Below, one piece after another: positions 1 to 64,000 of a stretch of DNA of 64,000 bases. This DNA is from Panagrolaimus kolymaensis. Its lineage: Eukaryota > Nematoda > Chromadorea > Rhabditida > Panagrolaimidae. Every line of letters starts with the position of its first letter. Position 1 is the stretch's first letter. Location: positions 6,324,001-6,388,000 of the forward strand of contig JAJQJQ010000006.1 in NCBI GenBank assembly GCA_028622995.1, in the 5' to 3' direction. Below the pieces are notes generated by a model. That model did no database searches and had not been told where the DNA came from. It was given only the letters and a program-made list of their open reading frames with translations. The translations under genes and the position numbers were made by a program.

Positions 1-941
1 TTCTGCAAATCTTCGTTGGCAAACCCATGGAAGAGATGAAAAATCAAAAGATTCTTCTTTGGGGGAGTTTTGAGTGAAAAAATTTCGTAGAGACATTCTT
101 AAAGATAGTGAACAAAATGACGAGAAAGAATATCAAAATATGCGCCCAATCTAAATGATTTTTATTCCCTATTTATTAAATGTGGTTGTTTATGCATTTG
201 TTTGCACGACCTCGCAATTGAAGAAGAATGCCTTAATAACAAATAAAAATTTGTCTTCATTATTTTGATTTAGTTTATAATATTACGCAATAAAGGTTGA
301 CCATCACATTGAAAATCATGGTATGGAAAATGCTTTAATGAGGTCATTATCATTTTGATGTTACAAAAAAAATTAAGTGCGGCAAAACAAATAAATCGTT
401 TGCATTTAAATCTTATAATCTAAAAATAATAAATAAAAAGTTTTTTGATGTAATTAAACAAAATTAAATTTTATTGATTAAATTCCTTTGAAATCAAAAT
501 ATCTTAAACCAAAAAATCACCGATGGCAATCATACGCTGTGAGGAAATACAGTAATACGCCGTTTTCATTTTTTATTTATCTTTTAGAAGAAATATTTTT
601 GACTAACAGCAATGTTTTAATCTCCAAATGTGGTATGAAAATTTTTGTGTTTCTTTTTACAAAAAATATCTTTAGTTGATGAATCATTTTGTGGTGAGGG
701 CATATTAGATGATCTCTCCAGCGTTCTATAATTATCGAGATAAATTTTTTCCCCAGTATCCGAAATTCCTGTAGAACGTGCACTTCAGCTTTTTGAATAT
801 GATTCGACTGCAAAATAATAAAGGTTACAGTGACATTTTTTCAGAAAGTTAAAAAATGGGAAAATAAAGTGCAATATACTAAAAGAAACGACTGTTAATA
901 GCTCAATGCTATCCGATTCATGAGATCAAATGATGCAGATG
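1..941. other. Gene-free AT-rich stretch
   Basis: No reading frame here has splice sites, family similarity or a convincing start. The sequence is AT-rich and ends at the target-site duplication of the hAT-type element. I see no RNA gene. Confidence 0.5.
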
Positions 942-949
942 GTTGTGAC

Positions 950-1303
950 CAGCGCTGGCGGTTTTCGGTTTTTCGGTTCGGTTCGGTGCACCGATTCGAA
1001 CCGAAAAAAACGAATTCGTTTTTCAAAGAAAAATGTATCTAGTTGTTATCCAAAGTGTTAGCAAACATGCTAATAATGCATAAAAAGGCATTATTTAAGC
1101 AATACCTAATATTTTATCCCAAAAAATAACGATTTTGAATTTCAAACCGAACCGAAAACCGAAAAATTTTATAAACAGAAAAACCGAAAATCGAGGATTT
1201 CGGTTTTCGATTTAAACCGAAAAACCGAAAACCGATAAGCTTCGGTTTCGGTTCGGTTAACCGAAACCGAAAACCGAAGGATTTCGGTAAACCGCCAGCG
1301 CTG
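950..1303. mobile_element. hAT-type MITE, non-coding, 354 bp
   Basis: Both ends are inverted copies that begin CAGCGCTGGCGGTTT, the CAGNGNTGG-type end typical of hAT transposons. An exact 8-bp direct repeat, GTTGTGAC, flanks the element at 942-949 and 1304-1311, which is the target-site duplication length of hAT elements. The arms are rich in the short unit CGGTTTTCGG and its complement AACCGAAAACCG, so much of the element can fold back on itself. The middle (about 1020-1130) is AT-rich. There is no transposase reading frame, so this is a non-autonomous element moved in trans. The perfect duplication suggests a fairly recent insertion. Confidence 0.85.
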
Positions 1304-1993
1304 GTTGTGACTGCTAGACAGGAAAGAGATTAAAATTTTAGTTGGATCTAACTTAATTACAATATCTTTTATTCATTATAGCTATCGAAGAAAAAAAGCC
1401 ATGTCGCTAAAAATAAACACCCGTTTAATACCTTTAAAAGCTCAAGTTATAAAACGTGATTTAAAATTCAATCAAAAAGGGAATTGTCTGATATAAACGA
1501 TCTTAAAAAAGTAAGGCATATCATTAAAAATATTACGATTTTTTGTTTACTTATTAGGAAGAAAAAGTAAATCAAGACATTTCATCAAAGACTAAATATT
1601 TAATTTTGCTCTCAGGTCGTGTATGGCAATGCTTTTTTTTATCAATTGATAATCGCGTAAAGTTTTTTGACATTACTTTCCATGTTTTCGGATAAAGGAT
1701 TTTTTTATTTTAATTAGGGCATAGAAGTCTAAATGAGTAAACAATCTTTAATAATTTCTTATCATTTACAAATTATACGACATGAAGTTATAAAAATGCA
1801 AAGGACTAATTCATCTATGCTGGCATTTGTCTTACAAAGTTTTAACCTTCGTGATCATGAAGAGAATAAAATCATACAAACTATAAACTAATCGCAATTA
1901 GAGAACCAATCATCCAGCATGCGTTAGAAAAAACTTTTGTCTTAGTAAAAGAAAGAATAACATAATAACAGATTGCAATTAAAAAATTAAGCC

Positions 1994-1999
1994 TTTATT
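1994..1999 (-). terminator. Poly(A) signal of rab-1
   Basis: AATAAA on the minus strand, about 135 bp past the rab-1 stop codon. Confidence 0.55.
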
Positions 2000-2133
2000 A
2001 CACAAAGAAAAAATGCCAATAAAGGCAACAAAAAAAAGAACAAAGGACAGAATAATAAGTTAGTTATTTCTTTTTTCTTTTACATAAAAGTTACAGGAAG
2101 AGAAGAAACGTAGCAGAAACTGATGTTGATTCT

Positions 2134-3217
2134 TTAGCAGCAACCACCACTCTTGCGATCTTGAACAGGTTGAGATGGACCAATGCGAACAGATGAAGGA
2201 TTTGCACCAGCTTGTTGTAAAGGACCCATACGATTTTTGATTTCAGTTGCCATTTTGATGAAAGCTTGTTCAACGTTGGTCGAGGATTTGGCTGATGTTT
2301 CTAAGAATGGAATCCCCAATTGATCAGCATAGTCCTAAAAAATTAAATGTTAATAAGCAAACAAACAATGGAAAAGTCCACTTACTTGTGCAACACTAGT
2401 TTCAACAGCACGTTTACTTGTCATATCACATTTATTACCAACGAGAAGCTTATTGACATTTTCACATGCATATCGATCAATTTCTTGAAGCCATTGTTTA
2501 ACATCATTGAACGAATCTTGATCAGTGATATCATAAACCACAATAATTCCATGAGCTCCACGGTAATATGATGATGTAATTGTTCGGAAACGTTCCTGAC
2601 CAGCAGTATCCCACTAAAATGAAAGTAATTAGTTAAGAGTTTATAAGAAAAACGAAATGACTGGTCTCAAGTTAGTCGCTATCACAAGCATTAAGGCTCA
2701 AATACGAATATATATAGCTAAATAAGCAAGTTTTAGCCAAACTGAAAAAATGCACGAGAAGCATCTCACATATGAGGAGGAGGTGCTTAACCAATAGAAT
2801 GAAGATAAAGCCCAGTTGGTTATTAAACGTTCTAAGCAATGGAAACCATATTCTTTTTGAAGCCATGCAAGACCATCTTATTGGAGAGCAAACATACGAA
2901 GGAAAAGAACTTACAATTTGAAGCTTAATAGTTTTACCTTCGAGTTCAATTGTACGGATTTTCTGAAAGAGGCAAGTGGTAAGAAAAAGAATCAAAAGAA
3001 CGGAAAAAGACTTACAAAATCAACGCCAATAGTAGAAATATAGGATTCAGTGTAAGTATCATCAGCAAATCTTAACAAGAGGCATGATTTACCAACACCC
3101 GAGTCGCCGATCAAGAGCAATTTGAAAAGATAATCACTTAAAATAGAATATGTGTTAATAAGAGATGAAACGTGTATTAAAAAAAGCAACTCACTATTCT
3201 GGATTCATGGTAGCCAT
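2134..3217 (-). CDS. rab-1: RAB-1 small GTPase
   Basis: Rab1 GTPase, which controls ER-to-Golgi vesicle transport. There are five exons: 3217-3195, 3136-3016, 2962-2915, 2613-2386 and 2334-2134, giving 206 residues, the usual Rab1 length. All nucleotide-binding motifs are visible: P-loop GDSGVGKS, switch I TIGVDF, switch [15 protein letters not shown] and ETSAK. The protein ends in GGCC, the double-cysteine geranylgeranylation signal. The start MATMNPEYDYLF matches the conserved Rab1 N-terminus although exon 1 codes for only seven full residues. Introns 1, 2 and 4 are short. Intron 3 (2614-2914, 301 bp) is longer and less AT-rich than the others. Confidence 0.97.
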
Positions 3218-6200
3218 TATTGATTTTTCTTGTCGAGCACTTATAAGATGAGAAACAAGCTTCCTTCAGAGAGAACAAATATAATAAAAACCTGAAAGAA
3301 GATGAAGAAATTATTATAAAATTTAGTTAGTAAAATCAAAATTGACAGAAAAAGAAGTTTAATTAGTCACGCGCACGAAATACAACCATATGATGATGAC
3401 GAAGACCGTGGTTTTAGTCGAATCGAGCAAAATGAGCTACACGAGTTTTTATTTTCGTGGCAAAACAAGCTTTCATTAAAAAGGAATGGAATGTGGATAA
3501 AAAATGGGATAACATTGATTGAAAAAATACATATTTCAATGATAAAAGAAAGTATTAAAAAACCACTTCTTGAAGAACAACATTCACTGCAACCACAAAG
3601 AAAAAAGGAGAAAAGGATTGTGAAAAGAATCGACGTAAGCCACGTCCGTTTTCGGGTTACGCTGCGATCGCTCTGTTTCTCCTTCTTTCTTAGTCGACGA
3701 CGACTAACTACTGCTGCTGCTTGTGTTGTTATTATGCTTTGTTATGTCCGAGAAGAGGGAAGCAGTTATATTATTTTCTCCTTCTCTTTCTCTCGCATAT
3801 ATTCTCCCCTATAGTCAATGAGAAAACGTTCCACGCGTAACTCCAATATATGTGTGCGTCGTCCATGAACAAGTCGAGAACACACACACATAAAAAAATT
3901 TGAGACTTTAATTTTATTGTAGTAGTTTGATGGGTATTTATGTATGCATATGCATGTGTGTGTATGTATGTCGTCTCAATGAAATGTGTTCGTTTGTTCG
4001 ACGACGACGAAGTAACTCAAATGTTTTATGATTCCTTAAAAAAGATGTTGGCAGCTTCTTCTTTTCCTTGTTGTAATTGTTATTGTCCACTTGTTGCTGC
4101 TGCTTCTTCCGCCACTAGCTTTTTTTCAAGAAAGGCAAAAGAAGAAAATAGAGCCATCGGCTATTTTTTGTTTTTCTTTCTTTGAAGCAGCTGTTTTTTG
4201 TTTGTTAGAAGTGTTTAAAACAAAGATTCTTGTAGCTTAATATTAACTTTAATTTGCCCAACCTTTTTGTAAATTATTTATCTTTCCACACAAAAGGAAT
4301 GAGTTAAAATTTTGAGATTTTGTAAGTAATATTTTTTTTTTGAAGCATTTTATAAAGCACAACAAAAGCATTATGATGGAAAGCTCAAAAATTTTTACAT
4401 TTTTAAAACCCATAAATTGGTTAAAAATCTCCCTTTTACATTCCAATGAAAAGAGCCATAAAGCAAAACCTTTCAATAGCTATAATACCTTGACAAAAGC
4501 ATAAACCAAAAGAAGGACAGTTTTTCACCATTGAAATAAATACCTCTTGTTGCTGAAGAAAAAATATTCATCATCAATCATTGTGTGAGTTATGTATGTA
4601 TATTGATTTTATGTGAAATTTACCAATAAAATAAACAATTATTCCTTTCATCTTTTATTTTTGATTCATTATGTTGTTGTTAAGGCAGCAGCAACAAACT
4701 ATCACGAAGGGAATGTAAGGGAAGCAAAGCAAGCTATGGTTTATTTGACACATAGGAGACAGGAAAGAAAAAGCCAATTTGTGGTTTTTTTTTTATTTGA
4801 AACAAACATTTTGGTGATGGAGAAAGAAGGGTTTAAATATATAGCTTTTGTGGTTCATTAAATGAAAAATGAAGTGATGACATTTGTTTTTCTTCCTCGA
4901 GGAAGAAGAAGAACTCATCAACTGATCCCATCCGTTAAAATTAAAACAAAAACATTTTTGAAGAAAATAAAGAACAAAAGAATTTTTTTAACGACGACAA
5001 GAAGGGGAGATTTACGGCAGCTTCTTTTACTTATAACTTTAGTTAAACTAAACTTCTTTTTTTTGGTGTGCCAAAGAAGAGAAAAGAATATTATTGGTGA
5101 TGGTGGTGTTCCTAAGGAAATGAAGAATAAGAAACAAAGGAGGAAGAAAAAAGTTAAAAGTGAAGAGTCCTCTCATTTCAGTCACTCACTCAGTCAACTG
5201 CAATTACATTCATTTTCATTTTTTTTTCAGGAAGAACAAAAAGGAAGAGGAATAACAATAAAGCTTGTTTGGTGGTGTCAGTTCAGCTGCTTTTAAACAC
5301 TTTTTCTATTTTATTTTCGCTAGTTAAAAACAATAATGCTTTAGTCATCTTCTTTTTTTTTGTTGATTTCTTTAGTTTCCTTTTTTTTCATTTCCGTGTA
5401 TTTATTGAAGGTGGAAGTTGTTAGTGATGCTGTTGCTACTACCGTTTGCTGCCCAAAATCGGAAGCATCCTCAAAGGATTTGAAGCTCCCGATGCTGTTG
5501 TTGTTGATGATGATGGGCTTTTCCTCCACAGCAGTCTTTTTTTATTCGTGTATACTACTACGAATGAATATCTCTCTCAATTTCACAAATAAATAAAACC
5601 ATTTTTCTTTTACTAAAATAAAAAGAAGGACCTCATTTTGTTTTTTATTGCTATCGCCTTCAAAAAAAATGATGGAATGAAAGGCTTTTTTTATTAGATG
5701 GCTAAAAAACTGAAAGGAGAGTCTTTCTTCGGTTTTTATTTTTTAATGGAAACTACTAACTGCGGCTGCCAAAAAGTCATTCATTCATTTCGATGACTAC
5801 TGACGCTTTTTTTTGCCAATTATTACAAAGTCCTCCTTTCATTCACCATCGTTCGTTTTTTGTTGTTGCTTCAAAAGTCATCGTAGTATCCATCTAATGC
5901 TGAGCAGCCTTATGATGCCCTCTTCTTCTTTCACTTTTCTCTCTTTTTTTTTCTAACTGCTATTTTTGGGGATGGATCGTTTTCATTTGCCTCAAGAGTC
6001 ATTTTTATATTATTTTTAACGATGCCTCATTTTTTAAAAAAAAAAGTTATTTTTCTAAAAAATATTTTTTTCGGACATTAGTAGTTTTATGCAAATGAGT
6101 TTTTAAACTCATGCCCTGTATTGGAAGTTGGAAAGCTAAAACAAAACAGACAAAAATGGGATAAGTTTCATCATGCAACCGTCGTTTCCATGGCTGCTTT

Positions 6201-7813
6201 TTTCTCTCTATGCTTTCTTTCTTTTTTCTGTTTTTGTCTTTAAAGTCATTAATCCTTCAAATTTCAAAAAAAGAAAAGAAAAAAAGCTTTTGAGAGGGTG
6301 GTGTCAACGGAAATAAATACTATACATAAAAGATTTTTAATTGCGTGTTGCTGCTTCCACATTTTAGATCCCTACAACAGCAGCAACAGCAAGCGCCAGC
6401 AGCAGCGGCATTCCACAGGTGGCGGCGATTTTTTTGTTTCTTTGTTTTATAGCTGCTTGCTTCAAACATTGATTAAAAAATTTTTTTGAGGAACATTGAT
6501 TACTCGAGATTTTGCTTTGATATGTTTTTATTTCAAAATATGTTGAAAGCTTACTTTTTTTCTCAAGCCCAGTTTTGTGACTCATGCTTTAAAAAAATGA
6601 CCCTTTGATGGTTGGTTGTTCAAGCAGCATTGTTATTAAAACCAAAAAATGCTTTTATGCTGCTGAATTTAGTAGTCTTTGTTGTTATGAAATTATTTTT
6701 CTTTTCGTTGCTTTCTACGATCATTATATTTTATTAAATAAAAACATAATTAAAAATTTCTAAAAATAAATTTTTTTAGTTAGTTTCATAGAATTTTAAT
6801 TAAAACTTGTTTCTGCCTTCATGCTACAGTACGGAATTTGCTCATAAGTTTTTCCAAAAATTTTCCAAAGTTTAGTTTTTTAATTTTGCAACCTTTAAAA
6901 TAAGATTATATTTATTTTAAACTTTTTTGTTTGCTGTATTAATAAACTAAAATTAATCTCCCAAAACTTCAGGAGTTCAAATGTTAGCAAAAGAAAAAAT
7001 TTAAATCTAAAACTGTGAATTCCATTTTAATCTTATCTTCAGTTTTTGTGGTGCCTTTTTTCCATAAACTTTTAATTTTCCTTTATAATGCGATACCCAT
7101 TTTGAATCTTACAATTTCATAAATGACCAACATTCAAAGCTCAATTAAGTTTGTGTAAATTTCCATTATTTTATCATCGTTTGCTTGCAAAATTTATAAC
7201 AAAATCTTTGCTAATACTTTCCATAATTTCTTTCCATGATCTTTCCAAATATAAAAAAAATGTTGAAGCTCGCTAATAATCAACCATTCCATTTATATGT
7301 TTGAATCGCGTCCATAAAAATTTAATTTCGCTTCAAAGAATAATTACAAAAATTGCCCGTCAAAATTTTTTAATATGCATTGTTTCTTTTCCTCATCAAA
7401 CACATATTTTTCCATAAACCTTGGAAATCAATTTATGAAACGTCCTCTTCCATTTTTTTTTTCTTCAGCAGCAAAGCAGTTTTAAATTTCACCAAACGAC
7501 CTCATTTTTCTGTATTTTTTGCTTTCAACTAAAACATTCCTTTGCGCATCTCTCTCTCTTTCTCGCTCCTCACGGATTAGATGCAACCTTTGCATGCCTA
7601 CATATCTATCTATCGGCTGACGACTGCGCGGAAGTCGTTCATGATTGTTTACGCAAGGCTTCCACCAATACTTATTTTTTTCTTTTATTCCGCAAAACAC
7701 GCAATAAACTTGGATGAAATGAAAAAAAACTTTTACTCATTGTTGTTGTCTTCCTTCACGTGTGGTTGAAATTTTATTTTATTGTCATCGTCGTCTATTA
7801 AAACAACTTCATC
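3218..7813. other. 4.6 kb stretch with no gene recognised
   Basis: This lies between the start of rab-1 and the small membrane-protein gene at 7814. It is dominated by poly-T, CTT/GAA and GCTGCT tracts. Open frames occur (for example near 3490-3810, 4860-5300 and 5340-5600), but their products are low-complexity and none has supporting splice sites or family similarity. It may hold regulatory DNA, UTRs or unrecognised RNA genes; I see no specific site. Confidence 0.45.
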
Positions 7814-8137
7814 ATGGACCATCTTCCAAAATTCACTGACATCTTTTCAGTCATGACCAAAGATGAGATCAATTGGACATTTATAGTGTTTACGGTTGCA
7901 GTCCTTGGATTTGCCCTTTTATGCATTATTTGTGTAGTCTGTGGTATTCGATGTTGCCTTCGACGAAGAAGGAATTCTCATGCTCCAAATGAACAAAATC
8001 CACTAATTGTTACTACAAAGGCTGCCCCCATCGCTGTTGATACAACTGATTTAGATTATATCGATTCCCGTGATACCAAAATCATATCCTCAACTGTCCA
8101 AGTTAACTCATTACATAACTCGCCAATTTCCGCTTAA
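7814..8137 (+). CDS. Small single-pass membrane protein, unknown function
   Basis: A single-exon frame of 107 residues. Residues about 22-48 form one strong hydrophobic segment (FIVFTVAVLGFALLCIICVV), followed by a cysteine pair and the basic stop-transfer run CCLRRRRN. This predicts a type III or signal-anchor protein with a ~58-residue cytoplasmic tail rich in Ser, Thr and Asp. The tail contains LDYIDSRD, a possible tyrosine phosphorylation site. An AATAAA signal follows at 8178-8183. The gene converges on rpl-8, and the two stop codons are only 134 bp apart. I do not recognise a family. The hydrophobic segment, codon use and poly(A) signal argue that it is real. Confidence 0.7.
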   Translation: MDHLPKFTDIFSVMTKDEINWTFIVFTVAVLGFALLCIICVVCGIRCCLRRRRNSHAPNEQNPLIVTTKAAPIAVDTTDLDYIDSRDTKIISSTVQVNSLHNSPISA

Positions 8138-8177
8138 ACATTATCAAAATTGTTTTTACTCTTTGTTAATAGTGATG

Positions 8178-8183
8178 AATAAA
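8178..8183 (+). terminator. Poly(A) signal of the 7814 gene
   Basis: AATAAA 41 bp after the stop codon. Confidence 0.55.
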
Positions 8184-8271
8184 AGCTTTAAAAAATAAAC
8201 AAAAACAAATATTCATTAAAAGATATTTTATAACAACGATCAAAACAATGGAAGAAAATGAACATCATTCT

Positions 8272-9156
8272 TTACAATGCGTCATCTTTAGTCTTAACAG
8301 GTTTACCACCACGAATACGACCAGTACGACGAGCAGCAATAAGACCAACTTTGCGACCAGCAGATGTACCACGCTTGACAGTTGAAGGATGACCAATATG
8401 TTGATGGTTACCACCACCGTGAGGATGTTCTACTGGATTCATAGCAACACCACGAACAACGGGCCAGCAGTTACGCTTTGCCTTATACTTGTGATATGCT
8501 CGACCAGCTTTAAGCATAGGTTTGTCAGTACGTCCACCACCAGCAACAATACCTAAAGAAGGATAAATAAGAACTGAATAGTAAAATAAGTCATAAACCC
8601 ACCGATCATAGCACGATTCGAAGATGGTACAACTTTTTTAGCTCCGGATGGAAGACGAATACGAGTACGCCCAGTGTCAGGATTGTGAGCAACAATGATA
8701 GCATAATTACCAGAAGTACGAGCAAGACGGCCACGATCACCAGTTTTTTCTTCAAGATTACAAACAGTGGTACCTTCAGGCAATTCACCAATTGGCATAA
8801 CATTACCAATTTGCACTTGAGCTAAAATATCAGATGGTTAATAGAGCAAAAATAATGAAAATAATAACTAACTAACCTTTCTTGCCGCAATAGATAAATT
8901 GACCAGTATGAACACCTTCAGCAGCAATCATAGTAGATCTTCGTGTCTTGTATTTATAAGGATCACGGAATTGAACGATAGCAAGAGGTGCACCACGTCC
9001 AGGATCATGAATGATGTCTTTTACGACACCCTTGATGTAACCATGTCTTTCAGCATAATCGACAGCTCGGAGTTTAGCAGGACCCTTGCGATGTTTATTA
9101 TGAGATTTGAAGATACCTCCTCTTCCGGTACGTTGAGCACGGATACGACGACCCAT
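8272..9156 (-). CDS. rpl-8: 60S ribosomal protein L8 (uL2)
   Basis: Ribosomal protein uL2 of the large subunit, which binds near the peptidyl-transferase centre. The gene is called rpl-2 in Caenorhabditis. Three exons (9156-8877, 8821-8603, 8552-8272) encode 259 residues, the normal length. It starts [14 protein letters not shown]. The diagnostic loop [18 protein letters not shown] is present; its His residue is the one modified and functionally critical in this family. Introns are 55 and 50 bp and interrupt Gly codons in phase 1. A splice acceptor at 9165-9166 leaves only 8 bases before the ATG, as expected for SL trans-splicing. Confidence 0.98.
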
Positions 9157-9163
9157 TTTAGAC

Positions 9164-9172
9164 CCTAAAAAG
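9164..9172 (-). promoter_or_regulatory. Probable SL trans-splice acceptor of rpl-8
   Basis: On the minus strand, TTTTTAG is followed by GGTCTAAA and then the ATG. No donor or upstream coding exon is evident, and an 8-base 5' leader is typical for trans-spliced nematode mRNAs. A 5'UTR intron is the alternative. Confidence 0.5.
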
Positions 9173-9660
9173 GAAAAGAAATATATATTTGATGTCTTAA
9201 AAACATGCAAGTGGAAAAGAAATCACACGAAAAGTTAAGAAAAAAAAACACGTCAAAATTATAATATTTAGCGGTAAATGAGTTGAAATCAAGATGTATT
9301 TAACTTCAGAAGTTTGGTAGGCAATAAAAAAGCAGAAAAAATGTTAAAAGAAATACAGAAATATTACGTAAAACAAAGCTTTTAGCTTTCAACCACAGAG
9401 GTTTCCATTTTTTCAGCGATTGAGAGGAAGCAAAAAACACCGTAGACTTCGTGTCGAAAACAATTTCTGGTCAGGGAAAAGAGCGCAATTTTTGAATTTG
9501 TTGTTTTTCTTCGATTTTTTTTGTTTGCAACAGCTGAAAGAAAATTTTAGTTGAAGGAAGAAAGAGGCTTGCTTTGTCAAAACCAATAAACTTTTTACAT
9601 TCCTTTTTGTTATGTATGTCTAAAATGTTGCAAAATTGTTATTTATAAAAATTTCTTCTA

Positions 9661-10177
9661 ATGACGATGAGTACTCCACATAATCATTTTGTTCCTTCCT
9701 CCGATGTTGTAACATCCATTGTAATTCCAACAATAATATTTTGTATTGGCATGGTTATTGCAATGCTTATTGGAATAAATAAATGCAATAGATGGGAATT
9801 AGATAAAATTGTGGAGATGCGACGAACTCGAAGAGTTATTCAAAGGATTACTGCGAGATTGAGAGAAAAGAATTTCAAAACGATTCAACGTAAGTTTCGT
9901 GTTTTTTGTTTGTTGATAAAATTTATATAATTTTTTTTACTAATTTTCAGGAGCTCGAAAAATACGTAAAAAAGCTCATACATCAAAGACACGACCCACG
10001 GATATTGGTAATGGAGTAACAGCACCACCAACATATTCAAATAACAATAATTATGGCACTGGTATTTCACCTCCTCCAACTTATGAAGATGCAGTTTTGG
10101 AACAACTTTATCATGAATGTTTACCACCTAAAAGAAGAAGATCTTCAGCGGGAAAACATTCCTTGAAACTTTCTTGA
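9661..10177 (+). CDS. Single-pass membrane protein with two PPxY motifs
   Basis: Two exons (9661-9889, 9951-10177; the split codon is CGA) give 151 residues. A transmembrane segment spans residues about 17-40 (VVTSIVIPTIIFCIGMVIAM). A long basic cytoplasmic stretch follows (MRRTRRVIQRITARLREK), then two copies of PPTY, in TAPPTYSN and SPPPTYEDA. PPxY motifs bind WW domains of NEDD4-family ubiquitin ligases, and small PPxY membrane proteins often act as adaptors for these ligases; that role here is inference. The tail ends with another basic patch, PPKRRR. AATAAA follows at 10362-10367. No family name can be given. Confidence 0.75.
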
Positions 10178-10361
10178 ACTGATTGCATTTGGCTTTCGAA
10201 TATTGTTTTGATATCTTAACTATTGACATTATAACAACCATGCTTTTTTTTGTCAGTCTTTCTTTTTTGCTCACATTCCCTGTGTTTTGCTTTTTGTTTT
10301 CGATCTCACAATCATCTAACCCGATGTAACAATATTATAACTTTATTTTTAAAACCTAAAT

Positions 10362-10367
10362 AATAAA
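10362..10367 (+). terminator. Poly(A) signal of the PPxY gene
   Basis: AATAAA 185 bp after the stop codon and only 10 bp before the stop codon of the convergent minus-strand gene. Confidence 0.5.
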
Positions 10368-10376
10368 CTCTAACAT

Positions 10377-11977
10377 TTATAAAACACCGGGAATTACAAG
10401 ATATTGGACTTTATTGCAATATTGTAGCCAATATTGATTATATTTTGTTAAGCATCGTAGTTCATCCCTTGACATTCTGGCATAAAGAATAATCAAAAGA
10501 AAAGCTGGTGAAAAATATGAAAATATATTTGGATTTCTTTGAAGAAATGACCATGTTAAAAATGTCAGAAACTCGGTGGTGTAATTTAAATGTCGGCAAG
10601 ATTTGAAATATCCGCTACCAAGGAGAAGGTTGATTGTAGTTTCATCCTTTTCATTTTTATATCTTGCTGCAAGGAAATATGGATCAATGTCATTAATTTT
10701 AATTTTTCCATTTGCAGCTCGAAAATTATATTTTTGTAAATCGATTGCTGAATTTAATATTTGAAAAACTATATTTGAAATTCCAACGAGAAAACACACG
10801 AGCCATGAAACAGATAACTTTGAATTGGCAAGAATTGATAAAGGACCCGTATGAATTATGAGAAGAAAAATCCCAACACCCCATAAGCGATAAAATCCGG
10901 CTCGATCATTTTGTGAATCTAAATTAGCGTAAAAAAGATGTTCAGTCCATTGACGACGAGAAATATAAAACAGATGAAGAAAAACAAGGGTTAAAAATGC
11001 GGCTAAAAAATAAAAAAGTAAAAATAATTAATCTTTTTGTTTAATAAATCCAAACCAGATGTTAGTTACTAATACTGGCTTAAAAACTTACGAGGAGTTT
11101 TATAAAAAAGTTGTTTGGAATGATAAATACAAGATACAGCATAAAGAGCCCAAAATGTAAACATTAACCGATGGGTTACAAAGTTTTTAATATCAATATC
11201 AAGAATTTTTGGTTGAAGTTCTTTCCCGAAAAAGAATTCAAGGATGAATGGTTCACCTAAAACATACACGTAAAAAAATTTAAGTATAAACTCTAAAGCT
11301 CTAGCATAAAAATATCTTACTTGTGGATTCATTTGGATTATAAAAATAATGTAAATATAAATTTACGCTAATACAATAAATACTAAAAAGTAAACAAACA
11401 ACCAAAAAATGATCATAAAATATTGCTCCATTATAAAATCCTACGGTAGCTCCAAATATGTAAAGAAGGGTAATCAAAAGAGTGGCAGTAAAACTATTGG
11501 CATTTATAATCACTTTTTCTCCAGTTGATATCGTAACTTTATAATCATCTGATGGTAAAATCCACAAAAATATTAGCTGAATCGAAAATACAACTGCAAA
11601 AATATTGAATGGTATTATTGAAGCAAAATCTGGAAGTTCAAGGCGAAAATGTGCTTCAGTGAATTTTGATATTGACCCGGAATAAAGTCTTTGAAGACTG
11701 GCAAGAAAATAAGCAAATAATGGCAAAATTATAATAAATCCATAAACGATTGGTGGAGATAATTTTATTTGTTTCTGCAAAAATTATGGTTGAAAAATAA
11801 GTGGTCTTATTTTTTAACCATTCGCTTGAGTTATTGCTCATAATCAAGCTTATGTTGTTTCATACTTACCTGTAATAACTGTTGAATTCGTTCGATATCT
11901 TTTGAGTTAACACTACTTCGACGAGTAATTGAAGAAGATTCAAAGCTTGACGACCGACGCTTTATACGTATCGACAT
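10377..11977 (-). CDS. Lamin-B-receptor/sterol-reductase-family membrane protein
   Basis: Four exons (11977-11870, 11774-11321, 11256-11092, 11002-10377) give 450 residues with 8 or more hydrophobic segments. The match to the ERG4/ERG24 family (DHCR7, TM7SF2, lamin B receptor) rests on GKELQPKILDIDIKNF in the middle, which corresponds to the family's GRELNPRIG..D.K.F motif. It also rests on the C-terminal block SGYFKSCRHLNY...RDELRCLTKYNQYW and the ending VPGVL-like VIPGVL. The cofactor-region motif, normally GWWG..RH.NY.GD, is degraded: the tryptophans and the final GD are missing, so catalysis is doubtful. The N-terminus (RRSSSFESSSITRRSSV) is Arg/Ser-rich, like the nucleoplasmic arm of lamin B receptor, but there is no Tudor domain. 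Nematodes do not make sterols de novo, so a structural or nuclear-envelope role is plausible. Confidence 0.8.
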
Positions 11978-12470
11978 CGTCCTTCTTTATTTTTTCTATA
12001 AATATTTTCCGCTATTTTTTTTTATCCTTTTCCTTCTTCATCCAAAAACAACAACTAAAGGCTTATTTTTTCTCACAAAGTAAGTGAAAGCGCTCTCATC
12101 TTTTTTTAAACACTCAAAAACAAAACAACGTCGGTGGGATATGAACGCCGATGGCAGCAAAAACAGCCGTCTTTACTCACTTTATTTATTTACAATGTCA
12201 ATGCCCAAGCAAGCAACAGAGTCGATGAGCAGCATCAAACGACCTGCGGGAAAATCCCTCGTCTCTCTTTTTTAAAAGCTTATTATATCAACCACCTGGT
12301 TTGCTTCATCTTCTTTTTAGTTATCGCGAGAGAGAGAAATGCAGAAAATATAAATTCACAATGGTCAGTATTTACTCTTCTTTTTATTTTAATAAAAATT
12401 GCTCAAACAAAGAACAAAAAAACATCAAAAAAATGTAAAATTTACAACAGTAATAAATAAAACAAAAATA
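11978..12470. other. Intergenic stretch, no gene seen
   Basis: This is the upstream region of the lamin-B-receptor-like gene and the 3' flank of the lin-9 copy. The last ~95 bp resemble the 3' flank of the complete lin-9 gene (15300-15395), so the duplication includes 3'UTR sequence. Confidence 0.5.
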
Positions 12471-13204
12471 TTAGGTTCCAGAATGGGAACGAACTTTTGA
12501 TAAAGTTGCAAAAAATTGTTTCATATGGACTTCAACTCCATCTTGAAAAGCTTGATGACATTCAGAAGGAAGAGAATCTTTGAGTTCCTTCATTGAATCA
12601 GTAAGGATTTGAATTTCTTCTGCACATGATCGAGAGCTAATTGCATGTTGTCCAAGAAAGCGAATCTAAAAACAGTTATTGTAACAACAACAAAGAAAAA
12701 AGAAAAGTTAACTTGAATCAAAAGAGAGCTTAACATAGCGATGAATTCTTTAGCTTTTTGATCTTTAACTTCAATCATGGTTGAACAATGTTTCAATATT
12801 TGATTTGCATGATTATGACATGTTCTTCGAAGAACTTCAGGTCTATCAGTAACAGCAGGTCGAGTTCGTTGATTCAAAAATGTTTGACGATATTCGTTCA
12901 GAGCTTCAGCGTAAACTCGAAGCATTTTATTTATTGATTCAATATCGATGACGACCTCAGCAAAAGCAGTCTATAAAAATGATAATTAATCGAAAAAAGA
13001 AAAAAAACTTACGACAAAATGTTTGGGATATTCATTTTCATATCGATGAAGTTTAATTGCATCATCATTGAGAGATTTCAAACATTTAATTGTACTTCTT
13101 TTGTGCTCCAATAATTTACACATTTTTACCATAATAACAAGCATACGAACAGGAGTATTTCCAACTTTATAGCCTTCAACTGCTTCAAGTTCCTTCTTTA
13201 TCAT
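12471..13204 (-). CDS. Partial duplicate of the C-terminal half of lin-9
   Basis: Three exons (13204-13013, 12970-12713, 12665-12471) match the last three exons of the complete lin-9 gene 3 kb away, including intron positions and nearly identical intron sequence. The predicted 214-residue product begins MIKKELEAVEGYKVGN and lacks the DIRP and Tudor-like regions. It keeps the coiled-coil C-terminal region (KMCKLLEHKRSTIK, LRRTCHNHANQILKHC). The reading frame is open throughout and the extreme C-terminus has diverged (SHSGT instead of PQS). It could be a young pseudogene or a truncated competitor that binds LIN-9 partners. The start is the first ATG after homology to lin-9 fades; no promoter is evident. 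Confidence 0.7.
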
Positions 13205-14105
13205 TATTTGTTTCAGAAAATTAAAGAGAAAAATCACGTTTTATTTGAAATTTGATTGAAAATAACCTTCTGAAAAAGTTTCACTGCCAATGTTTCTTTC
13301 AAAAGAAATAAAAAATTTTCTCAGCACGTTTGCATGGAACCAAAGGGTAAGTGAAGTAACGGTGCAGCCTTCAGAAAATACTTCAAAAACAAACTTTGTT
13401 AAAAAAAATAAACATGATATCTTTTTTCCAAACTGGCCATGTTTTTTTTTGTTGAAAAAAAAATTAGAATCAAATCAAATCATCATATCCTTGTCAAACC
13501 GATGGGCATTTGCTTTTTTCTCATTTTTGAAACAATTTTTTTTGGACATTTTGATGGAAGTAAGACTACAACTACCTTTTTGTTGTTATTATATGTTCGA
13601 AGTATCCATTAAAAAATAGGAAAAAAGTAGCTACACAGTCTACGTTAAATAACACAAAACTGGAGGTTTAGCACCATCAACCTCGACGAAACTTTGCCTT
13701 GATAAAACTCCAAAAAAATCATTTTCAAATCTTTTATTGGAATTAAGAAGCCAGCTATTAACAGATTTTATATAATTACCTTTATTCCCTAACTAAATGT
13801 TCGTGTATTTCCACTTAAAGCTATGATGATAAATGCTTTGATTTTCTATTGTTATAAAAAAAACAATTTTGTAAACACATCCTTTTAAAATTGTTTTAGA
13901 AAAATTCGAGCTTTAAAAAAAAGTTCAAAAGAAATATGTACATAAAAGGTAAAAGTTTTATTGCAACGACTTTCATTGTCAAAAGCTCTCAGAGGTTTTA
14001 TAAAAAAAAATGGCGGTCACACATTTTTTTATTTTTTTTATTTCAGTTTCAGTTGCAACAGTCATTCTTTGCTTTTTTTGATCCAATACGTTTTCAATTC
14101 TCAAT
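13205..14105. other. Intergenic stretch, no gene seen
   Basis: AT-rich sequence between the lin-9 copy (-) and the F-box-like gene (+). An open frame at 13290-13619 gives only low-complexity product. No RNA gene is recognised. Confidence 0.4.
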
Positions 14106-14902
14106 ATGGATGCCTATAATATTGCTGAATCGATGGAGTCAATTTCAATGATGTCTTCAAATATGGATGAATTCAAAAATGAATCTTTCAACTTTCCATC
14201 TTTACCGTATGTGTGTCAAAAAAGATTTGCTGAAACTTTAGATGTCAAAACTTTGAAAACTTTTGCTACAATCAACTTTTCAACTTTCAACCTTTCTAAA
14301 CGATGTCATACAATCAAACGAGCTGAAATTATTGAAGATGACTGCCATTTTACTCTTTCATGTTCCTGCAATGAAAATGAATTCTGCAAAGGTGCTCAAA
14401 TTTATGGGTTCTCAGCTTCATCAAAAATTATCAAAATGGATGTTTTGGAAACAATCAAAGTTGTAAATAGTCAAAAAGAAAATATCGATTCCCGTTATCT
14501 TCAATATTTACCAATCAACTTTGATTCAACGATCCAAATTGAACTCCAAGTCAAATGTATCGAATTTGATGTTTTGAAATCATTGATCATGTCAAATGGA
14601 TTATTGAAAAGCTTTGTGTTTGATGGTGGTATTAAAACAACTGGTTCCATCGATGAATTTATCAATTTCTTCAAAAACTTATCACATCTCGACGAATTTT
14701 AGTTAGTTTATTTTTATTACGAAAATGGTTTATAATGTTTGCTTTTTTCAGTTTCTCATTCGATTTACTTTTGTTACCGTTCAATCTCAATGACTTGATA
14801 AATCAATTTACTATGCTTGGATGTGAAAGAATCATCGATTTACTTTCTTTAAATCAACTCTCTTTTGTCATTATTAAAAGTTCTAAGTTGCAATTTTTGT
14901 GA
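14106..14902 (+). CDS. F-box-like lineage-specific protein
   Basis: Exon 1 (14106-14701) and exon 2 (14752-14902) are joined by a 50-bp intron. The split codon is TAT, and the frame stays open to a TGA, giving 248 residues. Residues about 34-60 (LPYVCQKRFAETLDVKTLKTFATINFSTF) have the spacing of a degenerate nematode F-box, with leucine-rich turns further on (LKSLIMSNGLLKSFVF). Such proteins usually act as substrate adaptors of SCF ubiquitin ligases; the assignment is tentative. An AATAAA signal lies at 14968-14973. The gene sits between the partial and complete lin-9 copies and points opposite to both, so it was present at, or arrived after, the duplication. Confidence 0.6.
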
Positions 14903-14967
14903 TTTCTGTTTGTATGTATTTATGTTTTTTTTGTTGTTGTTGATTTTTTTTGTTTTTTTTTGTTTCC

Positions 14968-14973
14968 AATAAA
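14968..14973 (+). terminator. Poly(A) signal of the F-box-like gene
   Basis: AATAAA 66 bp after the stop codon. Confidence 0.55.
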
Positions 14974-15395
14974 TTTTGTATTTTTTCATTACTGTTAAAA
15001 AGGCTAGCACAAACTAACAACCAACCATTGCACTTTGTGTTACTTATTCGAAATGTGATATTTTAATATTTCTTCCTAAATATTCTTTCTTTACTCCGAT
15101 TTGTATCAAAAATATTATTTGATTACTTTCACTTCTAAAACAAGCATGGGGAAGCACCGCCGCGTCGTCCTTAAAATGAAAAATAGAGTAACAACATCTT
15201 TGCATACTTTCAATCAGTGGCATATAATAAACCATGGCTGATCATTCATATGCAGTGGAAATAAGAACCTTACAAAGTGATGATAAAACCACCTTTTTCT
15301 CTTTTTTATTTTTATAAAAATTCATCAAACATGAAAGTCAAAACAAATGTAAAATTTACAATTAACAGTAATAAACAACAAAAAAATTGTTAGGC

Positions 15396-17065
15396 TCAAG
15401 ATTGTGGACGAACTTTTGATAAAGTTGTAAACACTTGTTTCATATGGACTTCAACTCCATCTTGGAAAGCTTGATGACATTCTGATGGAAGAGAATCTTT
15501 GAGTTCTTTCATTGAATCAGTAAGGATTTGAATTTCTTCTGCACATGATCGAGAGCTAATTGCATGTTGTCCAAGAAAGCGAATCTAAAAACAGTTATTG
15601 TAACAACAACAAAGAAAAAAGAAAAGTTAACTTGAATCAAAAGAGAGCTTAACATAGCGATGACTTCTTTAGCTTTTTGATCTTTAACTTCAATCATGGT
15701 TGAACAATGTTTCAATATTTGATTTGCATGATTATGACATGTTCGTCTAAGAACTTCAGGTCTATCAGTAACAACAGGCCGACTTCGTTGATTCAAAAAT
15801 GTTTGACGATATTCATTCAGAGCTTCAGCATAAACTCGAAGCATTTTATTTATTGATTCAATATCAATAACAACCTCAGCAAAAGCAGTCTAAAAAATGA
15901 AATAATAAATCGAAATAATAATGAAAGAATAAAAACTCACGACAAAATGTTTGGGATATTCATTTCCATATCGATGAAGTTTAATTGCGTCATCATTTAG
16001 GGATTTTAAAAGTTTAATGGTACTTCTTTTGTGCTCCAATAGCTTACACATTTTTACAATAATAACAAGCATACGAACTGGAAAATTTCCGACTTTATCA
16101 TCCCTAACTGGTATCTTTTTTTGAACAGCGACAGTATTATAAATAGGATGTGACATGTTGCTCTGTGGATCGATAGTATATCCAGTAATAACAGATTGCT
16201 GTTGCATTCTTTCTACCAAAGCTTGGGATGGCAAATAAACATTATTGCTTGTAGGCACTTGTGACTTTAAATTTGCTTTATTTGTTGAAAGAAAGTAGGA
16301 TAATGAAAGAAGTTCCAATGGTTGAGCACTCATAACTTGATCTTCCTTAATGAAGAGAGATAATTAAAAACAACAAAAGATAAAAGTTCAAAATTTACTC
16401 TAACTACTGTAGTTGGATAAAGATGCTCCTTTTCGAAAACAATCCTATAGCCATCATCTTGCATGGCATCAACGATACCAGCATAAATGCCATCTCTTGT
16501 ACCACCGATTTTTGCAAATACTTTAGTGCCAACCATTAAAGGACGAGGCAATTTTGAAGGCAAATCAACTGAATCTGGGTCTAATGAAGTTATTTCTCCT
16601 CGGTATATACTTTGAATTTTAGCTCTAAATTTCAACAGTTTATATAGCTAAAAAAGAATAACGATGTTACCTTTTTTCTTCCAAGGTTTTTATCTCTTCT
16701 TTCAAAAAATTTACAGATAATCTTCGGGGTTTTCCAATAAGTCGACGAACAACTCTCCATTCTGATTTTCTAAGCTTCTTCGTTCTTAAATTTGGTAAGT
16801 TCTCTCGTACAAGGCTCAAAAACTCATTTTCAGAACAAAAGACTTGAGAATCAACTGGGGAATAAAAAAGTTCGCAATAACCAAATTGACGAGCTTTTTG
16901 TAATTTTAAAACATTCTTTAATCTATCAACATTTTGATTCATTTCTGGGGAAATATCATTCTTTTCTTCTCCTTCAATAGTCTAAAAGATTAAAGTTATA
17001 AATGAATAAATCGATCCATTAATGAAAATTACTTCAACAACATCTTGAGATTCTTCACTTTCCAT
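15396..17065 (-). CDS. lin-9: LIN-9, DREAM/MuvB complex subunit
   Basis: LIN-9 is the scaffold subunit of the MuvB core, which with E2F and Rb-like proteins represses cell-cycle genes. Exons are 17065-17033, 16981-16671, 16624-16399, 16345-15941, 15889-15632 and 15584-15396, giving 473 residues. The DIRP domain is clear at about 30-130: RLKNVLKLQKARQFGYCELF, SLVRENLPNLRTKKLRKSEW and RLIGKPRRLS. The Tudor-like segment follows (LPRPLMVGTKVFAKIGG..DGIYAG). The C-terminal coiled-coil region contains KMCKLLEHKRSTIK and the C-terminal helices. In the third intron the acceptor AAATTTAG was chosen because it alone preserves the frame and the EEKRAKIQ match. The frame is open up to a splice acceptor at 17121-17122 with the first ATG at 17065, so the start is an inference. 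Confidence 0.93.
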
Positions 17066-17120
17066 TGCAGTAATTTTAGATGTATCAATAGCTTTGAATA
17101 CAGGGGACCAGTTGTTGAAG

Positions 17121-17129
17121 CTTTATAAT
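17121..17129 (-). promoter_or_regulatory. Probable trans-splice acceptor of lin-9
   Basis: On the minus strand TTATAAAG precedes the first lin-9 exon, and an in-frame stop lies immediately upstream. No upstream coding exon was found in the 330 bp that separate it from tmem-17. An SL acceptor in an operon with tmem-17 fits; a missed short first exon is the alternative. Confidence 0.35.
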
Positions 17130-17352
17130 AATTAAATTAGTAATCTTAATTAAAGAAATCAAAAAGTTTTAATATTTTTTGTTTGATAAGTTTGCTTTCA
17201 AAAAAAAAATTCGTAATTCATAAACTGCGCGATGCCGCTCTGAGGTATCGTTTTAGGAGTCCATAAAGAAAATCAGGAATTCTCAAATTGTTTATTTTCT
17301 TCTTTAATGATTCGATCGAAGATGATACTTGATTTGAAAGAAGCTTATGACC

Positions 17353-17358
17353 TTTATT
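17353..17358 (-). terminator. Poly(A) signal of tmem-17
   Basis: AATAAA on the minus strand about 100 bp after the tmem-17 stop codon and 230 bp before the first lin-9 exon. Confidence 0.5.
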
Positions 17359-17455
17359 TATCAAAAGAACAACAACAACTAAAAATTTATCCAAAAAAAT
17401 AATTACAGAGCCAGACTATTATCAATTTCAAAGTTTTTTTTTGCGTTTCTTTTTT

Positions 17456-18302
17456 TTAATGATGAGCATCTCTTACTCGATGAACGATGCTATCTGTAAG
17501 ATGCTTCGGCAATGCCGAAATATCCAAATCGGTTGCTTCAGGGAACATTTTTTGTAAAATTATTTCTGCTTCATCCTTCATTTGATTGTCATCATCATTA
17601 GCAATATTTTGTTTGAATCGTTCAACTTGATATTCGGCTAAAGATCGAACAAGTTGGAAACTGCAAATTGCCTAGAATATACTTATGCTTGAGAAAGAAT
17701 GGAAATGACTTTAAGTAATTACTTCAACTACCAGAAAAAGAATATGTAAGATAAGCAGAAATCTTTCAATTGGTAAAGGATAAATTTCGGGATTTACGCA
17801 AAGGAAAATTGATATTGGAATTTGAAGGATTAGTGTTGTTATCCAAAATCCTGATAAAGCTGGAATCTATAAAACTTCTCATTAGCAATGGAATGATTTA
17901 GAGAATATAACCTTTTCTCCAAGATTACCATAAAATCCCAAATAAGGTCGAACACATTCAATAAGTACTGAAATAATAAGCAAAGCAACGAGAATCACTC
18001 GATAAGTAGGGTGTAACGCATCATACTAAAAATCAATGTTTTTAAAACTAATTTACACTTATTTACCCGTACTTTAATTATTAAGGATCCTATTAGAGCT
18101 ATGTAAATTAAAGGATCTAAATGAAGGTGATAATGCAAAGCAATTTGTAATGGAAGACTGCTTTTTATTTCTGAAATTTGATTATTAACAAGCAGAAAAT
18201 TTTAGTAACAAACAAACCTCGAATGGGAAAGCTTGTGATTACTTTATCAAACTCGGATGATGAATTTCCTTTTTGTTTAGGTTGGATATCTGCCATTTCC
18301 AT
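17456..18302 (-). CDS. tmem-17: TMEM17, ciliary transition-zone membrane protein
   Basis: TMEM17 is a four-pass protein of the MKS module at the ciliary transition zone. Five exons (18302-18218, 18170-18067, 18025-17912, 17866-17723, 17671-17456) give 220 residues, close to the family length. Family blocks seen are SSLPLQIALHYHLHLDPLIY before and into helix 1, VRPYLGFYGNLGEKIPALSG between helices 2 and 3, FWITTLILQIPISIFL in helix 3, and LRFLL-like and QLVRSLAEYQVERF after helix 4. An ATG at 18350 is in frame and would add 16 residues. I prefer 18302 because a strong X-box at 18353-18366 would otherwise lie only 3 bp from the start. The gene lies 300 bp downstream of rnr-2 on the same strand. 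Confidence 0.9.
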
Positions 18303-18352
18303 ATTCTTTTCAATAATGATTATTTCTGCTTGCAATGATTTTACTTGCATCG

Positions 18353-18366
18353 ATTACCATGGTAAC
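18353..18366 (-). promoter_or_regulatory. X-box (RFX/DAF-19 site) of tmem-17
   Basis: The minus strand reads GTTACCATGGTAAT, a palindrome with one mismatch to the ideal GTTACCATGGTAAC. RFX-type factors such as DAF-19 bind this motif to switch on ciliary genes in nematodes, usually 50-250 bp before the start codon. It lies 51 bp before the preferred ATG of tmem-17. Confidence 0.8.
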
Positions 18367-18601
18367 AAAGTTCGAGGTGGAAGTATTCAAAAAATCTTTT
18401 GCTTTTTGTTTTGTTTGGTACACAAATATAAAAGTGAGATATTTTATTCGTTATTGAGTATCAAACGCATGTAAACAAGAATATAATACAGAAAAATTAA
18501 CAAGGCACAATAAAAAGACAACATAAAAAAAGTGAAAAACAAAATGTAGGAATTTCATTACATGAAAGAATTAACATTCAACAGACAGATGAAATAAAAC
18601 T

Positions 18602-19842
18602 TCAGAAGTCAGCATCGATGGTAAATTCACGTTCTTCAAGTTGATTCATAACACCCATACGTTGATATTCAGCAACTTTCTTTTCAAAGAAGTTAGTTTT
18701 GCCTTGAATTGAAAGATTTTCCATAAAATCAAAAGGATTTTCACTTTTGTAAATCTAAAAAATGAACAAGGTTAACAAACGAAGGAAGAAATAAAAAGCT
18801 AACTTTTTCACAATTCAATTCAACCAACAAATGATCAGCGACAAATTCAATATATTGCGACATTAACTTGCAGTTCATTCCAATCATATCACAAGGAAGA
18901 GCTTCAGTGAGATATTCTTGTTCAATTTTGACAGCATCACGAATAATTTCATTGATTCTTTCTTTTGATGGTTTATTATTCAAATGCTTGTACATCAAAC
19001 AAGCAAAATCACGATGTAATCCTTCATCACGGGAGATCAATTCGTTACTAAAAAGGAAATCATTTAAAAAAAACATAATGAAAGTAGGAAAAATAACTAA
19101 CGAGTGTGTAAGTCCAGGCATAAGCCCGCGTTTCTTGAGCCAAAAGATAGCAGCAAAACTTCCAGAGAAGAAGATACCTTCAACAGCAGCAAATGCAATG
19201 ACCCGTTCTCCAAATGAAGCCTCTTTTGAAGCAATCCAGCGAAGAGCCCAATCAGCCTTCTTTTTAACAAATTCAAATTCATAAATTGCATTAAAGAGAT
19301 GACCACGTTCAACATCATCACGGATATAAGTTTGGATGAGAAGAGAATACATTTCAGAATGAATATTTTCAATAGCAATTTGGAAACCATAAAAACAACG
19401 AGCTTCAGGAATTTGAACTTCTTGTGAGAAACGTTCCAAGAGATTTTCATTGACGATTCCATCGGATGCAGCAAAGAATGCAAGAACACGGGAGATGAAG
19501 AAGCGTTCATTATCATTCATTTTATTCCAATCAGCCGTATCTTTTCCAAGATCAACCTAAAAAATCATTCAATTTAGTAAACATGATAATTCAAAAGTAT
19601 CAAATTACCTCTTCGACAGTCCAAAATGATGCAACTGCTTTCTTGTAATAGCTCCAGACATCCTTGTATTGAATTGGAAAGATGACGAAGCGATGAGGGT
19701 TTTCACGCAAAATTGGTTCATCTTCATTTGATGGCAAATGTTTGACCAATTCTCCTTCCATGGGAACCTAAAAAAAAGTAATATTACAAAATATTAATCA
19801 TTAAGCAAAAATAAAACATACTTGATTTTCTTTGTCGTCCAT
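18602..19842 (-). CDS. rnr-2: Ribonucleotide reductase small subunit R2
   Basis: Class I ribonucleotide reductase small subunit, which makes the tyrosyl radical needed to convert ribonucleotides to deoxyribonucleotides for DNA synthesis. Exons are 19842-19822, 19767-19609, 19556-19102, 19047-18804 and 18754-18602, giving 343 residues. Iron-ligand motifs are present: [17 protein letters not shown] with the radical tyrosine, [20 protein letters not shown] and [10 protein letters not shown]. The C-terminus FTIDADF is the tail that docks on the large subunit. Exon 1 encodes only MDDKENQ, and an acceptor at 19856-19857 lies 14 bp before the ATG. A perfect E2F palindrome lies 166 bp upstream, consistent with S-phase expression. 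Confidence 0.97.
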
Positions 19843-20007
19843 TTTGAAACGAGCGCTGCAAGGCTTTTTTATGAAATTCAGCTGAAAATGCTTTTATGTG
19901 TTAAAAAAGGAAACAACGTCACGCGGAAAGAAGCAAACATGAAAAACACGAACAAGCAAAGCTCAATGCAACAAAAAAAATGGAGAAGAGAGCAGTAACT
20001 TTCTTCC

Positions 20008-20019
20008 TTTGGCGCCAAA
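20008..20019. promoter_or_regulatory. E2F/DP binding site
   Basis: TTTGGCGCCAAA is a perfect palindromic match to the E2F consensus TTTSGCGCSAAA. It lies 166 bp upstream of the rnr-2 start codon. Ribonucleotide reductase genes are classical E2F targets. Confidence 0.8.
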
Positions 20020-20299
20020 ACAATGTGAAAAAAAGGAAGATCAAATCGGCACAAACCGGTACAAAAAAAAGAGAAGGATTGAAAAAGGATGGTGTTTTCT
20101 TGTAAAACAATGATAAATTTTACATTGCACTGTTTACACTCAATTACTCTTGATTGATGCATTAAAAAAAACGATAATTGTTTCCCAAGATAGCTCTTTC
20201 CAATGTCCTTTTTAACAAGCATGTCCTGAATTTTTGACCAAAATAAGCAAATCGGAAGTTCTTTTTATAAGACAAAAAAGTGGGAGGATTTTCAAAAAA

Positions 20300-20309
20300 T
20301 TGCGCGCCA
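20300..20309. promoter_or_regulatory. E2F-like site
   Basis: TTGCGCGCCA, a GCGCGC-containing near match to E2F, lies in the divergent promoter region between rnr-2 and the gene at 20933. GC-rich words are rare in this AT-rich DNA. Confidence 0.4.
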
Positions 20310-20688
20310 TTGTCTCGGTGTTGTGTTTGAATTTGGTCAACAACCATCGATGGAAAATTTCGCAATTTTGGAACGTGCGGTTTTGAACTGTACATGAGAA
20401 AAAGTAATTGGTGATGTTGAAATAAAGCTAACAATAATGGAATTTTAAGAAGAAACAGAACAAACGAAAGGTTTTAGAAAAAATTACTAGGAAGGATAAG
20501 AAGATGAGGATAAAACATATGTAGTTTAATGGTGATTAGGAATAATACACAACAATGATAGGCACAATAAGGAGAAGAAACATTGGAATAAAATAAAATC
20601 TCGTTGCCTCCAGAAAAAAATGAAAGCCAAAAATTTTAGAAAAAGTATTTATTTGAGTGTTTGATAGGCATCTTTTTCATCGCAAGCA

Positions 20689-20698
20689 TTTCCCGCCA
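20689..20698. promoter_or_regulatory. E2F site upstream of the 20933 gene
   Basis: TTTCCCGCCA matches the E2F consensus TTTSSCGC, about 235 bp before the start codon of the plus-strand gene at 20933. Confidence 0.6.
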
Positions 20699-20932
20699 CA
20701 AACATTTTTTCTCACGCGCACTCTCTCTCTTTTTGAGAGATTGGAGAATTCAAAATTGAAAAATTTCTTCCATTTAGTTTGAAGTTTGATCACATTATTT
20801 GAGCCCAAGTTTTTTTTCCCTTCATTCCTTGCTTTATTTTCGTGGTTCACCAATATATACTCTTCATATTTTTATCCATTGTATATATAAATAATTACTC
20901 ATCACATTTTTAGGCGCTTCAATCAATCAACT

Positions 20933-21541
20933 ATGAGGCTTGAAGATTTTCAAAAGCTGCTAACACTCAAAATGGAAACTTTAGCAAAAGCTCGTGAACA
21001 CTGCTACAACAATCTGATGCCACTTGTGGAAGAAATGTCACCGAATGATCCAGATTTACGAGAAGTTGCTCTGTCATTAATCAACACAGAAAATGGTTTA
21101 CAAGATATGATGAATGTTATCAATGCCGTCGTCGATAAACAACTTGAAGCTTACAATGATGTAAACAATTTACCAACTGAATTACCAAAAAGAAGAAAAG
21201 AAGGTTTGTTATTCGAATATTCCTTCGTTTAATAAATTATGATATTTTAGCCGAGCCTGAAGTCGAGACCGAATCCGAACGTTCAAATGATCTCAATTCC
21301 ATTCCTCAAAGTGATCACAAACCCAAACATCAACTTATTCTTAAACAAATGCCAGCATCGTAAGTATCATCTCATTCTTTCCATATCACTGATGTTTATT
21401 AATGCTTCGTTTTTTAGTCCAGTATTACACGCTGCTACCAGCAATCTTCTTGCTTCCGCTAAGAAAGGCAACTATAGATTAATTATGCCTAAAACTCCTC
21501 CAACTGCTAGAAAGCTCAATTTTGATGAATCTTTATTCTAA
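20933..21541 (+). CDS. Small helical protein, candidate cell-cycle factor
   Basis: Three exons (20933-21203, 21251-21359, 21418-21541) give 167 residues. Residues 1-75 are predicted largely helical (LEDFQKLLTLKMETLAKARE, and a second helix containing LINTENGLQDMMNVI). The middle is acidic and polar, and the C-terminus is basic with Ser/Thr-Pro sites (KTPPTARKLNF), which look like CDK targets. The layout loosely recalls borealin-type chromosomal-passenger proteins (N-terminal helices, TP-rich tail), but I see no decisive motif. The E2F-type site in its promoter and its head-to-head arrangement with rnr-2 support a cell-cycle role. AATAAA follows at 21621-21626, and the next gene starts about 140 bp later on the same strand. 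Confidence 0.65.
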
Positions 21542-21620
21542 ATTTTGATATGTACCTATTTTGTTTGCTTGAACTTTGCTTTTAATTTTTCTTTCATTTG
21601 TATGTAAAAAACTTTGTAAA

Positions 21621-21626
21621 AATAAA
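21621..21626 (+). terminator. Poly(A) signal between the 20933 gene and rpa49
   Basis: AATAAA 80 bp after the stop codon and 140 bp before the splice acceptor of the next gene, the spacing seen inside nematode operons. Confidence 0.5.
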
Positions 21627-21759
21627 ATATGTTTGTGTTTCATTTATCCCGCGTCTATTCTTGCATGAGGTGACTAACTGCCAATACATTGAAATTATCT
21701 TCCTCCATCAAAATTTTTTGGTTTTCCAAATTTTTTAACAACTTTTCGTTATCTTTTAC

Positions 21760-21766
21760 TATTTAG
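21760..21766 (+). promoter_or_regulatory. Splice acceptor before the rpa49 start, possibly SL
   Basis: TATTTAG is followed by 11 bases and the ATG. It may be a downstream-operon trans-splice site. It may also be a former internal acceptor, since exon 1 is homologous to exon 2 across this junction. Confidence 0.45.
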
Positions 21767-21777
21767 GGATCAGCAAT

Positions 21778-23686
21778 ATGGGTAAATCTGATCCAATTGA
21801 AGAAGTTGTGGAAGAATTTCCTCCAAAGAAAAAGAAAAAACGTCACACGGATGTCAATGAAGGTAAAATATTTCATGTTCTTTTGAAAGATTCTTACGTT
21901 ATTTTTTTTTAGAAATCAACAATACGGGTAAGTCTGTGCAAGTTGAAGAAGAAGTTGTTGAAAAACCTGCTCCAAAGAAAAAGAAAAAACGTCATGCAGA
22001 TGTCACAGAAGGTAGAACAATTTATACCGTTTTGTATTTTATTTTATGCTTTAAACGTTCTTTATTTAGATGAGCCTGAACCACCTGAAGAAGTGGTAGA
22101 AGAACCTGCTCCAAAGAAAAAAGATAGGCGTCACACGGACTTTAATGGAGGTAAAATTTCATATGCTCTTCTCTCTATTTTACCTTTTTTTTATAGCAGC
22201 ACCATCTTCTTCTAAAACTAATGGAAATCGACATTCAATGGATCCATCGACACTCAATAAATTTGGATATGAAGTGGAAAGTGATCATGTTGTTGCTATA
22301 TTTGACCACGCTAAATTAAAAGATGGTGAAACTCCTCGATTTGTTGAGCATTGCTTTAAAGCTTCGAAAAAGATTTTCTCATTTAAAAATACTGTTAGTT
22401 TTTTACTTTTGGTATCCATCTTATTTTTCATTGCTTTTAGGCTTCTCCTGATGTTACTTTTGTTGGAAAAGAAAGCTTGGACAAAACTGATGATTTTGAT
22501 TACTGTTTGGCTGTTTACAATAGAACTACTCGCGAATTGGAATATAAACCTGCTTCAGTCCTAAACTTTAAAGGAATTGCAAAAATTAATCCAGATATTC
22601 TTAGTGGAAAGGATATTAAACCAAAAGTTAATTATCAAGCTGATTACTCAATGGATCATAAAACTTTGGCAGAAAAACGTCGTGAACTTACAGCTACATT
22701 TGGAAGTGCAAAGAAGAATAAATTATTGGAAGCTGCTCTTCGACGTGAAATTGATCAAGAAACTCTTACAACTTTAGCAAAATCTACCTTCCAATCTCAA
22801 AATGCTGTTGTGAAAAAGGAAGAAGTTGATAACAAAGAAATTGTTACACCACAAAGTTCTGTTATGCCTGCCGCGAATCTTGCTGCTAAATCACCTGCTG
22901 AAATTTATCCTCGTTCTTTATTCTACACTGAAGCTAACCTTCAAAAACATGGTCGCGCAGCTAAAGATTTCTTTAATACTTACAATGATGTCACTAAACT
23001 TACTAATCTTGGTATGTATTTTTTTTAGAAAATATGACTTTGTTTTATTATGAAATTTTAGGTTTGAAGAAATACGTTGCTGATGTTGCTGAAAGGATAT
23101 TTGATTCACCTAAAACTGAAAGAGAATGTTATCTTGTTTTGAAGCTCTTAATAATGTCTGCTTTTGTTGAAAAAGTAAATAGCAACGGAGGAAAGAAATC
23201 AAAGTCAATTCTTTACAAGGACATATCTGCATATAAATTTCCTGGTGAAATGATTTCTGATATTCAACAAGAGTTTTTCGGTATAATTTTCTTCTTCTTT
23301 AAAGTTCACCGATGATTGCTTTATTTTATAGGTGAAGAAGTGAATCGTTTGGGACGCTTTGGTTTTACATACACAGAACGTGATCGTTTTATTGCATGGT
23401 TTTTAACTTTATACCTTATTATCAATGATTTCAAAATCTTCATTTCTCCTCTTTCTTCACAATTGCAGTTCTCTGAAACTGTTGTCATCAAAACATTGAC
23501 AGCCCTTGGTTGTGTGTAAGTATTCTTTTTGTTTATAATTTTTTCTTGGCACTATATAATCCTCTTCTTTTTAGCGTTTCACATACAACAGAAGATGAAA
23601 TAAAGAAATATAATACAACGCGTATTGGTCGACTATTGAATCCACCAAATGATGTCAAAAAGAGGTTCAAAGGACGTCGAGGTTAA
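21778..23686 (+). CDS. RNA polymerase I subunit RPA49 (POLR1E)
   Basis: RPA49 is a Pol I-specific subunit with TFIIF- and TFIIE-like functions in rRNA transcription. Eight exons (21778-21862, 21913-22011, 22070-22150, 22197-22393, 22441-23011, 23062-23280, 23332-23515, 23575-23686) give 515 residues. Residues ~105-190 are the dimerisation domain (DHVVAIFDHAKLKDGETPRF, DYCLAVYNRTTRELEY). Residues ~280-515 are the tandem winged-helix part (AEIYPRSLFYTEANLQKHGR, IKTLTALGCVVSH). Unusually, the first three exons are tandem copies, each encoding an acidic run followed by PKKKKKRH or PKKKDRRH, a likely nucleolar or nuclear localisation array. All introns among these repeated exons share phase 1. Confidence 0.88.
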
Positions 23687-26084
23687 AACTCCATATTCAT
23701 TTATATTGTTAATTAATTGTCTTTGTTGTTGTTGATTTTATAAAGTTTATTCTTTTTTTCTTTCGTTAATCTATGAATTCAATTTACAAAACAATAATGT
23801 AATACAAAGTTTTTTTTCAAAGGCGTGTTCCTTTCTAGTCGATCATGGCCGGCCATCACCACCAAAGCAAGCGAGCAAACAATCTTCCTTGTGATTCACC
23901 CTATTTTTTGTGGCGTGCTTTTGTATTTGAAGCATAACTTTTCCCACAATAATTTTTACAAGAACCAGCTGTAGTCGTCTGTTTTATTTTCCTTCTTTCT
24001 TTCTCCCAACTAAAATTGATTCAAAAAAATAAACTAAAAACTTGAATCTCGGAGAATATTGATTGTGGTTGCTCGCAAAACGTGATGATATTCACTTCCG
24101 GTTTATAACAAAATTTGTTATTTGAAAATAAGATTATCGGAAACAATGGTTACAGCTAGCTTAATTACTTTTTTTTGTTGCACATTCACTTTAGCGGAAG
24201 CCGATCTCTTTCACTAACTCAAACCCTTCGATTCATTTTAGCATCTTTTGTAATTTTTGTTTTATGTATTTTTTTGTATTTTTATGACAATATTGTATCT
24301 TCTTCCAAAATTCTTATTAACCATCAACTAGTTAAGGGTCATTAATATTAATTTTCACGCGACATCCTGGAAGAAACGCTTTTAAATTTTTTTAAAAATG
24401 ATTGAAAGGAAGAAATTGATAATAATCTTCCATATTTTTTTCTGACCATGAATGATTGAAAGTGTGTCTTTTGCATTTTCTTGACGGCGGTGATGGAATA
24501 AAAAAAGGCGAAAAAAAGCTTGTTTGCTTTGTTTTTTTTTCTTGCTTCCTTCCTTTTTATTTTTTGCTGCATTAAAACATGGACGTTGTTATTAAACATA
24601 TAGTTGTAATAAAATAAAGCTTTTTTTGCCATTTTGGAAATGGAAAATTGCGAGGAGTGACCATATAGAGACTATGGGTGTATGAAAAATGAACGAGTAA
24701 GATTAGCGTATCAAGTTTTTCGCTTTGTTTTTTTACATGAAAGACAAAAAACACGTGCCTTTTTATATTTATGTTTATGGTTGAAAAAAAAATATAAATA
24801 TGATTGTATTAAGAAGAGTGGTTATGTTTTGTTGGAAAGTATCAAGTTTGAAAAGTTACTTTAGTAAAATTCGAACTTAAATCAAGGTTTGTTTGTTGCA
24901 GTATCCAACCATCGGTCACGGTTGAAATAAAATCTCAAGGTTATGGTCATCATCTCCCAAAATTATATATTTTTTTCATTTCACGGATTTATTACTCATA
25001 TTTATAATCTTTTAATTCCTAAACAATCCCCTTTCATTCTCTTTTTCTTCCATCGAACCAACAACTACCGCCGCTACCAAGCTTTTGTCCTTTATATAAC
25101 CGCAACAAAATTTTTTTTTTCGGAGATGAATTTTCTTTTTTGTCCAAATAAATTTAACTTTTTTTTGCGTGAATTTTTTAATCGACTTTTTTTTCTTAAA
25201 TCAGGATTCTCAATCTTCCGCGAACGAACGCAGCAAAAACTTTCATTAATTATTTGAATTCGAGACTTTTTTCTATCACAAATTAAATTAATGCACATTT
25301 TTGTTTGTTGCTTTTGTTTTATAAAATTATAATTTAATGGTTCCTTTTTTTAATTACTTTTCTTTTTGATGATGATTGTGAAAACCCAAAACAACGCATT
25401 TTTAATTTTTATTGTTAAAAAAATAGAACCTAAAATATTTTTTTATGAAATGAAAAAAATTGGGATTGAATGTTTTATTTTATTTTTATTTCGTGATCAA
25501 GAGGTTGGTTGACAGCCTTCTTCTTCTTCTTGAAGAAGAAGAAGTGTCAGTCATTGACAACAACAAAAAGCGAGATGACCTCTTCAAAAAAGTAAATAAA
25601 TAAATACATGAAAAATTTGTCGGTTGTTTTTAACAAATATAAAATCGAGTTTTTTTCTTCTTTCATTTATGTTTTTGATTTAATAATTTTTTTCGTTGAT
25701 TAGGTAATTTAATAAAAAATAATATTTATATTTTGAAATTGGAAGGTTAGAAATAATTAGGCCCAATTTGATTTATTTACAACTATGATATACAAAGTTC
25801 CAATAACTTTGTGCTCCCAAGTTTCAAATTATCGAATTGATCAAGAAAACATATTTCTAAGAAATTGGAAAAACTTTCACTTATTTGCAATTTTTCGTTT
25901 GGAATTAATCTTTATCATATTTTTTGTTCTCTCTAACCACTAAAAACATTTAATCCCAATTTAAAATTGTTCTTTTGTTTTGTTGCTGAATGCGAGCGCG
26001 TTATCTCATGGTTTTTAGCAAAATTTAAAATTGAGCTCTTTGTGTTCAAATAAAATATTTATTTCTAACTTTAACTTTTAGAAT
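23687..26084. other. 2.4 kb intergenic stretch
   Basis: This lies between rpa49 and the first ASPP exon. It is T-rich, with a perfect 13-bp-stem hairpin at 25511-25549. No coding or RNA gene is recognised. It probably includes the distal ASPP promoter. Confidence 0.45.
25511..25549. repeat. Inverted repeat, CTT/GAA hairpin
   Basis: CTTCTTCTTCTTC and its exact complement are separated by two T's and extended by GACA and TGTC arms after a short bulge. The stem could form a cruciform or an RNA hairpin. Confidence 0.6.
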
Positions 26085-29000
26085 ATGCCTTTGATGGCCC
26101 AAAAGAACTCTGCATTTTCTCCATTTGCTGAATATTCGATGAGAGGAGGAAATGGCGGTGCATCGAGTTCTTCACGAACGACTTTTCCACCCAATCCAAC
26201 AATATTGAATTCAGAAGGGGATCCACCAGCCCCAGTGGAGCTAATCCACTCTAGCGATTCCATTCAAGCTTTACCATTTGGTTCATCAGCCTTTAAACCA
26301 ATTAAGGTTAGTTTATTTTTTAAAAACAATTTTACTTTTGTTTCACATTTTTTTGATTTTTTCTCTCTCAAAAAGGCCAATGACAATTTCAAACAAATTC
26401 AACATTTTTTTCTTTGTCCATCCTTTTTTAAATGAAAAACCACGACCAAAGATGCCTACACCTGGGTTGATTGTGAGACAAGAAGAAAGGTGCCTGGGAG
26501 AAAAGATTCAAGGGGTTTTTTTAAACAATATAGTTGTCTCATTCTTTAAAGGCAAAAATAAAAATGCAAATGTTTAAAAACATGCGTCGTCCTTTTTCTT
26601 GTCCCTCTGTTTTGATTTTTATCATTAAAAAATCTTGAGAATATTTGCACAGAGAAAGAAAATATATTTTTATTGAGAAAGGGAAAGGTTTATTGACCAT
26701 TTTTACAATCACTTTTTGCTTCTTTTTTCAATTATCTCATCATCATCGCCATGAATAAATGGGAGTCATTCAAACAAAAAAATATATTATTGGCCATGCC
26801 AAAGAGTGTGTAATGGTCCTATTTATTTTTGTTTGATAGAAAATTGAGTTGTAACAAAAATGATTATTTGTATGACCGCCTTAGTTTCTTTCGTAATTTT
26901 TTTGTTATTGTAAAAGTTCAAGCATGTATTTTTGAATATTCGTTTTTTGCTTGGCCGTTAATTTTATATCAAAGTTGCTTTTTCTTTAATTAAGATTCTT
27001 TTTATTTTAACCACATTTTTCCTAACACATTCATTTGGACTCGTTTTCTTGACCATCGATTACACATTCATTCTAAAAAAAGGTTCCTCGAATAAAATAA
27101 AAACTACCATAATCAACGAAGAGGTTTGGTGGCATTTTTATTTATGTCTGTATTACTGGTTCCATTAGTTCATTTTCTTTTCCTTCCACCACCACTTTTT
27201 TTCTATTTTTTTCTTCGACTTTTTTGTTGATTCATGTTTTTTACGACTTTTTTTTATTCAGAGTGAAGCCCATTTTTTCCTTTTAGTTAAGAAACACAAA
27301 TATGCATTATTATGTCTATGTTTTTTGTTTAGGAAATTCCAAATTTAGTCATTTTTTCTTCTTTGATTTTTATGTTTGACGATTCTTTTTTCTAATTTTT
27401 AATGTTTCTAATCCACTGACTTGATTTCATTTTGCATCCTTTCATCTCCTGTTTCATTTCTTTTTCTTTTCTTATTCCTATTTTGCCTCATTAAGTCCTG
27501 ATTGTTTTATGACATTTTTAGTTTTGTTTTACCACTTAGGTTCTTGTTATTTTTTTATTCAAAACTTTTTAACGAAAAAAACATAGAAAGAAATTTTTCG
27601 CTCTACTTCTTTCCTTTATATTTTTTTAAGTTTCGTCCATCAACTAACTAACTTTTACTAACAACTCTCATTTGCTGCAACATCATTCCTTCTTCTTTTT
27701 TTCGGACATTTGCCACCTTGTTTTGACATAAGTGTCTACATACACATACACTTACTTTTTTTTAAAACATAGCTTATTTCCGGAAATTATTTCGATGACT
27801 TTTCTTCTCAGGTAAAAAATATATGTAAAGCACTTGAGGGCTTTTTTCTTCCTTGCATTACATTTGTTTTTCTTCAAAGATTTATCATTTAATTTTATTA
27901 TTGGGTTTTTATTAAATTTTTTTAAACTAAAAAAATGATTAATTCGTAATAAAATGACCAGATGTTTCTTGAAAATTTTTTGAAATAGTAATTACAACTT
28001 TAAAACGTTTGTAAAAGTTAAGTTGTAATTATACGAAATAAAATAAAAATTAAATAGCTGAAATAGCCTTTTTAAATTTTGAACATTATATAAAAAATAA
28101 ATATTTATAGCTACTACAAAAGGAACTCGTTTTCTGGCTAACAGAACAAATGTTCTTGAATTGGCTCTATTGTAAAAGCAACCAAATAATTCTTTTCCTT
28201 TCTACTGAATTCTCAAAAACTTTGTTTAATCTTAGAGCGTTTAGAAGAAGAAATAAAGCATTAATCAAGGAAAAGAAAGCCGCAAAGATTTATTCTTTCC
28301 TCCTTCCTCTTAATTCGATTTGTTGTAAGCTTTGAGCATAAAGACATTGACCCCAATCGTTTTTGCTTGCTTGCTTTTTTTCCTTCTTGTCTTTCTTCTT
28401 CAATATTTAATTCGAGAAGAAAATGAATGATTTAGTTTTGCGCGACTTTTTTCTTTGCTTTTTAGTTCAGCCGCTGGCAAAGAAAGCTTTCTTTCTTATT
28501 TCTGTGATCGCTGCTTTTGCTTGCTCGTAAGAAACAACAAGATCTCACAGAGCTGCTGCTTTATTTTAAAATCCAAACAGTTTAGTTTTGTCTTTCTTTC
28601 TTTTTCTTTGCTTTCTTAAATGATGGAACAAATAAAAAAATATAAGCGTTACAAAAGCTTGCTGCTGCTAAACTATAGCTTTATTAACAAAACGGAAGCT
28701 AGCTTTTTCATGGCTTTGAAGTTTTTTTTTGCTGATTGACAGCTAAGAAATAATGAATTTTTTTTCTTGTCACAATAGTTTCAAGGTTTATTTTTTTATT
28801 TCTGTTAATTTCGAATTAAAACTTTTATGAGTTTGAATTTATTTTTTTCTCGACTAATGATTGCTTTCATTTGACCTTTGCAAGTTTTACAATCCAATCC
28901 ATTCTCACTCACCGCAACTCACTGGATGTAAAGAGGGATGGAAGGAAGGATATGGCCTCGTTTTTATTTCCCTCCTCCAACCATTTTACCCATATTTTCA

Positions 29001-32000
29001 TGGGAATTGAATTTAATTTCACGTTGTTTGAAAAACTTTTTTTGTTAAATTTTCTGTAAACTTTTTTTTAATTCATTCATTCGTTCGTTTTTTCGAGAAA
29101 GAGGAGGTCAAAAAATTATAGGCAATCATTTCGTCGGCCTTGGCGTAATTTTTTTGTTTCGCATTTATTTGAGGGTTTTGACAAACAGCAAAATCAAAAA
29201 AATTACGCAATGATTTAATTTTTTTTTGTGGTCTCTTAAACATTTTTTAGACATATTTCCACTTGACCTCTTCGTCTTCGTCTTCGATTCTGTCTTTCTC
29301 TTAATTGAAGCAAATCTTCTTCTATTTTTAACAAACAAAAAAAATTATTTTTTTGACACTTGAAAAAATGACTTAAACGTCGCTTGTTTTTTTTTTTGAC
29401 GGTCCAAAACCATACCAAAAAATGTAACGGTTTTTTTTTGCAAGTGCGAAATCGCCATTAAAAATGTCAAATAAAAAAAGAGTGACAGCCAAAGGCATTC
29501 AAAAATCACACACAGACAACAAAACAGCTTCACTACCACCGACATCACCGAATCCCTCTCACATACACGCAATTCCGGAATAAGAAAAAAAAGATCAGAG
29601 GAGTTTTTATTGTTTGCATTTCCTCCCTTTTGGTATATATTTATCTATCTTTGATTTTTCGTGACTCTTTAACTTTTTTCTTTTCTTAAAAAACTTGAAA
29701 AATCTCTCTCACGCGTGATTGTATTTTGTTTTGTTTAGTAAAGTTTAAAAACTTTTTTGTCTTTGTGTATTTTATTCCCATGCTTTTTTAGTGTCCTAAT
29801 GTGGACCACCTTTGGTTTCATTTATTTCAACAAAGAAAATTCAACAAAAGTTTAAGTTTTAAACTGCTTTTAAAAAAATAAATTTTTAAAGAAATAAATA
29901 TGGGAGTTGAAACTGCTGTTGTTGCAACAGCAACCATGCCTCCATCAATAATTCCACCTAAAAAGCCCCCAAGGCAATTTCGTTATATTTCAGCTGAGGT
30001 AAGTAAGCATCATTTTATTCATAGATATTTTTTTATGACTTTTTTAAAAACTTTTTTAATGGATACATTTCGTTCTTTTCTTTTTTATTTCTGATATTGG
30101 TTGGATTTAATTTGTTTGTGAATTAACTAAAGAAAAAAATTAGAGTTGATTTATTTCGAGTTTTTTGTGTTAAAAAATGAGAGTTTAATGATGCGTTAAA
30201 TAAATCATTATTGAACACTTCGCTCGTTGTTGCTGTAACAAAATTCATCTCAATAAAAATGTGTTCATTTATGCTTCAGTTAATTCAAAATTTATTTATT
30301 TGATGATTGTCAAGTTTTGTTAGAATCGAAAAATTTCTCTTTATTTCTCTCATTTCATGATCGCATTTCTTATTTACAGTTTTCTCCGTTCTTTCTGCAA
30401 AATTTTATTCCACTTTTTTATTTTCTAATATACTTGTGAAGAACATTTATTTGTCGAACTCTTCTGTTTGGTAAACTTGAATGATGGTGGCATGAAGTTC
30501 ATTTCATAGTTTTATTGCGTTCTAAACTCTCATTCATATGTATGTGTGATAACCAGAAGATATTTTAAAATTTAATAAGGGGATTATAAAAATTGGTTAA
30601 GAAAAATGTGATAAGCTAAAATTTATCTTGAATGAATTAAGCTCTAAGTTGTAACAATTTTTTCGTGCTTTTCCTCTAATACATACTATAGAACAGTGTC
30701 ATATTAGAGTTAATAAAATTGTGATTTAATGTTTAAAGAATTTATTGTTTACGTTGTCTAAGTTATTAAGACATTTTTGTTTTTTCTTTGAGGCTTCAAG
30801 CCATTGTTACTTGCAATCAAGGGTTTAGAAGTTTGCCTTAGAAGAATAATGAAAATTCGCCATTCATTCAGGTTATTTCTTTCTCCCTCTTTCTTTGCTC
30901 TTACCTTCAATTTTCATTTCGAGCGTGCCAAAAAAAAACATCCTAAACCAAGGTAGAAAAGGAAGGTGTCCCTCAAAAAACCAATCGATCGTTTTTTTAA
31001 TGCAAAAAGGTGTGCAGCGCGAAAGGTCATTCGTCGTTTTTCGTTGAATGAGTTTTCCCAATTCTTTTGTTTTACCAACAAAAAAATTAAGAAAGTGTCC
31101 TGCCATTTTTCTTTGTGTCTTTCTTATTTGCAAATCCACATTTATATCCTTGCCTTTGTTTTTTTTACTTTCTATTTTTTTTTTCTGGCTCCACATGGTC
31201 ACCCATGTGTTTACAACCTTTATATTTTTTCATCTCAAACTTTTTTTTGCAATTTCCATTTTGCTAAAAATTGGATTATTTTTTTCTTGAAAGAAGCGTT
31301 CGCTTGACTTTGTCTCCTTTTCTCTTCCTTCCGGAGCTGAAAATTTTGCTTTTATCTTCGAAAAAAAGAAAGGATGACACAAAAGACGCTTTTTAATTTG
31401 ATGCTTAAAAAAGTAAAGAAAGACCACAGATTTATTTATGCTAATTTGTTGTTAAAAGCTTTTTTCGGAAAGAGAAAGTCCATTAATCGAGAGAAAATCT
31501 TTTTGGTCATTTGGGATTTTTTTTTGCTCTTAGCTCTTTTGCCTTTTGTTCATATCGAATTTAGGTTTTTCGAATCTTAGATCAGTGTCGGATTTCATTA
31601 TTATTTCTTTGCGATTTGAGTTCGTCTTGATTTTTTTTCATATTTTCTATTGGAAGACTTATTTTTTTGATTATCTCTAGAAATATGAGAATTATGAGAT
31701 TTTTTGGAAACGTTCTTTTTAATGAAGGAAAGTCAAAAATTTTAATCGATGAATATTCAACCTTTGATTATAGCTAGTTATTGTCTCTAAAATCAATCAA
31801 ATTTTTGGCATTTTTAATTGCTAAATCATGAATGCAACAAAATCCATCAAATAACTCTCATTCCAAGGTTGCACAAAAATAATTGTTCCAAACTTTTTCA
31901 CCTTTCTCAATCTCCCGAAAAAACCTAAAATTATATACCCATTTTCCATCATATTTTTATTTTTTTACACGGAAGAATGTATAATTTTCAAACTCTGGTT

Positions 32001-35000
32001 TTGAATCAAAATAAATATTATAACGGTCTCAATTTTTCGTTTGTTCGTGTGAATTCCTTCAAATCAAAAATAAATACAAAAGAAATATAAAAAGAAAAGA
32101 TGCGCTTTTGTAAATTTTTCTTTCCCTCTCTTTTAGATTTTGACGTCGTCGTTGAATGAACCCCTCTATTTTTTTTTGATCGAAGTTTTTTGACGCGCGC
32201 ATTAACGGCCCTCTCCGTCTTCGTTTGCGTTCTGCGTCTTCTTTTTCGTTTCGCGTTTTCCATATAAAAAAAAGAAAGGGTTTTCTTCTTCGACAAAACC
32301 CAAAATCGATCGATCGCCTTTTTTCTATTCTCAAATGGGGAAGGGAAGATCAATGCAAGAAAAAAAGAGAAGAAAAAAAAGTTGTGGTCAGCAAGCAACT
32401 GTCGCCAAATTTTTGATGTTGCTGATTTTGACCTTGAATTGGAATCAAATTTTTGTACGGATTTGTTTTGAAATCGTTGGATTTTTTTAATCTTGTTTAT
32501 TATCCATCTCGGATAAATATAATTCCAATAAACAAAAAATTACGATTTTGTTGTTTTGCAAAATCTTTTCTCGATTGCTTGCTTGTTTTTTCTTCAAAGC
32601 TTTCAAAAATGAAATTTCTATCGTCTACCTTTTTTCTAAACAATGCAGAGTCGTTTTTTCTTTTCTTTCCCTCCTTTTCGGACATTGTTTTTTGATATTT
32701 GTTTTAAAAACTTTTTTTTACAAAAGTGTTTTTTGTATGTTCAAAAGAAAATTTCTTTAAAAAGTAATTGGAGATATCTTTTTCTCTTAAATGTTCACTT
32801 TACTTTTTTTCTTCTTAACTATGAAATTGAATAAATAAAAAAATTTATAGTATTGAGAGATGATTTTTGAGGATTAACTTTTTGCTGCGGGTACTTCTTT
32901 CTTTTGTACTTTTTCATTTTTTTTGAGTTTTGGAAGACGATGATGAAAAAAAAAAACTGGTGCATAAACTTTTGATTGCTTCCGGCGATAATGTCTCAAA
33001 AGAAAAAAAGTCGGTAAAGAATTAAAGAAAAACGGATGAGAGAGGAAAATCGTTTTTTATTGTTTGTTAATGAGTTTACTAAAGTAAAAAAGAAAAAAAG
33101 AATGGGTATATGAAGTGGCGTGGTAATTGATCATGGGTTTTTTGGATTTAGTAGTTAGCTATCGCGCCCGCTAGAAAGTTTAATGGGAAAATTTTTTTCG
33201 AGACTTTTACAAATATTTAAAAATTTTGGTAAACTCCATCCATAAATATCAGAATATTTTAATTTATCTAGATAGGGCTATTCCACTTTTAAATGCTTTT
33301 TTGTGAGGTTAAAACTTGACGATTTTGATTAAACGAATGTTTTGCTTTTAACTCAACTTTTTGGCTTAATTAGTTTTTAGTTTTATATTCCTAAATTTGT
33401 TTTCATATTCGTTCGTCATATTTATAGTTTATCTTTCAACAAAAATCTTTATTCATTTTTCTTTTAAAACCAAACCTTCTTTTTAAAACTTTACAAACCA
33501 ATGAATTTTCAGCAAATGTCATCAGCTGTGCATTGCTCAACGCCATCCATGAGTAGCTCATCCTCATTATCATCACCATCCAGGAGTAATTCCAATTCAC
33601 AACACCATCCACATCAACAACCTCTTAGAATACCCCAACCTCCCAGACATACATCTTCGCCTTCATCGTCCATGACATCAACAGCTCCATCAATAATATC
33701 TCAACACCAACAACACACCACTCGATTTACACCTCAACGACAAACAATTACAATTAAACCACAAATAATTGGAGCTGGAAGTGTTGGAAATACATCTTCG
33801 GCGGCAGCAGCCATTGCTGCACTTAACGCATCAACTTCATCATCCTCATCATACAGGCCTGATTTGGCGTCAAAAACGTAAGCTTTTTCTTTCATTTTTT
33901 AAGGACAAAACTAGTTTTTTCTTTGACCATTGAAAACAAAAAATTGGCTCAAATCATTATTATTTTTTGTTGAAAGTTTTGGACAAAGAAAAGTGTGAAT
34001 CCGTTATTAAAGTTTTATTTTAATCAAATAAAAATATTTTGCGCAAAGTTTAAAACTTTTTATATATATTTCTTTATTTAAACTTAAGCTTAATTTCTTT
34101 TCATTTTCACCTTCCATTGTGGCCTATTCTTTTTCTTTCCCCTCTTTTTGAATTTCTTCGATTGACCATCGACTAATTTTTTCTTCTTTTGCTTCTCAAT
34201 GATATGATTTTTGTGTGTTTGATTTATAAAGAGGTCGTCGTCCATCATTCATGCTTCATCATGAGCTCATTTTTTAATGAATGATGATGACCAGTCTCTA
34301 TCTTTCTTCCTCTAAGGAACTCTCCAGGAGCGGCTATGTTTTTTTCCTTATATAATTGAACGGGGGAAAAGATAAAAAAAATATTTATTGAAGTAGCAGA
34401 AGAGGATGCACTTTTTTGTTGTCTTCAATCAACTAACTAAACTTAACTGCTGCGGTTGCTACTGTTGCTGCCGGCCACCGGTTCAGAAGTGGCTTCCCTT
34501 TCTCCTCTTTTTTGGTCTATCCTCCGTTTAAAAAAGAAGGAGAAGTGTAAAAAAAAGAGAGTGCGAAGTGCATCATCAACATTCAATCACAGGATGAAGA
34601 CTAGCTTTTAATCATTTCATTCTTTCGCCTCCATCTCTCTCTCTCTCCTCCTTGTCCTTAAATTTTCAAAGAAAATTATAAGTGTTTTGTTTTATTTTTC
34701 TCCAAAAATAAAGTTTTTGTCTCCATCCCCAAAAAATCTCCATTCAAAGCTTTTCTGGACAATAATATTTCATTATTATTATTTTTATCAATGGTCGTCG
34801 TCCCACTTTTGGCTTGGTATTTATTTGCTTTTCTTTGCTTTGACAGATATCTATTTTTAAAAGCTGATTTGTTAAATTGATAGCTTTTTTTTAACTCTCT
34901 TCCAATATTTTTTTGAAACAATAGCGCCATTAAAAAAGGCAGAGTTTTAAATGGTGTCTCTCTCTTTTATGTTTGAATTTTCTTTTTTTGGTGATAAATC

Positions 35001-38000
35001 AATTTTTTTGAATGAAAAGAAAAACAGATGTTTTTAAAATTTTGGGTTGCTTTTGCTAAAGTTAAAAATCGTAGTAAAAAACAAGTTTATTATTAGTGAC
35101 TTTAAAGCATGTAGCATTTTTTATGAAATTTTGAGAAAAGGAATAACTTTTTTTGTAACTATGTAAAGTTTATTGACAGCTGTTTTTTATTTATGCCGGC
35201 ATCTTTTTTTAAATGTATTATTATCTTTTCGAAATTTTTAAATAACGCATACAGATTTACAAACTTTTTACATGATTGAAATGTTAATGACTCAGAGTTC
35301 CCAACAAATAGTTTTAATCATTTCATGATGAATTTTATTTTTTCAGATTTAACGAATTAGTTGAGATAGCCCGGCGACAGCAGCAACAAATAGATGCAAA
35401 TCGAATAGAACTTGAAGAGCGACAAAAATTAATAGCTTCAGCAAAAATGCAAAGTGGAGTTGTGCCATCGATGGATCAATTACGAATTCTTCGACAAAAT
35501 ATTTCTCGAGATGAAAGGGAATTATCACATCTTTCAGCCGCGCAAAGGCAATCCAAACTTATTTCATCTCAAAATGATGATAGAAGAAAAGAATTAATGG
35601 GTTTACAAGAAACTTATTCGCAAGATGAACAACAATTGAGGCACGCGGTGGAAAAAGTTGATTCACTTAAAAAACAGGTAAGCAACATACATTATTTTTT
35701 TTAAAAAGAAATTTGATCTTTCTCTTTCTACAATATTAAAACATTTACCTTTTTTTGTTGTTAAAAACGTAAAAAAGCATCACCGATTGATTGTATGTAT
35801 AAGCTTTTGTATGAATTGAATGTATTATTTTCCAACAAACAAAAGCATCTTCGATTTTTTTTAGAAAAAAACCCATTTTATTTTCTTTTGACAATTTAAA
35901 ATTTAGTCTCCGTTTTCTGTTAGCGCATCCGGTAAAAAAAGAGTTTTAAATGTTTCGAATTTACTTTTGTCTTTTTTCAATTTTATTTTGTTGAAATTCA
36001 TTCGAATGCAATTAGTCCCTTCTTGCGCATCCTGACTTTTTTTTTCTAAAGTAGTTAGCGTGTTTTCGGCAGCTTTACATTAGTCATACTGCCACCCGTC
36101 ATAGCTTTCAAGCTTGTCATAAGCAGGCAGGCTTTAATGAAATTCTTTTTTCATTTTAAACTATCTATTTTTGGAAACATAAATATGGCTACTTTTTTTG
36201 ATAGTTTTTTTTTGAAAACCAATTAGGTTATAGCTTTTAAATTTCAGATTGAGTTACTTTATCGACGTCGAGCATCCGCAGCTTCAGCAGCGATAGCACA
36301 ACAACGACAAATTAACGCATTTGCAAGTAACGCAGGACCGACAACATCAACACCTATTTCATCTCCACAAAAGCTACAACAGCATCAAAACCATCAACTG
36401 CAGCAACAACTTCCATTATTGATTCAGCAGCAATTTCCTCAACGACCTCAAGCTTCTGTAGTACCATTTCAAATTCAAAAACCTATGCTTAATTCGTCGA
36501 GTGATTCAGAGAAAATTACTTTTGATCAATTAGATCATCCACCAGCAAGTGGAAAAAGATTACCACAACGAAATATGGTTATTAAACGACCGGATAAACC
36601 TCCGCCGCCACCAAAGAGAAATCCAAATACAGTGAGTATGTATGGTGGCGATGTTCGATTATTGCATAATGGAGTTGAAAGACCTATGCCACCTGCATAT
36701 TCATCCATTGCAAGTACAGATTATTATAAAAATTTTGATCAAGGTGCTTTAATTCATGGAAGAACCGATCAATTAAGTTTGAGAAATGATTCAATGAAAT
36801 CACTTAAAAGGAGATCATTACTTTCACAAAATGATGCACCCGAAGCAGATATATTTCGTTTACTTCTTGAAGAACAAAAGAAAGGAAAAACTCATATTTC
36901 ATTTAGTGATTTACATCATGAAAAACCTCCTCAAGCGACGATGAATGTAAATGGAGTTATTGTAAATCTTCGAACTCCTCAACAACAATTCAGACCGCAA
37001 CCAATTACAGTTATTGAAGAATCATGTGCACAAACTGCTCCAGCGGCTCAAACACCTATAGTTGCTTCTGTTAAAGTTTCTGTGAGTCCTCAACGAAGTC
37101 CAATAAAAGAAATTCCTCCACCAAAAGATTATATTGAAACTTCGATTAACACCGATCCAAGCATCGCTGAACTAGAAAAACCAGTCGAAAAGGAACCCAA
37201 AATTAAAAAAGAAGAACCCAAAGTTATTATTGAAGCTGTCACCGCTGTTGAACAGGAGCCTCAAATCGTTGAATCAAAATCCGATGAAGAGGTTGAAGAA
37301 GAAGCGGCACTTAAACGTGAGCTTGAACAACTATCAATTCGAGAAACTCCAACACCACCAAAAGAAATCGAAACTTTGGCATTGCAAAAAGAAATGCCTC
37401 AAGTTCCTGCAATTATTGAAATTCAAGTTCAACCAGATTCAACTCTTCATGATGAAGAGGAGGAAGAAGAAGAAGCCATTGATGTTGATTATGATGATGA
37501 TGAAGCCACACAAATGATGATGGCTCATGGCGGCGATCCATCAGAAAGTAGCTCAACCAGCGTTGATGAAGAGGGTTCAAGTAGCAGCGAAATCCCTGTC
37601 ATCTTTGATGAACCTTCAATTTCCGACGAGAAATTTGTCGTTAAAGGAATATTAAAACCTCCAGGAAAGAAAAAACACAATAAGCGAATTGTATTCGACC
37701 CATTTGTATTATTTTTGGATGGAGCTCTTGAAGGGCAATTGGATACAGTTAAAGAAAATGCATCCAAGGTTTGTTTAATTTTGCTTTTAAATAGACTGAT
37801 TTTGAATTCTTGTGTAAAACAAAATGGAACCATTTTGGTGTAGCTATAACTAAAAAATCTTATAATGAACTCTAAAAATTTAAATTTGCAGATCGATGAT
37901 GTTTCAAGACCAAATGACGAAGGTATCACAGCTCTTCACAACGCCATTTGCGCGTGCCATTATGAAATTGTTAAATTCCTAGTGGATGCTGGAGCTGATG

Positions 38001-38642
38001 TTAATGCATTAGTAAGCAGCTTTTACAATGCCTTTTAAAATATACAAACCATTATCTCCTTAATTTCAGGATTCGGACGGTTGGTCGCCACTTCATTGTG
38101 CAGCATCATGTAATAATCTTCCAATGTTAAAATTATTAATTGAAAATGGCGCATCCATTTATGCTACAACTTTGAGTGATTCAGAAATGCCAATAAAAAA
38201 ATGCGAGGAAAAAGAAACGGGCTTTGAATCATGCACAAAATATTTGAATATGTGTGACGCATGGGCTGGAATAATAAACGATCGAAAAGTTTATCCATTT
38301 TATAATTATGAAGCTGAAAATGATGATGAGCTTTCATTTAATGAAAGCGAAATCTTAATTGTGATATCTCGAGATAATAATGGCGAAGATAAACTTTGGT
38401 GGCTTTGTGAATCAACTCAAACAAAGAAACGCGGCCTTGTTCCAGCAAATTTCATGGGCATTTATCCAACTCTTAAACATGCTCAACGAGTTGGGTTTAA
38501 ACGATTTGATATTCCATTAACTTTACCACCAACAACCGATTCATTAAATAATAATTCAAGGCATAATAATAAAAATGATGATAGCAGAATAATAGAAAAT
38601 TCAACATTTGAAAAAAGTTTTGAAATTAGCGCAAATGCTTAG
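26085..38642 (+). CDS. ape-1: ASPP family protein (apoptosis-stimulating of p53), APE-1-like
   Basis: ASPP proteins bind p53-family factors and protein phosphatase 1; the Caenorhabditis member is APE-1. Exons are 26085-26306, 33513-33877, 35347-35677, 36248-37768, 37892-38011 and 38070-38642, giving 1043 residues. The N-terminus is low-complexity (Ser, Gln, Pro). A coiled coil lies at about 200-305 ([34 protein letters not shown]). A proline run PPPPPK and acidic stretches follow. NKRIVFDP contains an RVxF-type PP1 docking motif. The C-terminus has ankyrin repeats ([34 protein letters not shown]) and an SH3 domain ([30 protein letters not shown]). The first intron is 7.2 kb and holds an alternative first exon at 29900-29998. 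An acceptor ends 3 bases before the first ATG. Confidence 0.93.
26307..33512 (+). other. 7.2 kb first intron of the ASPP gene
   Basis: AT-rich with long T tracts. The only coding sequence I can support is the alternative first exon at 29900. Most other introns in the window are about 50 bp, so this one probably carries enhancers and an internal promoter. Confidence 0.6.
29900..29998 (+). CDS. ape-1: Alternative first coding exon of the ASPP gene
   Basis: ATG followed by 33 codons ([20 protein letters not shown]...) and a strong donor GTAAGT. It ends in phase 0, the same phase as the first exon at 26085-26306, so either can splice to the acceptor at 33511-33512. The proline-rich PPKKPPRQF could be an SH3 ligand. 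The exon has its own ATG and no clear pyrimidine-rich acceptor upstream, which suggests a second promoter. Use as an internal cassette exon with an acceptor at TTTTTAAAG is possible. Confidence 0.6.
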
Positions 38643-39158
38643 AATGATTTTGTATTTACATAGAAATGAAAAAAAAGTCATTTAACGGTGATTTGCAACT
38701 GCTACATATCGTAATAAGCCTTCACCAAATCTATCAATGAACGAATGATCGCCATTTTATAATATTTCATTATTTCTTTCATTTATTTTCGATACACATA
38801 CATATTATATTTGCTCACTTTGGATGATCGACTGACTACGCACAAAAAGATGATTTCTTACAAACAAAAGTGCCTTTGAATTATGTAATTGTATTCACAA
38901 GTTTTATTTTACAAATTTTTTTAAAATCTTGTATTATTTGTTGTTTTTCTAACCAAAAAAGAGTAAATAAAGAGTTTTTTAAATGTAAAATATTCAAATT
39001 TTCTCCCATCACAAAACAAGTTTCAAATATGTTTTCAATCTCGAAGATAATAAACCCGTTGCATTTTACTGTATTTCATCAGTTCAACATTCATCGATCA
39101 ATAAAAAGCAAATAACTTCTCTTTTTTTAAGATACATGCACAAATAACAACAACAACA
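38643..39158. other. Gap between ASPP and the interrupted gene
   Basis: 3'UTR and intergenic sequence. TTTTTTTAAG at about 39122-39131 may be the acceptor of the next gene's leader. Nothing else is recognised. Confidence 0.4.
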
Positions 39159-39474
39159 ATGACTCGAATTGAAATTAAAATGGAAGCTGTAAGTATGAAT
39201 GCCGAAGAAGCTCAAGCCATCAAAGATCGAATAAATCGTTATCGTCGTCGACAATCTGAAGCTGCAATAGCTATGGCATCATCACATCAAAGAAATTTGA
39301 AGAATATTGCTGATCATTCAACTAACCATTCACATTATCATGGCAATTTGGTTCCAGTGGATGAGCTTCCACCTTCATCATTGATGCCTCAAACAGTTTG
39401 TTACAAGGGTTCTCAAAAGCCAACATCGCAAAGAAAAGAAACAAAATCACCTGAAAAGAAATCATCGATGATGC
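39159..39474 (+). CDS. Tail-anchored protein gene, 5' part (interrupted by transposon)
   Basis: The 5' coding part of a gene whose reading frame is cut by the Mutator-like element. It encodes 105 residues before the insertion. A basic helix (AQAIKDRINRYRRRQSE) is followed by a Lys/Ser-rich stretch (KETKSPEKKSSMM). Downstream of the insertion point the frame runs about 86 bases into the left terminal repeat and stops at 39560, adding a repeat-encoded tail (KETPNMETAMETPN). If the 10-bp repeat at 39465-39474 is joined to 45050, the frame continues unbroken into the 3' part, for a 413-residue original product. No family is recognised. Confidence 0.7.
39465..39474. repeat. Target-site duplication, left copy
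   Basis: TCGATGATGC, repeated at 45040-45049 on the other side of the element. Mutator-like elements make 9-11 bp duplications. Confidence 0.7.
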
Positions 39475-39893
39475 GGGACGAGTGCGATTCTCCGAATAAG
39501 GAAACTCCGAATATGGAAACCGCAATGGAAACTCCGAATGCGGAAACTTTGCTATTTTGAGGATTTATAAGTATGAAACTTTCAGAATAGGGTAATTTAG
39601 AGTCGATTTAACGATTTTTAATATTTCCAAACCCTTATGCATACAATATTAAGGATTGGCTGATGCCCTCAGGGGAAAATTATTTTTTTTATCTTCAAAT
39701 TTTTGCATTTGACTTAGAATTTATTGGAGATTAATTAAAAAGGCTATTAAATAACTTTTGACATTTTTTAAAACTATGAATATGCAAATTTTTCCACATT
39801 GACCTATTTTTTTACTGCTACCATTATTAGTTTATCGCCTGTTGATAATGGGCTTGATGCTTTGCTTAATTTCTTTTACAACTTAATATTATT
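39475..39893. repeat. Left terminal inverted repeat of the MULE
   Basis: About 419 bp. The outer part contains short direct repeats of CCGAATA-GGAAAC (39490-39545). The block around GGATTGGCTGATGCCCTCAGG is found inverted near 44843. The inner edge (TTAATTTCTTTTACAACTT) matches the complement of 44475-44500. Confidence 0.85.
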
Positions 39894-39955
39894 TTAATTT
39901 TTTTATTTTTCTAGCAATATATAAATAACAAACAAAACAAAAAAGAAATAACATA

Positions 39956-42900
39956 TTATTGTTCATTTGTCTTCAAAACGGGTTGATAATGATTATTTTT
40001 GAAATATAAACAAATATCTGGATAACCAGGTTTGTGTTCATAATTCTTTTTCTCTTCGGGGCTGTAAACATTCCATCTGTGAGTGTCTGCATCGATATAT
40101 TTTGTATAACAAAATACATTAACCAAGAACAATTGAGCAAATGCTTTTATATCTTCAGCACCCATCCATAATTCTTCACCCACGGCTTTACCATCTTTAT
40201 TTTCCTTTTCCATTTGTTCTATCAAATCTAATTGTCTTTTTGCATCGCCTTTTTTACCTTCTTTGAAATTACGCCATTCAGTAATTCTTTTTCTCAACAT
40301 CCAATGGTATTTATCTTTTCCAAAAAGTATATATGAGAATGCTCTGTATCCACAATTTCCATCGCCAAGAACGTTGGTAACAGTCAAGGGCAAAGTAAGA
40401 CTTTCAAAATTTTTCATATTTCTTAAAGGTGAATTTTTTGTTTTTGTAATAGGAATTCTTAAATAATCACAAGTATCAGCAAAGAATTTTTCTGATGGAG
40501 GTCTAAAGCCGGCCAATGCACTATGATTTCGTAATGATTCTCTTTGAATTATAATTTTTTGAGGGCTATTTGAGGGCTTCAAACATTTTGATGATTTAAA
40601 ATTGCTTTCTTCCATTGGAGCTTTTCTTTTAAAGGAACTGCTGAAAGAAGACTGGGGTGATCGAGAACGAGAGAATGACGTGATTTTTTCTTCTTTTTGG
40701 CTTGGCACATAACCATCTCTGTAAGCTGGAGGTGTGTGATAATCGCCATAATCATAATCAAAGCTTTTGGCATTAACGAAAGGTTTTTCGATATCATCTT
40801 CATCATTTATGAATTCTCCATCCGTATCATATCCATCCACATTTTTGACCAAGGTTTCTGATAATTTGGAGGGTTCATCGATAAAATCAGAATCATCATC
40901 CGCATCATTATCTGAGGCAAAAAAGTTAAGGTAATTGTCAATTTCTTCTTCATTATCGCTTTCTTCAGCATCGCTTTCTTCAGAATCGCCATCATCATTA
41001 TCATCCCCCATTTCAGTTGCATTCAAATCTATTCCACATTTTTTAAGAGAAGATTTCACTTTTTTAGCCTTTTGCAACAAATAGCTAACTCGAATGACAT
41101 GCTCCAAAGCTTTTTCTGCAATTTCTTCATCTGATAATTCATCTTCCATTTCAATAACTTCTGTACGATATCGGTTTTCAAAGGTTTCTAAGTCACCATC
41201 CAAATCGAGGTATTTCACTTGCACATGCTTTGTGTGTCGTTTGTATTTAAGTTGTTTCACTCGATTGCTAGCATCCAAAAAAAGGCGTTTTAAAGTTGTC
41301 AAAAATGTGGATAATGCGGGATGAATTCGAATATATTCAGATCTCTTTAAAAATGCATTGTATGATTCTACAGGGTTTGTATTTCGGAAATATCGCATGC
41401 CATAAAATGATATTTTGAAATTTTCATTCAACCATGTGCTTCGCATATAATCAATCATTTGCTAAAAATAAATTGTAAATTTATCGAATTGACAAATTAA
41501 AATTAATCTTACTTTCATTTCCTTAATAGGCCAGTCTTCTTTTTTAACATTTCTTGGTCTTCCTGGAGGTGTTGCAAGTTTCATATCAAATACGATAATT
41601 GCATGATCATGGGGAAGCAATAGCAAAGCCATTAAATTTCTAATCCATTGGCGAACAGTATCATGGGTTTGGTAAAGTTGCATAAGATGCAAAGTATTTG
41701 CTTTTCGGATAATAGCTTGGCTACTATGGAACAAGCAACCACGAACAATATTTCCAAAATGTTTTTCAATAGCGGACCAAGCAGCCTTTTCGAAATCTAC
41801 ATGCCATCTCTCAGCCGATAATCTCAATCCACATTGGTCCAAAGCTTTCTTCAACCATCCGAAAATATTTAAATAATTTTTCTTTTCCTTGTTTTTCATT
41901 ATCGCCATTGCTACACAAACCCATTCTCGTTCAGTGGGTTTATTGTGATCAGGGATGACAAGAGCAACAATACACAATACTTGTTTCCAATCTTTGGGTG
42001 CACATTGAAAAGTTGAATCACTCATGACAATTGTAGCTTCGGAAAGGGTTCTTAATAATCGAGGAGTACTGACAAGCATTGCATTATCATTTTCATTAAT
42101 TACCCAGCAACGTTTTCCTAATTGACGTTCAAATCCAATCATTTTAGTCTGAGCAATTTCCATTTCTTTTTTATTCTTATTAGACGCACGATAAAGACCA
42201 TATCGTTGCTGAGACAAAGGGTCGTAAAAAAGTATTGCATCTCCCTGAGATTCTGCTTTTTTCTTTCCCTACAATTGCGGAATAAATATAATGCAAAATT
42301 AAAATTAAAATAAACTAACTTCTTCAAAGGCTTGTTGAATATTTACATGATCATTTTTTTCGAGGTTTTCATGCACTTCTCTAATAATTTGGGTCGCAGC
42401 AATTTGGTGAGGATTATGGGCATCACAAAGTTCATGATGTTGTTCTTTGTAGCGCAACTCTTTTGTTACCATATTTAAAATTGCAGTGGCGATAATTTTT
42501 TGATATTTGGGATGAGTTTCTTTAAGTGTTTTGCATTTTTCACATCGAAAATATAAAGTTTGTTCTGTTTTTTGATTGAGAACAAACATACGGCATACAG
42601 GTTTTTTGATAACAATAATATGTTTATTGAGCTTTTCTGACATAAGTAATTCATAATCATTCCTTAAAAAATTGAAATTTAAATATGAAATTCTAATAAC
42701 TATTAACTTACGTCCTGCTATAAGACTGTTGGGGTCGAGTTGAACGGCTTTTTAGATATTTGCAAACAGTGCCTTTTAATACAGCTTTTCTATTCAAAAT
42801 TTGGCGAATTTTGATTCCAAGAGCTTCTTGCGTTTCTATTTCATTATTGCTTTTATCTTCAAATACATAAATAGCATCTTGAATTTCAATATCATCCCAA

Positions 42901-43100
42901 GGAATACGTTGGGAAGGGATGTCTTCTACGGGTTCTGATTTAATTGCATTTGCCAAAGAAGCAGCAGCATTTGGATCATTAGCGAGCTTCTTGATATCAG
43001 CGGGAGCCCAACCAGATGCAAGTAAATTTTTGATAAGTTGGTCACCGTCCAAAGACACTTCATTGGTAACGCTAACAATAACACGTTTTTGAGAAGCCAT
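39956..43100 (-). CDS. MULE transposase with C-terminal OTU protease domain
   Basis: Four exons (43100-42712, 42662-42320, 42268-41513, 41461-39956) give 997 residues without a stop. Residues about 135-245 have FLYWCH-like Cys/His spacing (CEKC...H..LCDAH), a likely DNA-binding zinc finger. The MULE DDE core shows Asp ~328 (MSDSTFQC), Asp ~402 (WHVDFEKAAW), the C/H motif GCLFHSSQ at ~422, and Glu ~528 in TNPVESYNAF. A long acidic linker (~600-740) follows. The last ~145 residues are an OTU cysteine protease with GDGNCGYRAFSY (Asp ~863, Cys ~866) and NNHYQP (His ~987). The enzyme should bind the terminal repeats and cut and paste the element. The OTU domain may remove ubiquitin-like tags, but its role in transposition is unknown. 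Confidence 0.92.
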
Positions 43101-43627
43101 TGTACTATAAAATTTGTAATGGTAAAATCATAAATGGAAATCATAAATTTGATAATGACGGAAAATTATAAACCGATGAATAAAAATTGAAATAAATTTA
43201 TTCTAATTCTAATCAACTATGAAATAATAATTTGGAAATAAATATCAAAAAAATAATAATTCGCGTATTTTAAAATATTTTCAAGAGAAATGAAGAAAAG
43301 CAACTGATCGCTGGAAGTATTGAATGAATGAAGTTTTTGAATGATTCAGAAGTTGGCGGTTAAAAAAATGCTTGCTTCATTAACATATGTCAAGTGGTAC
43401 TTAAGTGTGATTGAGATATCCTCAAAGGTGCTTCAAAGCATTCTCTTTGATTTGTTTCTCTTTGAAATATGTTTGAGAGATGAATTAGGCGCCAAAGCCT
43501 TTTTTTAGTTATTCATTTGCAGAAAGTTTTCCAACATCGGTATTCAATGTGTTTGACGGCGGCGTGCAAACAATTTCATCAAATTGATTGTCAAATATTT
43601 ATTTTTTGTTTTTTTAGATTTGAAGAT
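43101..43627. promoter_or_regulatory. Divergent spacer between transposase and CHMP4 genes
   Basis: About 530 bp that must hold promoters for both genes of the element. TTTTTTTAG at 43610-43618 is a splice acceptor 9 bases before the CHMP4 ATG, so the captured copy seems to have kept a trans-splice or leader-intron site. Confidence 0.45.
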
Positions 43628-44275
43628 ATGGCTCAACTTATTAAAATGTTCTTGAAGAAAGTGAAGAAGATGCTCGAAAAATTAATAAAAAAAGAATGTG
43701 CGGCAACACCGCAAGAATCCATCTCAAAGCTACGTGAAACTGAAAAAATGTTAATGAAAAAGCAAGACTTCCTCGAAAAGAAGATTCAGCAGGTAAGCTT
43801 ATTTTTGTTTTTTTTCTTTCTTTTTAATTACATGAAACTTTTATAGGAAACTCAAACAGCTCGTAAAAATGCTTCGGCAAATAAGCGTATCGCTTTACAA
43901 GCATTGAAAAGAAAGAAGCATCATGAAAAGCAACAACTACATATTGACGGAGTATTACAAAGAATTGAATATCAAAGAAAAAGTTTAGAAAGAAATTTAT
44001 CAATTTTTATCTCTGAACAACAAGATGTCGCAAATGAAATCGCTGGAGCTATCGCAAATCCCATTGGTTTTGGTAATGATATCGATGAAAGTGTATTTTT
44101 AGCTGAATTAGAAGAATTTGAAGAAGTAAGTTGCTTATTTTTTGTTTGTATGACTATTATTATATTCTTTGCTAACTTTTAGGAAACTATCAATGAAAAA
44201 CTTATTACTGTTGGTCAAAAGAACAAGAAAGAAGAAGATGATATGGCTGAATTGGAACAATGGGCAACATCGTAA
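43628..44275 (+). CDS. SNF7/CHMP4 (VPS32) ESCRT-III protein, internally shortened, inside the transposon
   Basis: ESCRT-III SNF7 subunits polymerise on membranes to drive scission in endosome sorting, cytokinesis and nuclear-envelope sealing. Three exons (43628-43792, 43847-44125, 44183-44275) give 178 residues against the usual ~210-225. Helix 1 is well kept (SISKLRETEKMLMKKQDFLE, NKRIALQALKRKKHHEKQQL). The acidic C-terminal part is recognisable (SEQQDVANEIAGAIANPIGF, LAELEEFEEE). About 40 residues between them (helix 2-3 region after IEYQRKSLE) are missing. The N-terminus is a basic amphipathic stretch (LIKMFLKKVKKMLEKLIKK) rather than the usual short glycine-started one. The gene lies between the inverted repeats, so it was captured by the element. 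Confidence 0.88.
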
Positions 44276-44438
44276 CTTCAATCAAGGATTATGTAAACTT
44301 ATTTCGTCATTCGATTCATCTTCCCTATGGGTCAATGGTCTCTTGGTCCCTTCTTTTGCTTGTATTATTTAATTATGTACACATTTTTTACTTTATTGTT
44401 TTGTTTTTTTGTTTGTTTGTTACTTTTGTTTTTGATTG

Positions 44439-44444
44439 AATAAA
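44439..44444 (+). terminator. Poly(A) signal of the captured CHMP4 gene
   Basis: AATAAA 164 bp after the stop codon, immediately before the inner edge of the right terminal repeat. Confidence 0.5.
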
Positions 44445-44470
44445 AATATTATTATTATCAAAAAAAGATT

Positions 44471-45039
44471 ATATAATATAAAGTTGTAAAAGAAATTAAT
44501 GAAAGCATCAAGCCCATGAGCAACAGGCGATTCGCAAAATTATTGATAATTGCAGCAGTTAAAAATATTTGAAAAATATGGATCAATTTGCATATTCATG
44601 GTTAAAAAAGGTTTTAAAAGTTATTTAATAGCCTTTTTAATTAATCTCCAATAAATACTAAGTAAAATGCAAAAATTTGAAGAAAAAGAAGTTTTTCCCC
44701 ACAGAGCATCAACAAAATCCTTAATAGTGAATAACATAAGGGTTTGGAAATATTAAAAATCGGTAAATCAACTTTAAATTACCATATCCTGATAATTTCA
44801 TAACTATAAACCTTCAAAATGGTAAAGTTTTCATATTCATCACCTGAGGGCATCAGCCAATCCTTAATATTGTATGCATAAGGGTTTGGAAATATTAAAA
44901 ATCGTTAAATCGACTCTAAATTACCTTATTCTGTAAGTTTCATACTTATAAATCCTCAAAATAGCAAAGTTTCCGTATTCGGAGTTTCCATTGCGGTTTC
45001 CATATTCGGAGTTTCCTTATTCGGAGAAATTCTACACTC
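44471..45039. repeat. Right terminal inverted repeat of the MULE, with internal duplication
   Basis: The inverted counterpart of 39475-39893, about 150 bp longer. The extra length is a diverged tandem duplication of a ~144-bp unit (44699-44842 and 44843-44985). Each copy contains CATAAGGGTTTGGAAATATT. Only the outer copy pairs closely with the left arm. Confidence 0.82.
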
Positions 45040-45049
45040 TCGATGATGC
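45040..45049. repeat. Target-site duplication, right copy
   Basis: TCGATGATGC, identical to 39465-39474. Confidence 0.7.
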
Positions 45050-46177
45050 CGATATCAAAGAATGGAGTAACATCTCAACCAAAACAGCTCATGTTTTCAT
45101 CTGAACTCCATGAAAAGAAGCAACAAGCATATCCTCTTCCATCTTATCACGAATGGAAACAAAATCAACACAAAAATTTACCAAAAGCATGGAAGCAAAC
45201 TGATACATTGGATGAAAAAAGTTTAGATGTTGACGAAGATGATGATGATGATGAAGAAACAAAAATTGAATTGCCTCAAAATTTAAAAGAACGTGAAGTT
45301 TTTGTTTATGCTGCACAAAAGAAAGTTGTAAAAGAAGGTTCAAATGAAGCATCTCAAAGGGGTAATTTAATTCCTGTTGATCCATCCGTAAGTTTTGAAA
45401 GCTGGCCTCTTTGTTCAACTGTTTCAAGTTCTTCAAGTTTCACTACTACTATGGTAATAAGTTTTTTTGTTATGTTAATGGAATTTATTATGCCATCATT
45501 TTTTAGCCTACTCCAACAGATGTCAGTTCAAACACAAGTTTTACAAGCTTATCATCGTCATCCTCAAGTCCAAATATTTCTCCTCCATCTTTGATTGTTC
45601 CTACTTCTGTTGTGGTTAAAGAAAGTGGAGATGTGTATGTTACTGGTATGATTCTAAACTTAATAATAAGCTATTCACAATAAAACTTTCAGATAAACCA
45701 CCTTCAAAATTGGAATCTCTTGTTTTGGCTTCAGCGTTTTCTCCTGTTCCTATGCCATTAAAAAGAAATGATGCAACAAATGTCCGAAAATCTCAAAGCG
45801 ATGAAGCCATTAATCGAAAGGTAATTGACTTGTTTTTTTGGGGTGTTGGTGCTTGTCATACTTTTGATAGCATATCATCATTTTGTTTAGTGGATGCTGT
45901 TTACTTCATCTTAACTTTTTAGGCAATCGAACCACAACCTCTTCCACCACCACCGCCAAAGCCTCTCATTCTAAAATCTCCAAAGAAATCAATCTCATCA
46001 TCGTCATTATTTCCATCAGATCGCAACATTGATATTTGTAAACAATATGAAATGGTCAAAGCTGTAAGATATCCCAATACATGGTTGGATGAAATGGAAG
46101 CAATTGCAATTATTGTTTTTCTTTGTGCTGTTATTGGCTTACTTTTTTACCGAATGTTTATCATCAATATTATTTAA
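45050..46177 (+). CDS. Tail-anchored protein gene, 3' part (interrupted by transposon)
   Basis: The 3' coding part of the interrupted gene: exons 45050-45453, 45507-45645, 45693-45820 and 45923-46177. The region is hydrophilic, with an acidic run (DEDDDDDEETK), Ser-rich stretches and a proline run (PLPPPPPKPL). It ends in one hydrophobic segment (AIAIIVFLCAVIGLLFYRMF) and IINII, as in C-terminally tail-anchored membrane proteins. The open frame continues upstream through the duplicated site to ATG codons at 45043 and 45046, so a truncated protein could still be made from this half. No family is recognised. The next gene starts 250 bp downstream. Confidence 0.7.
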
Positions 46178-46426
46178 TCTTTCTTGCCTCCCATTATTTG
46201 ATTGTAACTTTGACTTTTGACGCACGTGTGTGCATACATACTTTCTTTTTTTGTTTTATCAATAAAAGCTTTATTTTGTACTTTTTGTGCTTTCATTCAA
46301 TCACATTATTTCTAACAACTTCTTTTTTTTTCTTCACTGTTTGCTTTTTTGGTGTTTGCGTGTGTTGTTTCAACAAAAGCATAAAAAAGAATCGGCAGCA
46401 ATCGTGGCTATTTTACAAATATTTTC

Positions 46427-49400
46427 ATGTTGACCCTTCGGGTTTTTTACTTTTTACTTTATGGCCTTGCTCATACTGTATCTGAGTCAACAACCATCAC
46501 AACAGAATCATTTGATCCTACTACTTCATATTTCACCCATGAAATTTCTCCACCATCGACCACATCAACCTCAATAGGAAGGAAGGTTGTTCTTGCGAGT
46601 TTTTATACCATTCATCAAGCTGGAATAATTCCATGTGATACAATAATTCCAGAAAATATTATTTTATCTATTATTCATCAACATTCAATTTTAACTGCCA
46701 ATGAAAAGATTTTATCGAAGCTTGGAGTAAAATTGGTATCAGATTTTGCGGATACTTGTGATGATGCTTCTGTTACCCTTCAAAAAGCCGTTGGAATTAT
46801 TGGACAATCTCAAGATTTTTGTGAACGAAAATCTGATCAATCTCATAATAAACCTGGTGGTGATAGCAGTGGAAAAAACAGAAATAATGAAATTTCACAA
46901 ACATTGATTGCAGCCACTGGAGTATTTCGTGGAGAAATTGGTGATAGCATAAATTATCTTCTTCGAGCTTTTTGTTTGCCCGTTATTGCTTCTGTTTCAT
47001 CTTCAGCAGAAATGGATAATCCCATAACTTATCCATACTTTCTTCGAACTGGAGCATCCGATGTTTATAAAGCTCAAGTAATTCTTGATATTTTACAATC
47101 ACAACAATGGTATCATATTTTGGTTATTTCTGATTCATCTTCCACGGGTGTAGCATTAACAAATCAATTTAAAACTCTCATAGAATATTGTTATGCAAAT
47201 GATGATATTCATTTATTTCGACCACCATGTGTGGAAAATTATTTTCAACTTTCATTTTTTGATGATTCTAATGAAGGAGAAGTAAGTCATTGTTATTAAA
47301 CTGCTGAAGTTGGAATTTTAAAACCTTGTAAACCTAAAAGTTGTTTTGTCCGTTTAAGATTTTATTGACAAAGTTAAGACTGTGTTTAGCCTCTTCCCAT
47401 AATTTCATTATTCTTTTAAATCAATCAATACAAACAGTTGACTTTTTTGGAAAAATTACTGATAAGAATTTTTTCACTGTGCTACTTGAAAAAAAAAAGT
47501 TTTAAGCAAAAAAGACTAATCCCTTGCAACTGAAAGAAAGGTTTCTTTCAGAATTAAAAAAGTATCGTAATGATTTAAAAATAATAAATTCGTTTTTCCT
47601 ATAATTAGAATTGAAACTTTAGCTTGAAACCGAACGAGAATATCTTAAAAAAGGTCTCAATAATAGCGCTACCAGAGTGATTGTAATGTTAATGGAAGAT
47701 CGAGCAATCGATAAAACTTTATTATTTCTTGATACATTGGATTCAAATCCAGGTCGATGGCAATTTATTTTATCAACTAAAGATATTCAAAGCAACACAT
47801 TATTAGAATATTCATTTGCTGTGGAAGAAAATATTGAAGCATATTTGGAATTTAATGAAGTCATTAAAAGTGTTACTTTAAAAAATACTGAAGTAAGCTG
47901 CTTTTAGTTAATTTTCGATGCAGCAACAAGAAAGAATTTTGTTTTAGAATCCATGGGTTCAAGAGCTAATAGAAAATGAAAATCTTTGTTGTTGGAATAA
48001 TGTTACTTCATGCCCTTACAGTATCCAATGTGACGGAAGTGAAAAGATAATAAATGTTCCAGAAAAAGCTAGTCATGAAGCCATACATGTTTATAATGCA
48101 ATTATGCTTTTGGCAACTGCAATTAAAAACATCCATGATGAATATTGTAAAAATGAATCAGGAATTTGTGAAAACTTAATAAATGAAGCCACAGGTCGAA
48201 TGCTATTAAATTATTTGTTAAATGCCAGCTTTGCGGATGAATATCATCAAAAATTTGAGTTATTTAATCGATCAGCCACGCCTGTTTATAATGTGTTTCA
48301 AATGCAAGAAGTAAGGTTAAACTCCTTTTTTAATTTCCATAATCATTCATTTTTAGGGAAACTGGAAATCTGTTTTAACCCAATATAATCCTTACATTGG
48401 CCCTGTTCCATCAATATTTAATTTTCCAATCAAAGAAATCCCAGGTTATGATGATATTTTACAAGAAAGTGTTTATTGTCAACCTAATTGTGATAAAACT
48501 ATTATCGATATGCGTGGAAGATGTTGTTGGAATTGTCGATCATGTAATTATGGTGAATTTATAAATAATACGCTTATGATGTGTCAAAATTGTTCGATTG
48601 AAGAAATGCCAAATGAAAATCTCACGGGTTGCATTTTGGAACCTAAACCTCCATTGTTCTATGAACCTACAGCAGAAATGTGGGTTCTCATTGGAGTTTC
48701 GATAATTGGAGTCTTGATTTCAACGATTTTAACTACATATATTTATCTTTTTCGCAAAACTCCCATGGTTATGGCTTCCACTCCAGATTTATGTTATCTT
48801 CAATCATTTGCTCAATCATTGCTTTTTATTATTGCTGGTATGATGCTTCCATCACCAAATATGATAGTTTGTGGAACAGTATGGACCATTTCTTCTGTGT
48901 TATTAGTGACGACGCATGCAATATTTCTTATAAAAGCTATACGACTTTCAAGGCCAAGATTTTATACTAAATTAATTGCATACGCAAACACTCCAGTCAA
49001 ATGTTCGTTAATTATGTTATTTGTATTCTTCGCAAGCCAGCTACTAATATGTGTTATTTGGATACTTCTAAGGCCACCAAAACCTTTAAGAAAATTTCAT
49101 GAAGATATTGTTCATTGCAGGTTTGTTATTGAATAACAAAATTTCATCCTTTACCAAAAAAAACTACGATAGCTATTAATGTCAAAGTTAAATTACCAAC
49201 ATATTTATTCCATCACTTTGAAGTTCACGCCCCAATTTAACAAGGTTATTTCCGTGTGATCTAAGGGGAATAAACTTTAAAAAATGTCATAGTTATTCAG
49301 GCAATGTCAAACAAAAGTCTCCGAAACACCAGTCAATGTTAAAACAAAAAAATTAACTTTGATTTTCTTATTTCAAAGATCGCAAAAGTATTATAATTAA

Positions 49401-50134
49401 CATTCTTGTCCAAATTTTTTTGATCAAAGCTACGTAAATTGCGAGTTTACCATATTTAAAACCAAAAAATTGCCTTTGTATCAGGTTCAAATCACGTTTG
49501 CATACCAAAAATATCGATTTTTTGTTTAATCAAAGCTAAATTTGATGCTTCTGATTTATTGATAATAAAAAAAAAACTGTTGTTTGATAAGCCACCAACC
49601 TCAAAATGCACAGAGTCAAAGTACAAACTCTTTTTCAGTAGCAATAATGAAGTTCAAACTATTGTTTTGATGATTCTTCCATTAGCATTAATTATTGCAA
49701 CATTTTATTTTCAACGTAATGCAATTAGAAATAAAATCATGTTTCAGGTTTGCAAGTTTTACAAAATTCCATTATTGTTATCAAAATATTTTTAGGTTAG
49801 ACAAGCAAGAATAGGACTTGCAGGAACTCTGTGTTTCATTGTAAATTATGGTGTATTGCTGCCATTAATATTCATGGAAGGATCACCCGCATATGTGAGG
49901 GCAACCATTTTAATGTGCATTCCATTTTTAACAGCTTTGGTCTCACTCACAACCATGCATCTTCCAATTGCATATGAATTATTTTTTCGAAAGAAACAAA
50001 ATTCACATGAATATGTTTCACGTGAACGAAGCCGACAATTTCAAGCTGGTAATTTTGTTTATTATGTTGATGCAATGCTTTTACGAAGAGCGAATCGAAC
50101 GAGAACTCAAACAACAGTTAACTCAAATTTATAA
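46427..50134 (+). CDS. Class C GPCR, metabotropic-glutamate-receptor-like
   Basis: Six exons (46427-47281, 47623-47892, 47948-48310, 48357-49120, 49639-49747, 49796-50134) give 899 residues. A signal peptide (MLTLRVFYFLLYGLAHTVS) leads into a Venus-flytrap domain. That domain contains VIASVSSSAEMDNPITYPYF and GASDVYKAQVILDILQSQQW, the equivalents of the mGluR agonist-lobe blocks. The Cys-rich NCD3G linker is clear (RCCWNCRSCNYGEFINN, MCQNCS). Seven membrane helices follow, from MWVLIGVSIIGVLIS to ATILMCIPFLTALVSLT. The intracellular tail is short and basic. The ligand-binding lobe has diverged from standard mGluRs, so the ligand is uncertain. Two introns (341 and 518 bp) are much longer than the rest. 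Confidence 0.88.
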
Positions 50135-50481
50135 TCTTTTTTTGGAACCTAAAAATTTGTGCAAACTTTAAAATACGGGTTTTTATATACATAGTTAGAA
50201 TGAATTAATTTTGCTTTTGTTAGATATTGTAAAAATCTTGAATAAATGTTTCGTAAAGTTAACAATTTTAGATGCTAAAAGACGATGCAACACCTTTATT
50301 ACCAAAGGGATATTTTCAATAATAAACGCTAACAACTACAAAATATCCATTGGTAGCATACATTTTAAACTTCCCAAATCAAAAACAAAAAATCAAAATA
50401 AAATCAGTTTATTAGTTAATTGCATAAAATATACATACAAAGAAATAAGTTATATATACACAGTAAAGCTATAATATCAAG

Positions 50482-51580
50482 TTAATTATCACAAAAATTG
50501 ATTTGAGAGGTCGTTTTTTCAGGAGATTTGGTGGCGAACATACGACGAAATACTTTCATTGGAGTCTTCTTCTTTTTTGGTGCCATAGTGATCAAGTTTT
50601 CCAATGTGATATCACCCAATAATCCAGCTTCTTGAAATTGAACAAAAGCTTCTTGAGGTTTCAAAGCGCCTTGACGAACAGAAAGTATAAGAAAGTTCTT
50701 GAGATTTTCTTTTCGCATCTAAAAATAAGGCATATATTAGCAAAAGCAAAAAAAAAGAAGATAAAAACATACGAGACCAGTTTCTTCACGAAAAATATCA
50801 ACGATATTATTTGAATCATTATGAGGTGCAAAAACAGAGTTTTCTTGAGTGAGTTCGGTATATGTATGAAGACGTTCATTCATTTCTTCGAAGGATTCTT
50901 CTAATTGTGCATTTCGTGCTTCCTAAAAATAATGTGGTTAGTAACATTAACAGAAATAGGAGGTGGTTGTTTAAGGTAACATCCTACTTTAAATTGCATG
51001 TCATAATGACAGAGACAGTTAACAATAATAGTATGGAAAAAGCAAGAGAAAGAAAACTTACAGCTTGTTGCAAACGATGTACGGTATCTTCAAGTTGTTC
51101 AGCAAGATAAGCTTTTTCTTCCATTAATTCATGAATATTTGACATTGAAGACATAGGAGCAGACGAGCGTGTAATATCATCAGGTTCTGGTAATCCAGAA
51201 ATGTTACGTTTGCTGAGTCCAGTTTGTACATCATCCAGCTTTTGACAAATATCTTTTGCAATCAATGAGAGATGAAGATATAATGTTTCACTTCGATCAC
51301 TTAAGTCTTTCACCCCTTCAGCGATGACTTTAGCTTCTCGTTCAGCTACAACAATTGTATCACCATTGTTTCGTAAGACGTTGAGTAAACTGAAGGCGCA
51401 TCTATCAAGAGCAAGCTGTTCTTTGAGATCACCAATTTCATTATAGAGCTTTCCAATTTCTTTTTTATGAACATCACGTTGTTCGACGAGGACACTTTTG
51501 TAACTTTCAACATCCTTCAAAGCTCGATCATATTCAAGTTGAAGCGATTCAAGAGGAGTCATCATTTTTTCATCCATCAT
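50482..51580 (-). CDS. Coiled-coil protein, unknown function
   Basis: Three exons (51580-51062, 50922-50773, 50718-50482) give 301 residues. Heptad-rich helices cover about residues 5-60 (LESLQLEYDRALKDVESYK, KKEIGKLYNEIGDLKEQL) and 145-205 (MEEKAYLAEQLEDTVHRLQQ, EARNAQLEESFEEMNERL). The C-terminal region is globular or basic (MAPKKKKTPMKVFRRMFATK). TTTTTCAG at about 51613 precedes a 32-base leader before ATG 51580, suggesting trans-splicing or a leader intron. It looks like a cytoskeletal or adaptor coiled coil, but I cannot name a family. It converges on the GPCR gene, with stop codons about 350 bp apart. Confidence 0.75.
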
Positions 51581-54385
51581 AGGCAGGAGAATTGAAAATG
51601 AAACGTAGAAAAGCTGAAAAAATATAAGGAGATTGTAAAAAATGAACATAAGCAAATTTTCGCGGATGAAAAAAATGACTTTTGCATAAACATTCAGGAA
51701 AAAATAAATGAAACAATGAAAAGCTAAAAGCAATGAGCAAAGTGATGAAATAAAGATTGTGATGAAAGTTAACGAGCTTGGAACAAAAAATATGGAAGAG
51801 AAGAGCTTCGGGTTCAGAGAGAGAGAAAAGCAAAGATACTGTATAAGTTGTTGCGTGATCCAAAAGGGCAAGAAAAATGGCAAAGAAAAGGTAGCACCAA
51901 TAAATAAATAAATAAAAATGATGACACTTTTTTGTAGTTTTGTTTTATTCGTTTCTTAATAACGATGTTGATTTATTGCTTTTTTTCTATCAATTTTGTT
52001 GCAGATTGAAACGTATTAGTCTGTTTGCATGTTTTATGGTTTAGTTTAAGTTATTTGCTTTGAAAGATTTTATTCACAGAAAATATTCATTTATATTTAC
52101 AAAGTTTGACAACGGTTGATTATGATTTTTGACCGCTCAGTAGAGATTTGTTCATGATGTTTTTATCATAGATTTCAAAGATCGAAAGGATTCTTGTTAA
52201 AATCAAGCTGCAAATTTGAAGGTGTCATAGAGGATGAATGTATCCATTAATAACTTAAGAATGTAAAGCTCATTATTTTGTGGCTGAATGTTGCATCAAT
52301 AGTTTATTATCAGAAATGTGATTATTATCAAGCTGCATGATTAGTGTAATTTCTTTTCCATGATAATGAAAGGAAGCCCTGATAAATATTGTTTAATTTT
52401 TAGCTTTGAGGCTGACTGGCTTAAAAATAGTTGATAATTTTTCGAACGTTCTGCAAAAGGTTTACTGCCATTTTTTTGCTTTGGAATATTTTTTTTACTA
52501 AACTTTGTCTCCTAAAAAATCATCCAACCAATTCGCACGAACATAAAAATTGAAGGAAAAAAACATACGTACAACAACATACTGTTTTTGAATGAAAACG
52601 GGTCATTTTTTAAATGTTATGCACAATCTCTAACTTTTTTTCTTTCTTATATTTGCAAAAAGCAAAAATGGAACCTTTTGGAGAAGTATTTTTTCCTTCC
52701 TTTCTATTCATCTTTTTCGTTAATGCCATCATTGTTATAAGACAGCAACCAATAAACACTTTAGTGTATGTACATATATGTATGTCACTGACACACATAC
52801 CAACACATTGTGTTTTGATTTTATTAAATTAAACTCGTTTTTTTATTCTTCGTCTTATTTAGATTAAGATTTGCGATTTGTACTTTTGCTGCTTTTTAGG
52901 CATCATTTTTATTGAAATTAAAAATTGTTTTTAGTTTGCTCTCTCTCTTCTCTCTCATCGATTAAGAAGAAGAAGAAGACGAATTTTTATTTTATTTTAA
53001 TTTTTCGCTCTAAATTTTATCTTTGCGATATATACATACTTAGCTTTTATTTGAATATGCAAGAAACAATTTTTTTGATGTTTGCTGCAATCAATTGGTT
53101 GCTTTTCCTTTCTTATTTTCTTTCGCTAGTTATAAATAATAATTTTTAGTTCCTCACAAAAAAATAAATATGTTATATATTTTTTGAAAGGTATGTTTGA
53201 ATGTAATAAAAAATGGAGAAAACAAGTGGTAATAACATGGCAGCGAGACTAGTGACTTTTATTTCGAAATTGCCTTTACCGTATCTAAATTTTTATTTCC
53301 TTGATCACAACCATCTATTACACTTTCAAGGTTAGTTTCTCTAAGTTATTTAAAGTTAAAACACTCCGCATTACCGTAAATCATCATTATAAATTAAATT
53401 TTTTCCACCCTCATTTTTATATTAATAACATAATATTATAAAATAATCACATGGGAATTATAGCCGTCTTTTTAGACCATAATAAAAAAAATTGACTACA
53501 ATTTTTTTACAGTGTTTTCTTTTTATTTATTTTTTTCCCGTCGAAAAAAAGTTTAATAACAGCTTGCTTTTAAGCCGGAAATTATTATTCTTTCATCCAC
53601 ATCCATTTTGTCGTCGTCGTCCGACAGGTTGCTTATAAAATTTTTAGAAGTTTTTTTTCTTGTTGTTGGCTTCCGCTTTTTTTTTTCACGTTCTTTTTTT
53701 TTGTCCCAGTGTAGTTTGTTTTCGGACATGTGGTTGTATTAATTCTCTTCTTTCTTTTTTGTTGCTTTTATTTGAAAGTGAACGTTGCTTGTAGTGTTTT
53801 TATTTTGTAAAAGTAAGTCAATATTTTCGTTTCATTCAAAAAAGAAAAAGTATAATAGAATTTCCCTTATAAAAATCTGAATTAATTGAATGGGGAGTGA
53901 AAAGAAAAAACAAGCAGCTTTTTTCAATTATAGTCTCGTGTCCATGTGATAACTTTCCCTTTTTTATTTTTTCCTTCAACAAAAAAGTCATCATTGAAAT
54001 TTTTCTTTGGCAAATTAATTTTTAAAAAAGATGTTTTTAAGAGTTAAAGCAAAAAAAGGCACCATTAAGCTTTCATTTTTTTCTTCACGTGCGAAAAAAA
54101 TTAAAAAGATTTTTTGTAAAGCTATTGCACTTCCACCTTGCAACCACCAATCTTTCTTTAGATGCACCCGCACCTTTTTGATTTGGGGCGGCGCTAAAAT
54201 TTTTTACTGTCTTGAAAAAATATTTTATTTTCTGTTTGTAAACTTTGTTTTCACAAAGATCTTTTCTATTTAAGCACCAGCGATGGAATCTATGCATTAT
54301 CATTGTTGGATAGTTCCTTAACTTTCATTTGGTTGGATATTCTATTTTATTTATACTGTAAATTATTTTCCCAAACAAAATAAAG
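51581..54385. other. 2.8 kb intergenic stretch
   Basis: The promoter side of both the coiled-coil gene (-) and the charged-helix gene (+). It contains T tracts and short CT repeats. Open frames on both strands are low-complexity and unsupported. No RNA gene is recognised. Confidence 0.4.
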
Positions 54386-54949
54386 ATGACTGATGATGAA
54401 GAACAAAGACGTCGAGATGAGGAAGAACTTCGTCGACTTGATGAACAAATAAAACTTGAAGAAGAACGTATTAAACGTGAAATGGAAGAAATTGAACGAT
54501 TGCGAAAAGAAAATGAGATTCTTGAAGGTAATATTTTTTATACTTACTTCTTCACAGTCACAAAACTTTTACCCTCTGTTTAATTTCCCCATTTTTTAAG
54601 CAGTTCGATTGAATAATTTTTGTAATGGATTGGTGCAATAAAATAAAGAATAGCTGATTGAATACTCCAAGGTAAGTCTTGTAATTCAAAATATAAAGCT
54701 TGGCTTGGAGTATTCATGCTTGCTAACTAACTTCGGAAAAATATTGCAAACATTTAACCTTTTTTATAAACGGCTTACACTTGGGATTACAATATTTTAA
54801 CTACTTTTTATCAAACAATTTCTTGGTTTTCAGAAGCCCGTCGCCGATGTGAAGAAGACGAACGAAAAAGAAGGGAAGATGAAGATCGTCGGAAACGTGA
54901 AGAAGAGGAACGTCGAAGAAGGGAAGAAGAAGAAGCAGGAAAGCGTTAA
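54386..54949 (+). CDS. Short charged single-helix protein
   Basis: Two exons (54386-54527, 54834-54949; split codon GAA) give 85 residues made almost entirely of Glu, Arg and Lys with few hydrophobic residues (EEELRRLDEQIKLEEERIKR, then RRKREEEERRRREEEE). The pattern of alternating acidic and basic blocks predicts an ER/K-type stable single alpha helix rather than a coiled coil. The splice signals and start context are good. The 306-bp intron is longer than usual and contains no open frame of note. The product could be a fragment of a larger family such as caldesmon- or troponin-like proteins, but it is complete in itself here. Its function is unknown. Confidence 0.6.
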
Positions 54950-55470
54950 AATTATTTTCTTCTTCTCTTTCTCCCTCCTTCATAATTTTGCAATAATCAC
55001 ATTCACGATGGTTCTAATATATTCACCGCTAATTTTTTCTCATCCAACCTCTATCACTACCTTCTTCTTAAATTTTTGAAATATCATTTTTTGAGCTTTA
55101 TTTTTTTTGAGTGCCTTATTTTCTTTCGATGTTTTTTTTTACTTTAAATACTTTGCCTTAATATTTTTATCGATAAAATAAAATATATTTAAAATTAAAC
55201 TTTAACATTTTTTTATTATTATTATTAAACTTAAATGAAAAACAAAAGAAAGAACAAAATACGTTCATACTTGAATGTGGGCTGCTGATGATGCTGCTTT
55301 CACATTATTATTATTTTTTTGAGATCATAAGAAGAAAATAATAAAATAGGAATAAAAAGCAAACAAAATAAATTTTCGATCGCGAAAAAAAAATAAATAA
55401 GAGAGACCAAAGTAGAGACAAAATAATAAGATAGTAGCGAAGCAAAGAAAAATAATTTTCTTAAAGCTTA
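54950..55470. other. Convergent 3' flanks, no gene seen
   Basis: AT-rich sequence between the stop codons of the charged-helix gene (+) and the cystine-knot gene (-). AATAAA-like words occur on both strands. Confidence 0.4.
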
Positions 55471-58271
55471 TTATGGACGATCGGGAACGAGAAGGCGATT
55501 GAATTTTCTTCGAAGTCGACATTGACAGGTTATTGGAACTTTAACAAAACCTTCAACAAAATCACTTGTACTTCCAGCTATTCGAACTCCAGCTGGACGA
55601 AATTCGTATAATGTTACACATTCCGAGGTGAATCTGAAATGAAAAAAAATAATTTGCGAGATGTTTGATCGGAAAATGTATTTAGTTTGAAACTTTTTTA
55701 AAGTGAAAATGGAAGGTCCTCCGATAAAATTTTTTTTGATGTAAAGTGGAAAGTTTGATGGAAAAAAAAAAAGAATTTTCTTTTTTGAGACATTCTCTAG
55801 AGTAAAAAAATTTGCTCATCTTTGTAACCAATTTATAATTTAAGTGGTTCAGCAAAAGAAAGTTTTTGAATTAAAATTTCCATTAACTTATGGCGAAGAC
55901 TGAGTGGAATTGTTTAAAAGTCATAGACTACCTAGGCTGCTATTAAATTAAAAATGATGCTGTCTTTAAAATTTCGTTTAAAAAGAGTTGTATTTTTTTC
56001 CAAACCAAATTACTCGTTTGTCTTTTTGGTGTTAAAATTATGAGCAAAAATTACAAAGGCCGAGTCCAAGACATTCATGATGTGTTTTGAAGTTATCGTT
56101 AGGGACATTTGGTAGAGTAATTCACGTTTGATTCGCTCAAAAGGTAATGATAAAATACTTACAAAGCATTATCAATGCCATGGCATTCACTTCTTTCACT
56201 GTTTTCGCATTCAATAAAAGTTGCTCTGAATTTTCTACGATCATCTTGTTGGATTTCAATGCGACTTCCATTTTGTTCTAAAAATATCAAACTTTTAATA
56301 TTAAAAATAATTTCTTATCAAAATCAGAAAAGAAGAGACAAAAAAGTGAAAGTGTGGTTATTTATTTTTTATTGTTTTTTAATCAAAATAAAATCTTATC
56401 ATTTTTTCTTGGGTTAAAAAAGTGGGTGATTCATTTGCTCACAATTGCCAATTGGCTAAAGTTGTAATTGCTTTTAAAATTAGTGTTAAACATCAAAAAC
56501 TGTAAGAAAATTCATTACTAGAAAATAAAGTTTTTTAACTTTGAGTAATCTGTAAAAATTTCATGGTGTTTTCAAAAAGGTGCATCATTTTTCATTTTTT
56601 CTAAAGAAATGCTTCTTCTTATTTCGAAAGTTTTTTTTAAATTTAATTTGGGATCGTGTAAAATTCCAAAACAAAAAATGAGGGAAATGAAAGATGACAG
56701 TAAAATTTGAGTTCTTTTTTTTAATTCTCTTATCATTATTTATTTTTTATTTTTTATCGAGTAATGTTTGCTTGCTAGCTTTTTATTTTTTGTCAAATAA
56801 GAAAGAAATAAAACATTCTTACAGTAATTTAATTTCATAAGAATTTAAAAAATCCCGAAACAACTAACTTACCATGCCCAAATTGAGGTTGATAATCTGT
56901 TTTTATAATTGTTTGACAAACATGCTCATGTGAAGGTAAAGATTTAAGGGTTTGAGCTGAACGTTTTTGAGCATTCTAAAAAAGTTGACTTGAATAAAAT
57001 TGAATATTTTAACGAATGAATTAAAAAGTGAGAAGAGCTACTCCTCCGGAAGAAGAGTGGGCTTTCTCTGATGATGTTTATGATGTGGATAATTAATAAA
57101 GCGTTTCATTAATGCTTAAAAAATAAATGCACTATGGAAAGCAAAGAAATTAAAAATTCAAAAAATGCATTTTTTAAATTTTTTGTTTATTATTAGTTTT
57201 TGGAATGAAGTATCACAAAAAATCTGAAGTTTTTGCGTGCGCGACACGACAGTGGTATTGCGTGGGAGATTAGTATATTTATCTAACATCATCATCGCAA
57301 TTTTTTTAAATAGTAAAAAACAAAAGACAAAAATAAACTTACAATTGAATCAAATGAAGGATATCGAGGTAAAAATGCTGTTGAAGCAGCTGAATTAAAG
57401 CCAAAATCTTCATATTGATCTATTAAAAATGATGGATCATATCTTGTAATCACTAAAAAATGGAAATATGGGATATGCTTAATCCAAAGAAAATTTAATA
57501 AAAAGATAAAAATTTAGGGCATATAAAACATAATAAACAACCATCAAAGTAAAACATTTATTCAAAGAATAAACTAAAAATCATTGTTTGCAAAAACAAT
57601 CGAAAAAAACCTTAATTTTTTGCGGTCGTCGTTGTCTATTGTTGTCGAGTTAAGTCAACTTTAATTTAATATTTATTTTTGAGATGAAACCTATCGTCAC
57701 TTTTTCTCTATCTATCTCTTTTTTCTTTTGTTCAATGAACATGAATGAAGAAGATAAAAACCTAATTATTTATTTATTGGAATTAAAACATTTATATGAA
57801 CTAATTTAAATGGATTAGTTTTTTAAATTGATGATGATGGCTGCCCTTTATTTTTGTCGCACTTTTTTTGTTGTTGGTTAAGGAGACTAATAACTAACAC
57901 TGTGGTTTAATTCTTATTAACGTGGTATGACATAGGAAAACTAGTAATGATACAAGGTTATTATAATTTCTTGAATTATCATAACCTTGCAGGGTGTGAT
58001 TGGTTTGTAATAAGCAAAGCACCTAAGATCTCAACAAAGTATAAGGAAAAACATGAAAGTTTACTAAAAAGTTTAGAGTGCGAATTTACTTAAAAATAGC
58101 TCCACCAACATGAGAAAAAAAAAGAAAACAACAATAATGGTGAATTATTTATGAAAGATGGGGGCAAGAAGAAAAGAAAAGGACAGGAAAAAAACAAAAT
58201 TTACCATAAACACTTTCGGTGATAAAAATTTGTGTTGCAACAATAAATGCAGTAGCTAATCTTAAAAGCAT
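55471..58271 (-). CDS. Secreted cystine-knot protein, neurotrophin-like
   Basis: Five exons (58271-58205, 57452-57343, 56975-56873, 56277-56163, 55633-55471) give 185 residues. The first 19 or so residues are a signal peptide (MLLRLATAFIVATQIFITES). A short propeptide ends at NAQKRSAQ, a possible dibasic cleavage site. The mature region has six cysteines in the order C...C....CHGID....SEC...VPITCQC. The block CHGIDNALFTSEC followed by TLYEF and a final CxC closely follows the neurotrophin pattern C-R-G-I-D...YC...CVC. Spaetzle-type ligands share the fold but usually not the GID motif. It probably acts as a dimeric extracellular ligand. Introns are large (530-750 bp), with one of ~370 bp. Confidence 0.78.
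57953..57989. repeat. Short hairpin in the first intron of the cystine-knot gene
   Basis: CAAGGTTATTATAATT and AATTATCATAACCTTG form a 16-bp inverted repeat with one mismatch and a 5-base loop. It is too short for a typical miRNA precursor and may be chance or a MITE remnant. Confidence 0.4.
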
Positions 58272-61200
58272 GTTTTACACTGAAGAAGTAAATAATATAT
58301 TGTTTACAATATTTCGGGGACCCTGAAATAGATTTTAATTTTCATAAATGGATATATATAAATAAACACAATTAATACATTTGAAACTTTAGCATCTGGT
58401 GAAGTTTCATAACGCGGAAATACAAATGCAAAAAAGATTTTGAAAAGCTCAAATTTATTTTTTGCATAATAAATTTTGGCTAGTAAGTCTTAGAGCTAAA
58501 CACAGGGGTGAAAGTGTGAATCAACTATAATAAATTAATTCATGAAATAATAAACTCAATCGAGAAAAAATTAATATTCAAAGTAATTAGCTACTGTAAG
58601 TTAGTTATGCAACGAAGCTTAAAATTAAGGTCATAAAAAAGAAAGTAGGTTAAGGTAAGATTATTTTTACTGTAAAAAAATACAAACAACAATACAGAAA
58701 TATAATAATCACTAGTTTACATTGTCGAAACTGTAAAATTGTTAGGGAGCTTATGGAACTACCTTTAGCATAACTCCAAATCAACTTCTTTTTAGTTTTC
58801 GTCAAAAAGCTTTAACTCGTGAAAAAATTAACTAAAAAATAACTTCAAAAGAGCAACAATTTGGTTGCAACACTTTTAAATGAAAAAACATGAGAAGTCA
58901 AATAATAAAAAAAAGTGGTAACTTTGAAGTTTTTGAGGGCTCTTTTTATTAATATGTCAAAAAATCCTCTCAAATCTTGTGCTTCTATGACGCCGCCTTT
59001 TTAGCAGATGTTTATATCTCTCTCAAAGTTTCTATCAAATTTCTTAAAAAAATTCACCTGGTTAAAGGTTTAATAATATTAATGATTTTATTTTGACTTC
59101 ACTCACGTCCAGCAAGTTGCACGTGAGAGAAAGAGAGATATATCAACGTCAAAGATCTCAGAAATTTAGCTATAGCTAGCTAGTAGATTTTTTTCCAAAA
59201 GGCGGGGGATTCGCTGCTGCTGCTTCTGCCTGCTACTGAATGAAAGGTATCCAAAAATGAAGACGTAATTTAATAATTTATTATTAAAATTACGTATTTT
59301 TTTCAAATGGAAAGGTCAAAAGTGAAAAGTACAAGGAAACTAAAAGAAAATGTTTAAAGGTTGAATGAAATATGCTTGAAAGCATAGGAGGAAAATGTTG
59401 CAGAAAAAAAAGAACTTTCTGTGAAGCATAATTTCAAATTGAAAAATGGAAAGAGTTGCAGGTTTTAGAGAAGGCCTTTCTTTTATTTAAATTTTGAATT
59501 TTAGAAGGGCGTAAATTAATTCATGTGCAGGTTATCTATTTTTGTCATATTTTTGGAGGATTAGTTATTACCAAAAATGGCAACAACGATAAAAGGTAAA
59601 GGTAAAAGTTCGCCTTGCCATAATTTTTTTAAAGAAAAACAAATAAAAAATTTAAATTAACTATGGTTGCAAGTAAAATTGCAATTTCTGAGATAAATAT
59701 AATGTTTGGTTTAAATAAATATATTAATCTTAAATGTTTGATGTAGGCTATCAAAAATTGTGCAAAAGTTTAATACCAAAGTTTCCAACAACAAAAAAGG
59801 CTCAAATCGCTAAAAGTTAAGGGTTTTCAAAACATGATTCATCGTAATTTTGTTTTTGATCAACAGCCTTTCAAAGCCTTCCTTTTATTTGACTTTAAGA
59901 AAAAAATTTTAAACAAAGTATCTCATTTTTATATGAGCTCTCCTTCGTTACTGTACCACCCATCTATCTCATAAATAGTATATTTCTATTTATAAAAACA
60001 AAATTTATTAAACTCGTGAAAGCTTTAACCAAAAATAAAAAAGCAAATGTAAAAATTTTCCAAAAATAGTAATTTTTCCTTATAATTTAAATTTCCACTC
60101 AAAAAAGATTGGTTTAAATAGTGTCCTTTTAAAGGAATAATAATAACACCATTCCAAAACAAAACAAAAAAGAGATAATAAAATTCTGAATATTATTTCA
60201 AACTTTTTATAACTACTACGAGGCAGCACACCTCCTACCTTTGCCTCTCTTCTGGATAATATCATCATGTCTTTTTTTTTATTTTGCACCCAGCTTTTAT
60301 ATGTGGCAAAAGAAAAAAAGTGAGATGGCGGTTTTAATTAATATTCCACAAACATTCATTAATTCATTTTTTGACTTTTTTAATTTTTAATTTTTGCAAA
60401 AAATCCTTTTTGTTATTTACAATTTTTTGTTTGTTTGATAATCAGATTTCTTATTTTTAAATGATTTCATAATTTAAAAAGTAATTACTGTAAAATGTTT
60501 GATGGAGCTAAAAGTGATCATCTTGTCCATTTTTGTTTTAATTCAAAGGACTAACGCCGTTTTCAATAATGTGTTAAGTTGAATCATGTTTTTTAGTTAA
60601 AAGTATTTGGCTTCAATTTCATTTTGAAACACCCAAAGTCATATAAAGTTGTGACATTAATGTATTTAACTCTAATCTTTCTCTTACTCTATCCGTTTTT
60701 ATTCCAAATAAACTCGATTTCTCTATATACCAGGAGGATTTCATGTTACTGGAAAGTTACATTTATGGTACAGTTGCAAAAAAAATCTGAACAAGGATAT
60801 GATCATTTCATCTTGCATCCCAGATGCTTTAATATATGCTTATATGTAATGAAATGACCTTTTAGGGAAGTTTTAAAATCGGTATTAAAAATAAATTTTA
60901 TATATAAAATCAAAATTACTAAAATCTCTAATTTATGGTAAAAAATTTGGTTCACAAGAATTTTATTTGTTTCTAAGCTTTATTATCTTTCTTGATTCTT
61001 GATCGACGAGCCATATACTTTTACAAGCATCTTTTAGAAAGGTTTTTGTCAAGATACGGTGTTTTGGAATTTATAATAACGAGAAGCTAAAAAACGGGAT
61101 TATAAATTATTGTTTCTGGAAAAGCTTGCATAAAATTTTTAATGTGGCGACTAATTTTTGATATTTCCTTATTCATTTTTTGCATTTTTTGTTTCGTCAA

Positions 61201-64000
61201 AAAAATTTTGCAAGTTTTATTATTTTATTAAAGTTTAAAAAAACAGATGCATTAAAGCAAAATTTTAAATGCCATATAATACTAATAATGAGATTTCACT
61301 CCAAAAATCACACATCATCATCACATCACATTCATGAAGTCACAGAACAATAATGGAGGTTGCTGTTTTGCGACTGTAATAATAAAGAATGACCTGAGTA
61401 ATTGCGTCATCCAATTTTCTGTGGAAAAAAAAACGGCGGTGGCGGCGGTGATCATGAATAAAATGAAAAAGTGTGACGGAATGGAACAAGTGTTTTCCAA
61501 TTTTGTTATGACTGACTTTTAGTTAAATCTCGAGAATTTAGTTTTTTGTTTCTTCTCGAACGACGTCTTCGGTGGAGGTGGCGTCGGCATTTTTGTTTCA
61601 TTTATCTCTTTCGTCAGTGGGGTGCCAAAGATTGAGTGTTTTTGCAACATAGTTTCAATGAAGCTTTTTCATTTTCTTGTTTTCGTCAATGTCATTCAAA
61701 AATTTTTTTTTCTTGAAAGCTGAAAAAAATATATATAAAGCAGGTGATATTTTTTTAAAGTTTAAAGCGAGATGATGAGATTACTGTATTTCCATAGTGT
61801 TGGCAGCGGCACACTTTTTTTACTTCAATTTTTTTTTATAATCTGTGATTCAGCGTTGTTGTTTACGAGAGAAGCAGGCGACATCAAAGTTTTTGTAGTT
61901 TAAAAAGCATATTAACCATTTAAATTAGAAAAAAAAAACATATGATTTGATAATAATAAAAAGTTAATTAACTATAGAAAATTGGTGGGTCAAACAATTA
62001 TTTACTTTTTAATCACAAATTTTTTTGATCGTTGACTTTAATGCTTCAGAATTTTTAATGGATTTAAAAACGTTTTGACTAGCACGCTATATTATTATTC
62101 ATCTTAAAAGTGCGTCAAATATGTGTGAATGAAATTCGAGGTGGACAAAAACTTTGATAGTTAGTTAAAAAAAATCAAAAATAATTTTCCTTTTATAAAA
62201 AACGATTTTTTAAGGCTACAGTACTTTTCCATTTTTACTTCTTTTTTGAACCTAATTTATTTTTTCTTATTTTTACCAACAAAAAAAATCGAGAAAAAGT
62301 GACAAAAACTAATAAAACCTCATTTTATTAACAGCAGTAGCCAGCAAAAAAAAAGGGAAGACACAACAAAACAACCTCATTGCCACTTGAAAAGCAATTT
62401 TTGTCAAAAAGAAAAAATGATGATGATTTTCATCGTCGTTTTTGTTCGCGGCAGATACATACACGAGAAATAAATAAATGAGAATAAATGAATGAGAAAC
62501 ACATTCACTTGAGTGCTTCATTTTTCATCTTCATTTTTTTCTTTTCTTTCTTATTTTTTTTTAAACGACATCCTTTTATGAGTTTTTATTATTATTGAAA
62601 ACATTGAAGGCATCAGCAACGATGACAGCGGCGAAGATGACAAAACAAAATCTTTTTTTCTGTAGGTCCATTGTTTGTTATTAACACGCTTTTTTCAATC
62701 ATAGGAAAAAAATTCGTTTTTTTCGCTACCGTAATTCTTCACGTTTTTTTCTTCATTTTAATTTTGTCTATTCCTTTTTTTGTCAGTCATTTTTGATGTG
62801 CAAAGTAAAAAAAAAATGAAGGCACACCCAATTACGGTAGTAAAAGAAGATGCAAGTAGCAGCAGGAGCAAGAGCGAGAGTGGGAGCAAATCAGACTCAA
62901 GTGTTTCCCACTTGAAGATGACCAGGGCAATCGCTTGCTTTTTCTTCATTGAATGATGAACTCGTTTTCCGGAGAAATTGTATGAAAACATCTGCTGCAT
63001 CATCTTCCGTTCGTTTTTTTTGGAACATGATTTTTTGAAGTTGTTTCAAAAGTGTTCCAAAGCTTTTCTTTAATTGAATTATCGTCTTTTTAGAGTATAT
63101 AAAAAAAGATATGTCAGATTTATTTAGAATCAAATTAACAACTTCAAGCTTACTATTTTTTAGAAAAAAACTTTGATTTAAGCATTCTTTTTCGTTTTTA
63201 GTAAAAGTGATGATGAGGAGCCATTATAAAAGAATAATCTTGGCAACTCACTAATACATCTTTTTTAATTATTTCAAACTTTCCCTCTCTAAAATATAAT
63301 TCCATTATCGTTCTCGATTCTATTCTCGTCCTCGACATGCCGAAAAGAGATCACTTTTTTGTTTAAAAGCTCGAGAGTAAGTGCTTGATTCAAAGTATGC
63401 CGATTAGCAATGAACCGATAATTGAGTCTCCATTCCTCCACTCTTGAAAGCAAAACCAACTTTTTGTTCCTTTGTAATCAAATCTTCCATATCCCCTCTC
63501 TTTTTTTGTTTTCTTTTTTTTTATCTGAGGTCAAACATAATGCTTGAAATTCTTGATTCTTGAGTTTTTCTCCCAAAAATATTTGTAATTGTTTTTTCTT
63601 CTTCTCCCGTGTGGTTATAAAAAAGAGGAAATGCTTAAAAATGGATATAAACATAAAAAATATAATACAAATGTTTATACTGCCACTTGTTAAAAGGAAG
63701 TCAGCCATTTCCGTTCATCATCGATGAAGAAAACAAAAAAGTCATGGAATAATATTTCGCGGATTCTCTTGCGCCAGCATTAATTTTTTTACGAGGGTTG
63801 ATGTTGTTCTGCGATCGCATCCTGCTGATTGTTTTATTTGTCAAATATAACAAAAAAAAGTGTCAAATGGTTTCCAATTGAAAAGAAGAAAAAAATGCCA
63901 AAAAGTTAAGGACATTGCTTGCCATCGTCGATGGACCAAGAAACAATACATTTTGACACAAAACTGTGCAAACGAAGGAAGAGCGATCATAGTTGAATGG
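58272..64000. other. 5.7 kb stretch with no gene recognised
   Basis: AT-rich DNA upstream of the cystine-knot gene. Long T and A tracts, GATGATGA and GCGGCGGTG-type simple words and scattered short open frames occur, none with splice or family support. It may contain distal regulatory DNA for the cystine-knot gene or exons of a gene running off the window. I see no tRNA, rRNA or mobile element. Confidence 0.45.

Follow-up and report, generated by a model that had tools for sequence, protein, structure and literature searches.

Can a DNA transposon of an animal carry a gene for the ESCRT-III protein CHMP4, and if so, how did it acquire the gene and does it use the product? The question is raised by a Mutator-like element (MULE) of the nematode Panagrolaimus kolymaensis, lying in a window of 64,000 nucleotides (the whole stretch of DNA analyzed). 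The element spans positions 39475..45041 (5567 bp; no strand assigned), and its ends are common to the full-length copies. It is flanked on the plus strand by an 8-bp target site duplication (TSD), GATGATGC, at 39467..39474 and 45042..45049. An earlier sequence-only reading had reported a flanking direct repeat of 10 bp; the real TSD is 8 bp, since the terminal TC belongs to the element, whose right end terminates in TC in 11 of the 11 rows examined, and the left flank at this insertion happens to finish in TC as well. The insertion splits a host exon (39159..39474, plus strand) whose frame continues at 45050, and the joined frame is open.

The inverted repeats that the same reading had placed around a transposase gene and a CHMP4 gene are present. 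The left terminal inverted repeat (TIR) is about 430 bp long (39475..39904, plus strand) and the right one about 580 bp (44461..45041, minus strand), the extra length of the latter coming from a tandem duplication of 142 bp inside it (44716-44980). The arms pair in three blocks, 39488-39683 with 44833-45028 (96% identity), 39685-39813 with 44562-44690 (84%), and 39834-39904 with 44461-44531 (87%). Long TIRs and a TSD of about 8-11 bp, the marks of a MULE, are both found here.

The transposase gene consists of four exons on the minus strand and is open for 997 amino acids. Exon 1 is at 42712..43100; exon 2 (42320..42662) has an RYYR-CCHC domain at about 42425-42643; exon 3 (41513..42268) has a MULE domain at about 41720-41959; and exon 4 (39956..41461) encodes an acidic stretch and, at about 39986-40366, a C-terminal match to OTU-like cysteine proteases that is below the Pfam cutoff. 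The Pfam MULE match is likewise below its cutoff of 27.6 bits, both in the exon 3 frame (E value of 1.6e-4, 22.5 bits) and in the whole protein (19.1 bits). The motifs SDSTF, HVDFE, GCLFH, and NPVES occur in this order, which we take to be the D-D-CxxH-E signature of MULEs. No scored relatives of the transposase were found in protein database searches at E values of 1e-3 and 10, and a PDB sequence search with the exon 4 frame gave weak matches alone (OTUB2, E value of 0.26). The gene is intact in the sense that its four-exon frame is open, with a weak MULE match and a weak OTU-like tail, and judged by this open frame the element is apparently autonomous.

Divergent from the transposase gene lies the cargo, a CHMP4-like gene of three exons on the plus strand at 43628..43792, 43847..44125, and 44183..44275. 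It is open for 178 amino acids, while the host genes encode 220. That a spliced CHMP4 gene lies inside the element is borne out by this frame and by a Snf7 domain scoring 54.5 bits (cutoff, 27.3), the best stretch covering profile positions 1 to 75 of 171; the host protein scores 156.9 bits over positions 1 to 169. Exon 3 is followed by a host-derived 3' untranslated region (44276..44388, plus strand) identical to the host gene on contig C29 at 110 of 112 aligned positions. Between the two genes, a transposon-derived spacer (43101..43550, unstranded) has matches of 84 to 87% at 11 places outside the CHMP4 copies and is probably the promoter region of both.

The cargo had been described as a complete transcription unit, and here the description fails. 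The native start is gone, the sequence 5' of the new start codon is transposon, and 93 bp of exon 2 and 66 bp of exon 3 are missing, so that alignment against the host genes rules out a complete, functional CHMP4 unit. Both deletions are in frame. The exon 2 scar is at about 43981-44008, where 31 codons of the α3/α4 region are lost and with them the full α1-α4 polymer core; the α1-α2 hairpin is kept, and residues 26 to 103 match residues 2 to 79 of the 79-residue CHMP4B structure 4abm. The assignment of helices α1 to α4 is partly our assumption. The exon 3 deletion, at about 44213/44214, removes a linker with the sequence MPDAPKDTIP, whose counterpart is LPEAP or LPDIP in two Panagrolaimus proteins, a type of linker that we take to resemble the MIM2 motif (VPS4). 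The C-terminal MAELEQWATS, presumably a Bro1/ALIX-binding type motif, is kept and identical to that of the hosts.

The first approximately 20 to 24 codons of the cargo (43628-43699) have no clear host counterpart. The new N terminus has a net charge of +6 and a hydrophobic moment of 0.586, reached by 87 of 20,000 shuffles, and is predicted to be cationic and amphipathic. A genome-wide search for its origin with a 580-bp query found the last part of the query solely in element copies. The new N terminus weakly resembles the end of α1 (4 of 500 shuffles for DNA, 85 of 2,000 for protein), which may reflect a local duplication or chance.

We then looked at where else in the genome the gene and the TIRs occur together. 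The left TIR is found at 100% identity at 11 loci, and an 871-bp CHMP4 query is present whole at nine of them, over positions 46 to 871 at one, and with its last 113 bp only at the remaining one. All nine full-length copies, read end to end, differ from the window copy by 0 to 3 bases. Apparent differences at 39540, 39582, 39590, and 39674 and at 44842, 44926, 44934, and 44976 were discarded as cross-matches between the left and right TIRs, arising partly in the window's own row. Contigs C229 and C35 share one insertion, flanks included, and the nine copies therefore represent eight sites with different flanks; one of the two contigs is probably redundant. A ninth site, C51:353k, has a derivative with the same CHMP4 gene that lacks most of the transposase and in which the first start codon of the cargo is also lost. 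A perfect 8-bp TSD was found in 10 of 11 rows, or at nine of 10 distinct sites. The co-mobility of TIRs and CHMP4 proposed from the sequence is confirmed by these copies. The doubt that other members of the TIR family might lack CHMP4 proved unfounded for the identical-TIR family and justified, for the coding part, in distant relatives.

The copies also bear on the suspicion that the arrangement is an assembly artifact, or that a host CHMP4 gene simply happens to sit between two inverted repeats. The shared insertion and flanks of C229 and C35 are what an artifact might produce, but the full-length copies occupy separate contigs or positions, flanks and TSDs vary among many sites, and homoeologs without the insertion exist, which makes such an origin practically negligible. 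The homoeologs were identified by searching with joined flanks at three of the nine sites (the window, C9, and C51:245k). For the window insertion, C3 and C11 each have an uninterrupted homoeolog (96% identity), for the C9 insertion there are two (96 to 97%), and the C51:245k insertion has uninterrupted matches at 85 to 91%. Near-identical copies that are absent from homoeologous sites imply very recent movement. The genome is probably that of a parthenogenetic triploid.

More distant TIR relatives lack the CHMP4 coding part, and the gene was therefore acquired by the element. The block missing from them is 43551..44451 (plus strand), with a gene-bearing core at about 43615-44407: in L019, L020, L021, and L023 (L023 read further as L061), position 43550 is joined directly to 44452, and in L017 and L018 about 43614 is joined to about 44408. 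Another distant relative, L022 on C9, has an older-looking remnant of a CHMP4 3' untranslated region beside its TIR (identity of 83% to the host in 117 columns and of 81% to the element in 225), which stems either from the capture of this cargo or from a separate one. Three host CHMP4 genes match the cargo at 90 to 97% per segment, and both host introns are retained.

Was the gene altered before or after capture? A host gene may have been duplicated and altered first, with the transposon taking the altered copy. Several diverged CHMP4-like paralogs are present in the genome, sometimes next to each other (C30 and C8), and the C2 paralog has a differently shortened middle. However, the same two deletions are in none of the four loci aligned to the cargo (C29, C63, C67, and C2), the new N-terminal stretch is confined to element copies, and the cargo introns are closest to the intact C29 gene (97 of 109 positions identical, about 11% divergence). 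We regard this order of events as very improbable.

The composition of the element, the host origin and co-mobility of its gene, the recency of its movement, and the absence of the gene from relatives are direct observations. To explain them we lean toward an autonomous MULE that captured, trimmed, and spread a piece of CHMP4 whose product is mostly luggage. A genomic piece of host CHMP4, with introns and 3' untranslated region, would have entered a T-rich spacer beside the right inverted repeat, possibly by DNA-level template switching; two in-frame deletions and a new start would have trimmed it, and the composite element would have transposed itself in a recent burst. The cargo may be expressed from transposon sequence upstream of it, its transcript being trans-spliced at TTTTTTTAG and its product hitchhiking on a successful transposase and mostly not needed by the element. 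The missing TSD in the C4 row speaks against this account.

Substitutions in the cargo are consistent with luggage in that 11 element-unique changes are nonsynonymous and seven synonymous; in the same codons, a comparison among hosts gives three and 10, respectively. The 11:7 count gives a binomial P of 0.066 against neutrality and, compared with the hosts, a Fisher P of 0.067 for the same codons and 0.10 for the whole coding sequence, a pattern between neutrality and strong constraint that demonstrates neither. Against luggage, the frame and both intron boundaries have outlived the intron divergence of about 11%, and both deletions are multiples of three, dropping particular modules and sparing others. 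In simulation, 18 random substitutions left no stop with a chance of 0.32, which multiplied by 1/9 for the two in-frame deletions gives about 0.04; this estimate was made post hoc.

The spared modules suggest a different role, that of a selfish ESCRT-III decoy poisoning CHMP4-dependent steps in the element's favor, such as nuclear envelope closure, vesicle-linked small-RNA silencing, or endosomal sorting. Such a protein would keep a membrane seat (N terminus and hairpin) and Bro1/ALIX recruitment while lacking the helices of the polymer core as well as the VPS4 hook, and the 4abm match, the kept MAELEQWATS, the removed MIM2-like linker, and the charged amphipathic N terminus agree with this. 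ESCRT and vesicles are linked to small-RNA silencing; a literature search for this link returned no usable paper. There are precedents in part: in the passages available, truncated CHMP3 retrocopies of monkeys and mice appear to poison virus budding while sparing cytokinesis (PMC7618577), and Ulp1-carrying Kaonashi/Vandal elements lower the methylation of related elements (PMC13317346). On the other hand, the substitution counts do not demonstrate constraint, one derivative, C51:353k, is without the first start codon, and an AT-rich new 5' end readily codes for lysine-rich helices. We consider a decoy possible but doubtful. That the transposon has made the trimmed protein its own, as a mobile dominant-negative CHMP4 aiding it in an asexual triploid worm, seems to us unlikely; if true, a mobile CHMP4 would disturb nuclear envelope- or vesicle-linked transposon control.

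Literature searches found no MULE carrying an ESCRT-III gene. The closest class is that of plant Pack-MULEs and Pack-TYPE elements, which likewise have host gene sequence between MULE TIRs with TSDs, often in many copies. Pack-TYPE elements are described as nonautonomous in the passage available (PMC8903248); this element carries host gene sequence between its TIRs and has an open 997-amino-acid transposase gene, so it falls outside the strict, transposase-less definition of Pack-MULEs and is classed as an autonomous-type MULE with cargo. Gene capture by MULEs is known chiefly from plants and transposase-less elements. According to the sections available of PMC8277862, no Pack-MULE was identified in 100 animal reference genomes surveyed; the fly case, Ssk-FB4 of Drosophila, is nonautonomous, came from population data, and is called Pack-MULEs by its authors. 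Like the element described here, Ssk-FB4 is an animal case with long TIRs, a near-complete membrane-related gene, multiple copies, and distinct TSDs, but its gene was captured with the 5' upstream region, whereas our element has a transposase and its cargo no native 5' end (PMC8277862). Kaonashi (KIU)/Vandal elements with transduplicated Ulp1 also hold a captured host domain beside their own coding genes; as presented in the available part of PMC13317346, they differ in being plant, non-TIR elements with an old, conserved protease domain. The MuDR-6_HM group of Cnidaria has a MULE transposase with an ovarian tumor-type motif, and the passage in question (PMC6446971) mentions no CHMP4 cargo. 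RetroCHMP3 is also a truncated ESCRT-III duplicate made through mobile element machinery, but, as far as the available text of PMC7618577 goes, it is a CHMP3 retrocopy with a reported antiviral effect rather than the cargo of a DNA transposon. Set beside these systems, the element is an autonomous-type animal MULE that holds a spliced host gene, with candidate donors in the same assembly and CHMP4-less relatives displaying the gene-free state, so that capture, trimming, and spread can be read in one genome. Its cargo is a specific candidate for an ESCRT-III modifier borne by a transposon.

The element spans window positions 39475-45041 (5567 bp) and is bounded by terminal inverted repeats (TIRs) that align in three blocks with 84 to 96% identity, the right TIR carrying an additional 142-bp tandem unit. 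It has a transposase gene on the minus strand, with four exons, three short introns, and an open frame of 997 amino acids, and, divergently on the plus strand, a cargo gene whose three exons (43628-44275) encode a CHMP4-like protein of 178 amino acids. Both exon models are based on splice signals and open frames, not on transcripts. In the transposase, an RYYR-CCHC domain scores above its Pfam cutoff, and there are MULE and OTU-type matches, both under their cutoffs; the match to OTU-like cysteine proteases lies at the C terminus (39986-40366). From N to C terminus, the protein contains SDSTF, HVDFE, GCLFHSSQ, and NPVES, which we take to be the MULE catalytic signature, and near its end GDGNC and NNHYQP, presumably the OTU cysteine and histidine. 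Near the element, host exons at 38124-38642 and 46427-47299 encode an SH3 domain and an ANF_receptor (receptor ligand-binding) domain.

Panagrolaimus kolymaensis is a triploid parthenogen from the Siberian permafrost. In its assembly (265,843,910 bases in 807 contigs), the left TIR was matched at 100% at 11 loci, nine of which hold the whole CHMP4 query. The tenth (C51:353k, contig and position) has the query from position 46 on, most of its transposase being gone; the eleventh (C5:1836k) has only the final 113 bp. As the insertions on C229 and C35 have identical flanks, the cargo gene is present at nine sites, eight of them with a full-length element. The finding of the same TIRs and CHMP4 gene together at nine sites bears out the sequence-only reading, which had described a Mutator-like transposon carrying this gene. 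All nine full-length copies, with the window copy as the ninth, were read throughout (1930 bp at the left end, 2914 bp at the right end, and the middle). Those on C229, C35, and C5:6204k have no base differences from the window copy, those on C51:245k, C15, C9, and C4 have two, and C51:1744k has three. The variable positions are 42483, 42806, and 42935, which alter transposase residues, and 43725, in CHMP4 exon 1. The MULE, whose transposase gene is open, and the gene it captured have moved together recently.

Target-site duplications (TSDs) were scored in 11 rows, namely, ten of the eleven left-TIR loci (the right flank of C5:1836k was unread) and L012. A perfect 8-bp TSD was found in 10 of the 11 rows, which corresponds to 9 of 10 sites since C229 and C35 are one site. 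The C4 copy (C4:8401632-8407185) is the sole full-length copy with no matching TSD. The right end was TC in all 11 rows. L012 (C5:6674935-6678303) contains, at about 1490-2542, a MITE-like 1-kb derivative with the end sequences of the element and a perfect 8-bp TSD.

Of the nine sites, three were subjected to an empty-site test with joined flanks. When the flanks on either side of the window copy were joined, an open host reading frame was restored, and this site is uninterrupted on C3 and C11 (96%); the C9 insertion is missing from C2 and C17 (96 to 97%). Both insertions are compatible with arrival after the three genome copies separated. The joined C51:245k site gave uninterrupted matches on C4 and C43 (91%), with another on each (88% and 85%), which may be homoeologs or paralogs.

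A 580-bp query covering the transposon-derived spacer (43101-43550) and the gene start matched 11 further places at 84 to 87%, extending at most to query position 514 (43614), and none of these overlapped matches of the CHMP4 query, for which all 30 first-look candidates were scored. In four related elements (L019, L020, L021, and L023), 43550 directly abuts 44452; the outer flanks of L019, L020, and L021 diverge after 43 common bases, so these are separate sites. Further reading of the L023 element (L061) confirmed the junction, and its transposase has 72% identity across residues 127-824; a search of L061 for CHMP4 gave nothing except an 11-residue chance match (E 0.60). L061 has no match past transposase residue 824, toward the OTU-like C terminus. 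In L013, L015, and L016, about 43476 is followed by about 44468-44471 with some 45 bp in between, and in L017 and L018, about 43614 is joined to about 44408 via a T-rich overlap, which may represent the state right before capture or a subsequent deletion. From these junctions, we conclude that the element gained a block of about 0.8 to 0.9 kb. The block retains two introns along with the host-derived 3' UTR, so its source was DNA rather than spliced RNA. Short-homology-guided template switching is described as a source of animal Pack-TIRs in PMC8277862, and the T-rich junction would fit this capture route without being proof of it. In another related element, L022 (C9:1136385-1139744, about 10-2021), an older-looking CHMP4 3' UTR remnant adjoins the TIR, and the interior has a minisatellite-like stretch with units of the TTATGTGTTGCTGCCTTACCTTC type.

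In the database, the protein most similar to the cargo product is Panagrolaimus davidi CHMP4b. The host CHMP4 genes on C29, C63, and C67 encode a 220-amino-acid product. Against C29, the cargo is identical at 97 of 109 intron positions and 110 of 112 3' UTR positions, and against C63 at 83 of 101 intron positions, while C29 and C63 share 92/101 and 113/113, respectively. These identities suggest that the cargo diverged from the host genes at about the time of the separation of the genome copies, long before the recent burst; the stretches are short, which leaves the order uncertain. Diverged CHMP4-like paralogs occur on C30 (L055/L057), C8 (L056), and C2 (L059 and L054), with two adjoining each other on both C30 and C8.

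Relative to the host genes, exon 2 of the cargo lacks 93 bp and exon 3 lacks 66 bp; codons 1 to about 20-24 of the cargo have no clear host counterpart. Residues 26-103 align to residues 2-79 of the CHMP4B structure 4abm (79 residues) and residues 109-159 to a portion of the CHMP4B fragment in 3um3 (chain B). The deleted linker contains MPDAPKDTIP (LPEAP in P. davidi and LPDIP in P. sp. JU765 at the same place), which resembles a MIM2 VPS4-binding motif. The C-terminal MAELEQWATS matches the host sequence exactly and resembles the Bro1/ALIX-binding tail of CHMP4. The main rival to our reading is a selfish decoy, whose protein would get to membranes and ALIX but would neither polymerize normally nor be removed by VPS4. 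Truncated CHMP3 retrocopies (PMC7618577) offer a precedent for altered ESCRT-III proteins, and Kaonashi elements bearing Ulp1 (PMC13317346) one for useful MULE cargo.

Across 146 aligned codons, cargo-unique changes comprise 11 nonsynonymous and 7 synonymous ones, of which at least five adjoin the deletion scar, where the homology of codons may be doubtful. In the same codons, C29 and C63 differ by 3 nonsynonymous and 10 synonymous changes (Fisher P = 0.067 against the cargo), and over the whole coding sequence by 6 and 13, respectively (P = 0.10). Under neutrality, the expected nonsynonymous share is 80% (binomial P = 0.066 for the cargo). With 18 random changes, the frame stayed open in 32% of simulated trials. 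The chance that two deletions are both in frame is about 1 in 9, and multiplying the two values gives about 0.04, which is post hoc and suggestive. The amphipathicity of the new N terminus was matched by 87 of 20000 shuffles of its own letters. Most likely, the cargo is mostly luggage of a moving MULE: the transposase would mobilize the entire element, cargo transcription would start in the transposon sequence upstream, the transcript would be trans-spliced immediately before the start codon, and the protein would be produced, yet mostly as luggage.

Among the literature matches listed, with coverage of subscription literature being partial, none concerned a MULE with an ESCRT-III gene. Capture of host genes by MULEs is of an already known kind; new here are the animal host, the open transposase gene within the same element, and the ESCRT-III gene.
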